NCBI GenBank assembly: GCA_005878485.1
Contig: VBMG01000038.1
Location: 1-49,609 of the forward strand
Length of the DNA stretch: 49,609 nt
Source: Methanobacteriota archaeon
GTDB taxonomy: Archaea > Thermoplasmatota > Thermoplasmata > RBG-16-68-12
Direction: 5' to 3'
The notes below the pieces were generated by a model, which saw nothing but the letters and a program-made list of their open reading frames with translations, was not told where the DNA came from and ran no database searches. This document shows, piece after piece, positions 1-49,609 of the stretch (position 1 is its first letter; each line of letters starts with the position of its first letter). Both the position numbers and the translations under genes were made by a program.

Positions 1-382
1 CCTTCCCCGCGTACCTCTACGGGGCTGTCACCCTCTCTAGCCTCGGCGTTCCACCGGAGTTCGAGTTGGCGAGGTCAGGTGTGCCGGAGTCCGAACACCA
101 CACGGCCACCGCCTTTCAGCGGCGGCTTCGGTTTGCTCTGTACCCTCTTCGATCGCCTTTACTGAGGGCATCCCGTTTGGTCTCTTTTCCTCCCCGTACT
201 AGGATGCTTCGATTCCGGGGGTTTCCGTTCCTTTCGGAACAACCTTGCGGTTAGGAGGTCCCATTCGGAGATCGTCGGATCACAGGTTCCTTGCGCCTAC
301 CCGACGCATTTCGCAGCTTGGCACGTCCTTCGTCGGCGCCCGAGCCGAGCCATTCCCCAGACAGCATGTTAGCCACGGACCT
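1..382 (-). rRNA. 23S ribosomal RNA, 5' part (partial)
   Basis: Read on the minus strand, this stretch begins near 382 with the typical archaeal large-subunit 5' domain: the ATGGCTCGGCTCGGGCGCCG block (near 356-337), then the GAAGGACGTGCCAAGCTGCG block and GTAGGCGCAAGGAACC. It continues out of the window at position 1, so only about 380 of roughly 2,900 nt are present. The exact mature 5' end is estimated from the conserved block, within about 10 nt. No 16S rRNA or tRNA lies upstream; the next genes are protein-coding and a promoter sits at about 589-597. The gene therefore seems to be transcribed alone, as in Thermoplasma. Translated ORFs across this region are spurious. Confidence 0.93.
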
Positions 383-588
383 GTCGGCTTAGCACACGTC
401 CAGGATGCATATGATCGGTATCAGTGGACGCTGTGCAAGCGGCGCGCGTGCGCCTCCAGCGCCCTCTACCCCTTCCCCTTCGACGCCCGCGCACGTCGAG
501 GGTGCACGTCCGTCTCCGAGCGCAAAACGGGATGCCATTCGATGCAGAGCCCAAGATTGTCGGAGGCTCGTTTCACTATGCGATGGGC

Positions 589-597
589 GTATTTAAT
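589..597 (-). promoter_or_regulatory. TATA box of the 23S rRNA transcript
   Basis: The minus strand reads ATTAAATAC, a good archaeal TATA element. Initiation is expected near 563, giving a precursor leader of about 180 nt before the rRNA. The leader holds GC-rich inverted sequence, for example around 430-475, that could form the processing stem. The box overlaps the stop codon of the small ORF at 593-754. Confidence 0.6.
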
Positions 598-754
598 CCT
601 TGTCTCGTGCCCGTCGAGACGGGAGGCGCGCGGCATCGTCGATCCGAGCCTCCAGCGCCGCGACGAACCCTCGTTCTTCGTCCCGCCGTTTCCGCTCCAG
701 GTAGCGGTCCCCGAAGACGCAGAGGCCGATCCAAATCCCACCCTCCATGGCCAT
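593..754 (-). CDS. Small hypothetical protein, possible membrane anchor plus charged tail
   Basis: A 53-residue reading frame from ATG 754. It has a short hydrophobic segment near the N-terminus (GIWIGLCVFG) followed by a strongly charged helix rich in Arg, Glu and Asp. The frame stays open to about 826, and just upstream, in another frame, lies a 25-residue ORF that encodes a second hydrophobic helix. The two could be a single two-helix membrane protein broken by a frameshift, or two coupled mini-genes. Both are downstream of the GINS gene on the same strand. No family is recognised and the coding status is uncertain. Confidence 0.3.
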   Translation of the reverse strand: MAMEGGIWIGLCVFGDRYLERKRRDEERGFVAALEARIDDAARLPSRRARDKD

Positions 755-774
755 CCAGAGTGCCGTGACCGGGC

Positions 775-852
775 CTACAGAAGGTACGCGATCGCGATGA
801 GGCCGATCAACGCGGCGAGGAGGCAAAGGCCGAAGGCGGTCCGCGACCTCAA
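775..852 (-). CDS. 25-residue hydrophobic mini-ORF overlapping the GINS stop
   Basis: A TTG at 852 overlaps the GINS stop codon (TTGA, the overlap style also used at dnaG/Lon). It opens a 25-codon frame encoding three basic or polar residues and then one near-perfect transmembrane helix (AFGLCLLAALIGLIAIAYLL), ending in TAG at 775-777. Reading on in the next frame gives the 593-754 protein. It is either a very small coupled membrane peptide or the first half of a frameshifted gene. Confidence 0.25.
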   Translation of the reverse strand: MRSRTAFGLCLLAALIGLIAIAYLL

Positions 853-1532
853 ACGTTCGCCCCGGACATCTGGACGATCCGCGCCTTCCCTCGGTCCACG
901 AGGATTTGCGCGATCGTCTTCGGAAGCGTGACGACGTCCTCTTTCTTCAAGCGATACGTGGTGTCGATCCCCGCGAAAGGCGGGACGTCCTCGAGGACGT
1001 GGACGAGGACATGGTCTTTGAGCGTCGGCGCGACAGGGGCGCGCCTCGTTTCCTCGGCCCGAACGACCTTCATTCCGGCGGGCTTCTCTTTCGCGGTCAC
1101 GACGGTGGACGCGGCCGGAGGCGGAGCCGGTTCCACGCCGAACGGGGAGCCACCGAAGGCATCCGTCCGCGACTTTCTCAGCAGGGCAACCATGTTGTCG
1201 AACAGGAATCGCTCTTGGGAGGGGAGGTTCGGGACCTCGACTTCCGTGCCGCTGGCGCGACTCGACGCCAAGAGCGCGAGTTTTCGTTCGCGGTACGTGA
1301 AGATCTGGTCACGCCTCTTGCGCACCTTCCGGAGTTCGTCCTGGAGAAGGAGAGCCTTCGGGGAGTTCGAGTCCTTCTGGGCCTCCTTGTTCGCGGATTC
1401 CTCGAGCCGGCCGATGTACGCGGCCAGCCGATCGTAGAAGTCCGCCTCGAGGCTCACGAGGGTCTTCTTGCCGCTCTCCTCGCGGTACACCTTCGTGACG
1501 CGCTCAAAATTGACCTCCTCCTCGCCCGGCAT
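849..1532 (-). CDS. gins51: GINS complex subunit, Gins51 (Sld5/Psf1) type
   Basis: A replicative-helicase accessory subunit that would bridge MCM and Cdc45/RecJ in the archaeal CMG complex. The 227-residue protein starts with MPGEEEVNFERV, has an all-helical charged N-terminal A domain (about residues 1-120), a Pro/Ala-rich linker, and a C-terminal small beta domain (about 175-225) with the signature DVPPFAGIDTTYRLKKEDVV followed by LP and an ILVDRGKA-like end. The A-then-B order marks the Gins51 type, the sole GINS in Thermoplasma. ATG 1532 lies about 25 nt after a TATA box, so a leaderless start fits; ATG 1541 would add three residues. The gene diverges from the Toprim gene at 1685 and is close to dnaG. 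Confidence 0.85.
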   Translation of the reverse strand: MPGEEEVNFERVTKVYREESGKKTLVSLEADFYDRLAAYIGRLEESANKEAQKDSNSPKALLLQDELRKVRKRRDQIFTYRERKLALLASSRASGTEVEVPNLPSQERFLFDNMVALLRKSRTDAFGGSPFGVEPAPPPAASTVVTAKEKPAGMKVVRAEETRRAPVAPTLKDHVLVHVLEDVPPFAGIDTTYRLKKEDVVTLPKTIAQILVDRGKARIVQMSGANV

Positions 1533-1551
1533 GTCGTGCATATCCGGCGGC

Positions 1552-1563
1552 CGATATTTGATG
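1552..1563 (-). promoter_or_regulatory. TATA box of the GINS gene
   Basis: The minus strand reads ATCAAATATCGG. Its centre lies about 25 nt before ATG 1532, consistent with a leaderless transcript, and this supports the 1532 start over upstream in-frame codons. Confidence 0.55.
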
Positions 1564-1684
1564 GCTTCCGCCTCGCAACCCTTATCGCCCGCGGACCCAT
1601 CGGGTGGATGTCGGAGGGTCGCACCGTTTCGACGGCCCGTACAGGATCGGAGCGAACCCTCCCGCCGCCGTGGGGTGAACTCTG

Positions 1685-2161
1685 ATGGACTGGGATCAAC
1701 TGCACGAGGATCTCGCAAAGGTCCTCGAAGATCTCGCGGACAAGAACCGCCACGCCCCAATCATCGTGGAGGGAGAGTACGACCGGCGGTCCTTGCGGGC
1801 CCTCGGCGTGATGGGCGACATCCGGATGATCAATGAAGGATCCACGGTGTTCCGCCTGTGCGAGACGATCGCGGCGACGAACCGCGAGGCAATCATCCTC
1901 ACGGACTGGGACGTCCGCGGAGGACGGCTCGCGCGACAGCTTCGGGATGCACTTTCGGCCAACGGAGTGCGGTTCGACGAGGACATCCGCGCCCGTCTCA
2001 CCCGGCTGTGCCGGAAAGACATTACGGACGTCGAGAGCCTCCACACGTTCGTCGAGCGCGTTGCGGAACACGCGTCGACGGGGAGTCGGCAGCGGCCCTC
2101 GAAGCGATGGTACGCGGACCGGGTCCAACGGCGGGACACCCGGCGACGGTCTCGAACGTGA
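1685..2161 (+). CDS. Small Toprim-domain protein (UPF0292 family)
   Basis: A 158-residue stand-alone Toprim protein of the archaeal UPF0292 type. A short helical N-terminus is followed by the first acidic motif IIVEGEYDRRSL (about residues 26-38) and the second motif ILTDWDVRGGRLARQL (about 74-89) with the D-x-D pair, which together bind Mg2+ in Toprim enzymes. The C-terminus is basic and probably flexible. ATG 1685 is preceded by a GGTGA element. Its biochemical role is not established; it may act in RNA or DNA metabolism. It lies between GINS (divergent) and dnaG, which is another Toprim protein. Confidence 0.82.
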   Translation: MDWDQLHEDLAKVLEDLADKNRHAPIIVEGEYDRRSLRALGVMGDIRMINEGSTVFRLCETIAATNREAIILTDWDVRGGRLARQLRDALSANGVRFDEDIRARLTRLCRKDITDVESLHTFVERVAEHASTGSRQRPSKRWYADRVQRRDTRRRSRT

Positions 2162-2178
2162 GAATAAGTTAAAGAATC

Positions 2179-2186
2179 TTTAAATA
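2179..2186 (+). promoter_or_regulatory. TATA box for the dnaG leader transcript
   Basis: TTTAAATA in an AT-rich stretch (2161-2187) within GC-rich DNA. Initiation is expected near 2207-2212, which is where the first hairpin of the leader begins, about 155 nt before the dnaG ATG. Confidence 0.65.
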
Positions 2187-2208
2187 GGCCCGGCTGCAGT
2201 GAGGAACC

Positions 2209-2358
2209 GGGATAGCGGCTGAGGCCGCGATTCAACGATCCCACTCATCCGAATCTTCCTTTCCTGCCTCCAAGAAATCGGGAGGCTGCGCGGCCCTGCG
2301 GGGCGAGAGTTGTCCGGATAGCGGGACGTAAGTCGCAGACGTCGGCGCATCCCGGACA
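2209..2358 (+). ncRNA. Structured leader or independent small RNA upstream of dnaG
   Basis: About 150 nt between the predicted transcription start and dnaG can fold into three hairpins by eye. Hairpin 1 (2209-2242) has outer GGGAT/ATCCC and inner GCGGC/GCCGC closed by TGAG. Hairpin 2 (2266-2286) is GCCTCC/GGAGGC. Hairpin 3 (2311-2358) has TGTCCGGAT pairing with ATCCCGGACA around one bulge, plus an inner GACGT/ACGTC, and ends 8 nt before the ATG. I could not match it to RNase P RNA, SRP RNA, 5S rRNA or box C/D RNA motifs. Most genes here look leaderless, so a long folded leader is unusual. It may be a cis-regulatory leader or a separate RNA. Confidence 0.4.
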
Positions 2359-2366
2359 GTGCGAGA

Positions 2367-3674
2367 ATGAACATCGATCCGAGTACAACGAAGTACCTCA
2401 TCCAGGCCCGCCTCGAGGCGGAAGGGATCGTCGAGAAGCCCGACGTGGTCGGGGCCGTGTTCGGCCAGACCGAGGGGCTGCTGGGCGAGGAACTGGACCT
2501 GAGGGATTTGCAGAAGAGCGGGCGCATCGGCCGAATCGAAGTCGATGTGCAAAGCAAGAAAGGGCGAAGCGAAGGCACGATCCTAATTCCTTCCTCGCTG
2601 GACCAAGTCGAGACATCGATCCTTGCGGCGGCCCTCGAGACGATCGACCGTGTCGGGCCGTGCAAGGCGACGATCAAGGTCGACAAGGTCGAGGACACGC
2701 GGGTGACGAAGCGGAACAAGATCATCGAGCGAGCCCGCGCCCTCCTGTCGTCCATGGTCGAGGAGTCGAAGACCTCCGGGTCCGACCTGCTCGACGAGGT
2801 GCGCCAGAGCGTCCAGGTGTCGGAGATTGTCTCCTTCGGGACGGAGCGGCTCCCCGCGGGACCGAACGTCACGGACAGCGACGCGATCATCATCGTCGAA
2901 GGCCGACAAGACGTCCTGAATCTCCTGCGATCCGGCATCAAGAACGCGATTGCGGTCGAAGGCACGAACGTGCCCAAGACGATCCAAGAGCTGTCGAAGG
3001 AACGCGCGCTGACGGCGTTCGTTGACGGAGACCGCGGGGGAGACCTGATCCTGAAGGAGCTCCTCCAGGTCGCCGAAGTCGACTTCATCGCCCGCGCCCC
3101 GCGCGGCAAGGAGGTCGAGGAGCTGACGCAGAAGCAGATCATGAAGAGCCTGCGAAACAAGATCCCCGCGGACCAGTACGTGGAGATGTACGGCATCTCG
3201 GGCCAGGTGTACAAGGCCGAGTCCGAGTTCCCCGAGCCGAAGCCGTCGGGAGGACCGCAAGGCCGTCCGGAGCCCCGGTCCGAACCTCGTCCCGAGCCGC
3301 GCCCCGAGTTCCGGGAACCGCGGGAGGCTCCTGTGGAGCGCGCACCGGCTCCGCTGTCGCCCACCACGAAGGTCCTCAACCCGAAACTGGAGAAGTACCG
3401 CGACATGCTGGTCCAGCTCGGCGGGTCCTCGACGGCGCGTCTCCTCGATGAAGGGGATGGCGTCGTCACGGAGGTCCCGGTGCGGGAGCTCGTGGACACG
3501 CTCAAGACCGCGAAGCAGACCCGAGCGGTCGTCTTCGACGGGATCATCACGCAACGGATCCTGGACATTGCCGCGGAGATGAACATGCACTCCGTCGTCG
3601 GCACGAAGATGGGCACGATCACGAAGCAGCCCGCCGGCGTCGAAGTCTGGACCCGGAGCGACTTGGCTCCTTGA
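2367..3674 (+). CDS. dnaG: Archaeal DnaG-type primase/exosome protein
   Basis: The 435-residue archaeal DnaG, which can make short RNA primers and is also a poly(A)-binding subunit of the archaeal exosome. The N-terminus is the archaeal-specific domain (about 1-165; MNIDPSTTKYLIQARLEAEG). The Toprim core follows, with IIIVEGRQDVLNLL (about 172-185) and AFVDGDRGGDLILKEL (about 213-228) supplying the metal-binding Glu and Asp residues. A Pro/Glu/Arg-rich low-complexity linker (about 285-335) leads to the C-terminal domain (about 340-435). The start MNIDPSTTKY is typical. The stop overlaps the TTG of the Lon-like ATPase (TTGA), so the two are probably co-translated. Confidence 0.96.
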   Translation: MNIDPSTTKYLIQARLEAEGIVEKPDVVGAVFGQTEGLLGEELDLRDLQKSGRIGRIEVDVQSKKGRSEGTILIPSSLDQVETSILAAALETIDRVGPCKATIKVDKVEDTRVTKRNKIIERARALLSSMVEESKTSGSDLLDEVRQSVQVSEIVSFGTERLPAGPNVTDSDAIIIVEGRQDVLNLLRSGIKNAIAVEGTNVPKTIQELSKERALTAFVDGDRGGDLILKELLQVAEVDFIARAPRGKEVEELTQKQIMKSLRNKIPADQYVEMYGISGQVYKAESEFPEPKPSGGPQGRPEPRSEPRPEPRPEFREPREAPVERAPAPLSPTTKVLNPKLEKYRDMLVQLGGSSTARLLDEGDGVVTEVPVRELVDTLKTAKQTRAVVFDGIITQRILDIAAEMNMHSVVGTKMGTITKQPAGVEVWTRSDLAP

Positions 3675-5218
3675 GCGGGGTGGGCCGTATCGCGCGGACG
3701 AAGCAGGTCACGGCGGACGAGGGGTTCGCCTTCGACGACTTCGACTCCACCACGGAGATCGCGATCCCGGACGATCCGCTGAAGCGGGTCGTCGGCCAGG
3801 ACGAGGCCGTCGCGCTCGCGCGCATCGCGGCGAACCAGCGGCGGCATTTCCTCCTGGTCGGCCCGCCCGGGACGGGCAAGTCGATGATCGCCCAGGCGCT
3901 CTCCCTCCATCTTCCCGCGGTGACGGAGGAGATCCGCGTCGTCCACAATCCGGAGAATCCGGAACGGCCTCTCATCGAAGTCAAGCAGCGGGACGAAGTC
4001 CTGCAGGAACGGAACCGGCTGGCCGGGGCCGAGGGGGACTTGATCGACCCGAAAGAAGCGCCGATCAACGTCGCGGAGCGGCTCGGGTACAAGTGCGTCC
4101 ATTGCGGGACGTACTCGTCGCCGACCGACCGCATGTGCCCGAAGTGCGGGCGACCGAAGGCGGCGTCCCAGGCGAACGTCGGGAATCCGTTCGGCGACCT
4201 GCTCGGCGGCATCTTCGAAGTCACGTTCGCACAGCTCCAGGGGCGGGATCGGGTGACCACGACCCGACAGCAGTTCGGCAAAGAAGAGGTCGTGGTGTAC
4301 GAGCGAGCGGGCGACATGATCCGGGTCCTCGACCAGAAGGCGCTCGAGAAGCGACGCGAGGTCGAGAAGGAGAGCCCGCGAAAAGTCCTCGTCCCAATCG
4401 CGCGAAGGCCGTTCGTGCTCGCGACCGGGGCGAGCGAGACCGAGCTCCTCGGGGACGTGCGGCACGACCCGTACGGCGGCCATCCGCAGCTGGGCACCCA
4501 GCCGTACGATCGCGTCGTCGCCGGGGCGATCCACGAGGCCCACCAAGGGGTCCTGTTCATCGACGAGCTCCCGCAGCTGGGCTTCCTCCAGCGGTTCATC
4601 TTGACCGCGATGCAAGAGAAGCGGTTCCCGATCTCCGGGAGGAATCCGCAGAGCGCGGGCGCGAGCGTGAAGGTCGAGAGCGTCCCGTGCGACTTCATCT
4701 TCGTCGGCGCGTGCAACATCCAGGACCTCCCGCACATCTTGTCGCCGCTGCGTTCGCGGATCACGGGTGCCGGGTACGAGGTGCTCGTCGAGACGACGAT
4801 GGCGGACTCCGACGTGAACCGCGCGAAGCTCGTGCAGTTCGTCGCGCAGGAGATTGCGGTCGACAAGCGGATTCCGCCCGCGACGCGCGATGCGGTCGGG
4901 GTCGTGATCGACGAGGCCCGACGGCGTGCGAAGTCCTTGGACAACAAGGACAAGGCGCTGAGCCTGCGCCTCCGGGAACTCGGGGGCCTCATCCGATCCG
5001 CGGGCGACATCGCGGTCACCGAGGAGTCGAAGTTCATCGAGGCGGACCACGTCCGGCGAGCGGTCAAGGTGTCCCGGTCGATCGAGGACCAGATTCGCGA
5101 GCGATACGGATCGTACACGGCGGGCGTCGGGACCGACCTGTCTCCGGCGCAGCGCGAGGCGTCGCCGTACCACTACTGGAACGAGCACAAGGCGGACGAC
5201 GTCCAGGGCTACCAGTGA
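3671..5218 (+). CDS. Lon-like AAA+ ATPase lacking the protease domain, with a zinc-ribbon insert
   Basis: A 515-residue AAA+ protein of the archaeal LonB type. It shows the LonB-like entry VVGQDEAVALARIAANQRR, Walker A GPPGTGKS (64-71), Walker B GVLFIDEL (293-300), a SPLRSRITG arginine-finger/sensor stretch, and a C-terminal AAA lid ending at SRSIEDQIRERYG. In LonB the serine-lysine protease domain follows; here the protein ends about 35 residues later and no protease frame follows in the next DNA. Between Walker A and B, where LonB has its membrane segment, there is a four-cysteine zinc ribbon (C142, C145, C156, C159). It is probably a soluble ATP-dependent remodelling factor. The TTG 3671 start overlaps the dnaG stop; GTG 3680 is the alternative. 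Confidence 0.85.
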   Translation: MSGVGRIARTKQVTADEGFAFDDFDSTTEIAIPDDPLKRVVGQDEAVALARIAANQRRHFLLVGPPGTGKSMIAQALSLHLPAVTEEIRVVHNPENPERPLIEVKQRDEVLQERNRLAGAEGDLIDPKEAPINVAERLGYKCVHCGTYSSPTDRMCPKCGRPKAASQANVGNPFGDLLGGIFEVTFAQLQGRDRVTTTRQQFGKEEVVVYERAGDMIRVLDQKALEKRREVEKESPRKVLVPIARRPFVLATGASETELLGDVRHDPYGGHPQLGTQPYDRVVAGAIHEAHQGVLFIDELPQLGFLQRFILTAMQEKRFPISGRNPQSAGASVKVESVPCDFIFVGACNIQDLPHILSPLRSRITGAGYEVLVETTMADSDVNRAKLVQFVAQEIAVDKRIPPATRDAVGVVIDEARRRAKSLDNKDKALSLRLRELGGLIRSAGDIAVTEESKFIEADHVRRAVKVSRSIEDQIRERYGSYTAGVGTDLSPAQREASPYHYWNEHKADDVQGYQ

Positions 5219-5265
5219 TCACATACCGGCTGGCCCGTTCCGCGTCTCGGCTCTCCGGGCCTTCC

Positions 5266-5700
5266 TCACAAGTGTCTAATCATTTTATAGCCATCTTCGC
5301 CGTCCGTGTAGAACTTCGGGAGATTCTGGGCGATTTCGAAGCCGTATCGCTTGTAGAACCGGATCGCTTCGTCGTTCGAGATTCGCACTTCGAGTTCGAT
5401 TCGTCGGATGCCGCGCATCGCACAGACTTGGATGAACGCGTTCATCATCTGGCTTCCGAACCCCCGCCGGCGGAAGCCCGCGGTCACGGCGAACATCAGG
5501 ACGCGAGCTTGGCCGTCCGCGCTGAGCACGGCCGCGAGGAAGCCCACGGGATGGCCGTCGAGATCCGCCACCAGGAACCCGTCCCGCCACCATCGGTGGA
5601 TGTCGAGGTACAGGGAGGTCGGGTAGTTCTCTCGGAGCGCATCGCGGACGATCGAAGCGATTGCGGGGATGTCGTTCGGCATGAAGGGCCGGATTCGCAC
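5266..5700 (-). CDS. GNAT-family N-acetyltransferase (RimI-like)
   Basis: A 144-residue single-domain GNAT enzyme that transfers acetyl from acetyl-CoA to an amine, possibly a protein N-terminus. It has beta-strand 4/5 and the acetyl-CoA pyrophosphate loop FAVTAGFRRRGFGSQMMNAF (about 71-90; the R-R-G-F-G form of the Q/RxxGxG/A motif), followed by ELEVRISNDEAIRFYKRYGF (about 104-123), typical of RimI-like enzymes. The start MRIRPFMPND is the usual first strand. It converges with the Lon-like gene and diverges from trmG10. The substrate is not predictable. Confidence 0.85.
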   Translation of the reverse strand: MRIRPFMPNDIPAIASIVRDALRENYPTSLYLDIHRWWRDGFLVADLDGHPVGFLAAVLSADGQARVLMFAVTAGFRRRGFGSQMMNAFIQVCAMRGIRRIELEVRISNDEAIRFYKRYGFEIAQNLPKFYTDGEDGYKMIRHL

Positions 5701-5779
5701 CGGGCCGGGCGAAGGGGCCGCGCCATTTGAAAATGACGGTCATCGGCAAACTCATCATCCCTTGCGGCGTTCGACCGGC

Positions 5780-6766
5780 GTGCGGATCTTCGTCGAGTTG
5801 TCCGGGGAACATCCGACTCTTCCTCGGGCGGAAGCGCTCGCGGCGATGGCCGCGGAGCGCGTCGAGGTGAAGGCCACGACATTCGGACCGCACCTGCTTC
5901 GGCTGGAGACCACGGGACCGGTGGAGCGGGCTGCACGTCGCTTAGGTCTGGCGCACCTCGTTTGCGAAGAACTCGCATCCGGCGACCTCGATTCGATTCG
6001 CGAATTCGCGCGGTCCCAGGATCTGGGCGGTCGAACGTTCCGGGTCCGGGCGCGAGGTATCGGCGTCGACATCGAGCCCCGCGGGGTGGAGGAGCCGCTC
6101 GGCGGAGATTTCGGACGGACGGGTCGGGTCGACCTCGATGCGCCCCAAATCGATTATCGCGTCCTCGTCGGTGACGAGTTCGTCTTGGGTCGGATCCTGC
6201 ATCGCGTGGACCGCGCACGGCTCGAGGCCACGAAGGTCGCTCACCGCTCGTTCTCGCTCCCGATCTCCCTCCATCCAAAGTTCGCACGAGCCCTCGTGAA
6301 CCTCGCGGGGATTCCGATGGCCGGAACGGTCCTGGACCCATTCTGCGGGACGGGCGGGATCCTGCTCGAGGCGGCGGAGCTCGGCCTCCGAGCCGTTGGG
6401 TTCGACCGAGAAGGAAAGATGGTTCGCGGCGCGCGGTCTTCGTGCCGTGAAGTGGGAAAGGCCCCCGACTTCGCGGTCGCGGATGCGGGCCGTCTTCCGA
6501 TCCGCTCCGGATCCGTCCACGGGATTGCGACGGATCCTCCCTACGGAAGGGCGGCGTCGACTCGCGGCGAGCCGGTCGACCGCCTCTATGAACGGGCCTT
6601 CGAAGCGTTCGTGGACGTGTTGAACCGAGGCGCTCGCGTCGCGGTCGTCCTACCGACCGAGAAGGCGATCGACATCGGGACGGCCCGGATGGAGCTCGCG
6701 GAGCGTCATGCGCTGCGGGTCCACCGCTCCCTCGCCCGCTACTTCTGCGTCTTCGTCAAGGCGTGA
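5780..6766 (+). CDS. tRNA (guanine-10-N2)-methyltransferase TrmG10, THUMP type
   Basis: A 328-residue THUMP-methyltransferase that modifies G10 of tRNA using SAM. The N-terminal ferredoxin-like/THUMP region (about 1-165) precedes a Rossmann methyltransferase with VLDPFCGTGGILLEA (SAM motif I, about 185-199) and the catalytic DPPYG (about 252-256) used by N2-guanine and N6-adenine enzymes. The start is taken as GTG 5780 (VRIFVELSGEHPTLP), because the upstream frame overlaps the divergent GNAT gene and does not look like protein. The 3' end overlaps the convergent M50 protease gene by 11 bp. Confidence 0.88.
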   Translation: MRIFVELSGEHPTLPRAEALAAMAAERVEVKATTFGPHLLRLETTGPVERAARRLGLAHLVCEELASGDLDSIREFARSQDLGGRTFRVRARGIGVDIEPRGVEEPLGGDFGRTGRVDLDAPQIDYRVLVGDEFVLGRILHRVDRARLEATKVAHRSFSLPISLHPKFARALVNLAGIPMAGTVLDPFCGTGGILLEAAELGLRAVGFDREGKMVRGARSSCREVGKAPDFAVADAGRLPIRSGSVHGIATDPPYGRAASTRGEPVDRLYERAFEAFVDVLNRGARVAVVLPTEKAIDIGTARMELAERHALRVHRSLARYFCVFVKA

Positions 6767-8234
6767 CGTGGAGGGTCACCGTCAGATCCTTCGCGGCGAC
6801 GGAAGCGTCGAGGGTTGAGGCACGCACGGCGAATGACACGATTGAGGGGGCGGGCCAAGAAACAGGAGCCGTCACATTCAGGTCGAAGACGGCGCCTTGA
6901 GTCGCGTTTAGGCTGAGCTCGGTGGCGTTCGTATCGACCGGGGTTCGGTTGGAGCCGATTGTGTACGCCGTGAAGCGGAACACGAAGCCGCCGGCCTCCA
7001 AGTTAGGCTCGATTGCCGTCACGACGACCTGCTCCCGTGTCGGTCCGGTGTTGTTTAACGCGAAGGTCACCGTGATCGACGTGCCTCGGATGATTGTTGT
7101 GCTGATCTCGGATTCGGCCAGCCCATTCAGATCCCGGAAAACGAGCGCGCGCTCGCTCGAGATCGCGACGAACGGCTGCGGCACGAACGTCAGGACAAGG
7201 ATCGCGACCGCCCCGATCCCGACGAGCTTTCGCGTCACATCGAGTCGCGTGATGTCGTTCAACGGCGGCGGATGGCGGATTCCCAAGACGAAAATCAAGA
7301 AGCCGAAGAGGAACCAGCCCGGATACGAAAACGTGATGCTGAGCCCAAACAGGATCAGGACCGCGGCCCACGACACGTACACCTGGCGGTTTCCGAGGAG
7401 GGCCCGCGCGACGTGCCCTCCATCCAGCTGTCCGGCCGGGAGGAGGTTGATCGCGGTGACGAAGAGCCCGACCCAGCCTGCGAACGCGAGGGGATGCATG
7501 CTGTTCTGCGGGAGCGGGAAGAACAACGAAAGGAAGCTGAACAAGATGGATGGACGGATCGCTTCGCCGGCGACGCCAATCGAAACCCCCGGTGCACCCG
7601 CCGAGAGGGCGAGCCCCGCGAGCGTCACCGGAATGGCGATCGCGAAGCCGACGAGCGGACCAGACACGCCGATGTCGAGGAGCGCCCGCCGATTCGGAAT
7701 CGGGTCCCGCATGCTAATGAACGCCCCAAACGTCCCGAGCGGCGGGAGGGATGGCAGGAAGAATGGCAGAGAAGCCTGGACCTTGTACCGCTTCGCGACG
7801 ACGTAGTGGCCCATCTCGTGGCAGCCAAGAATCGTGAGGAGTGGGAGGCTGAAGAACAGGGTCCCAAGGCCGATCGACTCGGGGGACAGGATTGGTGCTC
7901 CGGAATAATCGGCCCAGTTCCACGCTCCGCCGAAGAACACGGTCGTGAGGATCGTGACGGCGAGCAACCCCAAGTTCACCTCCCGCCTCGCGAATCGAGC
8001 CTTGAGACGGCGCTGAACATGCAGGAGCGTCTCGCCCTTCTCCTGCGTCACGGTCGGGATGTAGTCCCTCGGGACGAGATCCTGGCGGAGGGCCTCGAAG
8101 GGCGCATCGAGTCCGGTCGGCGGCGCGGCCACTTGAAACGTGAGCGCCATCGGCGTCACGACGACTCCGTAGACCGAGAAGTGTTTCGCGATGGCGGCGC
8201 GGATCGACTCGATTTCCGCCTCCGCCGACATCAT
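6756..8234 (-). CDS. Site-2-protease family (M50) membrane metalloprotease with C-terminal extracytoplasmic domain
   Basis: An intramembrane or membrane-associated zinc protease of about 492 residues. After a cytosolic N-terminal domain (about 1-100) come the first membrane helices, then the zinc motif HEMGH in ILGCHEMGHYVVAKRYKV, a loop SLPPLGTFGAFI, and the second conserved region LDIGVSGPLVGF. The third zinc ligand is in NLLPAGQLDGGHVARALLG (N-L-L-P-x-x-x-L-D-G-G). About 120 C-terminal residues after the last helix form a beta-rich domain resembling CARDB/adhesion folds. A TATA box (8254-8265) lies about 26 nt before ATG 8234, favouring this start over ATG 8246. The substrate is unknown. 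Confidence 0.88.
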   Translation of the reverse strand: MMSAEAEIESIRAAIAKHFSVYGVVVTPMALTFQVAAPPTGLDAPFEALRQDLVPRDYIPTVTQEKGETLLHVQRRLKARFARREVNLGLLAVTILTTVFFGGAWNWADYSGAPILSPESIGLGTLFFSLPLLTILGCHEMGHYVVAKRYKVQASLPFFLPSLPPLGTFGAFISMRDPIPNRRALLDIGVSGPLVGFAIAIPVTLAGLALSAGAPGVSIGVAGEAIRPSILFSFLSLFFPLPQNSMHPLAFAGWVGLFVTAINLLPAGQLDGGHVARALLGNRQVYVSWAAVLILFGLSITFSYPGWFLFGFLIFVLGIRHPPPLNDITRLDVTRKLVGIGAVAILVLTFVPQPFVAISSERALVFRDLNGLAESEISTTIIRGTSITVTFALNNTGPTREQVVVTAIEPNLEAGGFVFRFTAYTIGSNRTPVDTNATELSLNATQGAVFDLNVTAPVSWPAPSIVSFAVRASTLDASVAAKDLTVTLHVTP

Positions 8235-8274
8235 TGCGCGAGCCATTCTTCCCGCGTATTAAAAGGTGCGGGGG

Positions 8275-8862
8275 TCAGATAGGGCGGGTGCCCACCAGCC
8301 AGAGGACGACGGCGGTCCCAAGGCCTGCCGCGGCGAATCGGAGCCCCGTCACGACCACGCGCTCGCGCACGAGATTCCCGAGGTACGCGCCGATGACGAA
8401 GAGGATGGTGAGGGCGACGACGATCGCCGCGATCGTCGCGGTGCCCACGTCGAGGAAGAAGAACGGAATCAGCGGAAGGATGGCCGCGAGCAGAGGCGCC
8501 ACTCCATGGACGGCCGCGCTGACGATCGCCGCGAACTGAAACGCCTCCTTGTGTTCCTCACTGAGCCGGGCGAGCAAAGCCCGTTCGATCGTGGTGATGT
8601 CGAGCTTCTTTTCGACCCGCTCCGCCTCGTACGCACCCACGGCGCTGCTGACCGCGAGGGCAACGGCGGCGCCGACGGAGGCCGACAAGATCAAGGGCTT
8701 GTGCGCCTCCGTCGCCCCGGCCCCGACCGCCCCGATGATGATGCCCAGGACCGTCAGGGCGCCGTCAAACGCGCCGATCACGAAATAGCGGCGGACGACC
8801 GGCCCGACGTTCGTGATTTCGTCGTACTCCCGAATACGGCGACGCCAGGCCCGGAAAGCCAT
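8275..8862 (-). CDS. VIT1/CCC1-family metal transporter-like membrane protein
   Basis: A 195-residue integral membrane protein with about five hydrophobic helices. The first helix carries the family mark FVIGAFDGALTVLGIIIGAV (F-D-G-x-x-T), and the second region VSSAVGAYEAERVE resembles the CCC1/VIT1 pattern where a short acidic helix leaves the membrane. Family members export Fe2+ or Mn2+. The connecting segment (LDITTIERALLARLSEEHKE) is shorter than the cytosolic metal-binding domain of plant VIT1. ATG 8862 overlaps nothing but lies 1 nt from the alaS stop, so the two are probably co-transcribed. Confidence 0.78.
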   Translation of the reverse strand: MAFRAWRRRIREYDEITNVGPVVRRYFVIGAFDGALTVLGIIIGAVGAGATEAHKPLILSASVGAAVALAVSSAVGAYEAERVEKKLDITTIERALLARLSEEHKEAFQFAAIVSAAVHGVAPLLAAILPLIPFFFLDVGTATIAAIVVALTILFVIGAYLGNLVRERVVVTGLRFAAAGLGTAVVLWLVGTRPI

Positions 8863-8863
8863 G

Positions 8864-11569
8864 TCATCCGCTCTCGATCCCGAGCTTTTCGCGGATGAGT
8901 TCCTCGAGTTTGGAGGCGGCGGCCCGCGCCATCTCCAGGTTCGGAAAACTGGCCTCCGCGAAATCCGGCTTTCCGCCGCCTTTCCCGCGGAACTGAGGCG
9001 CAACGGCCCGCACGAGTTCCGCCGCGTCGATTGGGACCTGCGTCCCTCGCGTGAGCACGAGTTTCACGTCGCTCGGTGCGGCGGCCCAGTAGATGCCGGT
9101 CGCCCGCGACTCCGAGGCGGTCGCCTTTGACATCGACATCATGAATCGCACGCCTTGCGGCACTTCCCCTTTCGGAATCGGCCAATTGCCCTTCGCGGAT
9201 TCGATCTTCTGGCGGGCGTTCGCCGTTGCCTGCTCGTCGGTCGCGCGTTCGGAGAGCTTTCGGAGCTCCTTCCACTCCGACACGATCCGTTCCGTCGTCG
9301 GCACGAGTTGGTCCGCGGGGACCCCGAGGATGTCCGAGGCGCGGCGCACCTCTTCGGACTGCTTCCGCACCGCGTCGAACGCGGGTTTGCCCGCGGCGTA
9401 CTCGAGGCGCACGACGCCATCCTGGATCCGCGTGGACCGGAGGATCTTGATCAGGGCGACATCGCTCGTCCGAGCGACGTGGGTGCCGCCGCACGCCTCC
9501 GCGTCCCATTTCGCGATCTCCACGACACGCAGTTCGCCGCCCGGGACGGAGCCACCTTGGTAGAGCCGGAATCCGAACTTCCGTTCCGCCAGGTCGCGGG
9601 GCAGGACCTTCGCACGGACCTGCCGAGCCGCGAGGACCTGGTCGTTCGCGAGTTCCTCGATCTTGTTGAGCTCCGCGTCGGTCAGGGCGTCGTAGTGCGT
9701 GATATCGAGCCGCGCGACGTCGGCCGCCTTGTGCGCCCCGGCTTGCCACACATGATTCCCCAGGGCTTTCCGCGCCGCCCCGAGGACGATGTGGGTCGCG
9801 GTGTGATTCCGCATCAGTGCTTCTCGGCGAGGGGCGTCGATCGTGCAGGCGACCCGCTTACCTCGCAGCCGGCCCGCGTCGCCGCGGACGAAATGCAGGA
9901 CGGTCGGCCCGACCCGCTGTACGTCGTACACCTCGAACTCGTCCAGGGTTCCGTGATCCGCCTCCTGGCCGCCGCCTTCCGGGTAGAAAAACGTCTGGTC
10001 CAGCGCGACGGCCTCACCTTCCACCGCGAGGACTTTCGCGCGGAACGTGCGCCGCCGGCGGTCCTCGTACACTCGGAGTTTCGTCGGCGGGAGATCCTTC
10101 GAGATCTCGATTCGTTTCGCCGGTTCCGTCGCCGGCCGTTCGTGTCGCGCCGCGACCCGCGCGTAGAAATCGTCGGGCACCGCGATGGGAAGGTCCGTGA
10201 ACTCCTGCACGACGTCGGGGTTCAAGCCGTGGCTGTCGTACAGCTGCAACAGCGTCTCGACGTCGAACCCCTTCCCGGTGGCGGTCAGGTCTTCTGCGAT
10301 CTTTGCGACAGTCGCCCGGCCCTTTTCGAGTGTTTCCTTGTACCGGGCCTCCTCGACCTTCAGGAGCTTCACGATGTCGCCCTTGTTGAAGAAGAACTCC
10401 GGGTAGTCCTCCCGCATCTGGTCGATCATGAACGAGACCGTGTCGACGAGGCTGTACGTGATGTTGAGGTCCTTCAGCGCTCGGAGCCCGCGGCGAATCA
10501 GGAGGCGGGCGAAGTATCCCTCGCGGCTGTTCGACGGGACGACGCCGTCGCCCAAGACGAAAATCAGAGCGCGGGCGTGGTCGCATAGCGTGTAGAGCTT
10601 CTCGAGGGGCGTGACTTGCGCGATCAGTTCATCGACGGACATGCCGACGCGGGCGGCGGTCTGCTCCCGGATCGCGCGGATGTCACCGAGGCTTTCGATC
10701 TTCAACAGTGCCGCGACCTTCGAGTATTCTCGCAAGATACGGTCGTCCACCCGTTTCGCGCCCGTGGCCCGCTTCAGGTACGCGAGGGCCTCGCCGAAGA
10801 CGGCCTCGTACGCGGAGGTCGTCGCCTGGGAGAGCCACGTGAGCCGCTCAAGCCCGTATCCCGTGTCCACGACCTGCGTATCCATCGGGACGCGGTGGCC
10901 GTTCACCTCGCGATTTACCATGAAGACGAGGGTCGCCGCTTCCGCTCCACCGAAGACCACCTCGAAGCACGGTCCGCTGTTTCCTCCGCCCTGCCACCAC
11001 GACTCCTTGTATCGCGGGAGCGCTGGATCGACGCCGAGCCGTTCCGTCAGGAACAGGTGGCACAGCTCGACGGTTCGATCCTTGAAGTACAGAAACTTCT
11101 TCGGGAAGTTGAACGCGTGATGGGCCATCATCTCGAACATCGTGAAGTGCTGGCCCGTCTTCCCCACGTTATCGAGGTCCGTGAACCGGACGCACGGCTG
11201 GCTGATCGCGAGCGGGTTCGCCGGCGGGCTCGCCTCGCCGCTGATCACCCACGGCTGGAACGGGTACACACTCGCCTGGACGAAGAAGACGTCGTCCCGC
11301 CACCGAGCGACGATTGGATAGCGCTTCACGCGGACGTGGCCGTTCTGCTCGAGGAACGAGAGGAAGTCCTCGCGCATTGAGCGATAGGTGAGTTTCTTCT
11401 TGAACGGAGAGGCGCCGATGAAGTCGTATTCCTGGCACGGGGCCTCGCCGCACGTCTCGTGATGTCCAAGAGACCAGAACGGCGTGCTGCACTTCGGACA
11501 CGTCTGGCGGGTGAACCCTTGCTTCCGGAACAGCTCGACTTCATACTCGCTCTCCGGCATTTTCGGCAT
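8864..11569 (-). CDS. alaS: Alanyl-tRNA synthetase, archaeal type
   Basis: The 901-residue enzyme charges tRNA-Ala. It has the archaeal N-terminal zinc-binding extension (CPKC...CGEAPC, about 22-43), the class II catalytic core (SFLEQNGHVRVKRYPIVARW, NSGPCFEVVF), the tRNA-recognition middle part, and the C-terminal editing domain with HTATHIVLGAARK and the CGGTHV zinc motif. A C-terminal helical domain closes the protein. The sequence MPKMPESEYEVELFRKQGF is a typical archaeal start, and a TATA box lies about 21 nt upstream. The downstream gene is a membrane transporter 1 nt away. Confidence 0.97.
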   Translation of the reverse strand: MPKMPESEYEVELFRKQGFTRQTCPKCSTPFWSLGHHETCGEAPCQEYDFIGASPFKKKLTYRSMREDFLSFLEQNGHVRVKRYPIVARWRDDVFFVQASVYPFQPWVISGEASPPANPLAISQPCVRFTDLDNVGKTGQHFTMFEMMAHHAFNFPKKFLYFKDRTVELCHLFLTERLGVDPALPRYKESWWQGGGNSGPCFEVVFGGAEAATLVFMVNREVNGHRVPMDTQVVDTGYGLERLTWLSQATTSAYEAVFGEALAYLKRATGAKRVDDRILREYSKVAALLKIESLGDIRAIREQTAARVGMSVDELIAQVTPLEKLYTLCDHARALIFVLGDGVVPSNSREGYFARLLIRRGLRALKDLNITYSLVDTVSFMIDQMREDYPEFFFNKGDIVKLLKVEEARYKETLEKGRATVAKIAEDLTATGKGFDVETLLQLYDSHGLNPDVVQEFTDLPIAVPDDFYARVAARHERPATEPAKRIEISKDLPPTKLRVYEDRRRRTFRAKVLAVEGEAVALDQTFFYPEGGGQEADHGTLDEFEVYDVQRVGPTVLHFVRGDAGRLRGKRVACTIDAPRREALMRNHTATHIVLGAARKALGNHVWQAGAHKAADVARLDITHYDALTDAELNKIEELANDQVLAARQVRAKVLPRDLAERKFGFRLYQGGSVPGGELRVVEIAKWDAEACGGTHVARTSDVALIKILRSTRIQDGVVRLEYAAGKPAFDAVRKQSEEVRRASDILGVPADQLVPTTERIVSEWKELRKLSERATDEQATANARQKIESAKGNWPIPKGEVPQGVRFMMSMSKATASESRATGIYWAAAPSDVKLVLTRGTQVPIDAAELVRAVAPQFRGKGGGKPDFAEASFPNLEMARAAASKLEELIREKLGIESG

Positions 11570-11585
11570 CCGAACGAGCCGCGGG

Positions 11586-11594
11586 CCTTAAAGG
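11586..11594 (-). promoter_or_regulatory. TATA box of alaS
   Basis: The minus strand reads CCTTTAAGG, centred about 21 nt before ATG 11569. Little leader is possible. Confidence 0.55.
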
Positions 11595-11634
11595 TTCTCG
11601 GGACGCGACGTTCGTTTCGCCGTGTGACCGTCGT

Positions 11635-12777
11635 CTATCCCTGCAAAAGTTCCTTCGCGATGACGATTCGCTGAATTTCGCTCGTGCCTTCGCCGATCTC
11701 GGTCAGCTTCGCATCCCGCAGCATCCGTTCGACGGGGTAGTCCGAGATGTATCCGTAACCGCCGTGGATTTGCACGGCCTTGTTCGTGACGAAGGACGAC
11801 ATCTCGCTCGCGTACAGCTTCCCCATCGCAGCCTCTTTCTTGAACGGCTGACCGCGGTCCTTGAGCCAGGCGGCGCGGTGGACGAGCGTGCGGGCTGCAT
11901 CAATCCGGGTGGCCATGTCCGCGAGCATGAATTGGATCGCTTGGTGCTCCGCGATCGGCTTCGAAAACTGGATTCGTTCCTTCGCGTATTTGACGGCCTC
12001 CTCGAACGCGCCCTGCGCAATTCCCACGGCCATGGCACCGATGCCGATTCGGCCTCCATCCAATATCTTCAACGCGTTCACGAAGCCTTCATTCTCCTTG
12101 CCAAGGAGCGCGCCCTTCGGAACCCGGCAATCGGACAGGATCACCTGAGACGTAGCGCTCCCTCGGACGCCGAGTTTGTCCTCCACCCGACCGATCGACA
12201 GTCCCCGGTTCCCGCGTTCAACGATGAACGCGCTGATGCCTCGGTTCCCCTTCGCGGGCTCTGAGATCGCATGGATGACGAAGGTTCCCGCGACGGGGGC
12301 GTTTGTGCAAAAGGTCTTCGTGCCGTTGAGAATCCAGCCGTCCTTCACCTGCTTCGCGGTCGTCTGCATCGCGGCCGCGTCCGACCCGCTCGTTGGCTCG
12401 GTCAAGGCCCACGCGCCAATCTTCCGCCCGCTCGCGAGGTCCGGAATGTACGTCCGCCGCTGATCTTCGTTCCCCGCGAGCCAGATGTTCCCGGTGCACA
12501 GGGAGTTGTGGGCCGCCATGATGAGCGCATGCGAGCCGCAGACGCGAGCAACCTCCTCGATTGCGACCACAAGGGCCACCGCGTCGAGACCGGCACCTTC
12601 GTACTCCTCCGGAATCGCCATGCCCAGGAAGCCGAGCCCCGCCATCTTCGCGATGGTCGCTTTCGGAAACTCACCGGTCTTGTCGACGTGGGCCGCGACC
12701 GGCCGGATTTCCTTCTCCGCGAAGTCCCGCGCGGTCTGACGAATCATCTCGTGTTCGGGAGACAGGTCGAACTCCAT
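11635..12777 (-). CDS. Acyl-CoA dehydrogenase (short/branched chain type)
   Basis: A 380-residue FAD enzyme that oxidises acyl-CoA to the 2,3-enoyl-CoA. It has the helical N-terminal domain ([20 protein letters not shown]), the central beta domain with [14 protein letters not shown] (flavin contact), a C-terminal helical domain with [20 protein letters not shown], and the catalytic glutamate in [10 protein letters not shown] near the C-terminus. The Tyr that usually precedes this Glu is Gly, but the Glu is kept. Length is standard. It follows the exonuclease gene on the same strand and, with the thiolase/mutase block at 13.5-20.6 kb, points to acyl-CoA degradation. Confidence 0.93.
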
Positions 12778-12812
12778 CGATTCGCCTTGGGCCTGGAAAG
12801 GCGGGATGGCTC

Positions 12813-13442
12813 TTAGGGCTTCGCCCCGACGGGCTCGGGAGTTCTCCGCCGTCGATCTCCCAGGGCGGCGAGGACCTCGCGGCTCTCTTTCAACACGTCA
12901 ACGAGCGCATCCCGCTCTCGGGTGACGTACTCGATGATGTCCGCGTACCTTCCTTCGCGGTACATCTTCGGCACCCGCGCGCCGCTCTCTTTGTCCGCGA
13001 ACCTCCCGAGACTCGAACCTTCGAACGCCCCGCGGTTCAGCAACACAAGGATCGGCGCGAGGTCCAAGTACGGCTTCGTGAACCAGTAGTACTTCAGCTT
13101 CGCCATGTCCCAATCGACGAGCTTCCACTTCGTCGCGCGCTCGATGAGGAACGTCACATCGAACCGCAGGCGATTCCCGATGGGGACGAAGTCCCACGTC
13201 GGCTCGAGAATCCCCTTCTCCAGGACCATCTGAATGAGCTGCTTCTCCCCCCACTCCCACTCCGCGATGACCTGGAACGTACCCATCGGCACGAGGTCGT
13301 CCGTAAAGGTCTGATACTGGGCGGTCACGATCCGGTCTTGTTGTGGGTCGTCCCCGGTCGTCTCCAGGTCGAAGTAGTAAAGGGGCAGGAAGACCCCGTC
13401 CGTCTCAACAAACGGCCGGAGGGAGCTTAAGCCCTTGCGCAC
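12813..13442 (-). CDS. DnaQ/PolB-like 3'-5' exonuclease domain protein (RNase H fold)
   Basis: About 209 residues. The first exonuclease motif is [19 protein letters not shown] (D-x-E), and the second is [12 protein letters not shown] (N-x(3)-FD), as in PolB-type proofreading domains. The third motif region, [14 protein letters not shown], has Glu at the Y-x-x-x-D position, with another Asp two residues on. The C-terminus is basic. The start is uncertain: GTG 13442 is chosen because the upstream frame runs into the divergent thiolase promoter; the conserved region begins only about 20 residues downstream. It is likely to act in DNA repair or RNA processing. Confidence 0.7.
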
Positions 13443-13505
13443 GCGACAGTCTTTTGAGGATTCCCGGTCTTCCCCGCGTGGGCCGCGACCCGCGGAAGGG
13501 AGGAC

Positions 13506-14657
13506 GTGCGCGTCGGAATCATCGGGATTGGGATGACGGCGTTCCGTCCCGCGACGCCGGAATACAACTGGAAGGAACTCATGTTCGAAGCCGCGTCCCG
13601 CGCGTACGCGGACGCCGGCGTCGATCCGCGGTCCGACGTAGACTCGTTCCTCACCTGCGCGGAAGACTACTACGAAGGATTCGGGATATTCGACGAATTT
13701 GTCCCGGACCAGCTCGGGGCGGCGCTTCGCCCCACGTGCACCGTGTCCGGGGACGGCCTTCAGGGCCTCGCGAACGCGTTCATGCAAATCGAGACGGGGC
13801 TCGTCGACGTCGCGGTCGTCGAGGCCCACAGCAAAGCGTCGGACATCGTCACCCTCGAAGGCGTCATCGAACACGCTCTGGACCCAGTTTGGAACAAGCC
13901 GTTGGGTGCCCACCCGTTCGTCATCGCGGGGCTCGAAGCGGACGCCTACCTTCGCGCGACGAAGACGCCTCGGAAGGCGCTCGCAGCCGTGGTCCAGAAG
14001 AACCGCCGGAACGCCCTAAAGAATCCTCTCGCGGCGTACGCCGCCAAACTTGAGATGGACGAAGTGTTGAGTTCGGAAGAACGGTTCGCGCCGCTCCGGT
14101 CGCTCGACATCGCGAACCCGGCGGACGGATGCGTCGTCCTCGTGTTGGGCTCGGAGACGGCCGCGACGAAACTCCACGCGAACCCGGTCTGGATTCGCGG
14201 GGTCGGATGGGCCAGCGACTCGCCCAGCCTCGAGACGCGCGACTGGGCCGGCGGGGAGTACGCCCGCCTCGCGGCCGCGATGGCGTATCGGCTTGCCAAG
14301 ATCCGGCGGCCCTCGACGGAAATCGACCTCGCGGAGGTCGACGATCGGTTTTCCTTCAAGGAGCTCCTGCATCTGGAAGCGATCGGGCTCGCGAAGAAAG
14401 GCGAAGCCGGGAAGCGGGCTCTGCGCGGCGACTATGGGGCGGACGGATCCCTGCCGGTGAACGTGTCCGGCGGATCCCTCGGATGCGGGAACGTGTTCGA
14501 GGCGACCGGGTTGCACCGCGCCGCCGAGGTGGCGCTCCAATTGCGAGGCGACGCAGGGATCCATCAGGTCGACGGGGTCCAGGTGGGCGTCGCCCAATCC
14601 TGGCGGTTCGTCCCCAGCGCAACGGGCGCCGTCGCGGTCCTGGGGGTGGGTCGCTGA
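13506..14657 (+). CDS. Thiolase-fold subunit A (SCP2-type), with nucleophilic Cys
   Basis: A 383-residue thiolase-superfamily protein of the SCP-x/archaeal acetoacetyl-CoA thiolase group. It begins with the first strand VGIIGIGMTAF and carries the nucleophile motif in RPTCTVSGDGLQG (C78). The C-terminal motif is VNVSGGSLGCGNVFEATG, with Asn where many thiolases have the GHP histidine. A GGGAGG Shine-Dalgarno sequence precedes GTG 13506. It is the first gene of a four-gene run with 4-bp overlaps (thiolase A, thiolase B, DUF35, DUF35), so the products probably assemble. The reaction could be thiolysis, Claisen condensation, or a retro-aldol cleavage as in actinobacterial Ltp2-DUF35. Confidence 0.87.
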   Translation: MRVGIIGIGMTAFRPATPEYNWKELMFEAASRAYADAGVDPRSDVDSFLTCAEDYYEGFGIFDEFVPDQLGAALRPTCTVSGDGLQGLANAFMQIETGLVDVAVVEAHSKASDIVTLEGVIEHALDPVWNKPLGAHPFVIAGLEADAYLRATKTPRKALAAVVQKNRRNALKNPLAAYAAKLEMDEVLSSEERFAPLRSLDIANPADGCVVLVLGSETAATKLHANPVWIRGVGWASDSPSLETRDWAGGEYARLAAAMAYRLAKIRRPSTEIDLAEVDDRFSFKELLHLEAIGLAKKGEAGKRALRGDYGADGSLPVNVSGGSLGCGNVFEATGLHRAAEVALQLRGDAGIHQVDGVQVGVAQSWRFVPSATGAVAVLGVGR

Positions 14658-15817
14658 GGAAGGTCGGCGTCGTCGGGGCCGGCATGACGCTTTTCCGTCG
14701 CCGCCTCCAAGAGACCGGCAAAGAGATGTGCTTCGAGGCCACGAAGATGGCGCTCGATTCCGCCGGGCTGACGCGGGCGGACGTCGACACGGTTGTCTGC
14801 GGCACGGCCCCGGACGCCTTCGATGGCGTCGCGATGAAGGGCGAGTACCTCCTCGACGGGTGCGGCGGCTACCGCAAGCCGTACACCCGCGTCTTCACGG
14901 GAGGCGGGACGGGCGTCTTCAGCACGATCGCGGGGTGGTGGCACGTCGCGTCCGGGCTCGCGGACGTCGCGCTCGTCGTCAACGAAGAGAAGATGTCCTC
15001 CTGCCAGCCCCACCCGCAATCCGTGTTCGCCCACATTTGGGACCCGATCCTTGATCGGCCCCTCAAGCCGAATCTCGTCTGGATCTTCGCGATGGAGATG
15101 AATCGGTACATGACCGTCTACGGCGTGAAAAAGGAGGACATCGCGCGCGTCGCGGTCAAGAACAAACGGAACGCGGTCGGCCATCCGTGCGCACAGCTCG
15201 CCGACCCGAACATCACGGTCGATGACGTCCTGAACAGCGAGGTGATGGCGTGGCCCGTGCAGCGGCTCGACATCAGCCCGCCCAGCGACGGGGCGTCCGC
15301 CGTGGTCCTCGCATCGGAGGATTTCATCCGGAAGCGGCGCATCAAAGACCGCGCATGGATCTCGGGCGTCGGGTGGTGCATCGATTCGACGATGTGGACG
15401 GACCGCGACCTCGTGTTCCCGGAGTACGTGGCCCGCGCCGCGAAGATGGCGTACAAGATGGCGAAGATCGACGAGCCACGCCGGCAGATCGACTTCGCGG
15501 AGCCGTACGATCCGTTCGACTACAAGGAATTGCACCACCTCGAAGGGTTGCTCCTCGCGGACAAGGGAGAGGCGCCCACGCTGACCCGCGAGGGGGTCAC
15601 GGAGCGGGACGGGAAAATGCCGGTGTGCCCGTCCGGCGGCCTTTTGGGAGTCGGCAACCCGATCGCCGCGACGATGGGGATGAAGATCGGCGAGCTCTTC
15701 TGGCAGCTCACCGGCCAGGCGGGCGAACGGCAGATCCCACGTGAGGTGCATACGGGCGTGTCCCAGGCTTGGGGCGACCTGATGCAGTACGGGAGCGTCG
15801 TGGTGATGCGCGCATGA
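14654..15817 (+). CDS. Thiolase-fold subunit B, nucleophile Cys replaced
   Basis: A 387-residue paralogue of the preceding gene: VGVVGAGMTLF first strand, SGLADVALVV core strand and PSGGLLGVGNPIAATMG C-terminal motif. At the place of subunit A's C78 it has Arg (YTRVFTGGGTG), so it should not form the acyl-enzyme itself. The equivalent C-terminal motif has Cys (VCPSGG) where subunit A has Asn. It therefore looks like the structural or regulatory half of a heteromer. The start is unusual: the best candidate is CTG 14654, overlapping the upstream stop as CTGA; the first ATG (14684) would remove the first beta strand. It overlaps the next gene by 4 bp (ATGA). Confidence 0.83.
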   Translation: MRKVGVVGAGMTLFRRRLQETGKEMCFEATKMALDSAGLTRADVDTVVCGTAPDAFDGVAMKGEYLLDGCGGYRKPYTRVFTGGGTGVFSTIAGWWHVASGLADVALVVNEEKMSSCQPHPQSVFAHIWDPILDRPLKPNLVWIFAMEMNRYMTVYGVKKEDIARVAVKNKRNAVGHPCAQLADPNITVDDVLNSEVMAWPVQRLDISPPSDGASAVVLASEDFIRKRRIKDRAWISGVGWCIDSTMWTDRDLVFPEYVARAAKMAYKMAKIDEPRRQIDFAEPYDPFDYKELHHLEGLLLADKGEAPTLTREGVTERDGKMPVCPSGGLLGVGNPIAATMGMKIGELFWQLTGQAGERQIPREVHTGVSQAWGDLMQYGSVVVMRA

Positions 15818-16335
15818 CCGCTCGGATCTCGCGATGGCCCGGGATCGAGCTCACCGCGGCGGACCTCCACGAAGGCAAGGTGACCCAGACCCGATTCCGC
15901 CCCGACGCGAAGTACGCGTGGTCCGCCGGCGAGGCGATGTCGCGGTTCCTCGAGGAACTGCAGAACGGCCGCCTCATTGCGCGCACGTGCCGAAAGTGTG
16001 CCCGGGTCCTGTTCCCGCCGCGCATGTTCTGCGAGGAGTGTTTCCGGCCGACGGACGCCTGGACGTACATTCGGGACACCGGGACGATCGAGACGTTCTC
16101 GATTTCCTATCTCGACACGGACGCCCGGCGGATTCCGGAGCCCATCCTGGTCGGCGTCGTGAGCCTCGACGGGGCGTCGCCGAAGATGGGCATGATGCAC
16201 TATTTCGGCGGGATGACGAAGGACGAGATTCGGATCGGCATGCGCGTGAAGGCCGTGTGGAAGCCGAAGGAGGAACGCCGGGGGAGCGTCCTCGACATCC
16301 TCGGCTTCCGGCCGCTAGGGGAGGGCGAGTCGTGA
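15814..16335 (+). CDS. DUF35 zinc-ribbon/OB-fold acyl-CoA-binding protein 1
   Basis: A 173-residue DUF35 protein. After an N-terminal helical part there is a rubredoxin-like zinc ribbon CRKCARVLFPPRMFCEEC (two C-x2-C pairs 11 residues apart) and then an OB-fold. In archaea DUF35 proteins bridge acetoacetyl-CoA thiolase and HMG-CoA synthase and bind the shared CoA; in bacteria they pair with SCP2-type thiolases such as Ltp2 or BbsB. ATG 15814 overlaps the thiolase B stop and the 3' end overlaps the next DUF35 gene. Confidence 0.88.
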   Translation: MTARISRWPGIELTAADLHEGKVTQTRFRPDAKYAWSAGEAMSRFLEELQNGRLIARTCRKCARVLFPPRMFCEECFRPTDAWTYIRDTGTIETFSISYLDTDARRIPEPILVGVVSLDGASPKMGMMHYFGGMTKDEIRIGMRVKAVWKPKEERRGSVLDILGFRPLGEGES

Positions 16336-16808
16336 CGTTCCTCGACCGGACGACGGACGCCCGGCGGTTCCGCCACTGGGAGGGCAACGTCGAGGCGGAT
16401 TACATCTACACCTCCGGCGTCGCGGGGGAGCGATTCTTCGTCGCGCTTCGCGACGAGGGCCGGATCCTCGCCTCCCGGTGTACGAGCTGCGACCTCAACT
16501 ACCTCCCACCGCGGATGTTCTGCGAAGACTGCTTCGCGGAACTCACGGAGTACCTGGATGTACCCAAAACGGGACAGGTGGCGGCGGTCACGGTCGCATA
16601 CGAAGATCGGACCGGCGCGAAGCTCTCCCACCCCCAGGTCTGGGGGTTCGTCATCTTCAAAGGAATCCGCGGGGGCCTCCTCCACCGGCTCTTGGTTCCC
16701 CCCGCCCGGGCCCGCGCGGGTTTGGCGGTGCGCCCCAAGCTCAGGCCGCGGGAGGCGCGTACCGGGACGATCGCGGACATCGACGGATTCGAGCCGGTCC
16801 GTTTTTGA
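16332..16808 (+). CDS. DUF35 zinc-ribbon/OB-fold acyl-CoA-binding protein 2
   Basis: A 158-residue second DUF35 protein, starting at GTG 16332 that overlaps the previous stop (GTGA). It shares the ribbon CTSCDLNYLPPRMFCEDC and the following OB-fold, but its N-terminal helices differ from paralogue 1. Two thiolase subunits and two DUF35 subunits encoded with 4-bp overlaps suggest a heterotetrameric core. A HMG-CoA synthase gene, the usual archaeal partner, is not in the window, which favours degradation over mevalonate synthesis. Confidence 0.87.
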   Translation: MTFLDRTTDARRFRHWEGNVEADYIYTSGVAGERFFVALRDEGRILASRCTSCDLNYLPPRMFCEDCFAELTEYLDVPKTGQVAAVTVAYEDRTGAKLSHPQVWGFVIFKGIRGGLLHRLLVPPARARAGLAVRPKLRPREARTGTIADIDGFEPVRF

Positions 16809-16862
16809 TTCTGAAAATCGGGTCGACGGCTTGATTACCCCCTTCCCGGCTACTACGCCTAG

Positions 16863-17429
16863 ATGATGCGAAGGCCCTCGATGGACACGGAGTCGAAGAC
16901 CTTCAAATTCAAGATCTGCCTCGTCGGGGAGGAAGGCGTCGGCAAGACGAGCCTCATCCACCGGTTCGTGTCCGGCGCGTTCGACGAGTCCTACATCCGG
17001 ACCCTCGGGGCCGTCGTCTCGAAGAAGACGGTCGCACTGGGCACGATGCAGGGCCGGCCCGTCCAGGTCGACATGATGATCCTCGATATCATGGGCAAGC
17101 GCACGTTCCTCCAGCTGTTCAAGGAGGCCTACTTCCACGGAGCGAAAGGCGTCCTCGCGGTGTTCGACGTGACCCGCGCCCAATCGCTCCGAGACCTGAC
17201 GAAGTGGATCGACGGGGTTCGCGACTCCGTGGGACCCGTTCCGGTGTACGCGCTCGGAAACAAGACGGACCTCGCCCACCGCCGCGAAGTGACCACGGAG
17301 GAGGCTTCGTCCACGCTGCTTTCGTACGAGTGCCCGGTCCTCTACACGTCCGCGAAGACCGGCGAGAACGTCGAGCAAGCCTTCCAAGGGCTCGCCAAGA
17401 CGATCGTCGAGTCGAGCTCCTCCCAGTGA
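16863..17429 (+). CDS. Ras/Rab-like small GTPase with altered switch II
   Basis: A 188-residue (or 182 from ATG 16881) small GTPase with P-loop GEEGVGKTS, switch I Thr (YIRTLGAVV), G4 NKTD and G5 TSAKTG. The G3 motif is DIMGKR instead of DTAGQE, so the catalytic glutamine is replaced and intrinsic hydrolysis should be slow. There is no C-terminal prenylation cysteine. It lies between the thiolase/DUF35 operon and the mutase genes on the same strand, with its own probable promoter. Function and partners are unknown; archaeal relatives are poorly studied. Confidence 0.85.
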
Positions 17430-17443
17430 GCGGCCACAAGCGT

Positions 17444-17450
17444 CTTATAG
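17444..17450 (+). promoter_or_regulatory. TATA box of the methylmalonyl-CoA mutase operon
   Basis: CTTATAG, about 35 nt before ATG 17482 and only about 14 nt before TTG 17461. The spacing supports the ATG start. Confidence 0.5.
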
Positions 17451-17481
17451 CATCGGACAATTGAAAGCACGCAGGGCGTTC

Positions 17482-19158
17482 ATGCGGCACGAGGACGAGC
17501 GGAAGGTCCTCGAAGAGGAGTTGAAGCGGTGGCAAGAGACCACCCTTCGCGAGGCGCTCGAAGCGCTCCCGGAACGCCGCAAGGAATTCATCACGACCTC
17601 CGGTCGGCCTGTGAGGAGGTTGTACACGCCGCTCGACGTCGCCGGGAAGGCGGACGAGCGGCTCGGCAACCCCGGCGGTTTCCCATTCACCCGCGGCATC
17701 CATCCCACCATGTACCGCGGCCGGCTGTGGACGATGCGGATGTTCGCCGGATTCGGGGGCGCGGAGGACACGAACCGCCGATTCAAGTATCTGATCGCCC
17801 ACGGCGAGACCGGCCTCAGCGTCGCGTTCGACATGCCGACCCTCTACGGATATGACACGGACGAGCCGGAGGCGAAAGGGGAGTTCGGGACGTGCGGCGT
17901 CGCCGTGTCGTCCCTGGACGACATGCGGATCTTGTTCAGCGGGATCGATGTCGGCGGCGTCAGCACGTCGATGACGATCAACAGCCCGGCCTCCGTCATC
18001 TGGGCGATGTACCTCGTGATGGCGGAAGGCCGCGGGGTGCCGTGGGCGGGGCTTCGGGGCACGATTCAGAACGACATCCTGAAGGAGTACCAGGCCCAGA
18101 AGGAGTGGATCTATCCGCCCGAGGCGTCGATGCGGCTCGTCGTGGACACGTTCGAATTCGGCTCGAAGCACGTTCCCGAATGGAACACGATTTCGATCAG
18201 CGGGTATCACATCCGCGAGGCGGGCGCGACCGCGGCGCAGGAACTCGCGTTCACCCTCGCGAACGGGATGGAGTACGTCCGCTGGGGAGTCGACCGCGGT
18301 ATGAAAGTCGACGACTTCGCGCTCCGCCTTTCGTTTTTCTTCAACGCCCATAACGATCTCTTCGAGGAGCTCGCGAAATATCGCGCGGCGCGTCGCATCT
18401 GGGCGCGCGAGATGCGCGACACGTTCGGTGCCAAGGACCCGCGGGCGTGGCGCCTGCGGTTCCACACCCAGACGGCGGGCGTGAGTTTGACCGCGCAGCA
18501 GCCGGAGATGAACATCGTCCGGACGACGATCCAGGCGCTCGCGGCGGTCCTCGGGGGCACTCAGTCCCTCCACACAAACGCCTTCGACGAGGCGTACCAA
18601 GTTCCGAACGAGAGGGCCGCGCGGATTGCGCTGAGGACCCAGCAGATCCTCGCGCACGAGAGCGGGGTGGCCAACACGGTCGACCCGCTCGGCGGCTCCC
18701 ACTTCCTCGAAGCGCTGACGGACGAGCTGGAGGCGGAAGCATACCGCTACTTCGACCGGATTTCGGAACTCGGGGGCGTGATCCCCGCGATTCGGAAGGG
18801 GTTCTTCCAACAGGAAATCGCGAACTCCGCGTATCGATACCAGCGGGAAGTCGAGGACAAAGAGCGGATCGTCGTCGGCGTCAACGATTTCGTCGTCGAC
18901 GAACAGACGGAGATCGAGCCGCTCCGCGTGTCGGAGGCGTCGTTCAAGGCTCAGGTCGAACGCCTTCGGAAGCTGCGCCGGACTCGGGACGCGAAGAAGC
19001 ACGAGCAGGCGCTCGAGCGTCTCTTCAAGGCATGCGAGTCGGACGAGAACACGATGCCGTTCATCCTCGACGCCGTGCGCGCGAAGGCGACCCTCGGCGA
19101 AATCTGCGACGTGATGCGACAGGTCTTCGGCCCCTGGGAGGAGCCGCTCCTTTACTGA
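17482..19158 (+). CDS. mcmA1: Methylmalonyl-CoA mutase large (catalytic) subunit
   Basis: A 558-residue TIM-barrel subunit that isomerises methylmalonyl-CoA and succinyl-CoA with adenosylcobalamin. Family marks are [28 protein letters not shown] (split here only by the text), [32 protein letters not shown] and [12 protein letters not shown]. The B12 domain is absent and is encoded by the next gene, the usual archaeal two-subunit form. ATG 17482 is chosen over TTG 17461 because of the TATA position. The next gene follows after 1 nt, and meaB follows that. Confidence 0.96.
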
Positions 19159-19159
19159 G

Positions 19160-19567
19160 GTGGTTCCGATCCCGAGGAAGATCCGCGTCCTGATCGCGAA
19201 GCCGGGCTTGGACGGTCACGACCGCGGCGCGAAGGTCGTCGCCCGCGCCCTCCGAGACGCCGGCATGGAGGTCATCTACACCGGGCTGCGGCAAATGCCC
19301 GAGGACATCGTCGAGGCCGCGATCCAAGAGGACGTCGATGCGATCGGCCTGTCGTCCCTCAGCGGTGCCCATATGACCCTGTTTCCCGAGGTCGTCCGTC
19401 TGCTGAAGAAACGCGGATCCGGCGAGATCGTCGTGGTCGGCGGCGGGATCATCCCCGCGGACGACATCCCGAAGCTCAAACGGGCGGGCATCAAGGCGGT
19501 CTTCGGACCGGGCACGCCGCTCGGCGAGATCGTGTCGTTCTTCAAGAAGGCGGGCAAGGGAGCGTGA
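19160..19567 (+). CDS. mcmA2: Methylmalonyl-CoA mutase small, cobalamin-binding subunit
   Basis: A 135-residue B12-binding domain with the base-off/His-on motif [10 protein letters not shown] (D-x-H-x-x-G), then [13 protein letters not shown] and [12 protein letters not shown] lining the nucleotide tail pocket. It would bind adenosylcobalamin and pair with the preceding large subunit. It begins at GTG 19160, 1 nt after the large-subunit stop. Confidence 0.96.
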
Positions 19568-19604
19568 GCCGACGGCCCGCAAGCCGTCGCGGACTCGCGA
19601 CTCG

Positions 19605-20552
19605 GTGCGGGACCTCGTCGCGGCGCTCCTCCAGGGGGACAAGCGCGCCGCGGGAAAACTCATTTCGTTGATCGAAGACGATGAACCGGAGGCCGTGGAC
19701 GCCCTTCAACGAATCTACCCGCACACGGGGCGCGCCCACGTCGTCGGGTTCACAGGCCCGCCGGGCGTCGGAAAGAGTTCCCTCATCAATCGCTTGGTTC
19801 GAACCTTCCGGGCCCGAGGCAAGACCATCGGGGTCGTCGCGGTCGATCCGACGTCGCCGTACACGGGCGGCGCGGTGCTGGGTGACCGGATCCGCATGGC
19901 GGACACGGGCATCGACCCGGGAGTGTTCATCCGTTCGATGGCGACGCGGGGCCACGCGGGCGGCCTCGCCTTGGCCACGTTCGATGCCGTGCGGGTCCTC
20001 GACGCGATGGGATCCCAGGTGGTCTTTGTCGAGACGGTCGGGGCGGGACAGAGCGAGGTCGAAATCGCGACGCGCGCCCACACGGTCGTCGTCGTGGAGA
20101 TGCCGCTGACCGGGGATGTCGTCCAGACCATGAAGGCTGGGATCCTGGAGATCGGCGACGTCTATGTGGTGAACAAGGTCGACCTCGGGAACGCGGACGT
20201 CCTGGTTGCCAACCTGAAGTTCCAGCTTGCGGCCCGCGAGGGGTGGACGCCGCCAATCGTCCGCACCGCAGCACTGGAGGGGCAGGGGATCGAGGAGCTG
20301 GCGGATGTCCTCGAGAGGCATGCCATCTTCCTCGAGCGCTCCGGATTCCGCCACGGACGCGAGGTGGCTCGCGCGCGTCAGGAAATTCTGGAGACCGCAC
20401 AACGACTGCTCGTCCGCGGGGTTTCCGAGGGATCGCCGACGGGGCCCCTGTTCGATCGACTCGCGAACGCGGTCGCGGACCGCGAGACGGATCCACACGC
20501 CGCGGCACGGAAGCTCCTCGAGTCCCATCCGAAGAAAAAGCGACCGCGCTGA
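19605..20552 (+). CDS. meaB: MeaB/ArgK-type GTPase, mutase chaperone
   Basis: A 315-residue G3E-family GTPase that protects and reloads the cobalamin cofactor of methylmalonyl-CoA mutase. It shows P-loop GPPGVGKSS (about 51-59), the ETVGAGQSEVEI switch segment, base-recognition NKVD and a C-terminal dimerisation helix region ending in Lys/Arg-rich sequence. GTG 19605 is the likely start. The gene completes the mutase operon. A methylmalonyl-CoA epimerase was not found in the window. Confidence 0.94.
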   Translation: MRDLVAALLQGDKRAAGKLISLIEDDEPEAVDALQRIYPHTGRAHVVGFTGPPGVGKSSLINRLVRTFRARGKTIGVVAVDPTSPYTGGAVLGDRIRMADTGIDPGVFIRSMATRGHAGGLALATFDAVRVLDAMGSQVVFVETVGAGQSEVEIATRAHTVVVVEMPLTGDVVQTMKAGILEIGDVYVVNKVDLGNADVLVANLKFQLAAREGWTPPIVRTAALEGQGIEELADVLERHAIFLERSGFRHGREVARARQEILETAQRLLVRGVSEGSPTGPLFDRLANAVADRETDPHAAARKLLESHPKKKRPR

Positions 20553-20559
20553 GGCGGGA

Positions 20560-20634
20560 CGCTCGGGAGGGGATTCGAACCCCTGAGACCCGGCTTAGGA
20601 GGCCGGAGCCCTATCCAAGCTAGGCGACCCGAGC
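20560..20634 (-). tRNA. tRNA-Arg (anticodon CCU)
   Basis: On the minus strand a complete cloverleaf starts at 20634: acceptor GCTCGGG paired with CCCGAGC, D arm GCCTAGCTTGGATAGGGC, anticodon stem CCGGC/GCCGG with loop CTCCTAA giving anticodon CCU (codon AGG), T arm with GGTTCGAATCC, and discriminator G at 20560. CCA is not encoded and there is no intron. A TATA-like CTTATCG lies near 20654-20660. Confidence 0.95.
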
Positions 20635-20817
20635 CCTCCGGCAAGAGCATGCTTCGATAAGAGGTCACCGCCACGGGTGGCTCGGCGTGCCGGATCGCCG
20701 CTTCGGACTCTTGTCATCCCTGTGCTCACTTGTGGTCCGAAACGGTCCGACCGATTACATGCTGGATAAGTGCCCACGGAATTCTGGGCGCAGCGGTCTC
20801 ACGTGCAACCCCCTCGC

Positions 20818-22272
20818 GTGGCCTTTATCATCCTTCTCCTCGCGGTGCTCCTCTCGGCGAGCTCCCTCGCATTAGCGGAGATTCAGCCGAGTCCGGAGGC
20901 GTGCGACGCAGCCGGCGTCATCACGTTAATCCGTGTCGTTCGGACCGGGTGGCAGACCGCGAGCGTTCTCGGCTCCTCGACGAGCATCAATTGCGGGATC
21001 GACGTCCGTGTGGACGGAATCGTCGTCCGGACGGGTTCAACGATTTGGAACGGAGATTACTGGTTCCTGTATGTGCCGGTCGTTAGCGGATCGCACGTGC
21101 GGACCTGCATGGGCCTGAGCTGCTCGGACGTTGTCCCGGTCCCCACCTACGTTCCGCAGCCCATTGGTCCGCCGGGTTTCATCTCTGCACACGAGTCGAA
21201 CTTGACGATCAAGGGCACCGTCGTCCAACTCTTCGGGGTCAACGAGCAGACCGCGTTCATCTACGCGATGATCGCATCCGGTCTGTGGGGGTACCCCGAT
21301 CCGAACTCGTATTGGGGCAGGAACGCCCTGTTCCCCGCGGGTCCCGACGGGCGGATTCCCGGCGTATCAAACGTCGATTCCCTGTGGCGCGAGTACTTCC
21401 GATACTTCCTCCATTACAACCAGGTCGCGGGCGATCCCGACAACCCGAGGACGAACGTGCTTCGCATTTGGGTCGCGGACGACACGTGGTTCCCCGACGG
21501 GACCTACTTGACGTACAAGACGTACCCCGTCGCGTTCTGGAACATCTTCGACCGGATGGCCTACTGGGCCGACCGCGCCGGCGTCTATCTTGTCCCTGTC
21601 CTCGGCCACTATGCGAGCGATGAGGATCACAGCTTCTTTGATCGGCAGTCGACGCACTACGCACACCAAGTCGAACTCGTGAGCGCGATCATGGATCGGT
21701 ACAATTGGAACGCCCGGATCGCGATGTGGGATCTGTGGAACGAGCCGGACATCGGCCACGACGCATACTGGGCGAGCGTCGGCGGAATCGACGGCTTCAA
21801 GGCGTGGGTGGGCGGCTACATTGCGGATGTGAAACCGCACAGTTCGAACCACCTCGTCACGATGGGGATCGGCGGCTCGACGACGTTCCCGGGTGTTCCT
21901 CCTTGGAGTTGGCGGTATCACTTCTTCTACAACGACATCCCCGGGCTCGACGTCTCAAATCATCATACATACAGCACGGCCGAGGACCAGTACCTGATCG
22001 ACTTCGAGACGGACTGGCACCAGGCGCTCTGCAAGCCTCATTATGAAAGCGAATTCGGGTACAACCTGTGGGATCCCGGCAACAACTCCCTCGGCTACGG
22101 GTATTGGCCTTGGTACGCGAACCACACGCGCACCGCGGGCTGGCCGGCGATCTCGACGATGGTCTTCCTGAACAACTCGAAAGGACCCTACGCGGACTAC
22201 CCGTACCTGGGGCCGCTGCCGCCGTACCCATTCACCTTCAAGCCCTATGGTTTGGAGGAGCCGATGGGTTAA
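20818..22272 (+). CDS. Secreted GH5-like (cellulase superfamily) glycoside hydrolase
   Basis: About 484 residues with a Sec signal peptide right at GTG 20818 (hydrophobic run FIILLLAVLLSASSLALA, then AEI). After a small beta-rich N-terminal module (about 25-120) comes a TIM barrel. IAMWDLWNEPDIGH holds the N-E-P acid/base Glu (about residue 309), NHHTYS is a substrate-side motif, and HYESEFGYN carries the likely nucleophile Glu (about 410-412). This is the clan A pattern, closest to GH5 endo-mannanases/glucanases. The upstream in-frame GTG 20770 is less likely because it would bury the signal peptide. It stands alone next to tRNA-Arg. Confidence 0.8.
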   Translation: MAFIILLLAVLLSASSLALAEIQPSPEACDAAGVITLIRVVRTGWQTASVLGSSTSINCGIDVRVDGIVVRTGSTIWNGDYWFLYVPVVSGSHVRTCMGLSCSDVVPVPTYVPQPIGPPGFISAHESNLTIKGTVVQLFGVNEQTAFIYAMIASGLWGYPDPNSYWGRNALFPAGPDGRIPGVSNVDSLWREYFRYFLHYNQVAGDPDNPRTNVLRIWVADDTWFPDGTYLTYKTYPVAFWNIFDRMAYWADRAGVYLVPVLGHYASDEDHSFFDRQSTHYAHQVELVSAIMDRYNWNARIAMWDLWNEPDIGHDAYWASVGGIDGFKAWVGGYIADVKPHSSNHLVTMGIGGSTTFPGVPPWSWRYHFFYNDIPGLDVSNHHTYSTAEDQYLIDFETDWHQALCKPHYESEFGYNLWDPGNNSLGYGYWPWYANHTRTAGWPAISTMVFLNNSKGPYADYPYLGPLPPYPFTFKPYGLEEPMG

Positions 22273-22291
22273 CCGAGGGTCCGCGCCGAAG

Positions 22292-23167
22292 CTAGAGCTC
22301 CTCGGGCGCCTTCTCCGTCGGAGGGAGTTCCTCTTCGGACGGAGCTCCGGTTGCCGGCTTCGACTTCGTGGCGGTCGCCCGCCGAGTTGCCTTCTTGGGG
22401 GCGGGCCGTGCCTTCTGCTCCGGCTTCGTTTCTTCGACGGGTGTCGCTTCCGCCTTCGTCTCTGTTTTCGGTTCTTTCTTCTCGTACTCCTCGATGAACC
22501 GGATGCTCTTCACATCTGAGAGCTCCCGCAGGTCGGCAACGACGCGGAACTTCGAGACGAACCACTTCTCGTCGGTCTTGCAGACGTCCGGGAGTTGGAT
22601 TTCGGCGGCGCCCGACTTGAGGTGGATCTTGAATTGCTCCGCGAGGCCGTAGTCCATGTCGATGATCGCTCGGACGCGTTCGTCCGGCGTCTTCGCTTTC
22701 CGGGTCGCTCTCACGGCGTACTTCAGTGTCTTGCCGGCGAGCGGGTTGTTGAAGTCCACGCGGACACGGCCCGCGCTTACGGCGGTAACGATGCCATGCT
22801 TGCCGCCGAGGTGGACCTCCAGCCCGACCTCGGGGTTGATCTCTTGACGCAGGAACTCCCGCTCGGTACGGAGTTCGATGAGTCGCGGGTCCCGTGCCCC
22901 GGCCCCCTTCTCGGCGGGAATCACGACTTCCTTCGTGTCGCCAATGTTCAGCCCGACCAACGCGGCTTCCAAACCCTCAAACAAGCGCCCCCGGCCCACG
23001 ACCACCGGGATTTCGAGGTACACTTTCTTCTCATCGAACTTGCCCTCTTTCTTCGCGACCTCATCGTGGGTCGTGTCGAAGAGGGTCTGGGTCCCGTTTG
23101 GATTCACGGTCCAGGCGTCGTATTCGATCCAGACGATGTCTCCTTTCTCAATCGCTTCCGACGCCAC
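22292..23167 (-). CDS. FKBP-type peptidyl-prolyl isomerase, long archaeal form, with disordered tail
   Basis: A 291-residue FKBP. The N-terminal FKBP domain (GDIVWIEYDAW, then PVVVGRGRLFEGLEAALVGL and VVIPAEKGAGARD) contains an IF-like insert with HLGGKHGIVTAVSAGRVRVDFNNPLAGK (quoted in part by position about 118-146), as in long archaeal FKBPs with chaperone activity. A C-terminal alpha/beta domain follows (about 155-235), then about 55 residues rich in Glu, Lys, Pro and Ala that look unstructured. GTG 23167 has a GGAGTGA Shine-Dalgarno sequence. It is expected in the cytosol. Confidence 0.9.
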   Translation of the reverse strand: MASEAIEKGDIVWIEYDAWTVNPNGTQTLFDTTHDEVAKKEGKFDEKKVYLEIPVVVGRGRLFEGLEAALVGLNIGDTKEVVIPAEKGAGARDPRLIELRTEREFLRQEINPEVGLEVHLGGKHGIVTAVSAGRVRVDFNNPLAGKTLKYAVRATRKAKTPDERVRAIIDMDYGLAEQFKIHLKSGAAEIQLPDVCKTDEKWFVSKFRVVADLRELSDVKSIRFIEEYEKKEPKTETKAEATPVEETKPEQKARPAPKKATRRATATKSKPATGAPSEEELPPTEKAPEEL

Positions 23168-23274
23168 AGGCTCACTCCAGGATGGCCATGGAAAAGATGC
23201 TTTCGCTTAAAGGTTGCGGGGCCCTGGCGCGGAATCGACGATGTCGAAGGAGCCCCGATCGAATCAACTGGCCG

Positions 23275-24189
23275 TCACTTCACCATTCCAATGGCCACGG
23301 AGATCCGCTTGTACCGATTCCGGATCGTGACCTCCGTCACGCCCGCGACCTCGGCGACTTCCTTCTGCGTGCACGGTTTGTTGCAGAGAATCGCGGAGAT
23401 GTAGATCGTGGCGGCGGCGACTCCGCTCGGCGCGACACCGGAGGCGAGCTCGTCCTTCTCGACTTTGTCAAGGATCTCCTTCGCCTTCCGTTGGACGTCC
23501 ATGTCGAGCTCGAGTCGGTTGCAGAATCGGGCGATGTAATCCCGCGGGCTTTGTGGGAGGAGTTTGAGTCCGAGTTCTCGCACAAGAGTCCGGTAGGTCC
23601 GTCCGATCGACTTGCGGTCGACGCTCGACTTCGAGGCGATTTCGTCCAAGGTCCTCGGGACGCCGGATTGCCGGCATGAGGCGTACAGGGTCGCGGCGAC
23701 GACTTCGTCGATCGATCGACCCCGGACGAGGTTCTTCGTCGAGGCGCGCCGATAGAGGACGGCGGCATTCTCGCGCACGTGGCGGGGCAGCCCCATCTTC
23801 GAAGCCATCGTGTTAATCTCCGTCAAGCCCTGGGCGAGGGACCGCTCGCCGCTCTTCGAGGTCCGGATCCGGTGCTGCCACTTCCGCAGCCGGTAGATTT
23901 GGGCCCGCGACTTGTGGGGGATCTGCCGTCCATACGCGTCCTTGTTCCGCCAGCCGATCGAGGTCGAGAGGCCTTTGTCGTGGGCCATGATCGTGCTCGG
24001 CGGCCCGGCCCGTTCCCGCGACTCCCGCTGGTCCGAGTCGAACGCGCGCCACTCCGGCCCTTCGTCGATGATCATGTCGTCGAGGACGAGTCCGCAGTCC
24101 TCGCACACGATCTCGGCACGGGAGTAATCCCGCACCAGATGATCCCCGCGGCATTCTGGGCACTGGGTTGTGATCTCTACCTCTCGCAC
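23275..24189 (-). CDS. tfb: Transcription initiation factor IIB (TFB)
   Basis: The 304-residue TFB recruits RNA polymerase to TBP-TATA complexes. An N-terminal zinc ribbon [20 protein letters not shown] then EDC (about 10-32) precedes the B-reader/linker and two cyclin repeats (about 105-200 and 205-300); the second ends in the recognition helix with [16 protein letters not shown] 24189 follows a GGAGGA element. Two TATA-like boxes lie upstream at about 24210-24220 and 24238-24247. Confidence 0.96.
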
Positions 24190-24209
24190 CTTATCAGGTC
24201 CTCCCCCGA

Positions 24210-24247
24210 AAGAATAATGTAAACCCTACGAAACAGGAATTATTTAA
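24210..24247 (-). promoter_or_regulatory. Two TATA-like boxes upstream of tfb
   Basis: On the minus strand ACATTATTC (near 24212-24220) and TTAAATAAT (near 24238-24246) occur in an AT-rich island. The nearer one would start transcription about where the GTG lies; the farther would give a short leader containing GGAGGA. Tandem promoters are possible. Confidence 0.4.
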
Positions 24248-24327
24248 CCCTTCGTCCGGACACTTTGCGCGAACCGTGCGGCAATGCGCCAAATGATTCC
24301 GGCGCCGAATGCGTTTCGGGGCGTTCG

Positions 24328-25065
24328 TCACGCGTGGAACTCGACGTATTCCCCGTTCCGGAACATCCGCCATCGGCCCGGCAAGGTTGGCAGAACTTCC
24401 GAGCAGACGACCTCGAGCCCGTCGGCCGACGTCGAATGGAGCGTATAGTAGGGAACGCAGGTGCGGGCGTCCCGGTGCGCGATGAGACGATTCCCGTCGA
24501 GCAAGAGGAACGTGTACGACTCGACCTTGCGCGGGAACTCCGCGTCAATCGCCGCCTTCGCCTTTGCGATGGCCTGCTTCAACTCCGGGAGCGGCCTCGG
24601 TTCCGTCCCGAGCGCTTCGACGAACCGGTCGTAGATGAACTGCGAGTCGATTTTCCCGTTGCGGACCCCGAACTCGTCGATCTCGCCGTTATGCGCGAAA
24701 AACATCACGCGGCCGTCGACCTCGCGACGGAAGGGGTGTGCGTATTGTTCCTGGATCGTGTCTTTCTTCGATGCGTAGCGGACGTGGGCGACCAAGGCCA
24801 AGGGCGGGCTGCACACCCGAGCAAGCCGCCGGACCGTATCCTCGTACTTCGGGTCTGCGGTTGCTTTGGCCCGACCGCGCGCGTAGAACTCCCCCTCTTG
24901 CCCGACGCAGGCGATTCCCCAGCCATCCGGATGCCCGGATTTCGGGTTCGGCTGCGGGCACCCGAAGTCCCGGTAGTTCCGGCCCGTATCCGCGAGTTGC
25001 CGGAACGCCATGAGCGTCTCGACGGGCACCGACTTGCGGCTCACGAGCGCGAGCATTCGACACAT
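24328..25065 (-). CDS. Class II glutamine amidotransferase domain protein (YafJ/EgtC-like)
   Basis: A 245-residue N-terminal-nucleophile amidotransferase. Cys2 (MCRMLALVSRK) would be the catalytic nucleophile exposed after Met removal. Further family marks are HPDGWGIACV, HVRYASKK and FAHNGEID, which bind glutamine and form the oxyanion site. No synthase domain is attached, so the ammonia acceptor or hydrolysed amide is unknown. It starts 1 nt after the upstream adenosine-specific kinase gene, so both are probably on one transcript. Confidence 0.88.
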   Translation of the reverse strand: MCRMLALVSRKSVPVETLMAFRQLADTGRNYRDFGCPQPNPKSGHPDGWGIACVGQEGEFYARGRAKATADPKYEDTVRRLARVCSPPLALVAHVRYASKKDTIQEQYAHPFRREVDGRVMFFAHNGEIDEFGVRNGKIDSQFIYDRFVEALGTEPRPLPELKQAIAKAKAAIDAEFPRKVESYTFLLLDGNRLIAHRDARTCVPYYTLHSTSADGLEVVCSEVLPTLPGRWRMFRNGEYVEFHA

Positions 25066-25066
25066 G

Positions 25067-25558
25067 TCAGCCCAGCTTGTACCCGATCTTACGGAGGAAC
25101 GCGATGCGCTCCGCACGATCCTTCTGCGTCTCGATGCCCTTCGCCCGCTCGCCGTCCACGACCCCCAGGATGCCTCGGCCCCGCGGGGTCTTCGCAACGA
25201 CCACGTCCACGGGATTCGCGGTCGCCGCGTACACGGTCACGATTTCCGGTACGTCGCGGAGGGCCCGCAGGACGTTGATCGGATAGGCGTCCTTGAGGAT
25301 CACGATGAAGAAGTGGCCCGCTCCGACCGCGAGCGCATTCTTCGCGGCAAGGGCCTTCAGCCCGTCGTCGTTCCCCTCGACACGCACAAGGCACGGCCCG
25401 GAGGCCTCGCAAAACGCGACGCCGAACTTGATCCCGGGAACAGATCCGACGAGGGCTTCGTGGACATCCTCGGCGGTCTTGATGAAGTGGGTCTGCCCGA
25501 GGATCACGTTGAGCCCGCCCGGATTCTCGATCGGGACCAGTTCCGTGTCCACTTGCAT
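25067..25558 (-). CDS. Adenosine-specific kinase family protein (DUF355)
   Basis: A 163-residue protein of the archaeal/thermophile adenosine-specific kinase family. It matches the family's typical opening ENPGGLNVILGQTHFIKT, the central GVAFCEASGPCLVRVEGND and the C-terminal TPRGRGILGVVDG. The assigned activity, phosphorylation of adenosine, rests on few biochemical studies. A TATA box about 26 nt upstream of ATG 25558 supports a leaderless transcript that continues into the amidotransferase gene. Confidence 0.87.
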   Translation of the reverse strand: MQVDTELVPIENPGGLNVILGQTHFIKTAEDVHEALVGSVPGIKFGVAFCEASGPCLVRVEGNDDGLKALAAKNALAVGAGHFFIVILKDAYPINVLRALRDVPEIVTVYAATANPVDVVVAKTPRGRGILGVVDGERAKGIETQKDRAERIAFLRKIGYKLG

Positions 25559-25580
25559 CGTCGATGTATCGGGCCTCGCG

Positions 25581-25590
25581 AATTAAAGTC
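25581..25590 (-). promoter_or_regulatory. TATA box of the adenosine-kinase/amidotransferase operon
   Basis: The minus strand reads GACTTTAATT, centred about 26 nt before ATG 25558. Confidence 0.55.
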
Positions 25591-25662
25591 TTGTTGCGGC
25601 CGCCTGAGGGTACGCTACGTGCATGCGCAAGGGAGACGGGGACCCGTCCCCTTCGGCGGCGC

Positions 25663-25977
25663 ATGGCTCGAATCAAAGGCCTGTGGGGCCTGCTAGCCGG
25701 CGTCGACGACCCCTCGGTACGGGAAGATCTCGCCCTCGTTGCGACGGCGATTCAGGTGCATTTTGCGAACCGGGTCGTCCACGAGCGGGCGGTCGTGGAG
25801 TTCATGTCGATCCGGTTCCGGTGGACCGGGTCCAAGACCCGGCGACGCCTCGACTCCCTCGTAGAACTCGGCGTGCTCCGCTGCACCCGGGACCTCGCAG
25901 ACAACTGGACGAAAGTCTTCGAGGTCGTCGACCGCCCAGCTGTGCCGGCGGCGTTGGCCGTCGAACTCGGCGCCTGA
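25663..25977 (+). CDS. Small winged-helix-like DNA-binding protein
   Basis: A 104-residue protein. The central part (about 20-85) has the spacing of a winged helix: an N-terminal helix, a helix-turn-helix in VVEFMSIRFRWTGSKTRRRLDSLVELGVL, quoted here by position 47-75, and a wing with TRDLADNWTKVFEVV. The start is ATG 25663, because the upstream in-frame region overlaps the divergent kinase promoter and looks non-coding. It converges tightly with the next gene. The regulatory target is unknown; no close family is recognised. Confidence 0.6.
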   Translation: MARIKGLWGLLAGVDDPSVREDLALVATAIQVHFANRVVHERAVVEFMSIRFRWTGSKTRRRLDSLVELGVLRCTRDLADNWTKVFEVVDRPAVPAALAVELGA

Positions 25978-25978
25978 C

Positions 25979-26575
25979 CTAACCGGGTCCCGTCGTGGCC
26001 TTCGTCACCCGCTCCAGGAATCCGGATGCGCGAATCGGCTGGTAGCAGAGCATCAGGAAATCCGACGCGACAAAGACGAAGATTTCCTTGGGCACGCGCC
26101 TCACGGATCGATGGCGGACCGCTGCGACACCGCTATTCGGATTCAGCTCAAACGGGAACCCCATCCGCCGACTCAGGGCCGCCAGGCGGCGGAACGCGCT
26201 GCCCTTCCGGCTAACTAGGAAGTCGTACAGGGTCGACTCCTTCGGCTCGACGAACGCGTAGGCGAGGACCTCTGGCGGGTCGCTTACTCCGGGGTAAACC
26301 TCGTCGCGAAGGGCGAAACCGAACGAAAACCCGGCGTGCGCGCTGCGCCCGATTCTCGAGAACCGGTATCCGACGAAGCTCTTGTTCGAAACGTAACGGC
26401 GGCGGAAATGTTCCATCGGCCATCGGAGCGGTCGATGAATCCTGCCGAAGGTCGCCTCGATTTCGGCCATCCGATTGTCGTCCAACGGGCATCCGGAGTC
26501 CGTCGGAGGCGATAAGCCCTCGGCCCCAGCCGGCGTCCTCCACCGTGGGTTCCCGGCCCCGCGAGCCATTCTCAT
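25979..26575 (-). CDS. Hypothetical protein
   Basis: About 198 residues from ATG 26575, or 196 from ATG 26569, which lies about 25 nt from a TATA-like TACATATG and is equally plausible. The first 60 residues are rich in Arg, Gly and Pro. The rest looks folded, with FRRRYVSNKSFVGYRFSRIG, then EVLAYAFVEPKESTLYDFL, RLAALSRRMGFPFELNPNSG and EIFVFVASDFLMLC. No catalytic motif or membrane helix is clear and I do not recognise a family. It shares the 26580-26640 region with the divergent M1 aminopeptidase gene. Confidence 0.6.
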   Translation of the reverse strand: MRMARGAGNPRWRTPAGAEGLSPPTDSGCPLDDNRMAEIEATFGRIHRPLRWPMEHFRRRYVSNKSFVGYRFSRIGRSAHAGFSFGFALRDEVYPGVSDPPEVLAYAFVEPKESTLYDFLVSRKGSAFRRLAALSRRMGFPFELNPNSGVAAVRHRSVRRVPKEIFVFVASDFLMLCYQPIRASGFLERVTKATTGPG

Positions 26576-26641
26576 CGCCTTACGGCTAACTACATATGGG
26601 CCTCGCGCCTCCCTGACGGTGACACCGCCAGGTGGTTCGCC

Positions 26642-29254
26642 ATGCCGAAGGGAACGACGCACCGTCTGCCAGCGACCGTGGAGCCAGAACGGTACACGAT
26701 CGAGTTGCGGCCCGACCTGAGCCGGTTCACCTTCCGCGGCGAGGAGTCCGTCGCGATTCGCGTCATCGAGCCGGTAAAGTCAATTGTGCTGAACGCATCG
26801 GAACTCGAGGTAACGCAAGCGGGCCTTCAAGCGCACGACGGGCGCCTCGTGCCAGCCGCGAAAATCGAACACCTGAAGGACACCGAACGGTTGCGGCTCA
26901 CATTCGGGACATCGGTGCCGAAAGGCGCCGCGACCCTCCGCCTCGTCTTCACCGGGATCCTCAACGACGAGCTATCCGGTTTCTACCGGAGTCGATACAC
27001 GATGGCGAACGGGACGGAGGGATACATGGCCGCTACCCAATTCGAGTCCACGGACGCGCGCCGTGCGTTTCCCTGCTGGGACGAGCCCGCCGCGAAGGCG
27101 ACGTTCCAGCTCTCCCTCGTCGTCCCAGACGGGATGGCGGCCGTGTCGAACACCCCGATTGCGGAGGAGAAGGATCTCGGGGATGGCACGCGCCTCGTCC
27201 GCTTCGCAGAAACGCCGCGGATGGCGCCGTACCTCCTCGCCTTCGTCGTCGGACCCCTCGAGGCGATCAAGGGCAAGACCCGCACCGGTACACACGTCGG
27301 CGTGTGGACCCTCCCCGACCGAACCGCCCATGGCCGCTGGGCCCTCGACGAATCGATCCGGGTCCTGGAGTACCTGAACGAGTACTACGGCCTCCCGTAC
27401 CCGCTCGAGAAGCTCGACCATCTCGCCTTGCAGGACTTCGCGGCCGGCGCCATGGAGAACTGGGGCGCGATCACATACCGGGAGCGCATCCTGCTGTTCG
27501 ATCCCGCGACGTCCTCCGCCCAGACGCGGCAGAACATTGTGGACGTAATCGCCCACGAGACGGCCCACATGTGGTTCGGGGATCTCGTGACGATGGCTTG
27601 GTGGGACGACCTCTGGCTCAACGAGAGCTTCGCGTCCTGGATGGGCGTGAAGACCGTCAACGCCCTCCATCCGGACTGGAAGATGTGGACCCAGTTCTTC
27701 GGGCTCGACACGATCCGCGGGCTCATCCTCGACGGGCTCCGGAGCTCCCACCCGATTGAAGTGCCCGTGAAGGACCCCGCGGAGATCCGGGAGATTTTCG
27801 ATGAGATCAGCTATAGCAAAGGCGCCTCGATCCTCCGGATGCTCGAGCAGTTTCTCGGGGAGGCGTCGTTCCGCCGCGGCCTGCAGAACTATCTGAAGCA
27901 GCACAGCTACGGGAACGCGCGGACGGAGGACCTGTGGCGCGCCTTGGGAGCGGCCTCCGGGCAACCCGTGCGGGCCCTCATGGGCACGTGGACGCGGCAG
28001 ACGGGCTTCCCCCTCCTGGACGTCAAGGTGACGCGCAAGAACAGAGACGCCCGGATTTCCCTGTCCCAATCCCGCTTCGTCTACGGCCACATCCTCCGGC
28101 CGACCAAGGAGAAAGCGCGGTGGAAGATCCCCGTGCGTATCGCGCGGGCGGGCGGGGCAAAGCCCACGAGCTTTCTCATGGAACAGGCGACCGCCTCGCG
28201 CTCCTTGGGACGCTCGCGCCGAACCCCGGACCAGGACTGGATCAAGGTGAACGCCGGGCAGTCCGGGTTCTACCGGGTCAACTACTCGCAGGACGAATGG
28301 GGACGCCTCCGCCGGGCGGTGGCGAGCCGGGAGCTCGACGCACCGGATAGGATCGGCCTCCAGAACGACGCGTATGCGATGACGCGGGCCGGCTACCTTC
28401 CCGCGACCACGTTCCTCGAGTTCACGTCCGCGTACCGGGAGGAGGACGACGCGACCGCCTGGCGGATCATCGCAGACTCCTTGCAGGACTTCGAGACGTG
28501 GATCGCGGACGAACGGTACCTCGATCGCCTCGATGCGTACGGACGGGACCTGTTCCGCGCGGCCGGCGCCCAGAGCGGTTGGGACCCGAGGACCGGCGAG
28601 GGCCATCTCGACACCCTCAAGCGGACGACCGTGCTCGGCCGCCTGGGGCATTACGCCGAGCGACCGGTCCTCGACGAAGCCTCGCGGCGTTTCGCGCGAT
28701 CCCTCCAAGACCCCGCAAGCTTGCATCCCGACCTGCGCGGGCTCGTGTACGGCCTCGTCGCCGAAGAAGCCGACGAAGCGACGTACGAGACGCTCTGGGA
28801 CCTCGAACGCAAGGCCGCCCTCCAGGAGGAGCAGGTCCGTCTCCTCGTCGCCCTGACGCGGCCGAGGGATAAACAGCTCCTGCAGGAGACGCTTCGGCGG
28901 TCCCTGACGGATGCCGTCCGTTCGCAGGACGCGGTCATTGTGATTACGAACGTTGCCACGGCCCGACCGAGCCTGGGACGGGACCTGGCGTGGTCCTTCG
29001 TGAAGAAGAACTGGGACGAGCTCTACCGCCGATACGCTCCGTCCGGGTTCCTCATCCGCCGGCTCGTGGAGATTGCGCAAGCCTTCTCGACGCCGGAAGC
29101 GGCGAAGGACGTCGAGTCGTTCTTCCGAGCCCGCGAGGCCCCGGAGGTTCACCGGGTGGCCCAGCAGGCCGCGGAGAAGATTCGCGTGAACGCCGCCTGG
29201 CGGAATCGGAACGGGAAAGAGCTCGCCCGCTGGTTTGCGTCCCGCGATGATTGA
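26642..29254 (+). CDS. M1-family zinc aminopeptidase (tricorn interacting factor F2/F3 type)
   Basis: An 870-residue aminopeptidase that trims peptides released by the proteasome or tricorn. The N-terminal beta domain (about 1-200) is followed by the exopeptidase motif GAMENWGAITYRE (about 268), the zinc motif HETAHMWFGDLV (about 304) with the third ligand in WLNESFASW (about 323-331), a catalytic Tyr region in EISYSKGASILRML, a small beta domain and the C-terminal helical superhelix. Length matches tricorn factors F2/F3. ATG 26642 follows CAGGTGG, a Shine-Dalgarno-like element, and a TATA-like CTACATATG. It probably cooperates with the proteasome subunit at 38.4 kb. Confidence 0.95.
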   Translation: MPKGTTHRLPATVEPERYTIELRPDLSRFTFRGEESVAIRVIEPVKSIVLNASELEVTQAGLQAHDGRLVPAAKIEHLKDTERLRLTFGTSVPKGAATLRLVFTGILNDELSGFYRSRYTMANGTEGYMAATQFESTDARRAFPCWDEPAAKATFQLSLVVPDGMAAVSNTPIAEEKDLGDGTRLVRFAETPRMAPYLLAFVVGPLEAIKGKTRTGTHVGVWTLPDRTAHGRWALDESIRVLEYLNEYYGLPYPLEKLDHLALQDFAAGAMENWGAITYRERILLFDPATSSAQTRQNIVDVIAHETAHMWFGDLVTMAWWDDLWLNESFASWMGVKTVNALHPDWKMWTQFFGLDTIRGLILDGLRSSHPIEVPVKDPAEIREIFDEISYSKGASILRMLEQFLGEASFRRGLQNYLKQHSYGNARTEDLWRALGAASGQPVRALMGTWTRQTGFPLLDVKVTRKNRDARISLSQSRFVYGHILRPTKEKARWKIPVRIARAGGAKPTSFLMEQATASRSLGRSRRTPDQDWIKVNAGQSGFYRVNYSQDEWGRLRRAVASRELDAPDRIGLQNDAYAMTRAGYLPATTFLEFTSAYREEDDATAWRIIADSLQDFETWIADERYLDRLDAYGRDLFRAAGAQSGWDPRTGEGHLDTLKRTTVLGRLGHYAERPVLDEASRRFARSLQDPASLHPDLRGLVYGLVAEEADEATYETLWDLERKAALQEEQVRLLVALTRPRDKQLLQETLRRSLTDAVRSQDAVIVITNVATARPSLGRDLAWSFVKKNWDELYRRYAPSGFLIRRLVEIAQAFSTPEAAKDVESFFRAREAPEVHRVAQQAAEKIRVNAAWRNRNGKELARWFASRDD

Positions 29255-29373
29255 CCGAGCCCCGTACGAAGCTCGCCCGGCCCAGGACATCCGGAAACGT
29301 CGAGGACGGGTGAGCATCTCGCTCCCGGTGCGGAGATAGGTTTTTCTCGGACGCGTACGATGGGAACGCCGAC

Positions 29374-29874
29374 ATGGCGCTCGTCCGGGTCAACCGCAAG
29401 GTGAAAGCGGGGAAGCACGCCATCCTGGACGTCTTCCCAGGGCTCGACCGGTCCGCGGCGTTCCGCGGGATTTTCCCGGACGGACTCCGGGAGCAGGTCC
29501 TCCACGATTGCCAGATCGACGTCATGCCGGAGGACATGTACATGTACATCGACGACGAGGCGGGCAACGTCGTTGCGGGTCTGGGCTACCTCAAAGAAGG
29601 GGACGAGAAGATCCTCTACCTCGATGTCCTCCACGAGCTCACCCACATCCGACAGTGGCACGCGGGGAAGGAGCTGTGGGACCGCCGCTACAACTATGTC
29701 GATCGGCCAACCGAGATCGAGGCGTACCGCGTCGCGGTCGGCGAGGCGAGGAGCCTTGGCATGACGGACCGCGAGATCGCGGACTACCTCCGCGTCGAGT
29801 GGACGAGCCGGGAGGAACACGAGCGGCTCTGCAAACATCTCGGCGTCCGCAGCCCGGAATCGCGGGCGGTCTAG
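29374..29874 (+). CDS. Small zincin-type metalloprotease-like protein
   Basis: A 166-residue protein with the zinc motif HELTHIRQWH (about residues 89-98) and a downstream conserved acidic segment RPTEIEAYRVAVGEA (about 111-125), which probably supplies the third metal ligand, as in IrrE/ImmA-like and other minimal zincins. The N-terminus carries a Lys-rich first strand and YMYIDDEAGNVVAGLGYL, a small beta sheet. There is no signal peptide or membrane segment. It follows the M1 aminopeptidase but with its own 120-nt gap. The substrate is unknown. Confidence 0.75.
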   Translation: MALVRVNRKVKAGKHAILDVFPGLDRSAAFRGIFPDGLREQVLHDCQIDVMPEDMYMYIDDEAGNVVAGLGYLKEGDEKILYLDVLHELTHIRQWHAGKELWDRRYNYVDRPTEIEAYRVAVGEARSLGMTDREIADYLRVEWTSREEHERLCKHLGVRSPESRAV

Positions 29875-29920
29875 GGGAAGCCCTCAAATCGGGCAGGCGC
29901 GTTCCGCGAGATCCGGGACC

Positions 29921-30256
29921 ATGCCGAGCATCGCGGTCGAGGACTTCCAGAAGGTTGAGATGAGGGTCGGGAAGGTCGTCGGCGTTGAGGAGTTCCCGGA
30001 GGCCCGCAACCCATCGTACAAGTTGAGGATCGATTTCGGTTCCCATGGCATGAAGAAATCGTCCGCGGCCATTCGTCCATGGTACCGCAAGGAGGACCTC
30101 CTGGGTCGACACGTCGTGGCGGTCACGAACTTTCCGCCGCGGCAGATCGGGCCGTTTTCCTCGGAGGTCCTGTGCCTCGGGGCCGTCCAACGGGACGGCC
30201 GTGTTATTCTGCTCCAACCCGACTCGGAGGGGGAACTCGGTGCTCGGGTTGCATGA
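29921..30256 (+). CDS. csaA: CsaA-like stand-alone tRNA-binding OB-fold protein
   Basis: A 111-residue protein with a single tRNA_bind OB-fold: DFQKVEMRVGKVVGVEEFPE, then YKLRIDFG, RHVVAVTNFPPRQIGPFSSEVLCLG (by position about 64-88) and LLQPDSE near the end, all typical of CsaA and of the C-terminal domain of archaeal MetRS. CsaA binds tRNA or unfolded protein. It overlaps the Nudix gene by 17 nt if GTG 30240 is used. Confidence 0.87.
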   Translation: MPSIAVEDFQKVEMRVGKVVGVEEFPEARNPSYKLRIDFGSHGMKKSSAAIRPWYRKEDLLGRHVVAVTNFPPRQIGPFSSEVLCLGAVQRDGRVILLQPDSEGELGARVA

Positions 30257-30731
30257 GACCGGCCGCGAATTCCTCGTGCGGGCCTGCGGCATCTTGATTC
30301 ATGACGACTCCGTGCTCGCCCAGGAGGCGGACGACGAAGCCCGCGGCAAGAGCTACGCGCTCCCGGGTGGGCATCTCGAATTCGGGGAGAGCCTCGCCCT
30401 CTGCCTGGCTCGGGAGTTCTACGAAGAGAGCGGCCTGAACGTCGAGGCCGAAAAGCTCAGCTATGTCCACGAGAACTTCTACACCCTGAAGGGGACCCAG
30501 ACGCATGAAATCGGGTTCTATTTCCTCGTCGACCTGAACTCGGAATTCCCGGTGCCGGATGGCCACGGTTACATCCCGAGTCTGGAGTCCCACATCCGCA
30601 TGAGGCTGCTCCCCCTGGCGAAGCTTCAATCCTTCGCGCTGATGCCCACGTTCCTCCGGAGCCAGCTCCCGCAAGACGCACGCGACCGTTTCGCACATCC
30701 CACCCGCCACTTGGTCTCCGACGAGCGATGA
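30240..30731 (+). CDS. Nudix hydrolase
   Basis: A 163-residue Nudix protein, with the box GGHLEFGESLALCLAREFYE followed by ESGL (about residues 40-63), matching G-x5-E-x7-R-E-U-x-E-E-x-G-U. It hydrolyses a nucleoside diphosphate linked to another group; the substrate is not evident. The start is GTG 30240 (overlapping csaA) or TTG 30249. The next GNAT gene begins 1 nt after its stop, so csaA, nudix and gnat probably form an operon. Confidence 0.9.
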   Translation: MLGLHETGREFLVRACGILIHDDSVLAQEADDEARGKSYALPGGHLEFGESLALCLAREFYEESGLNVEAEKLSYVHENFYTLKGTQTHEIGFYFLVDLNSEFPVPDGHGYIPSLESHIRMRLLPLAKLQSFALMPTFLRSQLPQDARDRFAHPTRHLVSDER

Positions 30732-30732
30732 G

Positions 30733-31164
30733 ATGGCGCTTCGCATCCGCCGCCTGCGGCCCTCCGATTACGACGAACTGATGCGACTCTTCGAGGCTTG
30801 CGGCCTCGATCCTCGGATGCGGGGCCGTGACAGCCGAAGCTCAATCGCCCATCAGCTGCGTGTGAATCGCGACTCGTATCTGGGCGCCCTCGACGGCCGT
30901 CGCCTTGTCGGAGCGGTTCTTGGAACCGACGACTCTCGGAAAGGCTGGATCAACCGCCTCGCGGTTCATCCCGACTACCGACGCAGAGGGATCGCGAAAC
31001 GCCTGGTGCGCGCGGTGGAGCGGGCGCTTCGTGCGAAGGGCATCGAAATGTTTGCCGCCCTCATCGAACCCGGGAATGACGCCTCCGTTAGCGTGTTCCG
31101 GTCGCTCGGGTACGAAATCCTTCCCATGGCCTACGCGCGCAAGAAGCGGAACGAAGGCGTCTAG
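30733..31164 (+). CDS. GNAT-family N-acetyltransferase
   Basis: A 143-residue GNAT protein with the acetyl-CoA binding motif INRLAVHPDYRRRGIAKRLV (about 76-95) and the C-terminal ALIEPGNDASVSVFRSLGYE (about 111-130). The ATG at 30733 begins MALRIRRLRPSDYDEL, the usual first strand and helix. It is coupled to the Nudix gene and converges with kbl (4-bp overlap at 31161-31164). The substrate is unknown. Confidence 0.88.
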   Translation: MALRIRRLRPSDYDELMRLFEACGLDPRMRGRDSRSSIAHQLRVNRDSYLGALDGRRLVGAVLGTDDSRKGWINRLAVHPDYRRRGIAKRLVRAVERALRAKGIEMFAALIEPGNDASVSVFRSLGYEILPMAYARKKRNEGV

Positions 31165-32351
31165 GAGATGACGTGGAGTTCCTTCCCGATTTTCTCGTAC
31201 GCGGCCAGGGCCTCGTCGAGGTCCTCGCGTCGGAGGCCTGCATTGACGATGTTCCGGATGCGGGCCCGGTCTTTCGCGACCATCGGATACACGATCGGGA
31301 GCGCGAAGACCCCCTCCTCGAACAGGCGCTGGCTGAACCGCTTCGCCGTTGCCGAATCACCGAGCATCACGGGGGTAATCGGGGTCTCGCTCCTCCCGAT
31401 GTCGAAACCCAGCGACACGAGTCGATTCTTGAAGTACTTCGTGTTCGACCAGAGTTTCTTGACGTGGCGCGGCTCCGTCTCGAGGACATCGATCGCCGCG
31501 ATGCAAGCGGCGGTGACCGCCGGAGGATGGGAACCGCTCAGCAGCCACGTCCGGGACTTGTTGAGCGCATAGTTCCTCAGGTCGTTCGAACCGACGACGT
31601 ACCCTCCAACGACCCCGAGCGCCTTCGAGAAGGTGCCCAGCTCGATCGTGATCTTATCCTCAACGTGAAAGTGGGACGCAACACCGCGGCCTCCGTCCCC
31701 CAGGACGCCTTCTCCGTGGGCGTCGTCGATATAGACCATCGCGCCGAAATCCTCGGAGAGGTTTGCGATCCCGTCCACCGGCGCGATGTCGCCGTCCATC
31801 GAGAAGACGCCGTCGCTGATGACCAGGATCTTCTTCGCCCAGCCGTCGACCTCCTTCAGCGCGCGTTCGAGGTCGCCGACGTCGCAGTGGCGGTAGATCA
31901 CCCGCTGCGCCTTCGTCAATCGGACGCCGTCGATGATGCTCCCGTGGTTCAGTTCGTCCGTGAGGATCGCGTCCCCTTCCCCCGCGAGCTGCGAGATGAG
32001 TCCGGCGTTGCCCGCGAAGCCACTCATGTAGAACAGCGCGGCCTCCCGCCGCTTGAAACGCGCAATCCGTCGCTCCAGCTCCTCGTGGATGTCCATGTTG
32101 CCCGCGATCGGCCGGACGCTGCCGCTCCCCGCGCCATGCGTCTTCACGGCCTCCCGCGCGGCCCGCTTCACCTTCGGGTGGTTCGAGAGGTTCAGGTAGT
32201 TGTTCGAGCAGAGCATGATGACGGTCTTTCCATCGACGACACTCCGAGGAGCGGACGGCCCTTGGAGGACGCGGAGCTTCCAGTCGAGGCTCTGTGCCAC
32301 GAGGGCCTCGTACTCCGCCCGCATCCATGAGGTCGGATCGCGCTTCGACAT
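31161..32351 (-). CDS. kbl: 2-amino-3-ketobutyrate CoA ligase (glycine C-acetyltransferase)
   Basis: A 396-residue PLP enzyme of the alpha-oxoamine synthase family that splits 2-amino-3-oxobutanoate with CoA into glycine and acetyl-CoA. It shows the substrate region CSNNYLNLSNHP, HGAGSGSVRPIAGN, the cofactor contacts DELNHGSIIDG and YIDDAHGEGVLG, and the PLP lysine in GTFSKALGVVGG. It starts at ATG 32351, 2 nt after tdh, the enzyme for the preceding step. Together they degrade threonine. Confidence 0.95.
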   Translation of the reverse strand: MSKRDPTSWMRAEYEALVAQSLDWKLRVLQGPSAPRSVVDGKTVIMLCSNNYLNLSNHPKVKRAAREAVKTHGAGSGSVRPIAGNMDIHEELERRIARFKRREAALFYMSGFAGNAGLISQLAGEGDAILTDELNHGSIIDGVRLTKAQRVIYRHCDVGDLERALKEVDGWAKKILVISDGVFSMDGDIAPVDGIANLSEDFGAMVYIDDAHGEGVLGDGGRGVASHFHVEDKITIELGTFSKALGVVGGYVVGSNDLRNYALNKSRTWLLSGSHPPAVTAACIAAIDVLETEPRHVKKLWSNTKYFKNRLVSLGFDIGRSETPITPVMLGDSATAKRFSQRLFEEGVFALPIVYPMVAKDRARIRNIVNAGLRREDLDEALAAYEKIGKELHVIS

Positions 32352-32353
32352 CG

Positions 32354-33421
32354 TCACGCCTCCATCGGGAAGGCGACTTTGCCGCAATTCCCGCTTCGCA
32401 TCACGCCCATCGCCTCGTTGTAGTCGTCCAGGGGGAACCTGTGGGTGAGGATCGGCTTCAGGTTCACGTTCCCGCTTTTCAGGAGTCCGCCCATCTGCAT
32501 CCAGGTCTTGTACATCAGGCGCCCGTGGATGCCGTACATCGATAAACCCTTCGTTACGAACTCGGAGATGTCGAGGCTGAGCGGCTTGGGGAAGAGCCCG
32601 AGCAAGTGGATCCCGCCCGCCGGCCGGACGACCTGGATGGCCTGCTGGACCGCCGCCTCGCTCCCGGAGAATTCGAGCACCTCATCGACGCCCTCACCCG
32701 CCGTCGCGTCCATCACCTCATCGACGAGCGATTCGCCGGATCGGAGGACGAGGCTCGCTCCCACCGTCTTGGCGAGGTCCATCCGGTACTGGTTCCGGTG
32801 ACCGATCGCAATCACGGTGCGGGCCGCCATCCCGCGGCACAGGGCGACCGCCATGAGGCCGATCGGCCCGAGGCCGAAGATCGCAATCGTCTTCCCGGGG
32901 ACGTTCGCGTTCGTGACCGTGTAGACCGCGTTGCCGAGCGGGTCTTGCATCGTGGCGAGCTCGAGCGGCAGGTCGTCGTCATTCACGATCACGTTCGACG
33001 CGGGGACGGCCATGTACTCCGCGAACGAGCCACTTCGATCGATTCCGAGGATGGAGACGTTCTTGCAGACGTGGGCGTTGCCCGTGCGGCACATGTAGCA
33101 CCGGCCGCACGCGATGTGCCCCTCCGCGCTCACATAGTCTCCTTTCCGAAGGCCCGTGACACCGGAACCCAGGGTCTCCACGTGTCCGGCGAACTCGTGA
33201 CCCTGGATCAGCGGCACCTTGATTCGCGCCGCCGCCCACGCGTCCCAATCGTAGATGTGGACGTCCGTGCCGCAGATCGACGCGATGTCGACTCGGATCA
33301 AGACTTCCGAAGGACTTGGCTCGGGGATCGGGACTTTCCGGAGCTCCGTGCTCTTGGGCGCCGGTTTCATCTTGACGGCGGCCTTCATCGTCGACGCCAT
33401 CCGGATCCCGAGGCTGCGCAT
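32354..33421 (-). CDS. tdh: L-threonine 3-dehydrogenase
   Basis: A 355-residue zinc medium-chain dehydrogenase that oxidises threonine with NAD+. Marks are ASICGTDVHIYDWDAWAA (catalytic zinc Cys, TDH-specific H-I-Y-x-W-D-x-W), GHEFAGHV, the structural zinc cluster CGRCYMCRTGNAHVC, and the Rossmann loop IFGLGPIGLMAVAL. The start could be ATG 33421, 33400 or 33388, since the conserved region begins at the third Met (MKAAVKM). A weak TATA-like GATACAAAG lies at about 33441-33449. It forms an operon with kbl. Confidence 0.95.
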   Translation of the reverse strand: MRSLGIRMASTMKAAVKMKPAPKSTELRKVPIPEPSPSEVLIRVDIASICGTDVHIYDWDAWAAARIKVPLIQGHEFAGHVETLGSGVTGLRKGDYVSAEGHIACGRCYMCRTGNAHVCKNVSILGIDRSGSFAEYMAVPASNVIVNDDDLPLELATMQDPLGNAVYTVTNANVPGKTIAIFGLGPIGLMAVALCRGMAARTVIAIGHRNQYRMDLAKTVGASLVLRSGESLVDEVMDATAGEGVDEVLEFSGSEAAVQQAIQVVRPAGGIHLLGLFPKPLSLDISEFVTKGLSMYGIHGRLMYKTWMQMGGLLKSGNVNLKPILTHRFPLDDYNEAMGVMRSGNCGKVAFPMEA

Positions 33422-33492
33422 GGTCCGCCGCTATTTCAACTTTGTATCACAGCGCGGTGCGCCCTGGACGAACCGCCGGCTGCGTTCCCGGT

Positions 33493-34635
33493 CTAGACGG
33501 GCTGAATCGGATGCAGCTTCGACGTACGGTATCCAATGACCACGAAGAGATACTCCTTCGCCGAGAACTCCGCATCGAGCGAGGGGTCGCCGGTATCGAC
33601 GCGGAGGACCGGAGTCGTCTCGAGCTTCGCGGGCGTCGCGACGACGATGACATTCTTCGTCCCAATCCGTCGGATGACATCGGGGCTCGCCTGGAGATTT
33701 CCGCGGCCGAGGATAAACCCCTGCGCTCCGACCGGACTCAGGACGAGCTTCGCATCCCGGTGCCGGTCCAGGATCGCGAGGATCCGTTTCTCGTTCAGAT
33801 CCCTTTCAATCGTTTTGCCTGCGAGGACGGCATCGATTCCCAGCAAGGTCTTTTCGAGCCGAAGCGCGGAGGCGATCCCGTGAATCGTGGAGCCGGGTCC
33901 CAGCAGGAAGAGTGTCTCGGGACTCTCTTCGAAGAGCTCCGAGAAGTGCATCGCGAGTTCGGTGCGGATGGCATCCTCCGTCACCTCGGCAACCATCATC
34001 TTCCCCGCCTGGACGAGGTGCGGTTCCGCCAGGGTGTTCGCCGTCATGAACAGTCGAATTCGCCACTCGCCCTTGCGATATGCCTCTTCGTCCAGGTCGA
34101 GGACCTCTCCGGGAGCAATCCGGAGTTGGCCGCGGACGTATGCGATCAGCAGGTTGGCCGCGGCGATCGGAGAGACCGCGAAGACCCCCGAGTGCATCTT
34201 GACGCCCGCGGGGATGCCGAGGATCGGAACCCGGTCCCTGGTCGCTCCCGCGACGTCCCGCGCGGTCCCGTCGCCGCCACAGAACAGGAGGAGTTCGGCC
34301 CCCCGACCGACCATCGCTTCCACTCCGTGGAGCGTGTCGCTCGCGGTCGTCTGCTTCCCGGGAGTGTAGACGACCTCAACCGCGGCCTCTGGGACGCCGG
34401 CCGCCCGAAGTGACTCGTATCCCATCGGGCCCCCACACGTGAGCCACTCCACTCGAAGGCTCGGATCGCCCTTCGCGACTCCCAAGAACGCTGCCGCAAA
34501 AACAGTTGCGCGGGGTCCGGCGACGGGCTCCGCGCCTTGTGCGCGGGCTTCGTCCGCGACCCCGTCCGTCCCTTTCAACCCGACCCTGCCGCCCATCCCG
34601 GCGACCGGGTTCACGACGAATCCGATGCGTCGCAC
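33493..34635 (-). CDS. ATP/polyphosphate-NAD kinase-like protein (COG3199 type)
   Basis: A 380-residue protein with the NAD-kinase/diacylglycerol-kinase fold. It starts with GFVVNPVAGMGGRVGLKGTDG, as is usual for this archaeal group (first 21 residues quoted in part: GFVVNPVAGMGG and VGLKGTDG), and contains the GGDGTARDV nucleotide motif, GIPAGVKMHSGVFAVSP (G-I-P-x-G-x-K-M-x-S), and the C-terminal TPVGAQGFILGRGNQ-like stretch, here SPVGAQGFILGRGN. It probably makes NADP+ from NAD+. The start is GTG 34635, because upstream codons run into the prenyltransferase gene. It belongs to a leftward group UbiA, NADK, tdh, kbl. Confidence 0.83.
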   Translation of the reverse strand: MRRIGFVVNPVAGMGGRVGLKGTDGVADEARAQGAEPVAGPRATVFAAAFLGVAKGDPSLRVEWLTCGGPMGYESLRAAGVPEAAVEVVYTPGKQTTASDTLHGVEAMVGRGAELLLFCGGDGTARDVAGATRDRVPILGIPAGVKMHSGVFAVSPIAAANLLIAYVRGQLRIAPGEVLDLDEEAYRKGEWRIRLFMTANTLAEPHLVQAGKMMVAEVTEDAIRTELAMHFSELFEESPETLFLLGPGSTIHGIASALRLEKTLLGIDAVLAGKTIERDLNEKRILAILDRHRDAKLVLSPVGAQGFILGRGNLQASPDVIRRIGTKNVIVVATPAKLETTPVLRVDTGDPSLDAEFSAKEYLFVVIGYRTSKLHPIQPV

Positions 34636-34699
34636 GCGGGTCGAGACCCCAGCCGGCGTATTTGCGCCTTCCGCGAGCCCGTTCGCGACCGACGTGGGC

Positions 34700-35743
34700 C
34701 TATCTCTGCACGGAGGGGCCTTTGCGCCATGCGCGGCCGAGTTCTGCGGGAGGCGACACGACTGCGAGGTGCAGCAGGTAGCCCGCGACTGCAATCGGGA
34801 GGAGTGGCCAGAGGGGCGGGGCGAGGCCGACCGCCGTCGCCAGGCCCGCGGCAATTCCCAGCTGGATGACCTGAAGCTCGCCCCGCGTCACGGATTTCAG
34901 ATCCCTCGGGTCGATACGAAGGTGAATCCACACCGCCGGGACGGTAAGAGCGGACCCTAACAGGAAGGCCGGATGGACGAGAACACCGAGCAAGCCGTAG
35001 ACGAGCGCCGCGATGGAAGCCATCCCCGCGGCGTAGCGCTTCGACCAGGCGTACCCGAATGCGACGACCGTCGTGCGCTTCGGCGGCTTGGCGGTCGCAT
35101 CCATGGGAGCGTCGAGGTAGTGGTGAACCATGAGCATCGCGGTGCACACGAGCGCGTGGGCGGAAAGGGCTAAGACGGCAACGGCCGAGAGGGACAGGGT
35201 TTGGATCGCGTACGCCCCGAGGCCGGAGAGCAGCACACCCGGGAACCCACCGAACCACTCGCCGGCAAGCGGTCGGTACGAGGTCGCAATCGGCGGGATC
35301 GTGTAGGCGAGGCCGAGCGCGTATCCGCCAATGATCAAGAGGGCGAGCCACGGGGCCCGAGCCAGGACCACCCAGGCCGTCAGCGCAGCCACGCCCGCGG
35401 TCGACACCCCGAAGATCCACCACAGATCCCGCTCTTCGAGGAGGTCGAGGTTCCGGACCCGGCTCCCGCCCGAGAGGGCGCGTCCACCGTTCACGCGGTC
35501 CGTCCCGCTCCGCCAATCGTAGATCTCGTTGATTGCGTGGGTCACCCAGCCTTGGATCAAGCCGCCGAGGGCGAGCGCGACGGCGAACCATATCGGGTTG
35601 AAGGTCCCGGAGGAGCCGAAGGCCACGCCGGTCCCGAGGGCGACCGCGGTGTAGGACCACAGAAGGACGGGGATGAGGCGGAACTCGAGGAACCATCCCT
35701 TCGCCCGTCGAGCCCACTCGAGCCGACGGGGGACGGTCGCCAC
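34700..35743 (-). CDS. UbiA-family prenyltransferase (MenA-like)
   Basis: A 347-residue integral membrane prenyltransferase with about eight or nine helices. The first Asp-rich motif is NEIYDWRSGTDRVNGG, close to the N-D/E-x-x-D-x-x-x-G-T-D pattern of MenA; the second conserved region is DAPMDATAKPPKRTTVVAFG (D-x-x-x-D-x-x-x-P/K). It would attach a polyprenyl chain to an aromatic or lipid acceptor; menaquinone, haem or lipid routes cannot be separated here. The start is GTG 35743 (ATVPRRLEW), about 25-30 nt from an AT-rich TATA region. It diverges from a winged-helix regulator across a short palindrome. Confidence 0.85.
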   Translation of the reverse strand: MATVPRRLEWARRAKGWFLEFRLIPVLLWSYTAVALGTGVAFGSSGTFNPIWFAVALALGGLIQGWVTHAINEIYDWRSGTDRVNGGRALSGGSRVRNLDLLEERDLWWIFGVSTAGVAALTAWVVLARAPWLALLIIGGYALGLAYTIPPIATSYRPLAGEWFGGFPGVLLSGLGAYAIQTLSLSAVAVLALSAHALVCTAMLMVHHYLDAPMDATAKPPKRTTVVAFGYAWSKRYAAGMASIAALVYGLLGVLVHPAFLLGSALTVPAVWIHLRIDPRDLKSVTRGELQVIQLGIAAGLATAVGLAPPLWPLLPIAVAGYLLHLAVVSPPAELGRAWRKGPSVQR

Positions 35744-35750
35744 AAGTTTG

Positions 35751-35771
35751 ACTATTGCGATAGTAATATTA
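35751..35771. promoter_or_regulatory. Palindrome and shared TATA region between UbiA and wHTH genes
   Basis: ACTATTGCGATAGT at 35751-35764 has 5-bp inverted arms (ACTAT/ATAGT) and abuts AGTAATATTA (35762-35771). AATATTA gives a TATA element for the rightward gene (start ATG 35796) and, on the other strand, for the leftward prenyltransferase. The position between two divergent starts suggests an operator, possibly for the adjacent winged-helix protein. Confidence 0.5.
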
Positions 35772-35795
35772 GAAGCTTCGGGGATGCGGTGTCCG

Positions 35796-36143
35796 ATGGG
35801 TGTCCCGCAACCTAAATTATCGGAGGACGGATGGGGCCGTCGTTTCATGGACAAGCGGTTGTGGTACCTCATCGCGGGGACGCGCGGCGGCATCAACCGC
35901 GCGCGGATCCTGTGGACACTCCACGACCGCCCGTACAACGCGAACGACCTGGCCACCCGACTCGCACTGGACTACAAGACGGTTCGCCATCACCTTGACG
36001 TGCTCCGCGAGAACGACTGTGTCATGACCCTGGGGAACGAGGGCTACGGCACCCTGTACTCCTTGTCCCCGCGGCTCCAAGTCCATTTCGAGGATTTCCT
36101 CGAAATCTGGCGTCGGATCGAGTCGCGGGTGGGGGAAAAATAG
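35796..36143 (+). CDS. Winged helix-turn-helix transcriptional regulator
   Basis: A 115-residue regulator of the ArsR-like archaeal type. The wHTH covers about residues 25-90: ILWTLHDRPYNANDLATRLA, then LDYKTVRHHLDVLRENDCV (recognition helix) and the wing LGNEGYGTLYSLSPRL. The start ATG 35796 sits about 28 nt from the TATA element; ATG 35784 and 35847 are alternatives. Downstream lies a 3-TM protein gene on the same strand, an arrangement seen repeatedly in archaea. It may repress the divergent promoter through the palindrome at 35751. Confidence 0.82.
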   Translation: MGVPQPKLSEDGWGRRFMDKRLWYLIAGTRGGINRARILWTLHDRPYNANDLATRLALDYKTVRHHLDVLRENDCVMTLGNEGYGTLYSLSPRLQVHFEDFLEIWRRIESRVGEK

Positions 36144-36176
36144 ATATGGGCCGGACCCGCGTCTCGCGGTGATAGC

Positions 36177-36470
36177 TTGCCGATTGGCACGTTGTGGATG
36201 ATCGACCTCGGACTCGCGGTAGCCAGCATCGCGCTGCTTCTCGGTCTCCTGTACATCTACGTCGGGAACTACCGCAGCCTGCGGTCTCCGTTTTCGATCG
36301 GCCTCATCGTCTTCGCTACGCTGTTCCTGCTCGAGAATCTCGCGGCGATGTACTTCTACGTCGCGATGAACGACAGCAACATCGGTGCGTCCGTCGCGGT
36401 TCCGATGTTCGTCCTCAATGCGGCGGAGCTCGTGGGCTTCGCGACGCTCTTCTTCGTATCGTGGCGTTGA
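36177..36470 (+). CDS. Small three-helix membrane protein
   Basis: A 97-residue protein from TTG 36177 (or 90 from ATG 36198). It has three hydrophobic helices: about 8-28 (IDLGLAVASIALLLGLLYIY), about 39-63, and about 74-95, linked by short loops (VGNYRSLRSP and NDSNIG). No charged catalytic motif is present. A TATA-like AAAAATAGATA at 36136-36146 lies between it and the wHTH gene, so it may have its own promoter. It probably works with the adjacent regulator, but the function is unknown. Confidence 0.72.
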   Translation: MPIGTLWMIDLGLAVASIALLLGLLYIYVGNYRSLRSPFSIGLIVFATLFLLENLAAMYFYVAMNDSNIGASVAVPMFVLNAAELVGFATLFFVSWR

Positions 36471-36527
36471 ACCCGGCAGCGGTGCGGTCAAATACGGCGG
36501 CCCCGTTTGCGGTCGCGGAGAAGGCCG

Positions 36528-37466
36528 TTGCTGAATTACCGCCCCATGGGCAAGACCGAACTCGAGGTGTCCGAGATCGGCTTCGGCGTCTGGACGCTCG
36601 CCTCGGGCCATTGGGGGACTTTCACGGACGATCAAGCCGTCGACCTGCTCCGCAAAGCGTACGACGCCGGGATCAATTATTTCGATGTCGCGCCGACGGA
36701 TGGGAACGGGCGCGGGGAGCGGTTGCTCGGCCAAGCCTTCGGTGACAAGCGCGAGCTCGTGATCATCTCGAGCAAAACGGGACGCTCCGAAACGGGAGCG
36801 GACTTCTCGCCGACGTCGATTCGCAAGACGTTGGACGGGACCCTCGAGCGACTCGGATCGTCGTATGTGGACGCGCTGCAGTTGCATTACCCCGACGCCC
36901 CGACGGTCGCGAACCCCGCGGTCTGGCAGACCCTTGAGGACTTGAAGGGAGAGGGCAAGATCCGGTATTACGGGATCGCCCTCGGTCCTGGGCCGGGCGG
37001 TCTCGAAGAGGGACGCGCTGCGATGCGGAAGCACGATCTCGGCTGCATCCAGACTTACTACAACTTGCTCGAGGAGGAGCCGGGACGGAAGTTCTTCCCC
37101 GTGGCCCTGGAGATCGCCCAAGGCATGGTCATCCGGGCGCCCCATGCCGGCGGGGTGCTCGAATCCGATGCCAACGCAGTGAAATTCCCCGCGGACGGCG
37201 ACCTTCGGACGAAGGATGGGACGTGGATTGAGCGCGCGCGGAGGCAGGCGGCGAATCTCAATTGGATTTACGAAGGGAAGGGAATGACGCTGTCCCAGGC
37301 CGCGCTCAAATTCATCCTCTCGGAGGAGACCGTGGCCTCCGTCCTCCCGAACATCTATCGCGAGGAACACTTGTCCGAGTATGCCGCCGTCTCCGATTTC
37401 GAGTCGTTCTCCCAGGTAGAACTCGGCGAAATTGCGGAGCAGTTCCGGAAAGGGTTCGGCGTCTGA
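36528..37466 (+). CDS. Aldo/keto reductase-family protein with altered catalytic Tyr
   Basis: A 312-residue AKR-fold protein. It retains the N-terminal MGKTELEVSEIGFGVWTL, the tetrad Asp (D53 in NYFDVAP), Lys (K83 in IISSKTG) and His (H120 in ALQLHYPD), and the GIALGP and C-terminal NADP-binding region (LSEETVASVLPNIYREEHLSEY by position about 263-284). At the place of the catalytic Tyr (normally in a YG motif) it has Asp (D58 in PTDGNGRGERLLG). Activity may therefore be changed or lost. TTG 36528 follows a TATA box (36489-36496). Confidence 0.85.
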   Translation: MLNYRPMGKTELEVSEIGFGVWTLASGHWGTFTDDQAVDLLRKAYDAGINYFDVAPTDGNGRGERLLGQAFGDKRELVIISSKTGRSETGADFSPTSIRKTLDGTLERLGSSYVDALQLHYPDAPTVANPAVWQTLEDLKGEGKIRYYGIALGPGPGGLEEGRAAMRKHDLGCIQTYYNLLEEEPGRKFFPVALEIAQGMVIRAPHAGGVLESDANAVKFPADGDLRTKDGTWIERARRQAANLNWIYEGKGMTLSQAALKFILSEETVASVLPNIYREEHLSEYAAVSDFESFSQVELGEIAEQFRKGFGV

Positions 37467-37475
37467 GGGCGGCGA

Positions 37476-38039
37476 ATGATCCTGGGCTATGTGGACTCGG
37501 AGGACCGCATGTACGACTTGAACTTCGCAACCCTCCGACTCCGCGTCCGCGTCGAGCAGCCCGCGCCGAAGGAACGGGCCAGGGTCACCTTTTCCCAGGT
37601 GGCGGGCGCCGGTGCGGCTTCATACCGCGTTCTCGACGAGTCCGATGCGACCGCCGAGGCGTCGATGGATCACGACGGGAAGCGCGTGCCCCTATTGCGG
37701 CCCGTCGAAGGACACTTGTATCGCCACGAGGCCGGTCTCTTGTTTTTTGCCGAACCGCCTCAGAGAGATCCGGAAGATCCCGGGTTCTACCTCGTCAAGT
37801 TGCGCGCGATGCCGAGCGCGGTCCGGTTCTTGTTCGAGGCGCAACAGGGTCGCGAGATGATCTCGATTGCTCGGGATGAGAGCCTGCTAGTGGAGGACGA
37901 GGCGGACGGGAGAACCGTCTATGTCAGCGCGGCCAGTGTGGCCCTACCCAAGGAAAAAATCGCGTACGCAATCCAGTTGCGTCCCGCGGCTCGCGTCAAA
38001 CGGCTCATGACGGACCTCGTGCCGTCGGCCCCTCCATGA
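37476..38039 (+). CDS. Hypothetical protein
   Basis: A 187-residue soluble protein starting 9 nt after the aldo/keto reductase gene and probably co-transcribed. It has alternating beta-strand-like segments (LNFATLRLRVRVEQPAP, RARVTFSQVAG, LLFFAEPPQ, FYLVKLRAMPSAVRFLFE) and ends in a basic helix. No membrane helix, metal motif or catalytic signature is evident. No family recognised. Confidence 0.7.
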   Translation: MILGYVDSEDRMYDLNFATLRLRVRVEQPAPKERARVTFSQVAGAGAASYRVLDESDATAEASMDHDGKRVPLLRPVEGHLYRHEAGLLFFAEPPQRDPEDPGFYLVKLRAMPSAVRFLFEAQQGREMISIARDESLLVEDEADGRTVYVSAASVALPKEKIAYAIQLRPAARVKRLMTDLVPSAPP

Positions 38040-38085
38040 CGAAACACTTATTACGACTCCGCGGCTTCGCCCGCTGAGGTCCGAC

Positions 38086-38226
38086 ATGTCCTACGATGTT
38101 GCGGGTCTGGGTCTCGGCGGCGAGAAGAAGAAGGGCAAGCGGAAGATGTACCTGTACGTCGCGATTGGCGTCGTGGTCATCGTCGTCGTCATCGTGGCCG
38201 CCTGGTGGGCGATGACTCCGCATTGA
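38086..38226 (+). CDS. 46-residue single-pass membrane protein
   Basis: ATG 38086 opens a 46-codon frame. A short glycine-rich N-terminus (MSYDVAGLGLGGE) is followed by a lysine-rich patch (KKKGKRK) and one strong transmembrane helix (YLYVAIGVVVIVVVIVAAWW), ending in AMTPH. Positive-inside topology predicts a cytosolic N-terminus. A TATA box ACTTATTA (38046-38053) lies about 36 nt upstream, and the wobble positions are GC-rich like neighbouring genes. Similar tiny proteins can be subunits of membrane complexes; no family is recognised. Confidence 0.65.
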   Translation: MSYDVAGLGLGGEKKKGKRKMYLYVAIGVVVIVVVIVAAWWAMTPH

Positions 38227-38331
38227 AGGGCCCGATTCGAGCTCTCAAGTTCAAGCCCTCCCGCCGGAAGCGGGAAGTCAGACCCCGTGTGCCCCGCGTT
38301 TTATCGCCATTTTGAGATACAAAGGATAATT

Positions 38332-38374
38332 CTTAAATAGTGCCGACCGTATGCTTCGGCAGTCATCTTTTAAC
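38332..38374 (+). promoter_or_regulatory. Promoter region of psmB, two TATA candidates and a hairpin
   Basis: CTTAAATAGT (38332-38341) and CTTTTAAC (38367-38374) are TATA-like. The second is 27 nt before ATG 38397 and would give a leaderless message; the first would give a roughly 30-nt leader. Between them TGCCGA/TCGGCA (38341-38361) forms a 6-bp hairpin. Confidence 0.45.
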
Positions 38375-38396
38375 CTCCTTTTGAACGGGTGTTGCA

Positions 38397-39038
38397 ATGG
38401 CAACTATTTCCAGGGAAGTCGAGTCCGGCACCACGACGCTCGGGCTCGTCTGCAGAGACGGAGTCGTCCTCGCGGCGGACCGCCGCGCCACTGCGGGCAC
38501 GCTGATCGCCCACAAGCGAACTAAGAAAGTGTACAAACTCGACGACAACATCGGCCTCACGACCGCGGGCTTGGTGGGGGACCTGCAGGTTCTCGCGCGG
38601 TACATCACCGCTGAAGTCGAGCTGTACAAGCTGAAACGAGGCATTCCGATGCCCGTCGAGGCTTGCGCGACCCTGACCGCGAACATCCTCAGCGGAAGCC
38701 GCTTCTACCCATACTGGGTCCAGCTCGTGATCGGCGGCTGGGACCGCGCGGGCGGGCACGTGTTCTCACTCGATGCGGCCGGGGGATCCTTGCCGGACAA
38801 GTTCGTTTCGAGTGGCTCCGGGAGCCCGTACGTGTACGGGGTCCTGGAAGATCATTTCAAGGACGACATGACGCTCGACGAGGGCGCAAACCTCGCGATC
38901 CGCGCCGTGACGGCCGCGATGAAACGCGATGCCGTTTCCGGCGAAGGAATCGACGTGGCCCTCATCTCGAAAGACGGCTTCAAGATGTTCGACGACAAGG
39001 AAGTCGAGAAGCGCAAGGCAAGTATGAAACTGGCCTGA
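38397..39038 (+). CDS. psmB: 20S proteasome beta subunit
   Basis: A 213-residue N-terminal-nucleophile protease subunit. A short propeptide (MATISREVESG) is cleaved before the catalytic Thr in TTTLGLVCRDGVVLAADRRA, which also holds the active-site Asp; the active-site Lys is in HKRTKKVYKLDDNIG. SGSGSPYVYGVLE completes the active site. It forms the inner rings of the proteasome with alpha subunits, which are not in this window. It is followed by the FttA gene, a conserved neighbour in many euryarchaea. Confidence 0.96.
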   Translation: MATISREVESGTTTLGLVCRDGVVLAADRRATAGTLIAHKRTKKVYKLDDNIGLTTAGLVGDLQVLARYITAEVELYKLKRGIPMPVEACATLTANILSGSRFYPYWVQLVIGGWDRAGGHVFSLDAAGGSLPDKFVSSGSGSPYVYGVLEDHFKDDMTLDEGANLAIRAVTAAMKRDAVSGEGIDVALISKDGFKMFDDKEVEKRKASMKLA

Positions 39039-39072
39039 GCCCGCAAGCGGCGTCCGGCCAAAGTGATGTCCG

Positions 39073-40980
39073 ATGACCATCGAGGACATTCTGAACGACG
39101 CGCGCAGCGTCGTGAAGAAAGTGGTCCCTGACCACGTGGAAATCACGCAGGTCGACTTCGAAGGCCCCACGATCGTGATCTACACGAAGAACATGGAGGT
39201 CTTCGCGGAGTCGAACGACTTCGTGCGACAGATCGCCCAGCAGCTCCGGCGCCGGATCGTCGTCCGGCCGGACCCGTCCCTCCTCGCGTCCCAGGAGGAG
39301 GCCGAGAAGGTCATCCGCGAAGTGATTCCGCCGGAAGCCCAGATCACGGGGATCTACTTCGAGACGGAGACCGGCGAGGTCACGATCGAGGCCTTGTCCC
39401 CCGGGATGGTGATCGGCCGCCACGGGTCGATCTTGAACGAGGTCAAGAAGCGGATTGGCTGGGCTCCGAAGGTCGTGCGGACGCCGCCGATCCCCTCGAA
39501 GACGGTCGAGGAAATCCGTCAGTATCTTCGGACGATCAACGACGAGCGCCAGGGGTTCTTGAAGCAGGTCGGCCGACGGTTGGCGCGAGAGGTCCCCGCC
39601 GGGGAGAATTATGTGCGCATCACGGCCTTGGGCGGCTTCCGCCAAGTGGGCCGGTCCGCCGCACTCCTCAGCACCCGAGAATCCAAAGTCCTCATCGACT
39701 GCGGCGTCCTGATCTCCGAAGACAACGGCTCGCCCTACCTGAACGCGCCCGAGGTCACGCCTCTCAGCTCGATCGACGCGCTCGTGATCACGCACGCGCA
39801 CCTCGATCACTCCGGGCTCGTCCCCGCCCTCTTCAAGTACGGATATGAAGGCCCCGTGTACACGACGGCCCCGACACGGGATCTGATGTCGCTCCTCCAA
39901 CTCGATTTCATCAAGGTCGCGATGGGCGAGGCGCGCAAGTCCGCGTATGATTCGAGCCACATCCGAAAGGCGGTCGCGAACACGATCCCCCTCAAGTATG
40001 GCGAAACGACGGACATCGCGCCGGACATGCGCCTCACGTTCCAGAACGCCGGGCACATCCTCGGCTCCTCGGTCGCCCACTTCCACATCGGGGACGGCCT
40101 CTACAACGTCGCGATGTCGGGCGACATCAAGTTCGAGAAGACGTGGCTCTTCAATCCGGCCGTCAACAAGTTCCCGCGGATCGAGACGCTCGTCCTCGAA
40201 TCGACGTACGGGGGCTACCACGACATCCAGCCCTCCCGGCATGAAGCGGCCCAGCAGCTGAAGGAAGTCTCGAAGCGGGTGCTCAGCCGCGGTGGCAAGG
40301 TCCTCATTCCCGTCTTCGCGGTCGGCCGGTCCCAGGAGGTCATGCTCGTCCTCGAGGACGCGATGCGCAACCATCAGATCCCGGAGGTGCCGATCTACTT
40401 GGACGGCATGATCTGGGAGGCGACCGCGATCCACACGGCGTATCCGGAGTATCTGAACAGCCAGCTCCGCACCCAGATCTTCCAGACGGGCGAGAATCCG
40501 TTCCTGTCCCCGATGTTCAAGCGGGTCGAGACCGCGGACATGCGCGCGAACATCATCGACGACGTGGAGCCGTGCATCGTGCTCGCGACGTCCGGCATGA
40601 TGTCGGGCGGTCCCGTCCTCGAGTACTTCAAGGGATGGGCCGACAACCCGCTCCACGCCCTCCTCTTCGTCGGGTTCCAATCCGAAGGCTCCCTGGGCCG
40701 GCGAATCCAGCGGGAGGCCCGGGAGATCACGCTCACGGATCGCGGACAGCCCCTGACATTGCCGATCAAGCTGGACCTCGAGACGATCGACGGATTCTCG
40801 GGCCACTCGGACCGTCTCCAACTGCTGAATTACGTGGGGACGATGGAGCCGAGGCCGGAACGAGTCATCGTGAATCACGGCGAGGAGTTCAAGTGTTCCG
40901 ACCTCGCGTCCGGCCTGTACAAGAAATTCGGTCTCGAGGCGCGGGCCCCGATGAACCTCGAGACGATCCGGCTCAGGTGA
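39073..40980 (+). CDS. fttA: aCPSF1/FttA: KH-domain beta-CASP ribonuclease and transcription termination factor
   Basis: The 635-residue archaeal CPSF73 homologue that cleaves nascent RNA and terminates transcription. Two N-terminal KH-like domains (about 1-65 and 70-140; the second with GMVIGRHGSILNEVKKRIG) precede the metallo-beta-lactamase domain with THAHLDHSG (H-x-H-x-D-H) and the beta-CASP insertion. Later motifs are GHILGSSVAHF, STYGGYH, FAVGRSQEVM, ATSGMMSGGP and GFSGHSDR, followed by IVNHGE. ATG 39073 opens MTIEDILNDARSVV, a conserved start. Confidence 0.97.
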   Translation: MTIEDILNDARSVVKKVVPDHVEITQVDFEGPTIVIYTKNMEVFAESNDFVRQIAQQLRRRIVVRPDPSLLASQEEAEKVIREVIPPEAQITGIYFETETGEVTIEALSPGMVIGRHGSILNEVKKRIGWAPKVVRTPPIPSKTVEEIRQYLRTINDERQGFLKQVGRRLAREVPAGENYVRITALGGFRQVGRSAALLSTRESKVLIDCGVLISEDNGSPYLNAPEVTPLSSIDALVITHAHLDHSGLVPALFKYGYEGPVYTTAPTRDLMSLLQLDFIKVAMGEARKSAYDSSHIRKAVANTIPLKYGETTDIAPDMRLTFQNAGHILGSSVAHFHIGDGLYNVAMSGDIKFEKTWLFNPAVNKFPRIETLVLESTYGGYHDIQPSRHEAAQQLKEVSKRVLSRGGKVLIPVFAVGRSQEVMLVLEDAMRNHQIPEVPIYLDGMIWEATAIHTAYPEYLNSQLRTQIFQTGENPFLSPMFKRVETADMRANIIDDVEPCIVLATSGMMSGGPVLEYFKGWADNPLHALLFVGFQSEGSLGRRIQREAREITLTDRGQPLTLPIKLDLETIDGFSGHSDRLQLLNYVGTMEPRPERVIVNHGEEFKCSDLASGLYKKFGLEARAPMNLETIRLR

Positions 40981-40989
40981 GGTCACTAC

Positions 40990-41490
40990 GTGGCCGCTCC
41001 AGGGCCCGGCGCGGATCCGGGATGGGGGCGTCGCGTTCCGGGAAGCGCCGTCCTCGGGTTCATCTTCCTGTCGGGCGGCCTTTGGCTGGGATCCCTGCTC
41101 GCCTGGGAGGTCGGACAGGCAGAGGTCGTCGTCGTCCTCCTCGCACTCGGCGCTTTCCTGCCCCTGCTCGGGCTCGCCGCCCGTTTGCGAAGCCGACCCC
41201 TTTGGGCCCTGCAGGTGCCCGAGGACGCGCATCGCGTCGCGGGTGTCGTCCGGGCGACGCTCGGGGACCGACCGCCGACCGCGATCACGCCCGCCGAGGC
41301 GGGCCATGGCGGAGTGTTCCGGGGCTGCGACCCGCTCTTCCGAATCGATCAACCCGCGTGCCTCCTCGGCGTTCGCAGATTCCCGGGGGACTCGTCGACA
41401 ACCCTTCTCCTACTGCCCGAATCGAGCGACCGCGAGGCGTTGGACCGGCTCCGAGCGGCCATCGGGCGTCGAGTCTTGCCGCCCGGTTGA
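40990..41490 (+). CDS. Hypothetical membrane protein (two helices)
   Basis: A 166-residue protein from GTG 40990, 9 nt after fttA. It has two adjacent helices (about 20-41 and 43-63; AVLGFIFLSGGLWLGSLLAW and VVVVLLALGAFLPLLGLAAR) and a soluble C-terminal part (about 70-166) with mixed alpha/beta character. A domain with RIDQPACLLGVRRFPG and TTLLLLPESSD may be a small alpha/beta fold. No family recognised. Co-transcription with fttA is likely. Confidence 0.65.
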   Translation: MAAPGPGADPGWGRRVPGSAVLGFIFLSGGLWLGSLLAWEVGQAEVVVVLLALGAFLPLLGLAARLRSRPLWALQVPEDAHRVAGVVRATLGDRPPTAITPAEAGHGGVFRGCDPLFRIDQPACLLGVRRFPGDSSTTLLLLPESSDREALDRLRAAIGRRVLPPG

Positions 41491-41523
41491 CGCCGCGGCC
41501 TTCAGCGAAACGGCCGTGCGCCG

Positions 41524-41817
41524 CTAGCTGGCCATCGAGTCCATCCACGCCTGGAGCGCGTCGTGGGCGGCTTCCAGGTCCACCGCGCGCTCCTCGCCGT
41601 CGTTGTGGATCGTGAACCGCTCGAGGACCATTCGCGCTTCGATCTGTCGGAACTGGAGCCGCAAACACGGCACGTCGAACGGGTTGACCTGCTCGAGCGA
41701 CCACGGCTCGAACGCCACATTCACGCGCTCTCCGTCCGCCTCAACGTAGTACCCGTGGGTCTGGGTGAGGCCCGTCAGGAACCTGGACGCAGGCGCGGAG
41801 ATTTCCCGATTCGACAT
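41524..41817 (-). CDS. Hypothetical protein
   Basis: A 97-residue protein from ATG 41817; GTG 41859, close to a TATA-like CACAAAAGG, would give 111 residues. It reads as a small beta-rich domain (YYVEADGERVNVAFEPW, CLRLQFRQIEARMVLERFTI) followed by a C-terminal helix (AVDLEAAHDALQAWMDSM). No motif is recognised. The promoter region is shared with the divergent OB-fold gene. Confidence 0.55.
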   Translation of the reverse strand: MSNREISAPASRFLTGLTQTHGYYVEADGERVNVAFEPWSLEQVNPFDVPCLRLQFRQIEARMVLERFTIHNDGEERAVDLEAAHDALQAWMDSMAS

Positions 41818-41915
41818 CGTGGATGTGAGCCGGTCCGGGGTGATGAACGGTAGGCACACGACTCCCGAGAGTGTGCGCGGAGCAAACCTTTTGTGTGCAC
41901 CCGCGTTGGACGCGC

Positions 41916-42380
41916 GTGCGCCGTCCGCACTACGACAAAGTCCAGGACCTTCTCAGCCCGGAAGCGTATGACGCACGGGTCGAGGCCGTCATCGGGGAGT
42001 GGGGCGGCCTGCTCGACCGGGACGCGGCCGCGATGGTCGTCGTAGACCGTCTCGGGCGAAGCGTCGCGTCGTTCTTGCGCATCGCCGATCTCGGAGAGGG
42101 GATGGAGGCGAACCTTCGTGCCACGGTGGTCGCGGTTTCGCCCGTCCGCACCTTCAACCGCCAAGACGGGACGTCGGGTCGGGTCTTGAACCTGGAACTC
42201 CGGGACGAAAGCGGCTCCTGCCGGTTCGCCCTCTGGGACGACGATGTCGGGCTCGTGGAACGAGGCAAGATCGCGGTCGGCTCGACGGTCCGGGCCCTCG
42301 ACTGCTACGTGAAGCGGACGAACTTCGGACTCGACGTGTCCCGCGGAAAATTCGGCGCGCTGGTCGTGGAGGGCGCATAG
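41916..42380 (+). CDS. Single OB-fold, RPA-like nucleic-acid-binding protein
   Basis: About 154 residues. An N-terminal helical part (about 1-45) precedes one OB-fold (about 50-150): LRATVVAVSPVRTFNRQDGT, then GRVLNLELRDESGSCRFALW, then IAVGSTVRALDCYVKRTNFG. This matches the RPA/Ssb arrangement of archaeal single-stranded-DNA-binding proteins. GTG 41916 is about 27 nt from a TATA-like CCTTTTGTG, favouring it over GTG 41871. The gene directly upstream of the membrane protein at 42383 is 2 nt apart, so they are probably coupled. Confidence 0.75.
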   Translation: MRRPHYDKVQDLLSPEAYDARVEAVIGEWGGLLDRDAAAMVVVDRLGRSVASFLRIADLGEGMEANLRATVVAVSPVRTFNRQDGTSGRVLNLELRDESGSCRFALWDDDVGLVERGKIAVGSTVRALDCYVKRTNFGLDVSRGKFGALVVEGA

Positions 42381-42382
42381 GC

Positions 42383-42919
42383 ATGGAGTCGCGCGGTTCG
42401 GAATGGGCCTACGCGAACAACGGCCGGATCGCGGCAGAGTTCTTGGGCCTCGCGATCCTCCTCCTCGGAATCGGGCTCGGCGTCGTGATTTCGTTCGGTG
42501 CAGACGCGGTCAACGCCGGCGTGGCGCTCTTGGCCATCGCGACGTTCCTCCTCGTGTTCTCCGTCCTCGTCTTCCTTCCCCGACTGGCCCGACGGGGGAG
42601 CCTGAGCTTCAGCGTCTACTCCCGGCGCTCCATCGACGATGCGGAGAAAGCGGTCCGGGAAGTGATCGAAGAGGAGGGTCGGACGCCTCGCGTCGCCCAG
42701 GTTAAGTCCCGGTCCGATCACCCGCCACGGGTTGTGACGGCCGAGGGAATCCTAGCCCAGTTCCGAATCGAGGTGACGCGGCACCCGGCAACCGCCGACG
42801 GCGGACCCGAATGGACGGAAATCGTCGAGTCGTTCCGCGCCCGGGACGCGGCCGACGCGCGCGCCCTTCGGGACAAGATTACCGAGCGACTCGGGGGCGC
42901 GCCGCCACCGGGGGGGTGA
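42383..42919 (+). CDS. Hypothetical protein with two N-terminal helices
   Basis: A 178-residue protein. Two transmembrane helices (about 18-38, AAEFLGLAILLLGIGLGVVI; about 43-65, VNAGVALLAIATFLLVFSVL) are followed by a cytosolic domain of about 110 residues with a helix (IDDAEKAVREVIEEEGRTPR) and beta strands. The C-terminus ends GAPPPGG. It starts 2 nt after the OB-fold gene and converges with the thermosome gene (7 nt apart). No family recognised. Confidence 0.65.
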   Translation: MESRGSEWAYANNGRIAAEFLGLAILLLGIGLGVVISFGADAVNAGVALLAIATFLLVFSVLVFLPRLARRGSLSFSVYSRRSIDDAEKAVREVIEEEGRTPRVAQVKSRSDHPPRVVTAEGILAQFRIEVTRHPATADGGPEWTEIVESFRARDAADARALRDKITERLGGAPPPGG

Positions 42920-42925
42920 GGGACC

Positions 42926-44596
42926 TCACATCCCCATGCCGGGCATTCCGCCCATGCCACCCATGCCGCCCATACCGCCGCCGTGGCCATGCTCGCCGCC
43001 ACCCGGCGGGGGCGGAGGCGACTTCTTCGACGCGATCACGTCGTCGATCCGGAGGATCATGCTCGCGACTTCGGCCGCGGAATCGATCTCCTGGGTCTTC
43101 ACCCGGAGCGGCTCCACGATGTTCGCCTTGAGCATGTCCATCGGCTCGCCCGTGGCGACGTTGACGCCCATCGACTTGCTGTTTTTCTTCCCGTGCTCGG
43201 CGCGCAGCTTGATGAGCACATCGATCGGGTCGAGACCCGCGTTCTGTCCGAGGGTCCGAGGGATGACTTCGAGTGCCTTCGCGAACGCCTCGATTGCGAG
43301 CTGTTCCCGTCCGCCGACCGTCGCGGCGTAATTTTCCAACGCGAGCGACAGTTCGATTTCCGCGGAGCCGCCGCCTGCGATCGCCTTGCCGTCCTCGATC
43401 GCGGCCGAGACGACTCGCAGGGCGTCGTGCAGGATCCGCTCGACCTCGTCCACCACGTGCTCCGTGCCTCCGCGGACGAGGACTGAGACCGCCCGCGCCT
43501 TCTTGTTCCCGGTGACGAACGTCATGTCGTCCGTCCCGATCTTGCGCTCTTCGACAAGATCAGCGTTGCCGAGTTGCTTCTGCGCGAGGTCATCGAGATT
43601 CGTGACGATCTGGGCACCCGTCGCCTTTGCCAGCTTCTTCATGTCGCTCTCTTTCACCCGGCGGACCGCGTAGATCCCTTCTTTCGCGAGGTAGTGCTGG
43701 GCGACGTCGTCGATTCCTTTCTGGCAGAGGACCACGTTCGCGCCGGAGGCTTTGATCTTCTCGACCATCGTCCGCAGGCTCTTCTCTTCCTCGTCGAGGA
43801 ACATCTGGAGCTTTGCAGGGTCTCGGATGCGGATCTCCTCGTTGACTTCCGTTTTCTTGACCTCGAGGGCCCGGTTGATGAGCGCGATTTTCGCGTCGCG
43901 CACGAACTTCGGCATCCGCGGATGCACGCGCTCCTTGTCGAGGACCACGCCATCGATGAGCGTGGTGTCCTTGAGGTTCCCGCCGTGCTTCTTCTGGACG
44001 AGGATGTTGTCAACGTCTGCGCGGAGTTCGCCTGCGATTTCTTCGACGATCGCTTGAACCGCTTCCACCGCGATGTCCGCGAGGAAATCTGCGTTCGCAC
44101 CGACGCTGCGCCCAGACATCGCCGTCCGCGCGATGGATCGCAGCGTGTCCTTGTCGGTCCGCTTCACATCGAAGGCGAGCGCGCGAAGCCGTCGGACGGA
44201 CTCGGTGGCGGCCATCCGGTATCCGTTGACGATGATCGTGGGATGGACCTCCTGTTCAATCAGGCTCTCCGCCTCCTTCAGCAGCTCCCCCGCGAGGACG
44301 ACCGCGCTCGTCGTGCCATCGCCGACCTCGTCGTCCTGGGTCTTCGCGACTTCCACGAGCATCTTCGCGGTCGGGTGCTCGATCTCGATCTCTTTGAGGA
44401 TCGTCACCCCGTCATTCGTGATCGTCACGTCCCCGAGGCTGTCCACGAGCATCTTGTCCATGCCCTTCGGGCCGAGCGTCGACTTGACTGCATCGGCCAC
44501 GGCGCGAGCCGCTGCGATGTTGTTGAACACCGCGCCTTTCCCCTTCTCGCGCTCCGTCCCTTCCTTCAATATGATGATTTGCTGACCGCCCATCAT
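42926..44596 (-). CDS. ths: Thermosome (group II chaperonin) subunit
   Basis: A 556-residue ATP-dependent chaperonin subunit. It has the phosphate-binding region [12 protein letters not shown], the nucleotide motif [15 protein letters not shown], the apical domain with the helical protrusion lid (about 240-280), and the catalytic Asp region. The C-terminus ends in repeated GGM, facing the folding chamber. The start is ATG 44596 ([10 protein letters not shown]) just after a TATA box. Only one subunit gene is in the window. Confidence 0.97.
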
Positions 44597-44622
44597 GATA
44601 ATCCCGCCGGTCTATGAGAGGA

Positions 44623-44634
44623 CTTCTATATGAG
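44623..44634 (-). promoter_or_regulatory. TATA box of the thermosome gene
   Basis: The minus strand reads CTCATATAGAAG, about 27-33 nt before ATG 44596. Initiation would fall within a few nucleotides of the start codon. Confidence 0.6.
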
Positions 44635-44705
44635 CATTGCGTCCGGCGCCCTCGCAGAGATCGGTCCTCCTCCCGTGGGTCGCAAAGAATAAACCAACTC
44701 GTTCG

Positions 44706-45932
44706 ATGGCGACGCTCGTGGCTCCCGCGTGTTTCTATTGCAGGCACATCCGGGCACATGCCTCCGGATACCGCTTCCGGCCGGCCCGCCATGCGATCGG
44801 CTCCATGTGGCCGCGGTGCGATTGGCACTGGCGGTTCCAGTGCGATCTGTGTGGCCACGCCCGGAATTTCCAGGGCATCGCCTATTGCGCGCACGAGCAG
44901 CGATACTTCTGTCTCGACTGCTCGCCGGAGCAGCGCGCGCAGCAGGGGGCGTTTTGGGGCTGGCCGTACTACCTCCGCCTCCGGTGTCCATGGCGATCCG
45001 AAACGCACGGATGCCTCGATCGTCTCGAGTACGACGGTCGCCATCCGTGGCAGACGGATCTGGACGGGCGCCGCGAGAAACGGGGGATGAGCCCCGCTCG
45101 CGAGATCCAGGAGCGATGGTCGTTGCGGGTCGAGCCCGTGGAGAAGGTGACCGAGCGCGTCTCAAGGGAGAGCTGGGACGCATCGGGGACTTGGTGGGCG
45201 GGACGCTACGGAGTTCATGGCGACGTGAACCGAGAGTGGGTGATCGATCCGGCGCTGTTCCGCCTCCTGGGCGACGTCCGAGGCCGTCGGGTCTTGGACG
45301 CAGGCTCCGGGACGGGATATCTGTCTCGGCTCCTCGCGGACCGAGGTGCGAAGGTCGCAGGGGTCGATCATTCGGCCAGGTTATTGGCGGTCGCACGCCG
45401 ACAGGAGTCGCTCGACCCGCGCGGCATCGAGTACTCGAAAGGCGACCTGGCCCGCCTGCCTCAGTTCGATGACGATACGTTCGACCTCATCGTGTCGAAC
45501 GTCGTCCTGCAAGACGTCGTGCGGTATCAAGAGGCGTTCCGAGAATTTCACCGTATCCTCCGGCGGGGCGGCCGTTTGCTGTTCAGCATCACGCACCCCT
45601 GCTTCGAGCGGCCGTTGCCCGGGCGTTGGATCCGAGAGCCGCCGGATTCGGATCGCGTGGAGGAGTGGAAGGGTCTCCTCGTGGACCGCTACTACGATCG
45701 GGTCGCGATCTGGTGGGGACCGGCTCGGAAACCGCAGGCCGTCGGATTCCACCGGACCCTGGAGGACTACGCCTCCGCCCTGTACGATGCAGGTTTCCTG
45801 ATCGCGAGGATCGAAGAACCGACGCCGAGCGCCGAGGCGCTCGAGCGGAAGCATCGCGAATTCGCGGACTATCTGCGAGTCCCGCTCTTCCTCATCGTCG
45901 AAGCGATTCGCCCTTCTCCGCCACGTCGCTGA
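44706..45932 (+). CDS. SAM-dependent methyltransferase with N-terminal Cys/His-rich domain
   Basis: A 408-residue protein. The first 65 residues contain paired metal-binding cysteines and histidines (CFYC, RCDWHWRFQCDLC, YCAHEQ, FCLDC), spaced like one or two zinc clusters. A linker then leads to a Rossmann methyltransferase (about 160-400) with motif I VLDAGSGTGYLSRLLAD, an acidic motif II (VAGVDHS), DTFDLIVSNVVLQDV (motif IV region) and a C-terminal barrel edge. A TATA-like AAGAATAAAC is about 20 nt upstream of ATG 44706. The substrate, a small molecule or a macromolecule, is unknown. Confidence 0.83.
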   Translation: MATLVAPACFYCRHIRAHASGYRFRPARHAIGSMWPRCDWHWRFQCDLCGHARNFQGIAYCAHEQRYFCLDCSPEQRAQQGAFWGWPYYLRLRCPWRSETHGCLDRLEYDGRHPWQTDLDGRREKRGMSPAREIQERWSLRVEPVEKVTERVSRESWDASGTWWAGRYGVHGDVNREWVIDPALFRLLGDVRGRRVLDAGSGTGYLSRLLADRGAKVAGVDHSARLLAVARRQESLDPRGIEYSKGDLARLPQFDDDTFDLIVSNVVLQDVVRYQEAFREFHRILRRGGRLLFSITHPCFERPLPGRWIREPPDSDRVEEWKGLLVDRYYDRVAIWWGPARKPQAVGFHRTLEDYASALYDAGFLIARIEEPTPSAEALERKHREFADYLRVPLFLIVEAIRPSPPRR

Positions 45933-45959
45933 ACGCCGCTCAAATCGTTGTGCGCCGAA

Positions 45960-45969
45960 CTTTAAATTC
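45960..45969 (+). promoter_or_regulatory. TATA box of the thioredoxin gene
   Basis: CTTTAAATTC, giving initiation near 45988 and a leader of about 15 nt containing AGGTGA seven nt before ATG 46003. Confidence 0.55.
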
Positions 45970-46002
45970 CACGGGCCGTTGCAGCACTTGCAGGTGAATC
46001 AC

Positions 46003-46329
46003 ATGGCAGACAAGCCCATCCCTGTCACCGATGCCGATTTCGAGAAGGTCATCAAGGAGCACCCGTACGTGGTCGTCGATTTCTGGGCCGAGTGGTGTGC
46101 GCCTTGCAAGGCGATCGCCCCGATCGTCGAGGACCTCGCCAAGAAATACGCGGGCAAGGTGACGTTCGTGAAACTGGATACCGACGCGAACCCACGCGTC
46201 CCTCAGGAGTACATGGTCATGGGGATCCCGACCCTGCTCTTCTTCAAGGGCGGGAAGCTCGTCGACCAAGTCGTCGGGGCGATGCCCCGAGCGCCGTTCG
46301 AGGAACGTGTCAAAAAGCACCTCGCGTAA
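46003..46329 (+). CDS. trxA: Thioredoxin
   Basis: A 108-residue canonical thioredoxin that reduces protein disulfides. The active site is FWAEWCAPCKAIAPIVEDLA (W-C-A-P-C instead of W-C-G-P-C), and the cis-proline loop is MGIPTLLFFKGGK. The start is ATG 46003 (ADKPIPVTD), preceded by an AGGTGA ribosome-binding site; TTG 45979 upstream would be before the expected transcription start. A small Cys-rich ORF follows 40 nt downstream. Confidence 0.93.
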   Translation: MADKPIPVTDADFEKVIKEHPYVVVDFWAEWCAPCKAIAPIVEDLAKKYAGKVTFVKLDTDANPRVPQEYMVMGIPTLLFFKGGKLVDQVVGAMPRAPFEERVKKHLA

Positions 46330-46369
46330 CGAAGCGTAGAAATACCGCGGCGTTCCTTCGAGGGATCTG

Positions 46370-46531
46370 ATGGGTAGCCTCATCGAGATGCTTGCGAGCA
46401 AGAAGAAGGCCCCCGCGCCTCCCGTCGAATCGTTGGTGCTCCTCCCGGTCGTCCACAAGGAGCACGAGGGCGCTTGCGGGCCGAACTGCGCCTGTGCGCG
46501 CGAGGGCGAAGACGGCTGCTGCGGCGGCTGA
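46370..46531 (+). CDS. 53-residue Cys-rich mini-protein downstream of thioredoxin
   Basis: ATG 46370 is preceded by GAGGGAT, a good ribosome-binding site 3-9 nt upstream, and opens a 53-codon frame ending at TGA 46529-46531. The N-terminal half (MGSLIEMLASKKKAPAPPVE) is basic with a possible amphipathic helix. The middle is hydrophobic (SLVLLPVVHK). The end is a cysteine cluster: C36, C40, C42, C50, C51 (GACGPNCACAREG then DGCCGG), flanked by H29 and H32. The pattern suggests binding of a metal or Fe-S cofactor, or a thiol-exchange substrate for the thioredoxin. No known family is recognised. Confidence 0.65.
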   Translation: MGSLIEMLASKKKAPAPPVESLVLLPVVHKEHEGACGPNCACAREGEDGCCGG

Positions 46532-46595
46532 TGTACCGCGGCGCTGGCGTATAGTCTCCGTTTTGAGAATCACCGACGATAACCGGCTCTCTTCG

Positions 46596-46604
46596 CTTTA
46601 ATAT
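46596..46604 (+). promoter_or_regulatory. TATA box of the wHTH gene at 46646
   Basis: CTTTAATAT; initiation expected near 46622-46630, inside the palindrome just downstream. Confidence 0.55.
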
Positions 46605-46619
46605 CCTCAATCGCGTCGA

Positions 46620-46639
46620 TTCCTCCATACGAGGAGGAA
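46620..46639 (+). promoter_or_regulatory. Perfect inverted repeat enclosing the ribosome-binding site
   Basis: TTCCTCC (46620-46626), loop ATACGA, then GGAGGAA (46633-46639). The right arm is the strong Shine-Dalgarno sequence of the wHTH gene (ATG 46646). As DNA it is a palindrome at the start site, suited to an autorepressor. As RNA it could hide the ribosome-binding site, if transcription begins at or before 46620. Confidence 0.55.
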
Positions 46640-46645
46640 GTAACG

Positions 46646-47008
46646 ATGGATCCCCTTGAAGCATCGAGACTCGTGACGGACGAGTATTCCGCCAAGATTC
46701 TCGTGGCGACCTTCAAGAAGCCGAAGTCCGCGATCGACTTGAGCCGGGAGTACGGCATTCCGATCGCTGCGGCCTACCGTCGGATCCACGCCCTCGAGCG
46801 CGCCGGCCTTATCCGCTGCACGGAGCGGGCGTTGACCCAGAAGGGCAAGCGGATTTCCCTCTACATGTCCCAGTTGAAGAACGCCTACATCTTCTTCGAG
46901 AACGGCCGGCTGCGGGTGCGGTTCCAACTCGCGACCGGGATCACGAAGGACTTCGGCGGCGATTGGAAAGCCGTCGACGTCGTCGAGCCAGCCTTCCCAT
47001 CCCAATAA
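46646..47008 (+). CDS. Winged-helix transcriptional regulator
   Basis: A 120-residue regulator. The wHTH spans about residues 8-72: ARLVTDEYSAKILVATFKKP-like opening (here SRLVTDEYSAKILVATFKKP), helix 2/3 AIDLSREYGIPIAAAYRRIH, then ALERAGLIRCTERALTQKGKR forming the wing (quoted by position 50-70). The C-terminal part has YIFFENGRLRVRFQLA and may bind a ligand or mediate dimerisation. The ribosome-binding site GGAGGAAG is excellent and lies in a palindrome. A hairpin terminator follows. Confidence 0.85.
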   Translation: MDPLEASRLVTDEYSAKILVATFKKPKSAIDLSREYGIPIAAAYRRIHALERAGLIRCTERALTQKGKRISLYMSQLKNAYIFFENGRLRVRFQLATGITKDFGGDWKAVDVVEPAFPSQ

Positions 47009-47028
47009 CCCCTCCTCCACAACCCACA

Positions 47029-47065
47029 GGCAGGACCGAGAACCCCTCGGCCTGCCTATTTTATT
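47029..47065 (+). terminator. Hairpin followed by T-rich tract
   Basis: GGCAGG-A-CCGAG, loop AACCC, CTCGG-CCTGCC (47029-47056) forms an 11-bp stem with one bulged A, followed directly by TATTTTATT. It ends the wHTH transcript. Archaeal termination depends mainly on the U tract and FttA, so the hairpin may be an RNA-stabilising end. Confidence 0.65.
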
Positions 47066-47119
47066 CTCACTGCTGTGGAGCGGCGCGCGTCGCTCCCGCG
47101 GGTCCTGCGCCGCGGCTTT

Positions 47120-47199
47120 GACAATCTGCCAACTGCCATTGTCCGACGCCTCGATCGACGGTCTCAGGACTGAGACCATTGACAATTTTGGCTTATACC
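47120..47199 (+). promoter_or_regulatory. Inverted-repeat-dense promoter of the 47225 gene
   Basis: Within 80 bp are GACAAT (47120-47125) and its inverse ATTGTC (47138-47143), a perfect 7-bp-arm palindrome GGTCTCAGGACTGAGACC (47160-47177), and ATTGACAAT (47178-47186) with another GACAAT, all upstream of a TATA box GCTTATACC (47191-47199). Repeated half-sites next to a promoter are typical of transcription-factor binding. The factor is unknown; the wHTH gene just upstream is a candidate. Confidence 0.5.
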
Positions 47200-47224
47200 G
47201 CGGCCCCAGATGGTCCGGCTCACC

Positions 47225-47440
47225 ATGGACCGTGAGCGGATGAAATATCTGTTCAAGGAGATCCTCGGCGTCGATGTCGATGACGTCGTGAGGAAGGTCG
47301 TCGCAACAATCGCCGTGGAGCGCGCGAAGCAGGCGCAGCAGAACACGAGGGACTGGAAGCGGTACATGGAAGCCGAGGGCGGCATCGTGATCCTGCCCTC
47401 GAACGTCACCCAGTTGGGGCGGAAAGAGCCGAACAGGTAA
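47225..47440 (+). CDS. Small hypothetical protein
   Basis: A 71-residue protein from ATG 47225 (MDRERMKYLFKEILGVDVDD), about 28 nt after the TATA box; ATG 47210 is an alternative. It has a helical N-terminal two thirds with many charged residues (VVRKVVATIAVERAKQAQQN) and a C-terminal IVILPSNVTQLG strand. No membrane helix or known motif. The unusual density of inverted repeats upstream suggests a regulated gene. No family recognised. Confidence 0.6.
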   Translation: MDRERMKYLFKEILGVDVDDVVRKVVATIAVERAKQAQQNTRDWKRYMEAEGGIVILPSNVTQLGRKEPNR

Positions 47441-47495
47441 GCGATCCGGATCGCGAGTCCAGCCTTCCACTCCGCTCCCTGGCTCGCGTCGGATT

Positions 47496-47505
47496 GCTTT
47501 AAATC
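47496..47505 (+). promoter_or_regulatory. TATA box of pyrBI
   Basis: GCTTTAAATC, about 27 nt before ATG 47528; a leaderless transcript is likely. Confidence 0.6.
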
Positions 47506-47527
47506 GAACCTAGGAATATGGGGCCCG

Positions 47528-48460
47528 ATGTCGGCCTTCCAGGGGAGGGACGTCCTCTCGATCCGCGACCTCTCGCGGGCGGACATCCAGCTCGTTTTGA
47601 GGACCGCCCGGAAGATGGTGCCGATCGCGGTCGGCGAGAAGCGCTCACGGGCTCTCGAGGGCAAGATCCTCTCCACGATATTCTACGAACCGTCCACGCG
47701 CACCCGCTTGTCGTTCGAGAGCGCGATGGCCCGCCTCGGAGGGCGGGTGCTCGGGTTCAGCAGCGCCGAAGGCACGTCGGTGCAGAAGGGCGAGACCCTC
47801 GCCGACACGATTCGGATGGTCGAGGCGTACAGCGACGCGATCGTCCTGCGCCATCCTCAGGAGGGCGCGGCGCGCCTGGCCGCCGACTTCACGGAAAAGC
47901 CAGTCATCAACGCGGGCGACGGAGCGGGTCAACACCCGACGCAGACCCTGCAGGACCTGTACACGATTTGGGACGAACGGGGCTCGTTCGAGGGCCAGAA
48001 CGTCGTCCTGGTTGGCGACCTCAAGTACGGCCGCACCGTGCATTCGCTCGCCTACGCCCTCGCGGAACTCGGCTCCCACCTGACATTCGTGAGCCCGCCG
48101 ACCCTGGAGATGCCGACGGAGATCCTCGAGCACGTCAAGGAACGCGGCCTGTCGTTCCGGATCGCGCACGGCTTGGAAGAGGTGGTCCGGGACGCGGATG
48201 TCCTGTATGTCACGCGGATCCAAAAGGAACGGTTCCCGGACCCGCAGGAATACGAGAAAGTCGCGGGCTCGTATCGGATCGAGATGGACCTTCTGCGGGA
48301 CGCGAAGCGGGGCCTGATCGTCATGCATCCGCTGCCGCGGGTCACGGAGATCGCGCCGGACGTCGATCGCACGAAGCACGCGGTGTACTTCAAGCAGGCC
48401 TTCAACGGCGTCCCGGTCCGCATGGCCCTCCTGGACCTCATCCTCGGAGGCGGGGCGTGA
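47528..48460 (+). CDS. pyrB: Aspartate carbamoyltransferase catalytic subunit
   Basis: A 310-residue enzyme that joins carbamoyl phosphate and aspartate, the first committed pyrimidine step. It has the carbamoyl phosphate motif FYEPSTRTRLSFESAM (about 50-65), the H-P-T-Q motif AGQHPTQTLQDLYT, the 80s-loop lysine region VQKGETL, the aspartate-binding HPLPRVTEI and the final KQAFNGVPVRMALL. Length is standard. The stop overlaps pyrI (GTGA), as in other archaea. Confidence 0.97.
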   Translation: MSAFQGRDVLSIRDLSRADIQLVLRTARKMVPIAVGEKRSRALEGKILSTIFYEPSTRTRLSFESAMARLGGRVLGFSSAEGTSVQKGETLADTIRMVEAYSDAIVLRHPQEGAARLAADFTEKPVINAGDGAGQHPTQTLQDLYTIWDERGSFEGQNVVLVGDLKYGRTVHSLAYALAELGSHLTFVSPPTLEMPTEILEHVKERGLSFRIAHGLEEVVRDADVLYVTRIQKERFPDPQEYEKVAGSYRIEMDLLRDAKRGLIVMHPLPRVTEIAPDVDRTKHAVYFKQAFNGVPVRMALLDLILGGGA

Positions 48461-48912
48461 GAGAACTCCGCGTCACGCCGATCAAGAACGGGACCGTGAT
48501 CGACCACATCCCGGCGGGGCTGGCGCTCAAGGTCCTCAAAATCCTGGGCATCGGCGATTCCGTGACATCGACGGTGACCGTCGCGATGCACGTGCCGAGT
48601 CAGGCGATGGGGTGGAAAGACATCGTCAAGGTCGAGGACCGAGAACTCGCGGCACGGGAGATCGATAAGATCGCGCTGATTGCGCCGAGCGCGACCGTGA
48701 ACGTGATCCGCAACTACAACGTCGCGGAGAAGCGACATCTCACTCTGCCGGACCGCGCGATCGGCATCTTGCGGTGCGCGAATCCGAACTGCATCTCGAA
48801 CGTCCGCGAGCCGATCGAGTCGACGTTCGTTGTGCGCTCCAAGAACCCGCTACGGGTGGTTTGCAAGTACTGCGACCGGGAACTCGAGGACATCGTCGCC
48901 CACATCCTTTGA
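48457..48912 (+). CDS. pyrI: Aspartate carbamoyltransferase regulatory subunit
   Basis: A 151-residue zinc protein that binds the nucleotide effectors. The N-terminal allosteric domain (about 1-95; ELRVTPIKNGTVIDHIPAG, then GLALKVLKILGI) is followed by the zinc domain with CANPNC and CKYC as four Cys ligands. GTG 48457 overlaps the pyrB stop. It forms the typical c6r6 holoenzyme with PyrB. Confidence 0.96.
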   Translation: MRELRVTPIKNGTVIDHIPAGLALKVLKILGIGDSVTSTVTVAMHVPSQAMGWKDIVKVEDRELAAREIDKIALIAPSATVNVIRNYNVAEKRHLTLPDRAIGILRCANPNCISNVREPIESTFVVRSKNPLRVVCKYCDRELEDIVAHIL

Positions 48913-48927
48913 CCACCGTGGGAGCCG

Positions 48928-49416
48928 TCAGCCGGACCAAGACGTCGAGCCGATGACCGCGCCGTCTTTCCAAAGGACTTGCAACGCATATGACGTCGCG
49001 GGGACGAATCCGTCGAGCCCGCTAACCGTGAACGTGTCTGTGGATGTGACGATGCCCTCCTGGGTCGCATCGAACCACGTGACGTAGTAAACTTTCGAAT
49101 TGGCGCTGACTTGCGCAGGACTGCCCGGGGAGGCCATCGGTGCGGTCGATGTGGCCGTTCCGTTTACCGTAAGCCGTACGCTGAGGTCCGCGGGCAGAAG
49201 GCCGGCCGGTCTCATTGAGGCGATGTATGTCGTGGCGAACGACCCGCTGCGGGACGCGGGGCTTAAGGTCATGGAAGGACGAGTGCTACCTCCGGTCGGG
49301 AAGGGCTCCCAGATTCCAACGAACACCAGGGCGATGACTACCCCGATCGCGACGATCGTGATGGCGACAACCCAGACGACGTTGACTCGCTTCTTCGGAC
49401 GGGACGGCAGCGTCAT
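48928..49416 (-). CDS. Membrane-anchored secreted protein, pilin-like N-terminus
   Basis: A 162-residue protein. A short basic N-terminus (MTLPSRPKKRVN) leads to one hydrophobic helix (VVWVVAITIVAIGVVIALVF), then about 125 beta-rich, Ser/Thr-rich extracytoplasmic residues. The layout resembles archaeal pilin-like or other membrane-anchored proteins, but no clear class III signal peptidase site is seen, so a plain signal anchor is possible. A TATA box (CTTAAGAAT, 49438-49446) is 27 nt before ATG 49416, supporting this start over 49431. The C-terminal domain may be a fibronectin-like fold. Confidence 0.65.
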   Translation of the reverse strand: MTLPSRPKKRVNVVWVVAITIVAIGVVIALVFVGIWEPFPTGGSTRPSMTLSPASRSGSFATTYIASMRPAGLLPADLSVRLTVNGTATSTAPMASPGSPAQVSANSKVYYVTWFDATQEGIVTSTDTFTVSGLDGFVPATSYALQVLWKDGAVIGSTSWSG

Positions 49417-49437
49417 CAGGTAGCGATGCACCCCTCG

Positions 49438-49446
49438 ATTCTTAAG
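49438..49446 (-). promoter_or_regulatory. TATA box of the pilin-like gene
   Basis: The minus strand reads CTTAAGAAT, 27 nt from ATG 49416. Confidence 0.5.
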
Positions 49447-49546
49447 ATGCTCGGACCGGATGAGGTCCGCTGAGCTTCTGCGCCCAATCTACCGAAGCGT
49501 TTAAGAACGCCCCCTCAGATACGCGCCTCAGAAGGGATGGTGACTC

Positions 49547-49609
49547 TTGCTCGAAGAGCTATCCGAAATCATCGGGCTCCAAGTCTACACGCAGAACGGC
49601 GTGTTCTTG
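49547..49609 (+). CDS. PRC-barrel domain protein, start only (partial)
   Basis: TTG 49547 opens a frame that runs to the end of the window: LLEELSEIIGLQVYTQNGVF, the typical N-terminus of an archaeal PRC-barrel protein (L-S-E-I-x-G-L-x-V-Y-T-x-x-G-V). A TATA-like GTTTAAGAA lies at 49499-49507, and GAAGGGATGGTGA gives a ribosome-binding site. Archaeal PRC-barrel proteins include CdpB cell-division factors and RNA-related proteins; the role cannot be settled from 21 residues. Confidence 0.6.
   Translation, partial: MLEELSEIIGLQVYTQNGVFL

Follow-up and report, generated by a model that had tools for sequence, protein, structure and literature searches.

In archaea, the closest described system is that of L7Ae, a protein that regulates mRNAs by way of kink-turns in their leaders and that provides a precedent for feedback control (PMC5539422). 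In E. coli, structured leaders control the RNase genes rnc and pnp, with operators that are cleaved by RNase III (PMC5371410). Every sequenced archaeon possesses DnaG, whether it has an exosome or not; DnaG is a proven RNA-binding protein, which strongly binds a 3′ 16S rRNA transcript as well as 5S rRNA and lets the exosome tail rRNA (PMC4227792). Moreover, the crosslinks of the Sulfolobus exosome concentrate near the 5′ ends of mRNAs (PMC7667871). No description of a dnaG leader was found in the open-access literature, an absence that is weak evidence.

The dnaG gene considered here lies in a stretch of DNA of 49,609 nucleotides, referred to as the window, which comes from an uncultivated archaeon of the Thermoplasmata lineage. 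On the basis of its protein-family match, the identity of the gene is unambiguous. The TATA box at 2179-2186 predicts a transcription start near 2209, where GGGATAGCGG begins about 26 nt past the centre of the box, and, ahead of dnaG, some 158 nt of leader. The features of the locus are the following:

2179-2186, + strand: TATA box TTTAAATA of the dnaG promoter, recognised in the sequence and kept in same-genus genomes at a near-fixed spacing to GGGA.
2207-2366, + strand: predicted dnaG leader RNA, with a start predicted near 2209 and its end at the dnaG ATG, defined by DNA conservation, covariance model R1 and the long-range fold.
2207-2213, + strand: 5′ strand (CCGGGAU) of the predicted rod-closing helix; its GGGAU can instead form hairpin 1 with 2238-2242 in the nascent RNA.
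2231-2271, + strand: G-poor stretch with UCA motifs (UCAA at 2232-2235, UCAU at 2245-2248), noted for the strand-specific UCAY enrichment over 108 regions.
2238-2251, + strand: central strand AUCCCACUCAUCCG, with hardly any variation among genus members (alignment A1), predicted to pair with 2209-2213 (early hairpin) or 2315-2326 (rod).
2266-2286, + strand: inner hairpin P3, GCCUCC/GGAGGC, from the predicted fold and pair counts.
2293-2304, + strand: inner hairpin P4, GCCC-UGCG-GGGC, almost invariant in the genus.
2314-2326, + strand: 3′ copy of the 5′ motif, CCGGAUAGCGGGA, predicted rod partner of 2238-2251, with counterparts in other members of the family and some members of the order.
2349-2355, + strand: 3′ strand (AUCCCGG) of the predicted rod-closing helix, 11 nt before the ATG; U-rich at this place (GCUGUUUUUC-like) in many AT-rich relatives.
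2367-3674, + strand: dnaG, encoding archaeal DnaG, an exosome subunit (NCBIfam NF003108, 555 bits, cut-off 300).

As for the genes nearby, a small protein of the PRK04017 hypothetical-protein group (1685-2161, + strand; below the NCBIfam cut-offs and with no Pfam match) is encoded immediately upstream of the dnaG promoter, and homologous sequence occupies the same position in same-genus genomes. Adjoining dnaG on the other side, a LonB-like AAA protein (3671-5218, + strand) has a TIGR00764 match below the cut-off and a weak zinc-ribbon match; no Pfam match was found for a protease domain, and the product is possibly a protease-less LonB variant. Farther away, a GINS-like replication protein with weak Gins23/Gins51 C-terminal matches is encoded divergently from the dnaG region (849-1544, − strand), and the 5′ end of an archaeal 23S rRNA gene is truncated at the window edge (1-381, − strand).

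The original prediction had proposed that a TATA box places the start at the first of three GC-rich hairpins, the third of which ends 8 nt before the ATG. The sequence elements behind this proposal are all where they had been placed, namely the TATA box, GGGATAGCGG, TGTCCGGAT (2311-2319) and ATCCCGGACA (2349-2358), the last of which, the 3′ strand of the supposed third hairpin, indeed stops at 2358, 8 nt short of the ATG at 2367. The three independent hairpins, in contrast, were not recovered, as the minimum-energy fold is a single rod and the probability of hairpin 1 in the ensemble is about zero. In this predicted fold, bases 2207-2213 close the rod by pairing with 2349-2355, 11 nt ahead of the ATG. 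The plain folding energy of the interval 2209-2366 (z -1.3, with 18 of 200 shuffles equally good) is no better than chance and alone provides no evidence; therefore, long-range pairing was used as the measure. When four additional 5′ bases are included and the ATG is left out, the leader folds with a z of -2.2, and 36 pairs connect its first and last thirds, as compared to 9.2 in shuffles. The view that this leader is exceptional was supported in the same terms, since dnaG ranks first of the 36 predicted genes of the window in long-range 5′/3′ pairing (z 2.1; mean of the set -0.08).

Folding of the 14 sequences of the window's family, f1, all modelled in full, leads to the same picture. In each of them the 5′ GGG finds its partner within the last 35 nt (P 0.91-1.00), the pair probability of hairpin 1 is 0.00-0.04 at equilibrium, and the rod is 3-13 kcal/mol better than the best fold with a span of up to 80 nt. 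When growing lengths of the RNA are folded, however, hairpin 1 appears at 45 nt and is rearranged by about 125 nt, when the 3′ copy of the motif appears. This behaviour gives a sense to the CCGGATAGCGG-like repeat of the original prediction, which is real and consists of the near-copies CCGGGATAGCGG (2207-2218) and CCGGATAGCGGG (2314-2325). Both copies are complementary to one near-invariant strand, AUCCCACUCAUCCG (2238-2251), and the repeat suggests, according to these folding models, an early hairpin that would be displaced by the later copy.

Within the genus, the leader is conserved. A DNA search found it in 14 of 22 genomes of the family (the window's own and 13 others of the same genus), with E-values down to 2e-47 outside the window's genome, and wherever the contig extends far enough it directly precedes dnaG. 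The TATA box, its spacing to GGGA and the length of the leader (157-166 nt including the ATG) are retained among these relatives. The covariance model R1, built from 15 family leaders and searched in 37 genomes of the order, finds one real copy per f1 genome, always at dnaG; two weak antisense matches are the dnaG-leader locus read backwards, as expected for a near-palindromic rod. Outside f1, R1 finds nothing convincing in the 37 genomes, neither divergent homologues nor other copies. Pair counts within the genus amount to weak evidence: 79% of cells are paired, as opposed to 35-52% when the partners are slid, yet double-change pairs number only 8 (5.0 ± 1.6 in shuffles), and a model of local hairpins scores about as well as the rod. 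RNAalifold and these pair counts were in fact tried as a means of choosing between local hairpins and the rod and were set aside, the genus being too conserved and GC-rich for this purpose.

The comparison was extended to the dnaG upstream regions of 15 further genomes of the order, to 40 across the class and to a sample of the phylum. All members of the order possess a TATA-like box about 130-193 nt upstream of the start codon. In 25 of the 29 order-level sequences (f1 plus the 15 others), the observed long-range pairing is reached by at most 3% of shuffles, and in the other four by at most 13%; the weakest pairing among the order members is that of G022, G023, G028 and G031. The strands that close the rod differ in sequence, being for example GAAGAAUAGC-GUCA with UGAC-a-GCUAUUUUUC in G033 and GGGAU-AGC-AAGCGA with UCGCUU-GUCCC in G024. 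Comparison shows that throughout the order dnaG is preceded by a leader of comparable size and position, the 5′ bases of which are predicted to be able to pair just upstream of the ribosome-binding site, and a conserved structured dnaG leader is very probably a common property of the window's order.

Beyond the order, closing strands can be drawn in families f8 (GAAGAACAGC with GCUGUUUUUC), f13 (UAGAAGAAUAGCG with CGCUGUUUUUCUA), f27 (GAUUAGGAAAAAUA with UAUUUUUCCUAAUU) and f41 (UGAGAAAUAGCACU with AGUGCUAUUUUUCA). A table of pair types in such curated helices was not taken as proof, because the helices had been chosen for their complementarity and the table is biased accordingly; a composition-controlled test was used in its place. 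In this alignment-free partner-swap test, the 5′ half of a genome's leader is combined with its own 3′ half or with that of another family, over 49 families. The advantage of own halves is about 7.0 kcal/mol (permutation SD 0.8) and dinucleotide-shuffled 3′ halves account for about 2.8, so that about 4 kcal/mol lie beyond base composition. In addition, over 108 dnaG upstream regions of the phylum, taken at a fixed 215 nt with no start site assumed, the mean long-range z is +0.96 and the mean folding-energy z -1.49, against -0.08 for both in the 36 window genes. A comparison of the single best long-range helix with shuffles is strong in AT-rich families and powerless in GC-rich ones. The original prediction had named a lack of conserved structure or compensatory changes in related genomes as its refutation; the swap test counters this at the phylum level, while covariation inside the genus is weak. 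As shown by this comparison, the two strands of the predicted rod changed together across many families of the phylum, and a structured leader upstream of dnaG is supported from genus to phylum. Since R1 has no convincing match outside f1, homology between families is based on position and shared features; it is probable that the same leader element is present across much of the phylum. The rod was not seen in several families, e.g. f11, f14, f42 and f43, and some families are devoid of the rod, of the UCAY clusters described below, or of both.

The second shared feature is the stretch that follows the 5′ strand of the rod, which is G-poor and rich in UCAC and UCAU. In the 108 regions, the largest UCAY cluster per 32 nt has a mean of 2.46, as opposed to 1.10 in dinucleotide shuffles, while the window genes, with 1.08, are at the shuffled level. 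With the last 60 nt left out, clusters of at least three UCAY occur in 54 of the 108 regions in sense and in 1 of the 108 in antisense, a strand bias that suggests a motif of the RNA and not of the DNA. The enriched 6-mers include AUCACG, UAUCAC, UCACAU and UCAUCA, with UGUUUU and UUUUUC also among the top. The idea that UCAY mimics the 3′ end of 16S rRNA (AUCACC) was considered, but the enriched 6-mers differ from AUCACC and it is kept as an idea only. Near rrp41, in the exosome operon, UCAY clusters are not notable.

Several individual loci complement this survey. In a Thermoplasmata record from Guaymas (L047, 683-897), a very long, near-perfect closing helix is predicted between GGGUGGCAUGUCAUCCCUCC and GGAGGGUGACAUGCUGUUCU, enclosing a run of UCAC/UCAU, and this leader is a good candidate for experiments. 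In two loci of family f22 (L110 and L152), UCAU repeats are found not upstream but right beside the ribosome-binding site (AUAUCAUUAUCAUU..AAAAAGGUGAUAUGG) and could pair with GGUGAUAU. In three loci of Aenigmatarchaeota, belonging to DPANN (L050, L051 and L052), dnaG is likewise preceded by a TATA-like box, by an extended upstream region and by UCAU repeats, and the element may, as a lead only, reach beyond the phylum. Within the window, a cluster of three TCAY that resembles the dnaG motif is located near 44598 (− strand), at the start of a predicted gene (42929-44599, − strand).

The reading that we prefer, to which we assign a probability of about 0.42, takes region 2207-2366 to be the 5′ leader of the dnaG mRNA and to act in cis as a conserved structured RNA under feedback control by DnaG or the exosome complex. 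The conserved structured leader is well supported, and we infer autoregulation: the RNA biology of DnaG and the exosome, together with the precedents of L7Ae and of rnc and pnp, favours DnaG or a DnaG-exosome complex as the agent of feedback, an assignment that must be taken as tentative. In such a circuit, the first 45 nt would fold into a small hairpin while the RNA is still being transcribed, and the appearance of the 3′ copy of the motif would then let the RNA rearrange into a closed rod beside the start codon. The UCAY stretch would be a putative protein-binding site, and its likeliest binder the complex of the gene product itself, through DnaG or another cap subunit of the exosome such as Rrp4. 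When present in excess over rRNA and other targets, the complex would bind the leader and the translation or the stability of the dnaG mRNA would fall. The net effect would be a negative feedback loop, by analogy with archaeal L7Ae and with the E. coli genes rnc and pnp. The exosome core has PNPase among its relatives, and Rrp41, a component of this core, is encoded in all 37 genomes of the order. Against this reading stand the weak covariation inside the genus, the lack of convincing R1 matches outside f1 and the families in which the rod was not seen. In addition, the measured preference of DnaG is for A-rich RNA and rRNA, not for UCAY, and the window's own leader has a single UCAY and one UCAA, most other members of the genus having three UCAY. 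A more ambitious version, rather unlikely as a whole, would see in the element a phylum-wide, undescribed archaeal leader by which the exosome sets the level of DnaG via a UCAY-reading cap subunit, with a nascent hairpin-to-rod switch beside the start codon.

The same two features could also act with no feedback at all, the structure and the UCAY stretch protecting the mRNA from decay or aiding ribosome loading in a constitutive manner, as a closed 5′ rod and a G-poor stretch could serve as a stabiliser or as a ribosome standby site. A generic stabiliser, however, would not call for such deep conservation specifically at a gene that encodes an RNA-binding subunit of the exosome, and the other window genes have neither feature, which makes this explanation improbable.

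The main structural rival is attenuation at the U-rich strand, whereby the closed rod, followed by a U-tract or containing one, would halt RNA polymerase before dnaG under some condition, and a second fold or a bound factor would allow read-through. Many AT-rich families do have a U-rich 3′ strand (GCUGUUUUUC, UAUUUUUCC) that stops some 14-50 nt short of the ATG, UGUUUU and UUUUUC belong to the 6-mers with the strongest enrichment, and the f1 leader has two mutually exclusive predicted folds. What weakens attenuation is that the helix is kept in the window's family although its 3′ strand (AUCCCGG) lacks a U-tract; moreover, the U-tracts are short and paired with the 5′ strand, and archaeal termination is usually hairpin-independent. 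We hold it to be improbable.

A closing stem, alternative pairings and a site adjoining the ribosome-binding site would also befit a riboswitch that senses a metabolite or an ion and exposes or blocks the ribosome-binding site of dnaG. The search of Rfam (release 15) for which the original prediction had called gave no gathering-level match in the leader, the only hits being below threshold (E 1.2 and 2.2; models of C/D sRNAs), and no riboswitch match was found in the leaders even at permissive Rfam thresholds; one fluoride riboswitch match of 20.6 bits lies more than 400 nt upstream of its dnaG start. Furthermore, the detected copies precede only dnaG and not the genes of a pathway, and, in contrast to a ligand pocket, the interior is highly variable from one family to the next although the UCAY repeats are retained. 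A sensing function is accordingly very unlikely. Little more can be said for an independent small non-coding RNA whose gene lies by chance before dnaG, despite its own TATA box and a rod with paired, closed ends that, together with the U-rich 3′ strand of relatives, recalls stable small RNAs: in f1 the element always stays ahead of dnaG and no further copy could be detected, inspection of 2209-2366 reveals no second TATA box for dnaG, and the element ends so near the ribosome-binding site that no room is left for dnaG to have a promoter of its own, so that the chance of this explanation is slim. Finally, a leader of the kink-turn type bound by L7Ae, which does act on archaeal mRNAs in this way (PMC5539422), or another known archaeal RNA motif is next to negligible as an explanation, given that patterns resembling a kink-turn, a motif with tandem GA pairs and a 3-nt bulge, are not enriched (0.48 per leader versus 0.60 in shuffles) and are missing in several relatives, and that Rfam offers no match.

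If feedback by DnaG or the exosome complex is the correct reading, archaea may control their exosome machinery through the messenger RNA of dnaG itself. The conserved leader represents a concrete RNA target with a candidate recognition motif, the UCAY repeats, and offers a testable circuit for the adjustment of RNA-decay capacity; it would enlarge, by a sizeable class of structured RNA, the small set of cis-regulatory RNAs known in archaea. What characterises autoregulatory leaders, a conserved and gene-specific structured 5′ leader, was found here by computation. The dnaG leader resembles that of L7Ae in being a structured leader at the gene of an archaeal RNA-binding protein that normally acts on stable RNAs (PMC5539422). 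Unlike the L7Ae leader, with its kink-turn and known feedback, it would combine a long rod with a UCAY stretch, and its feedback is proposed. It differs from pnp and rnc in that DnaG is a cap subunit of the exosome rather than the nuclease; with its predicted rod it would resemble them in carrying an extended duplex in the 5′ UTR of a gene of the RNA-decay machinery (PMC5371410).
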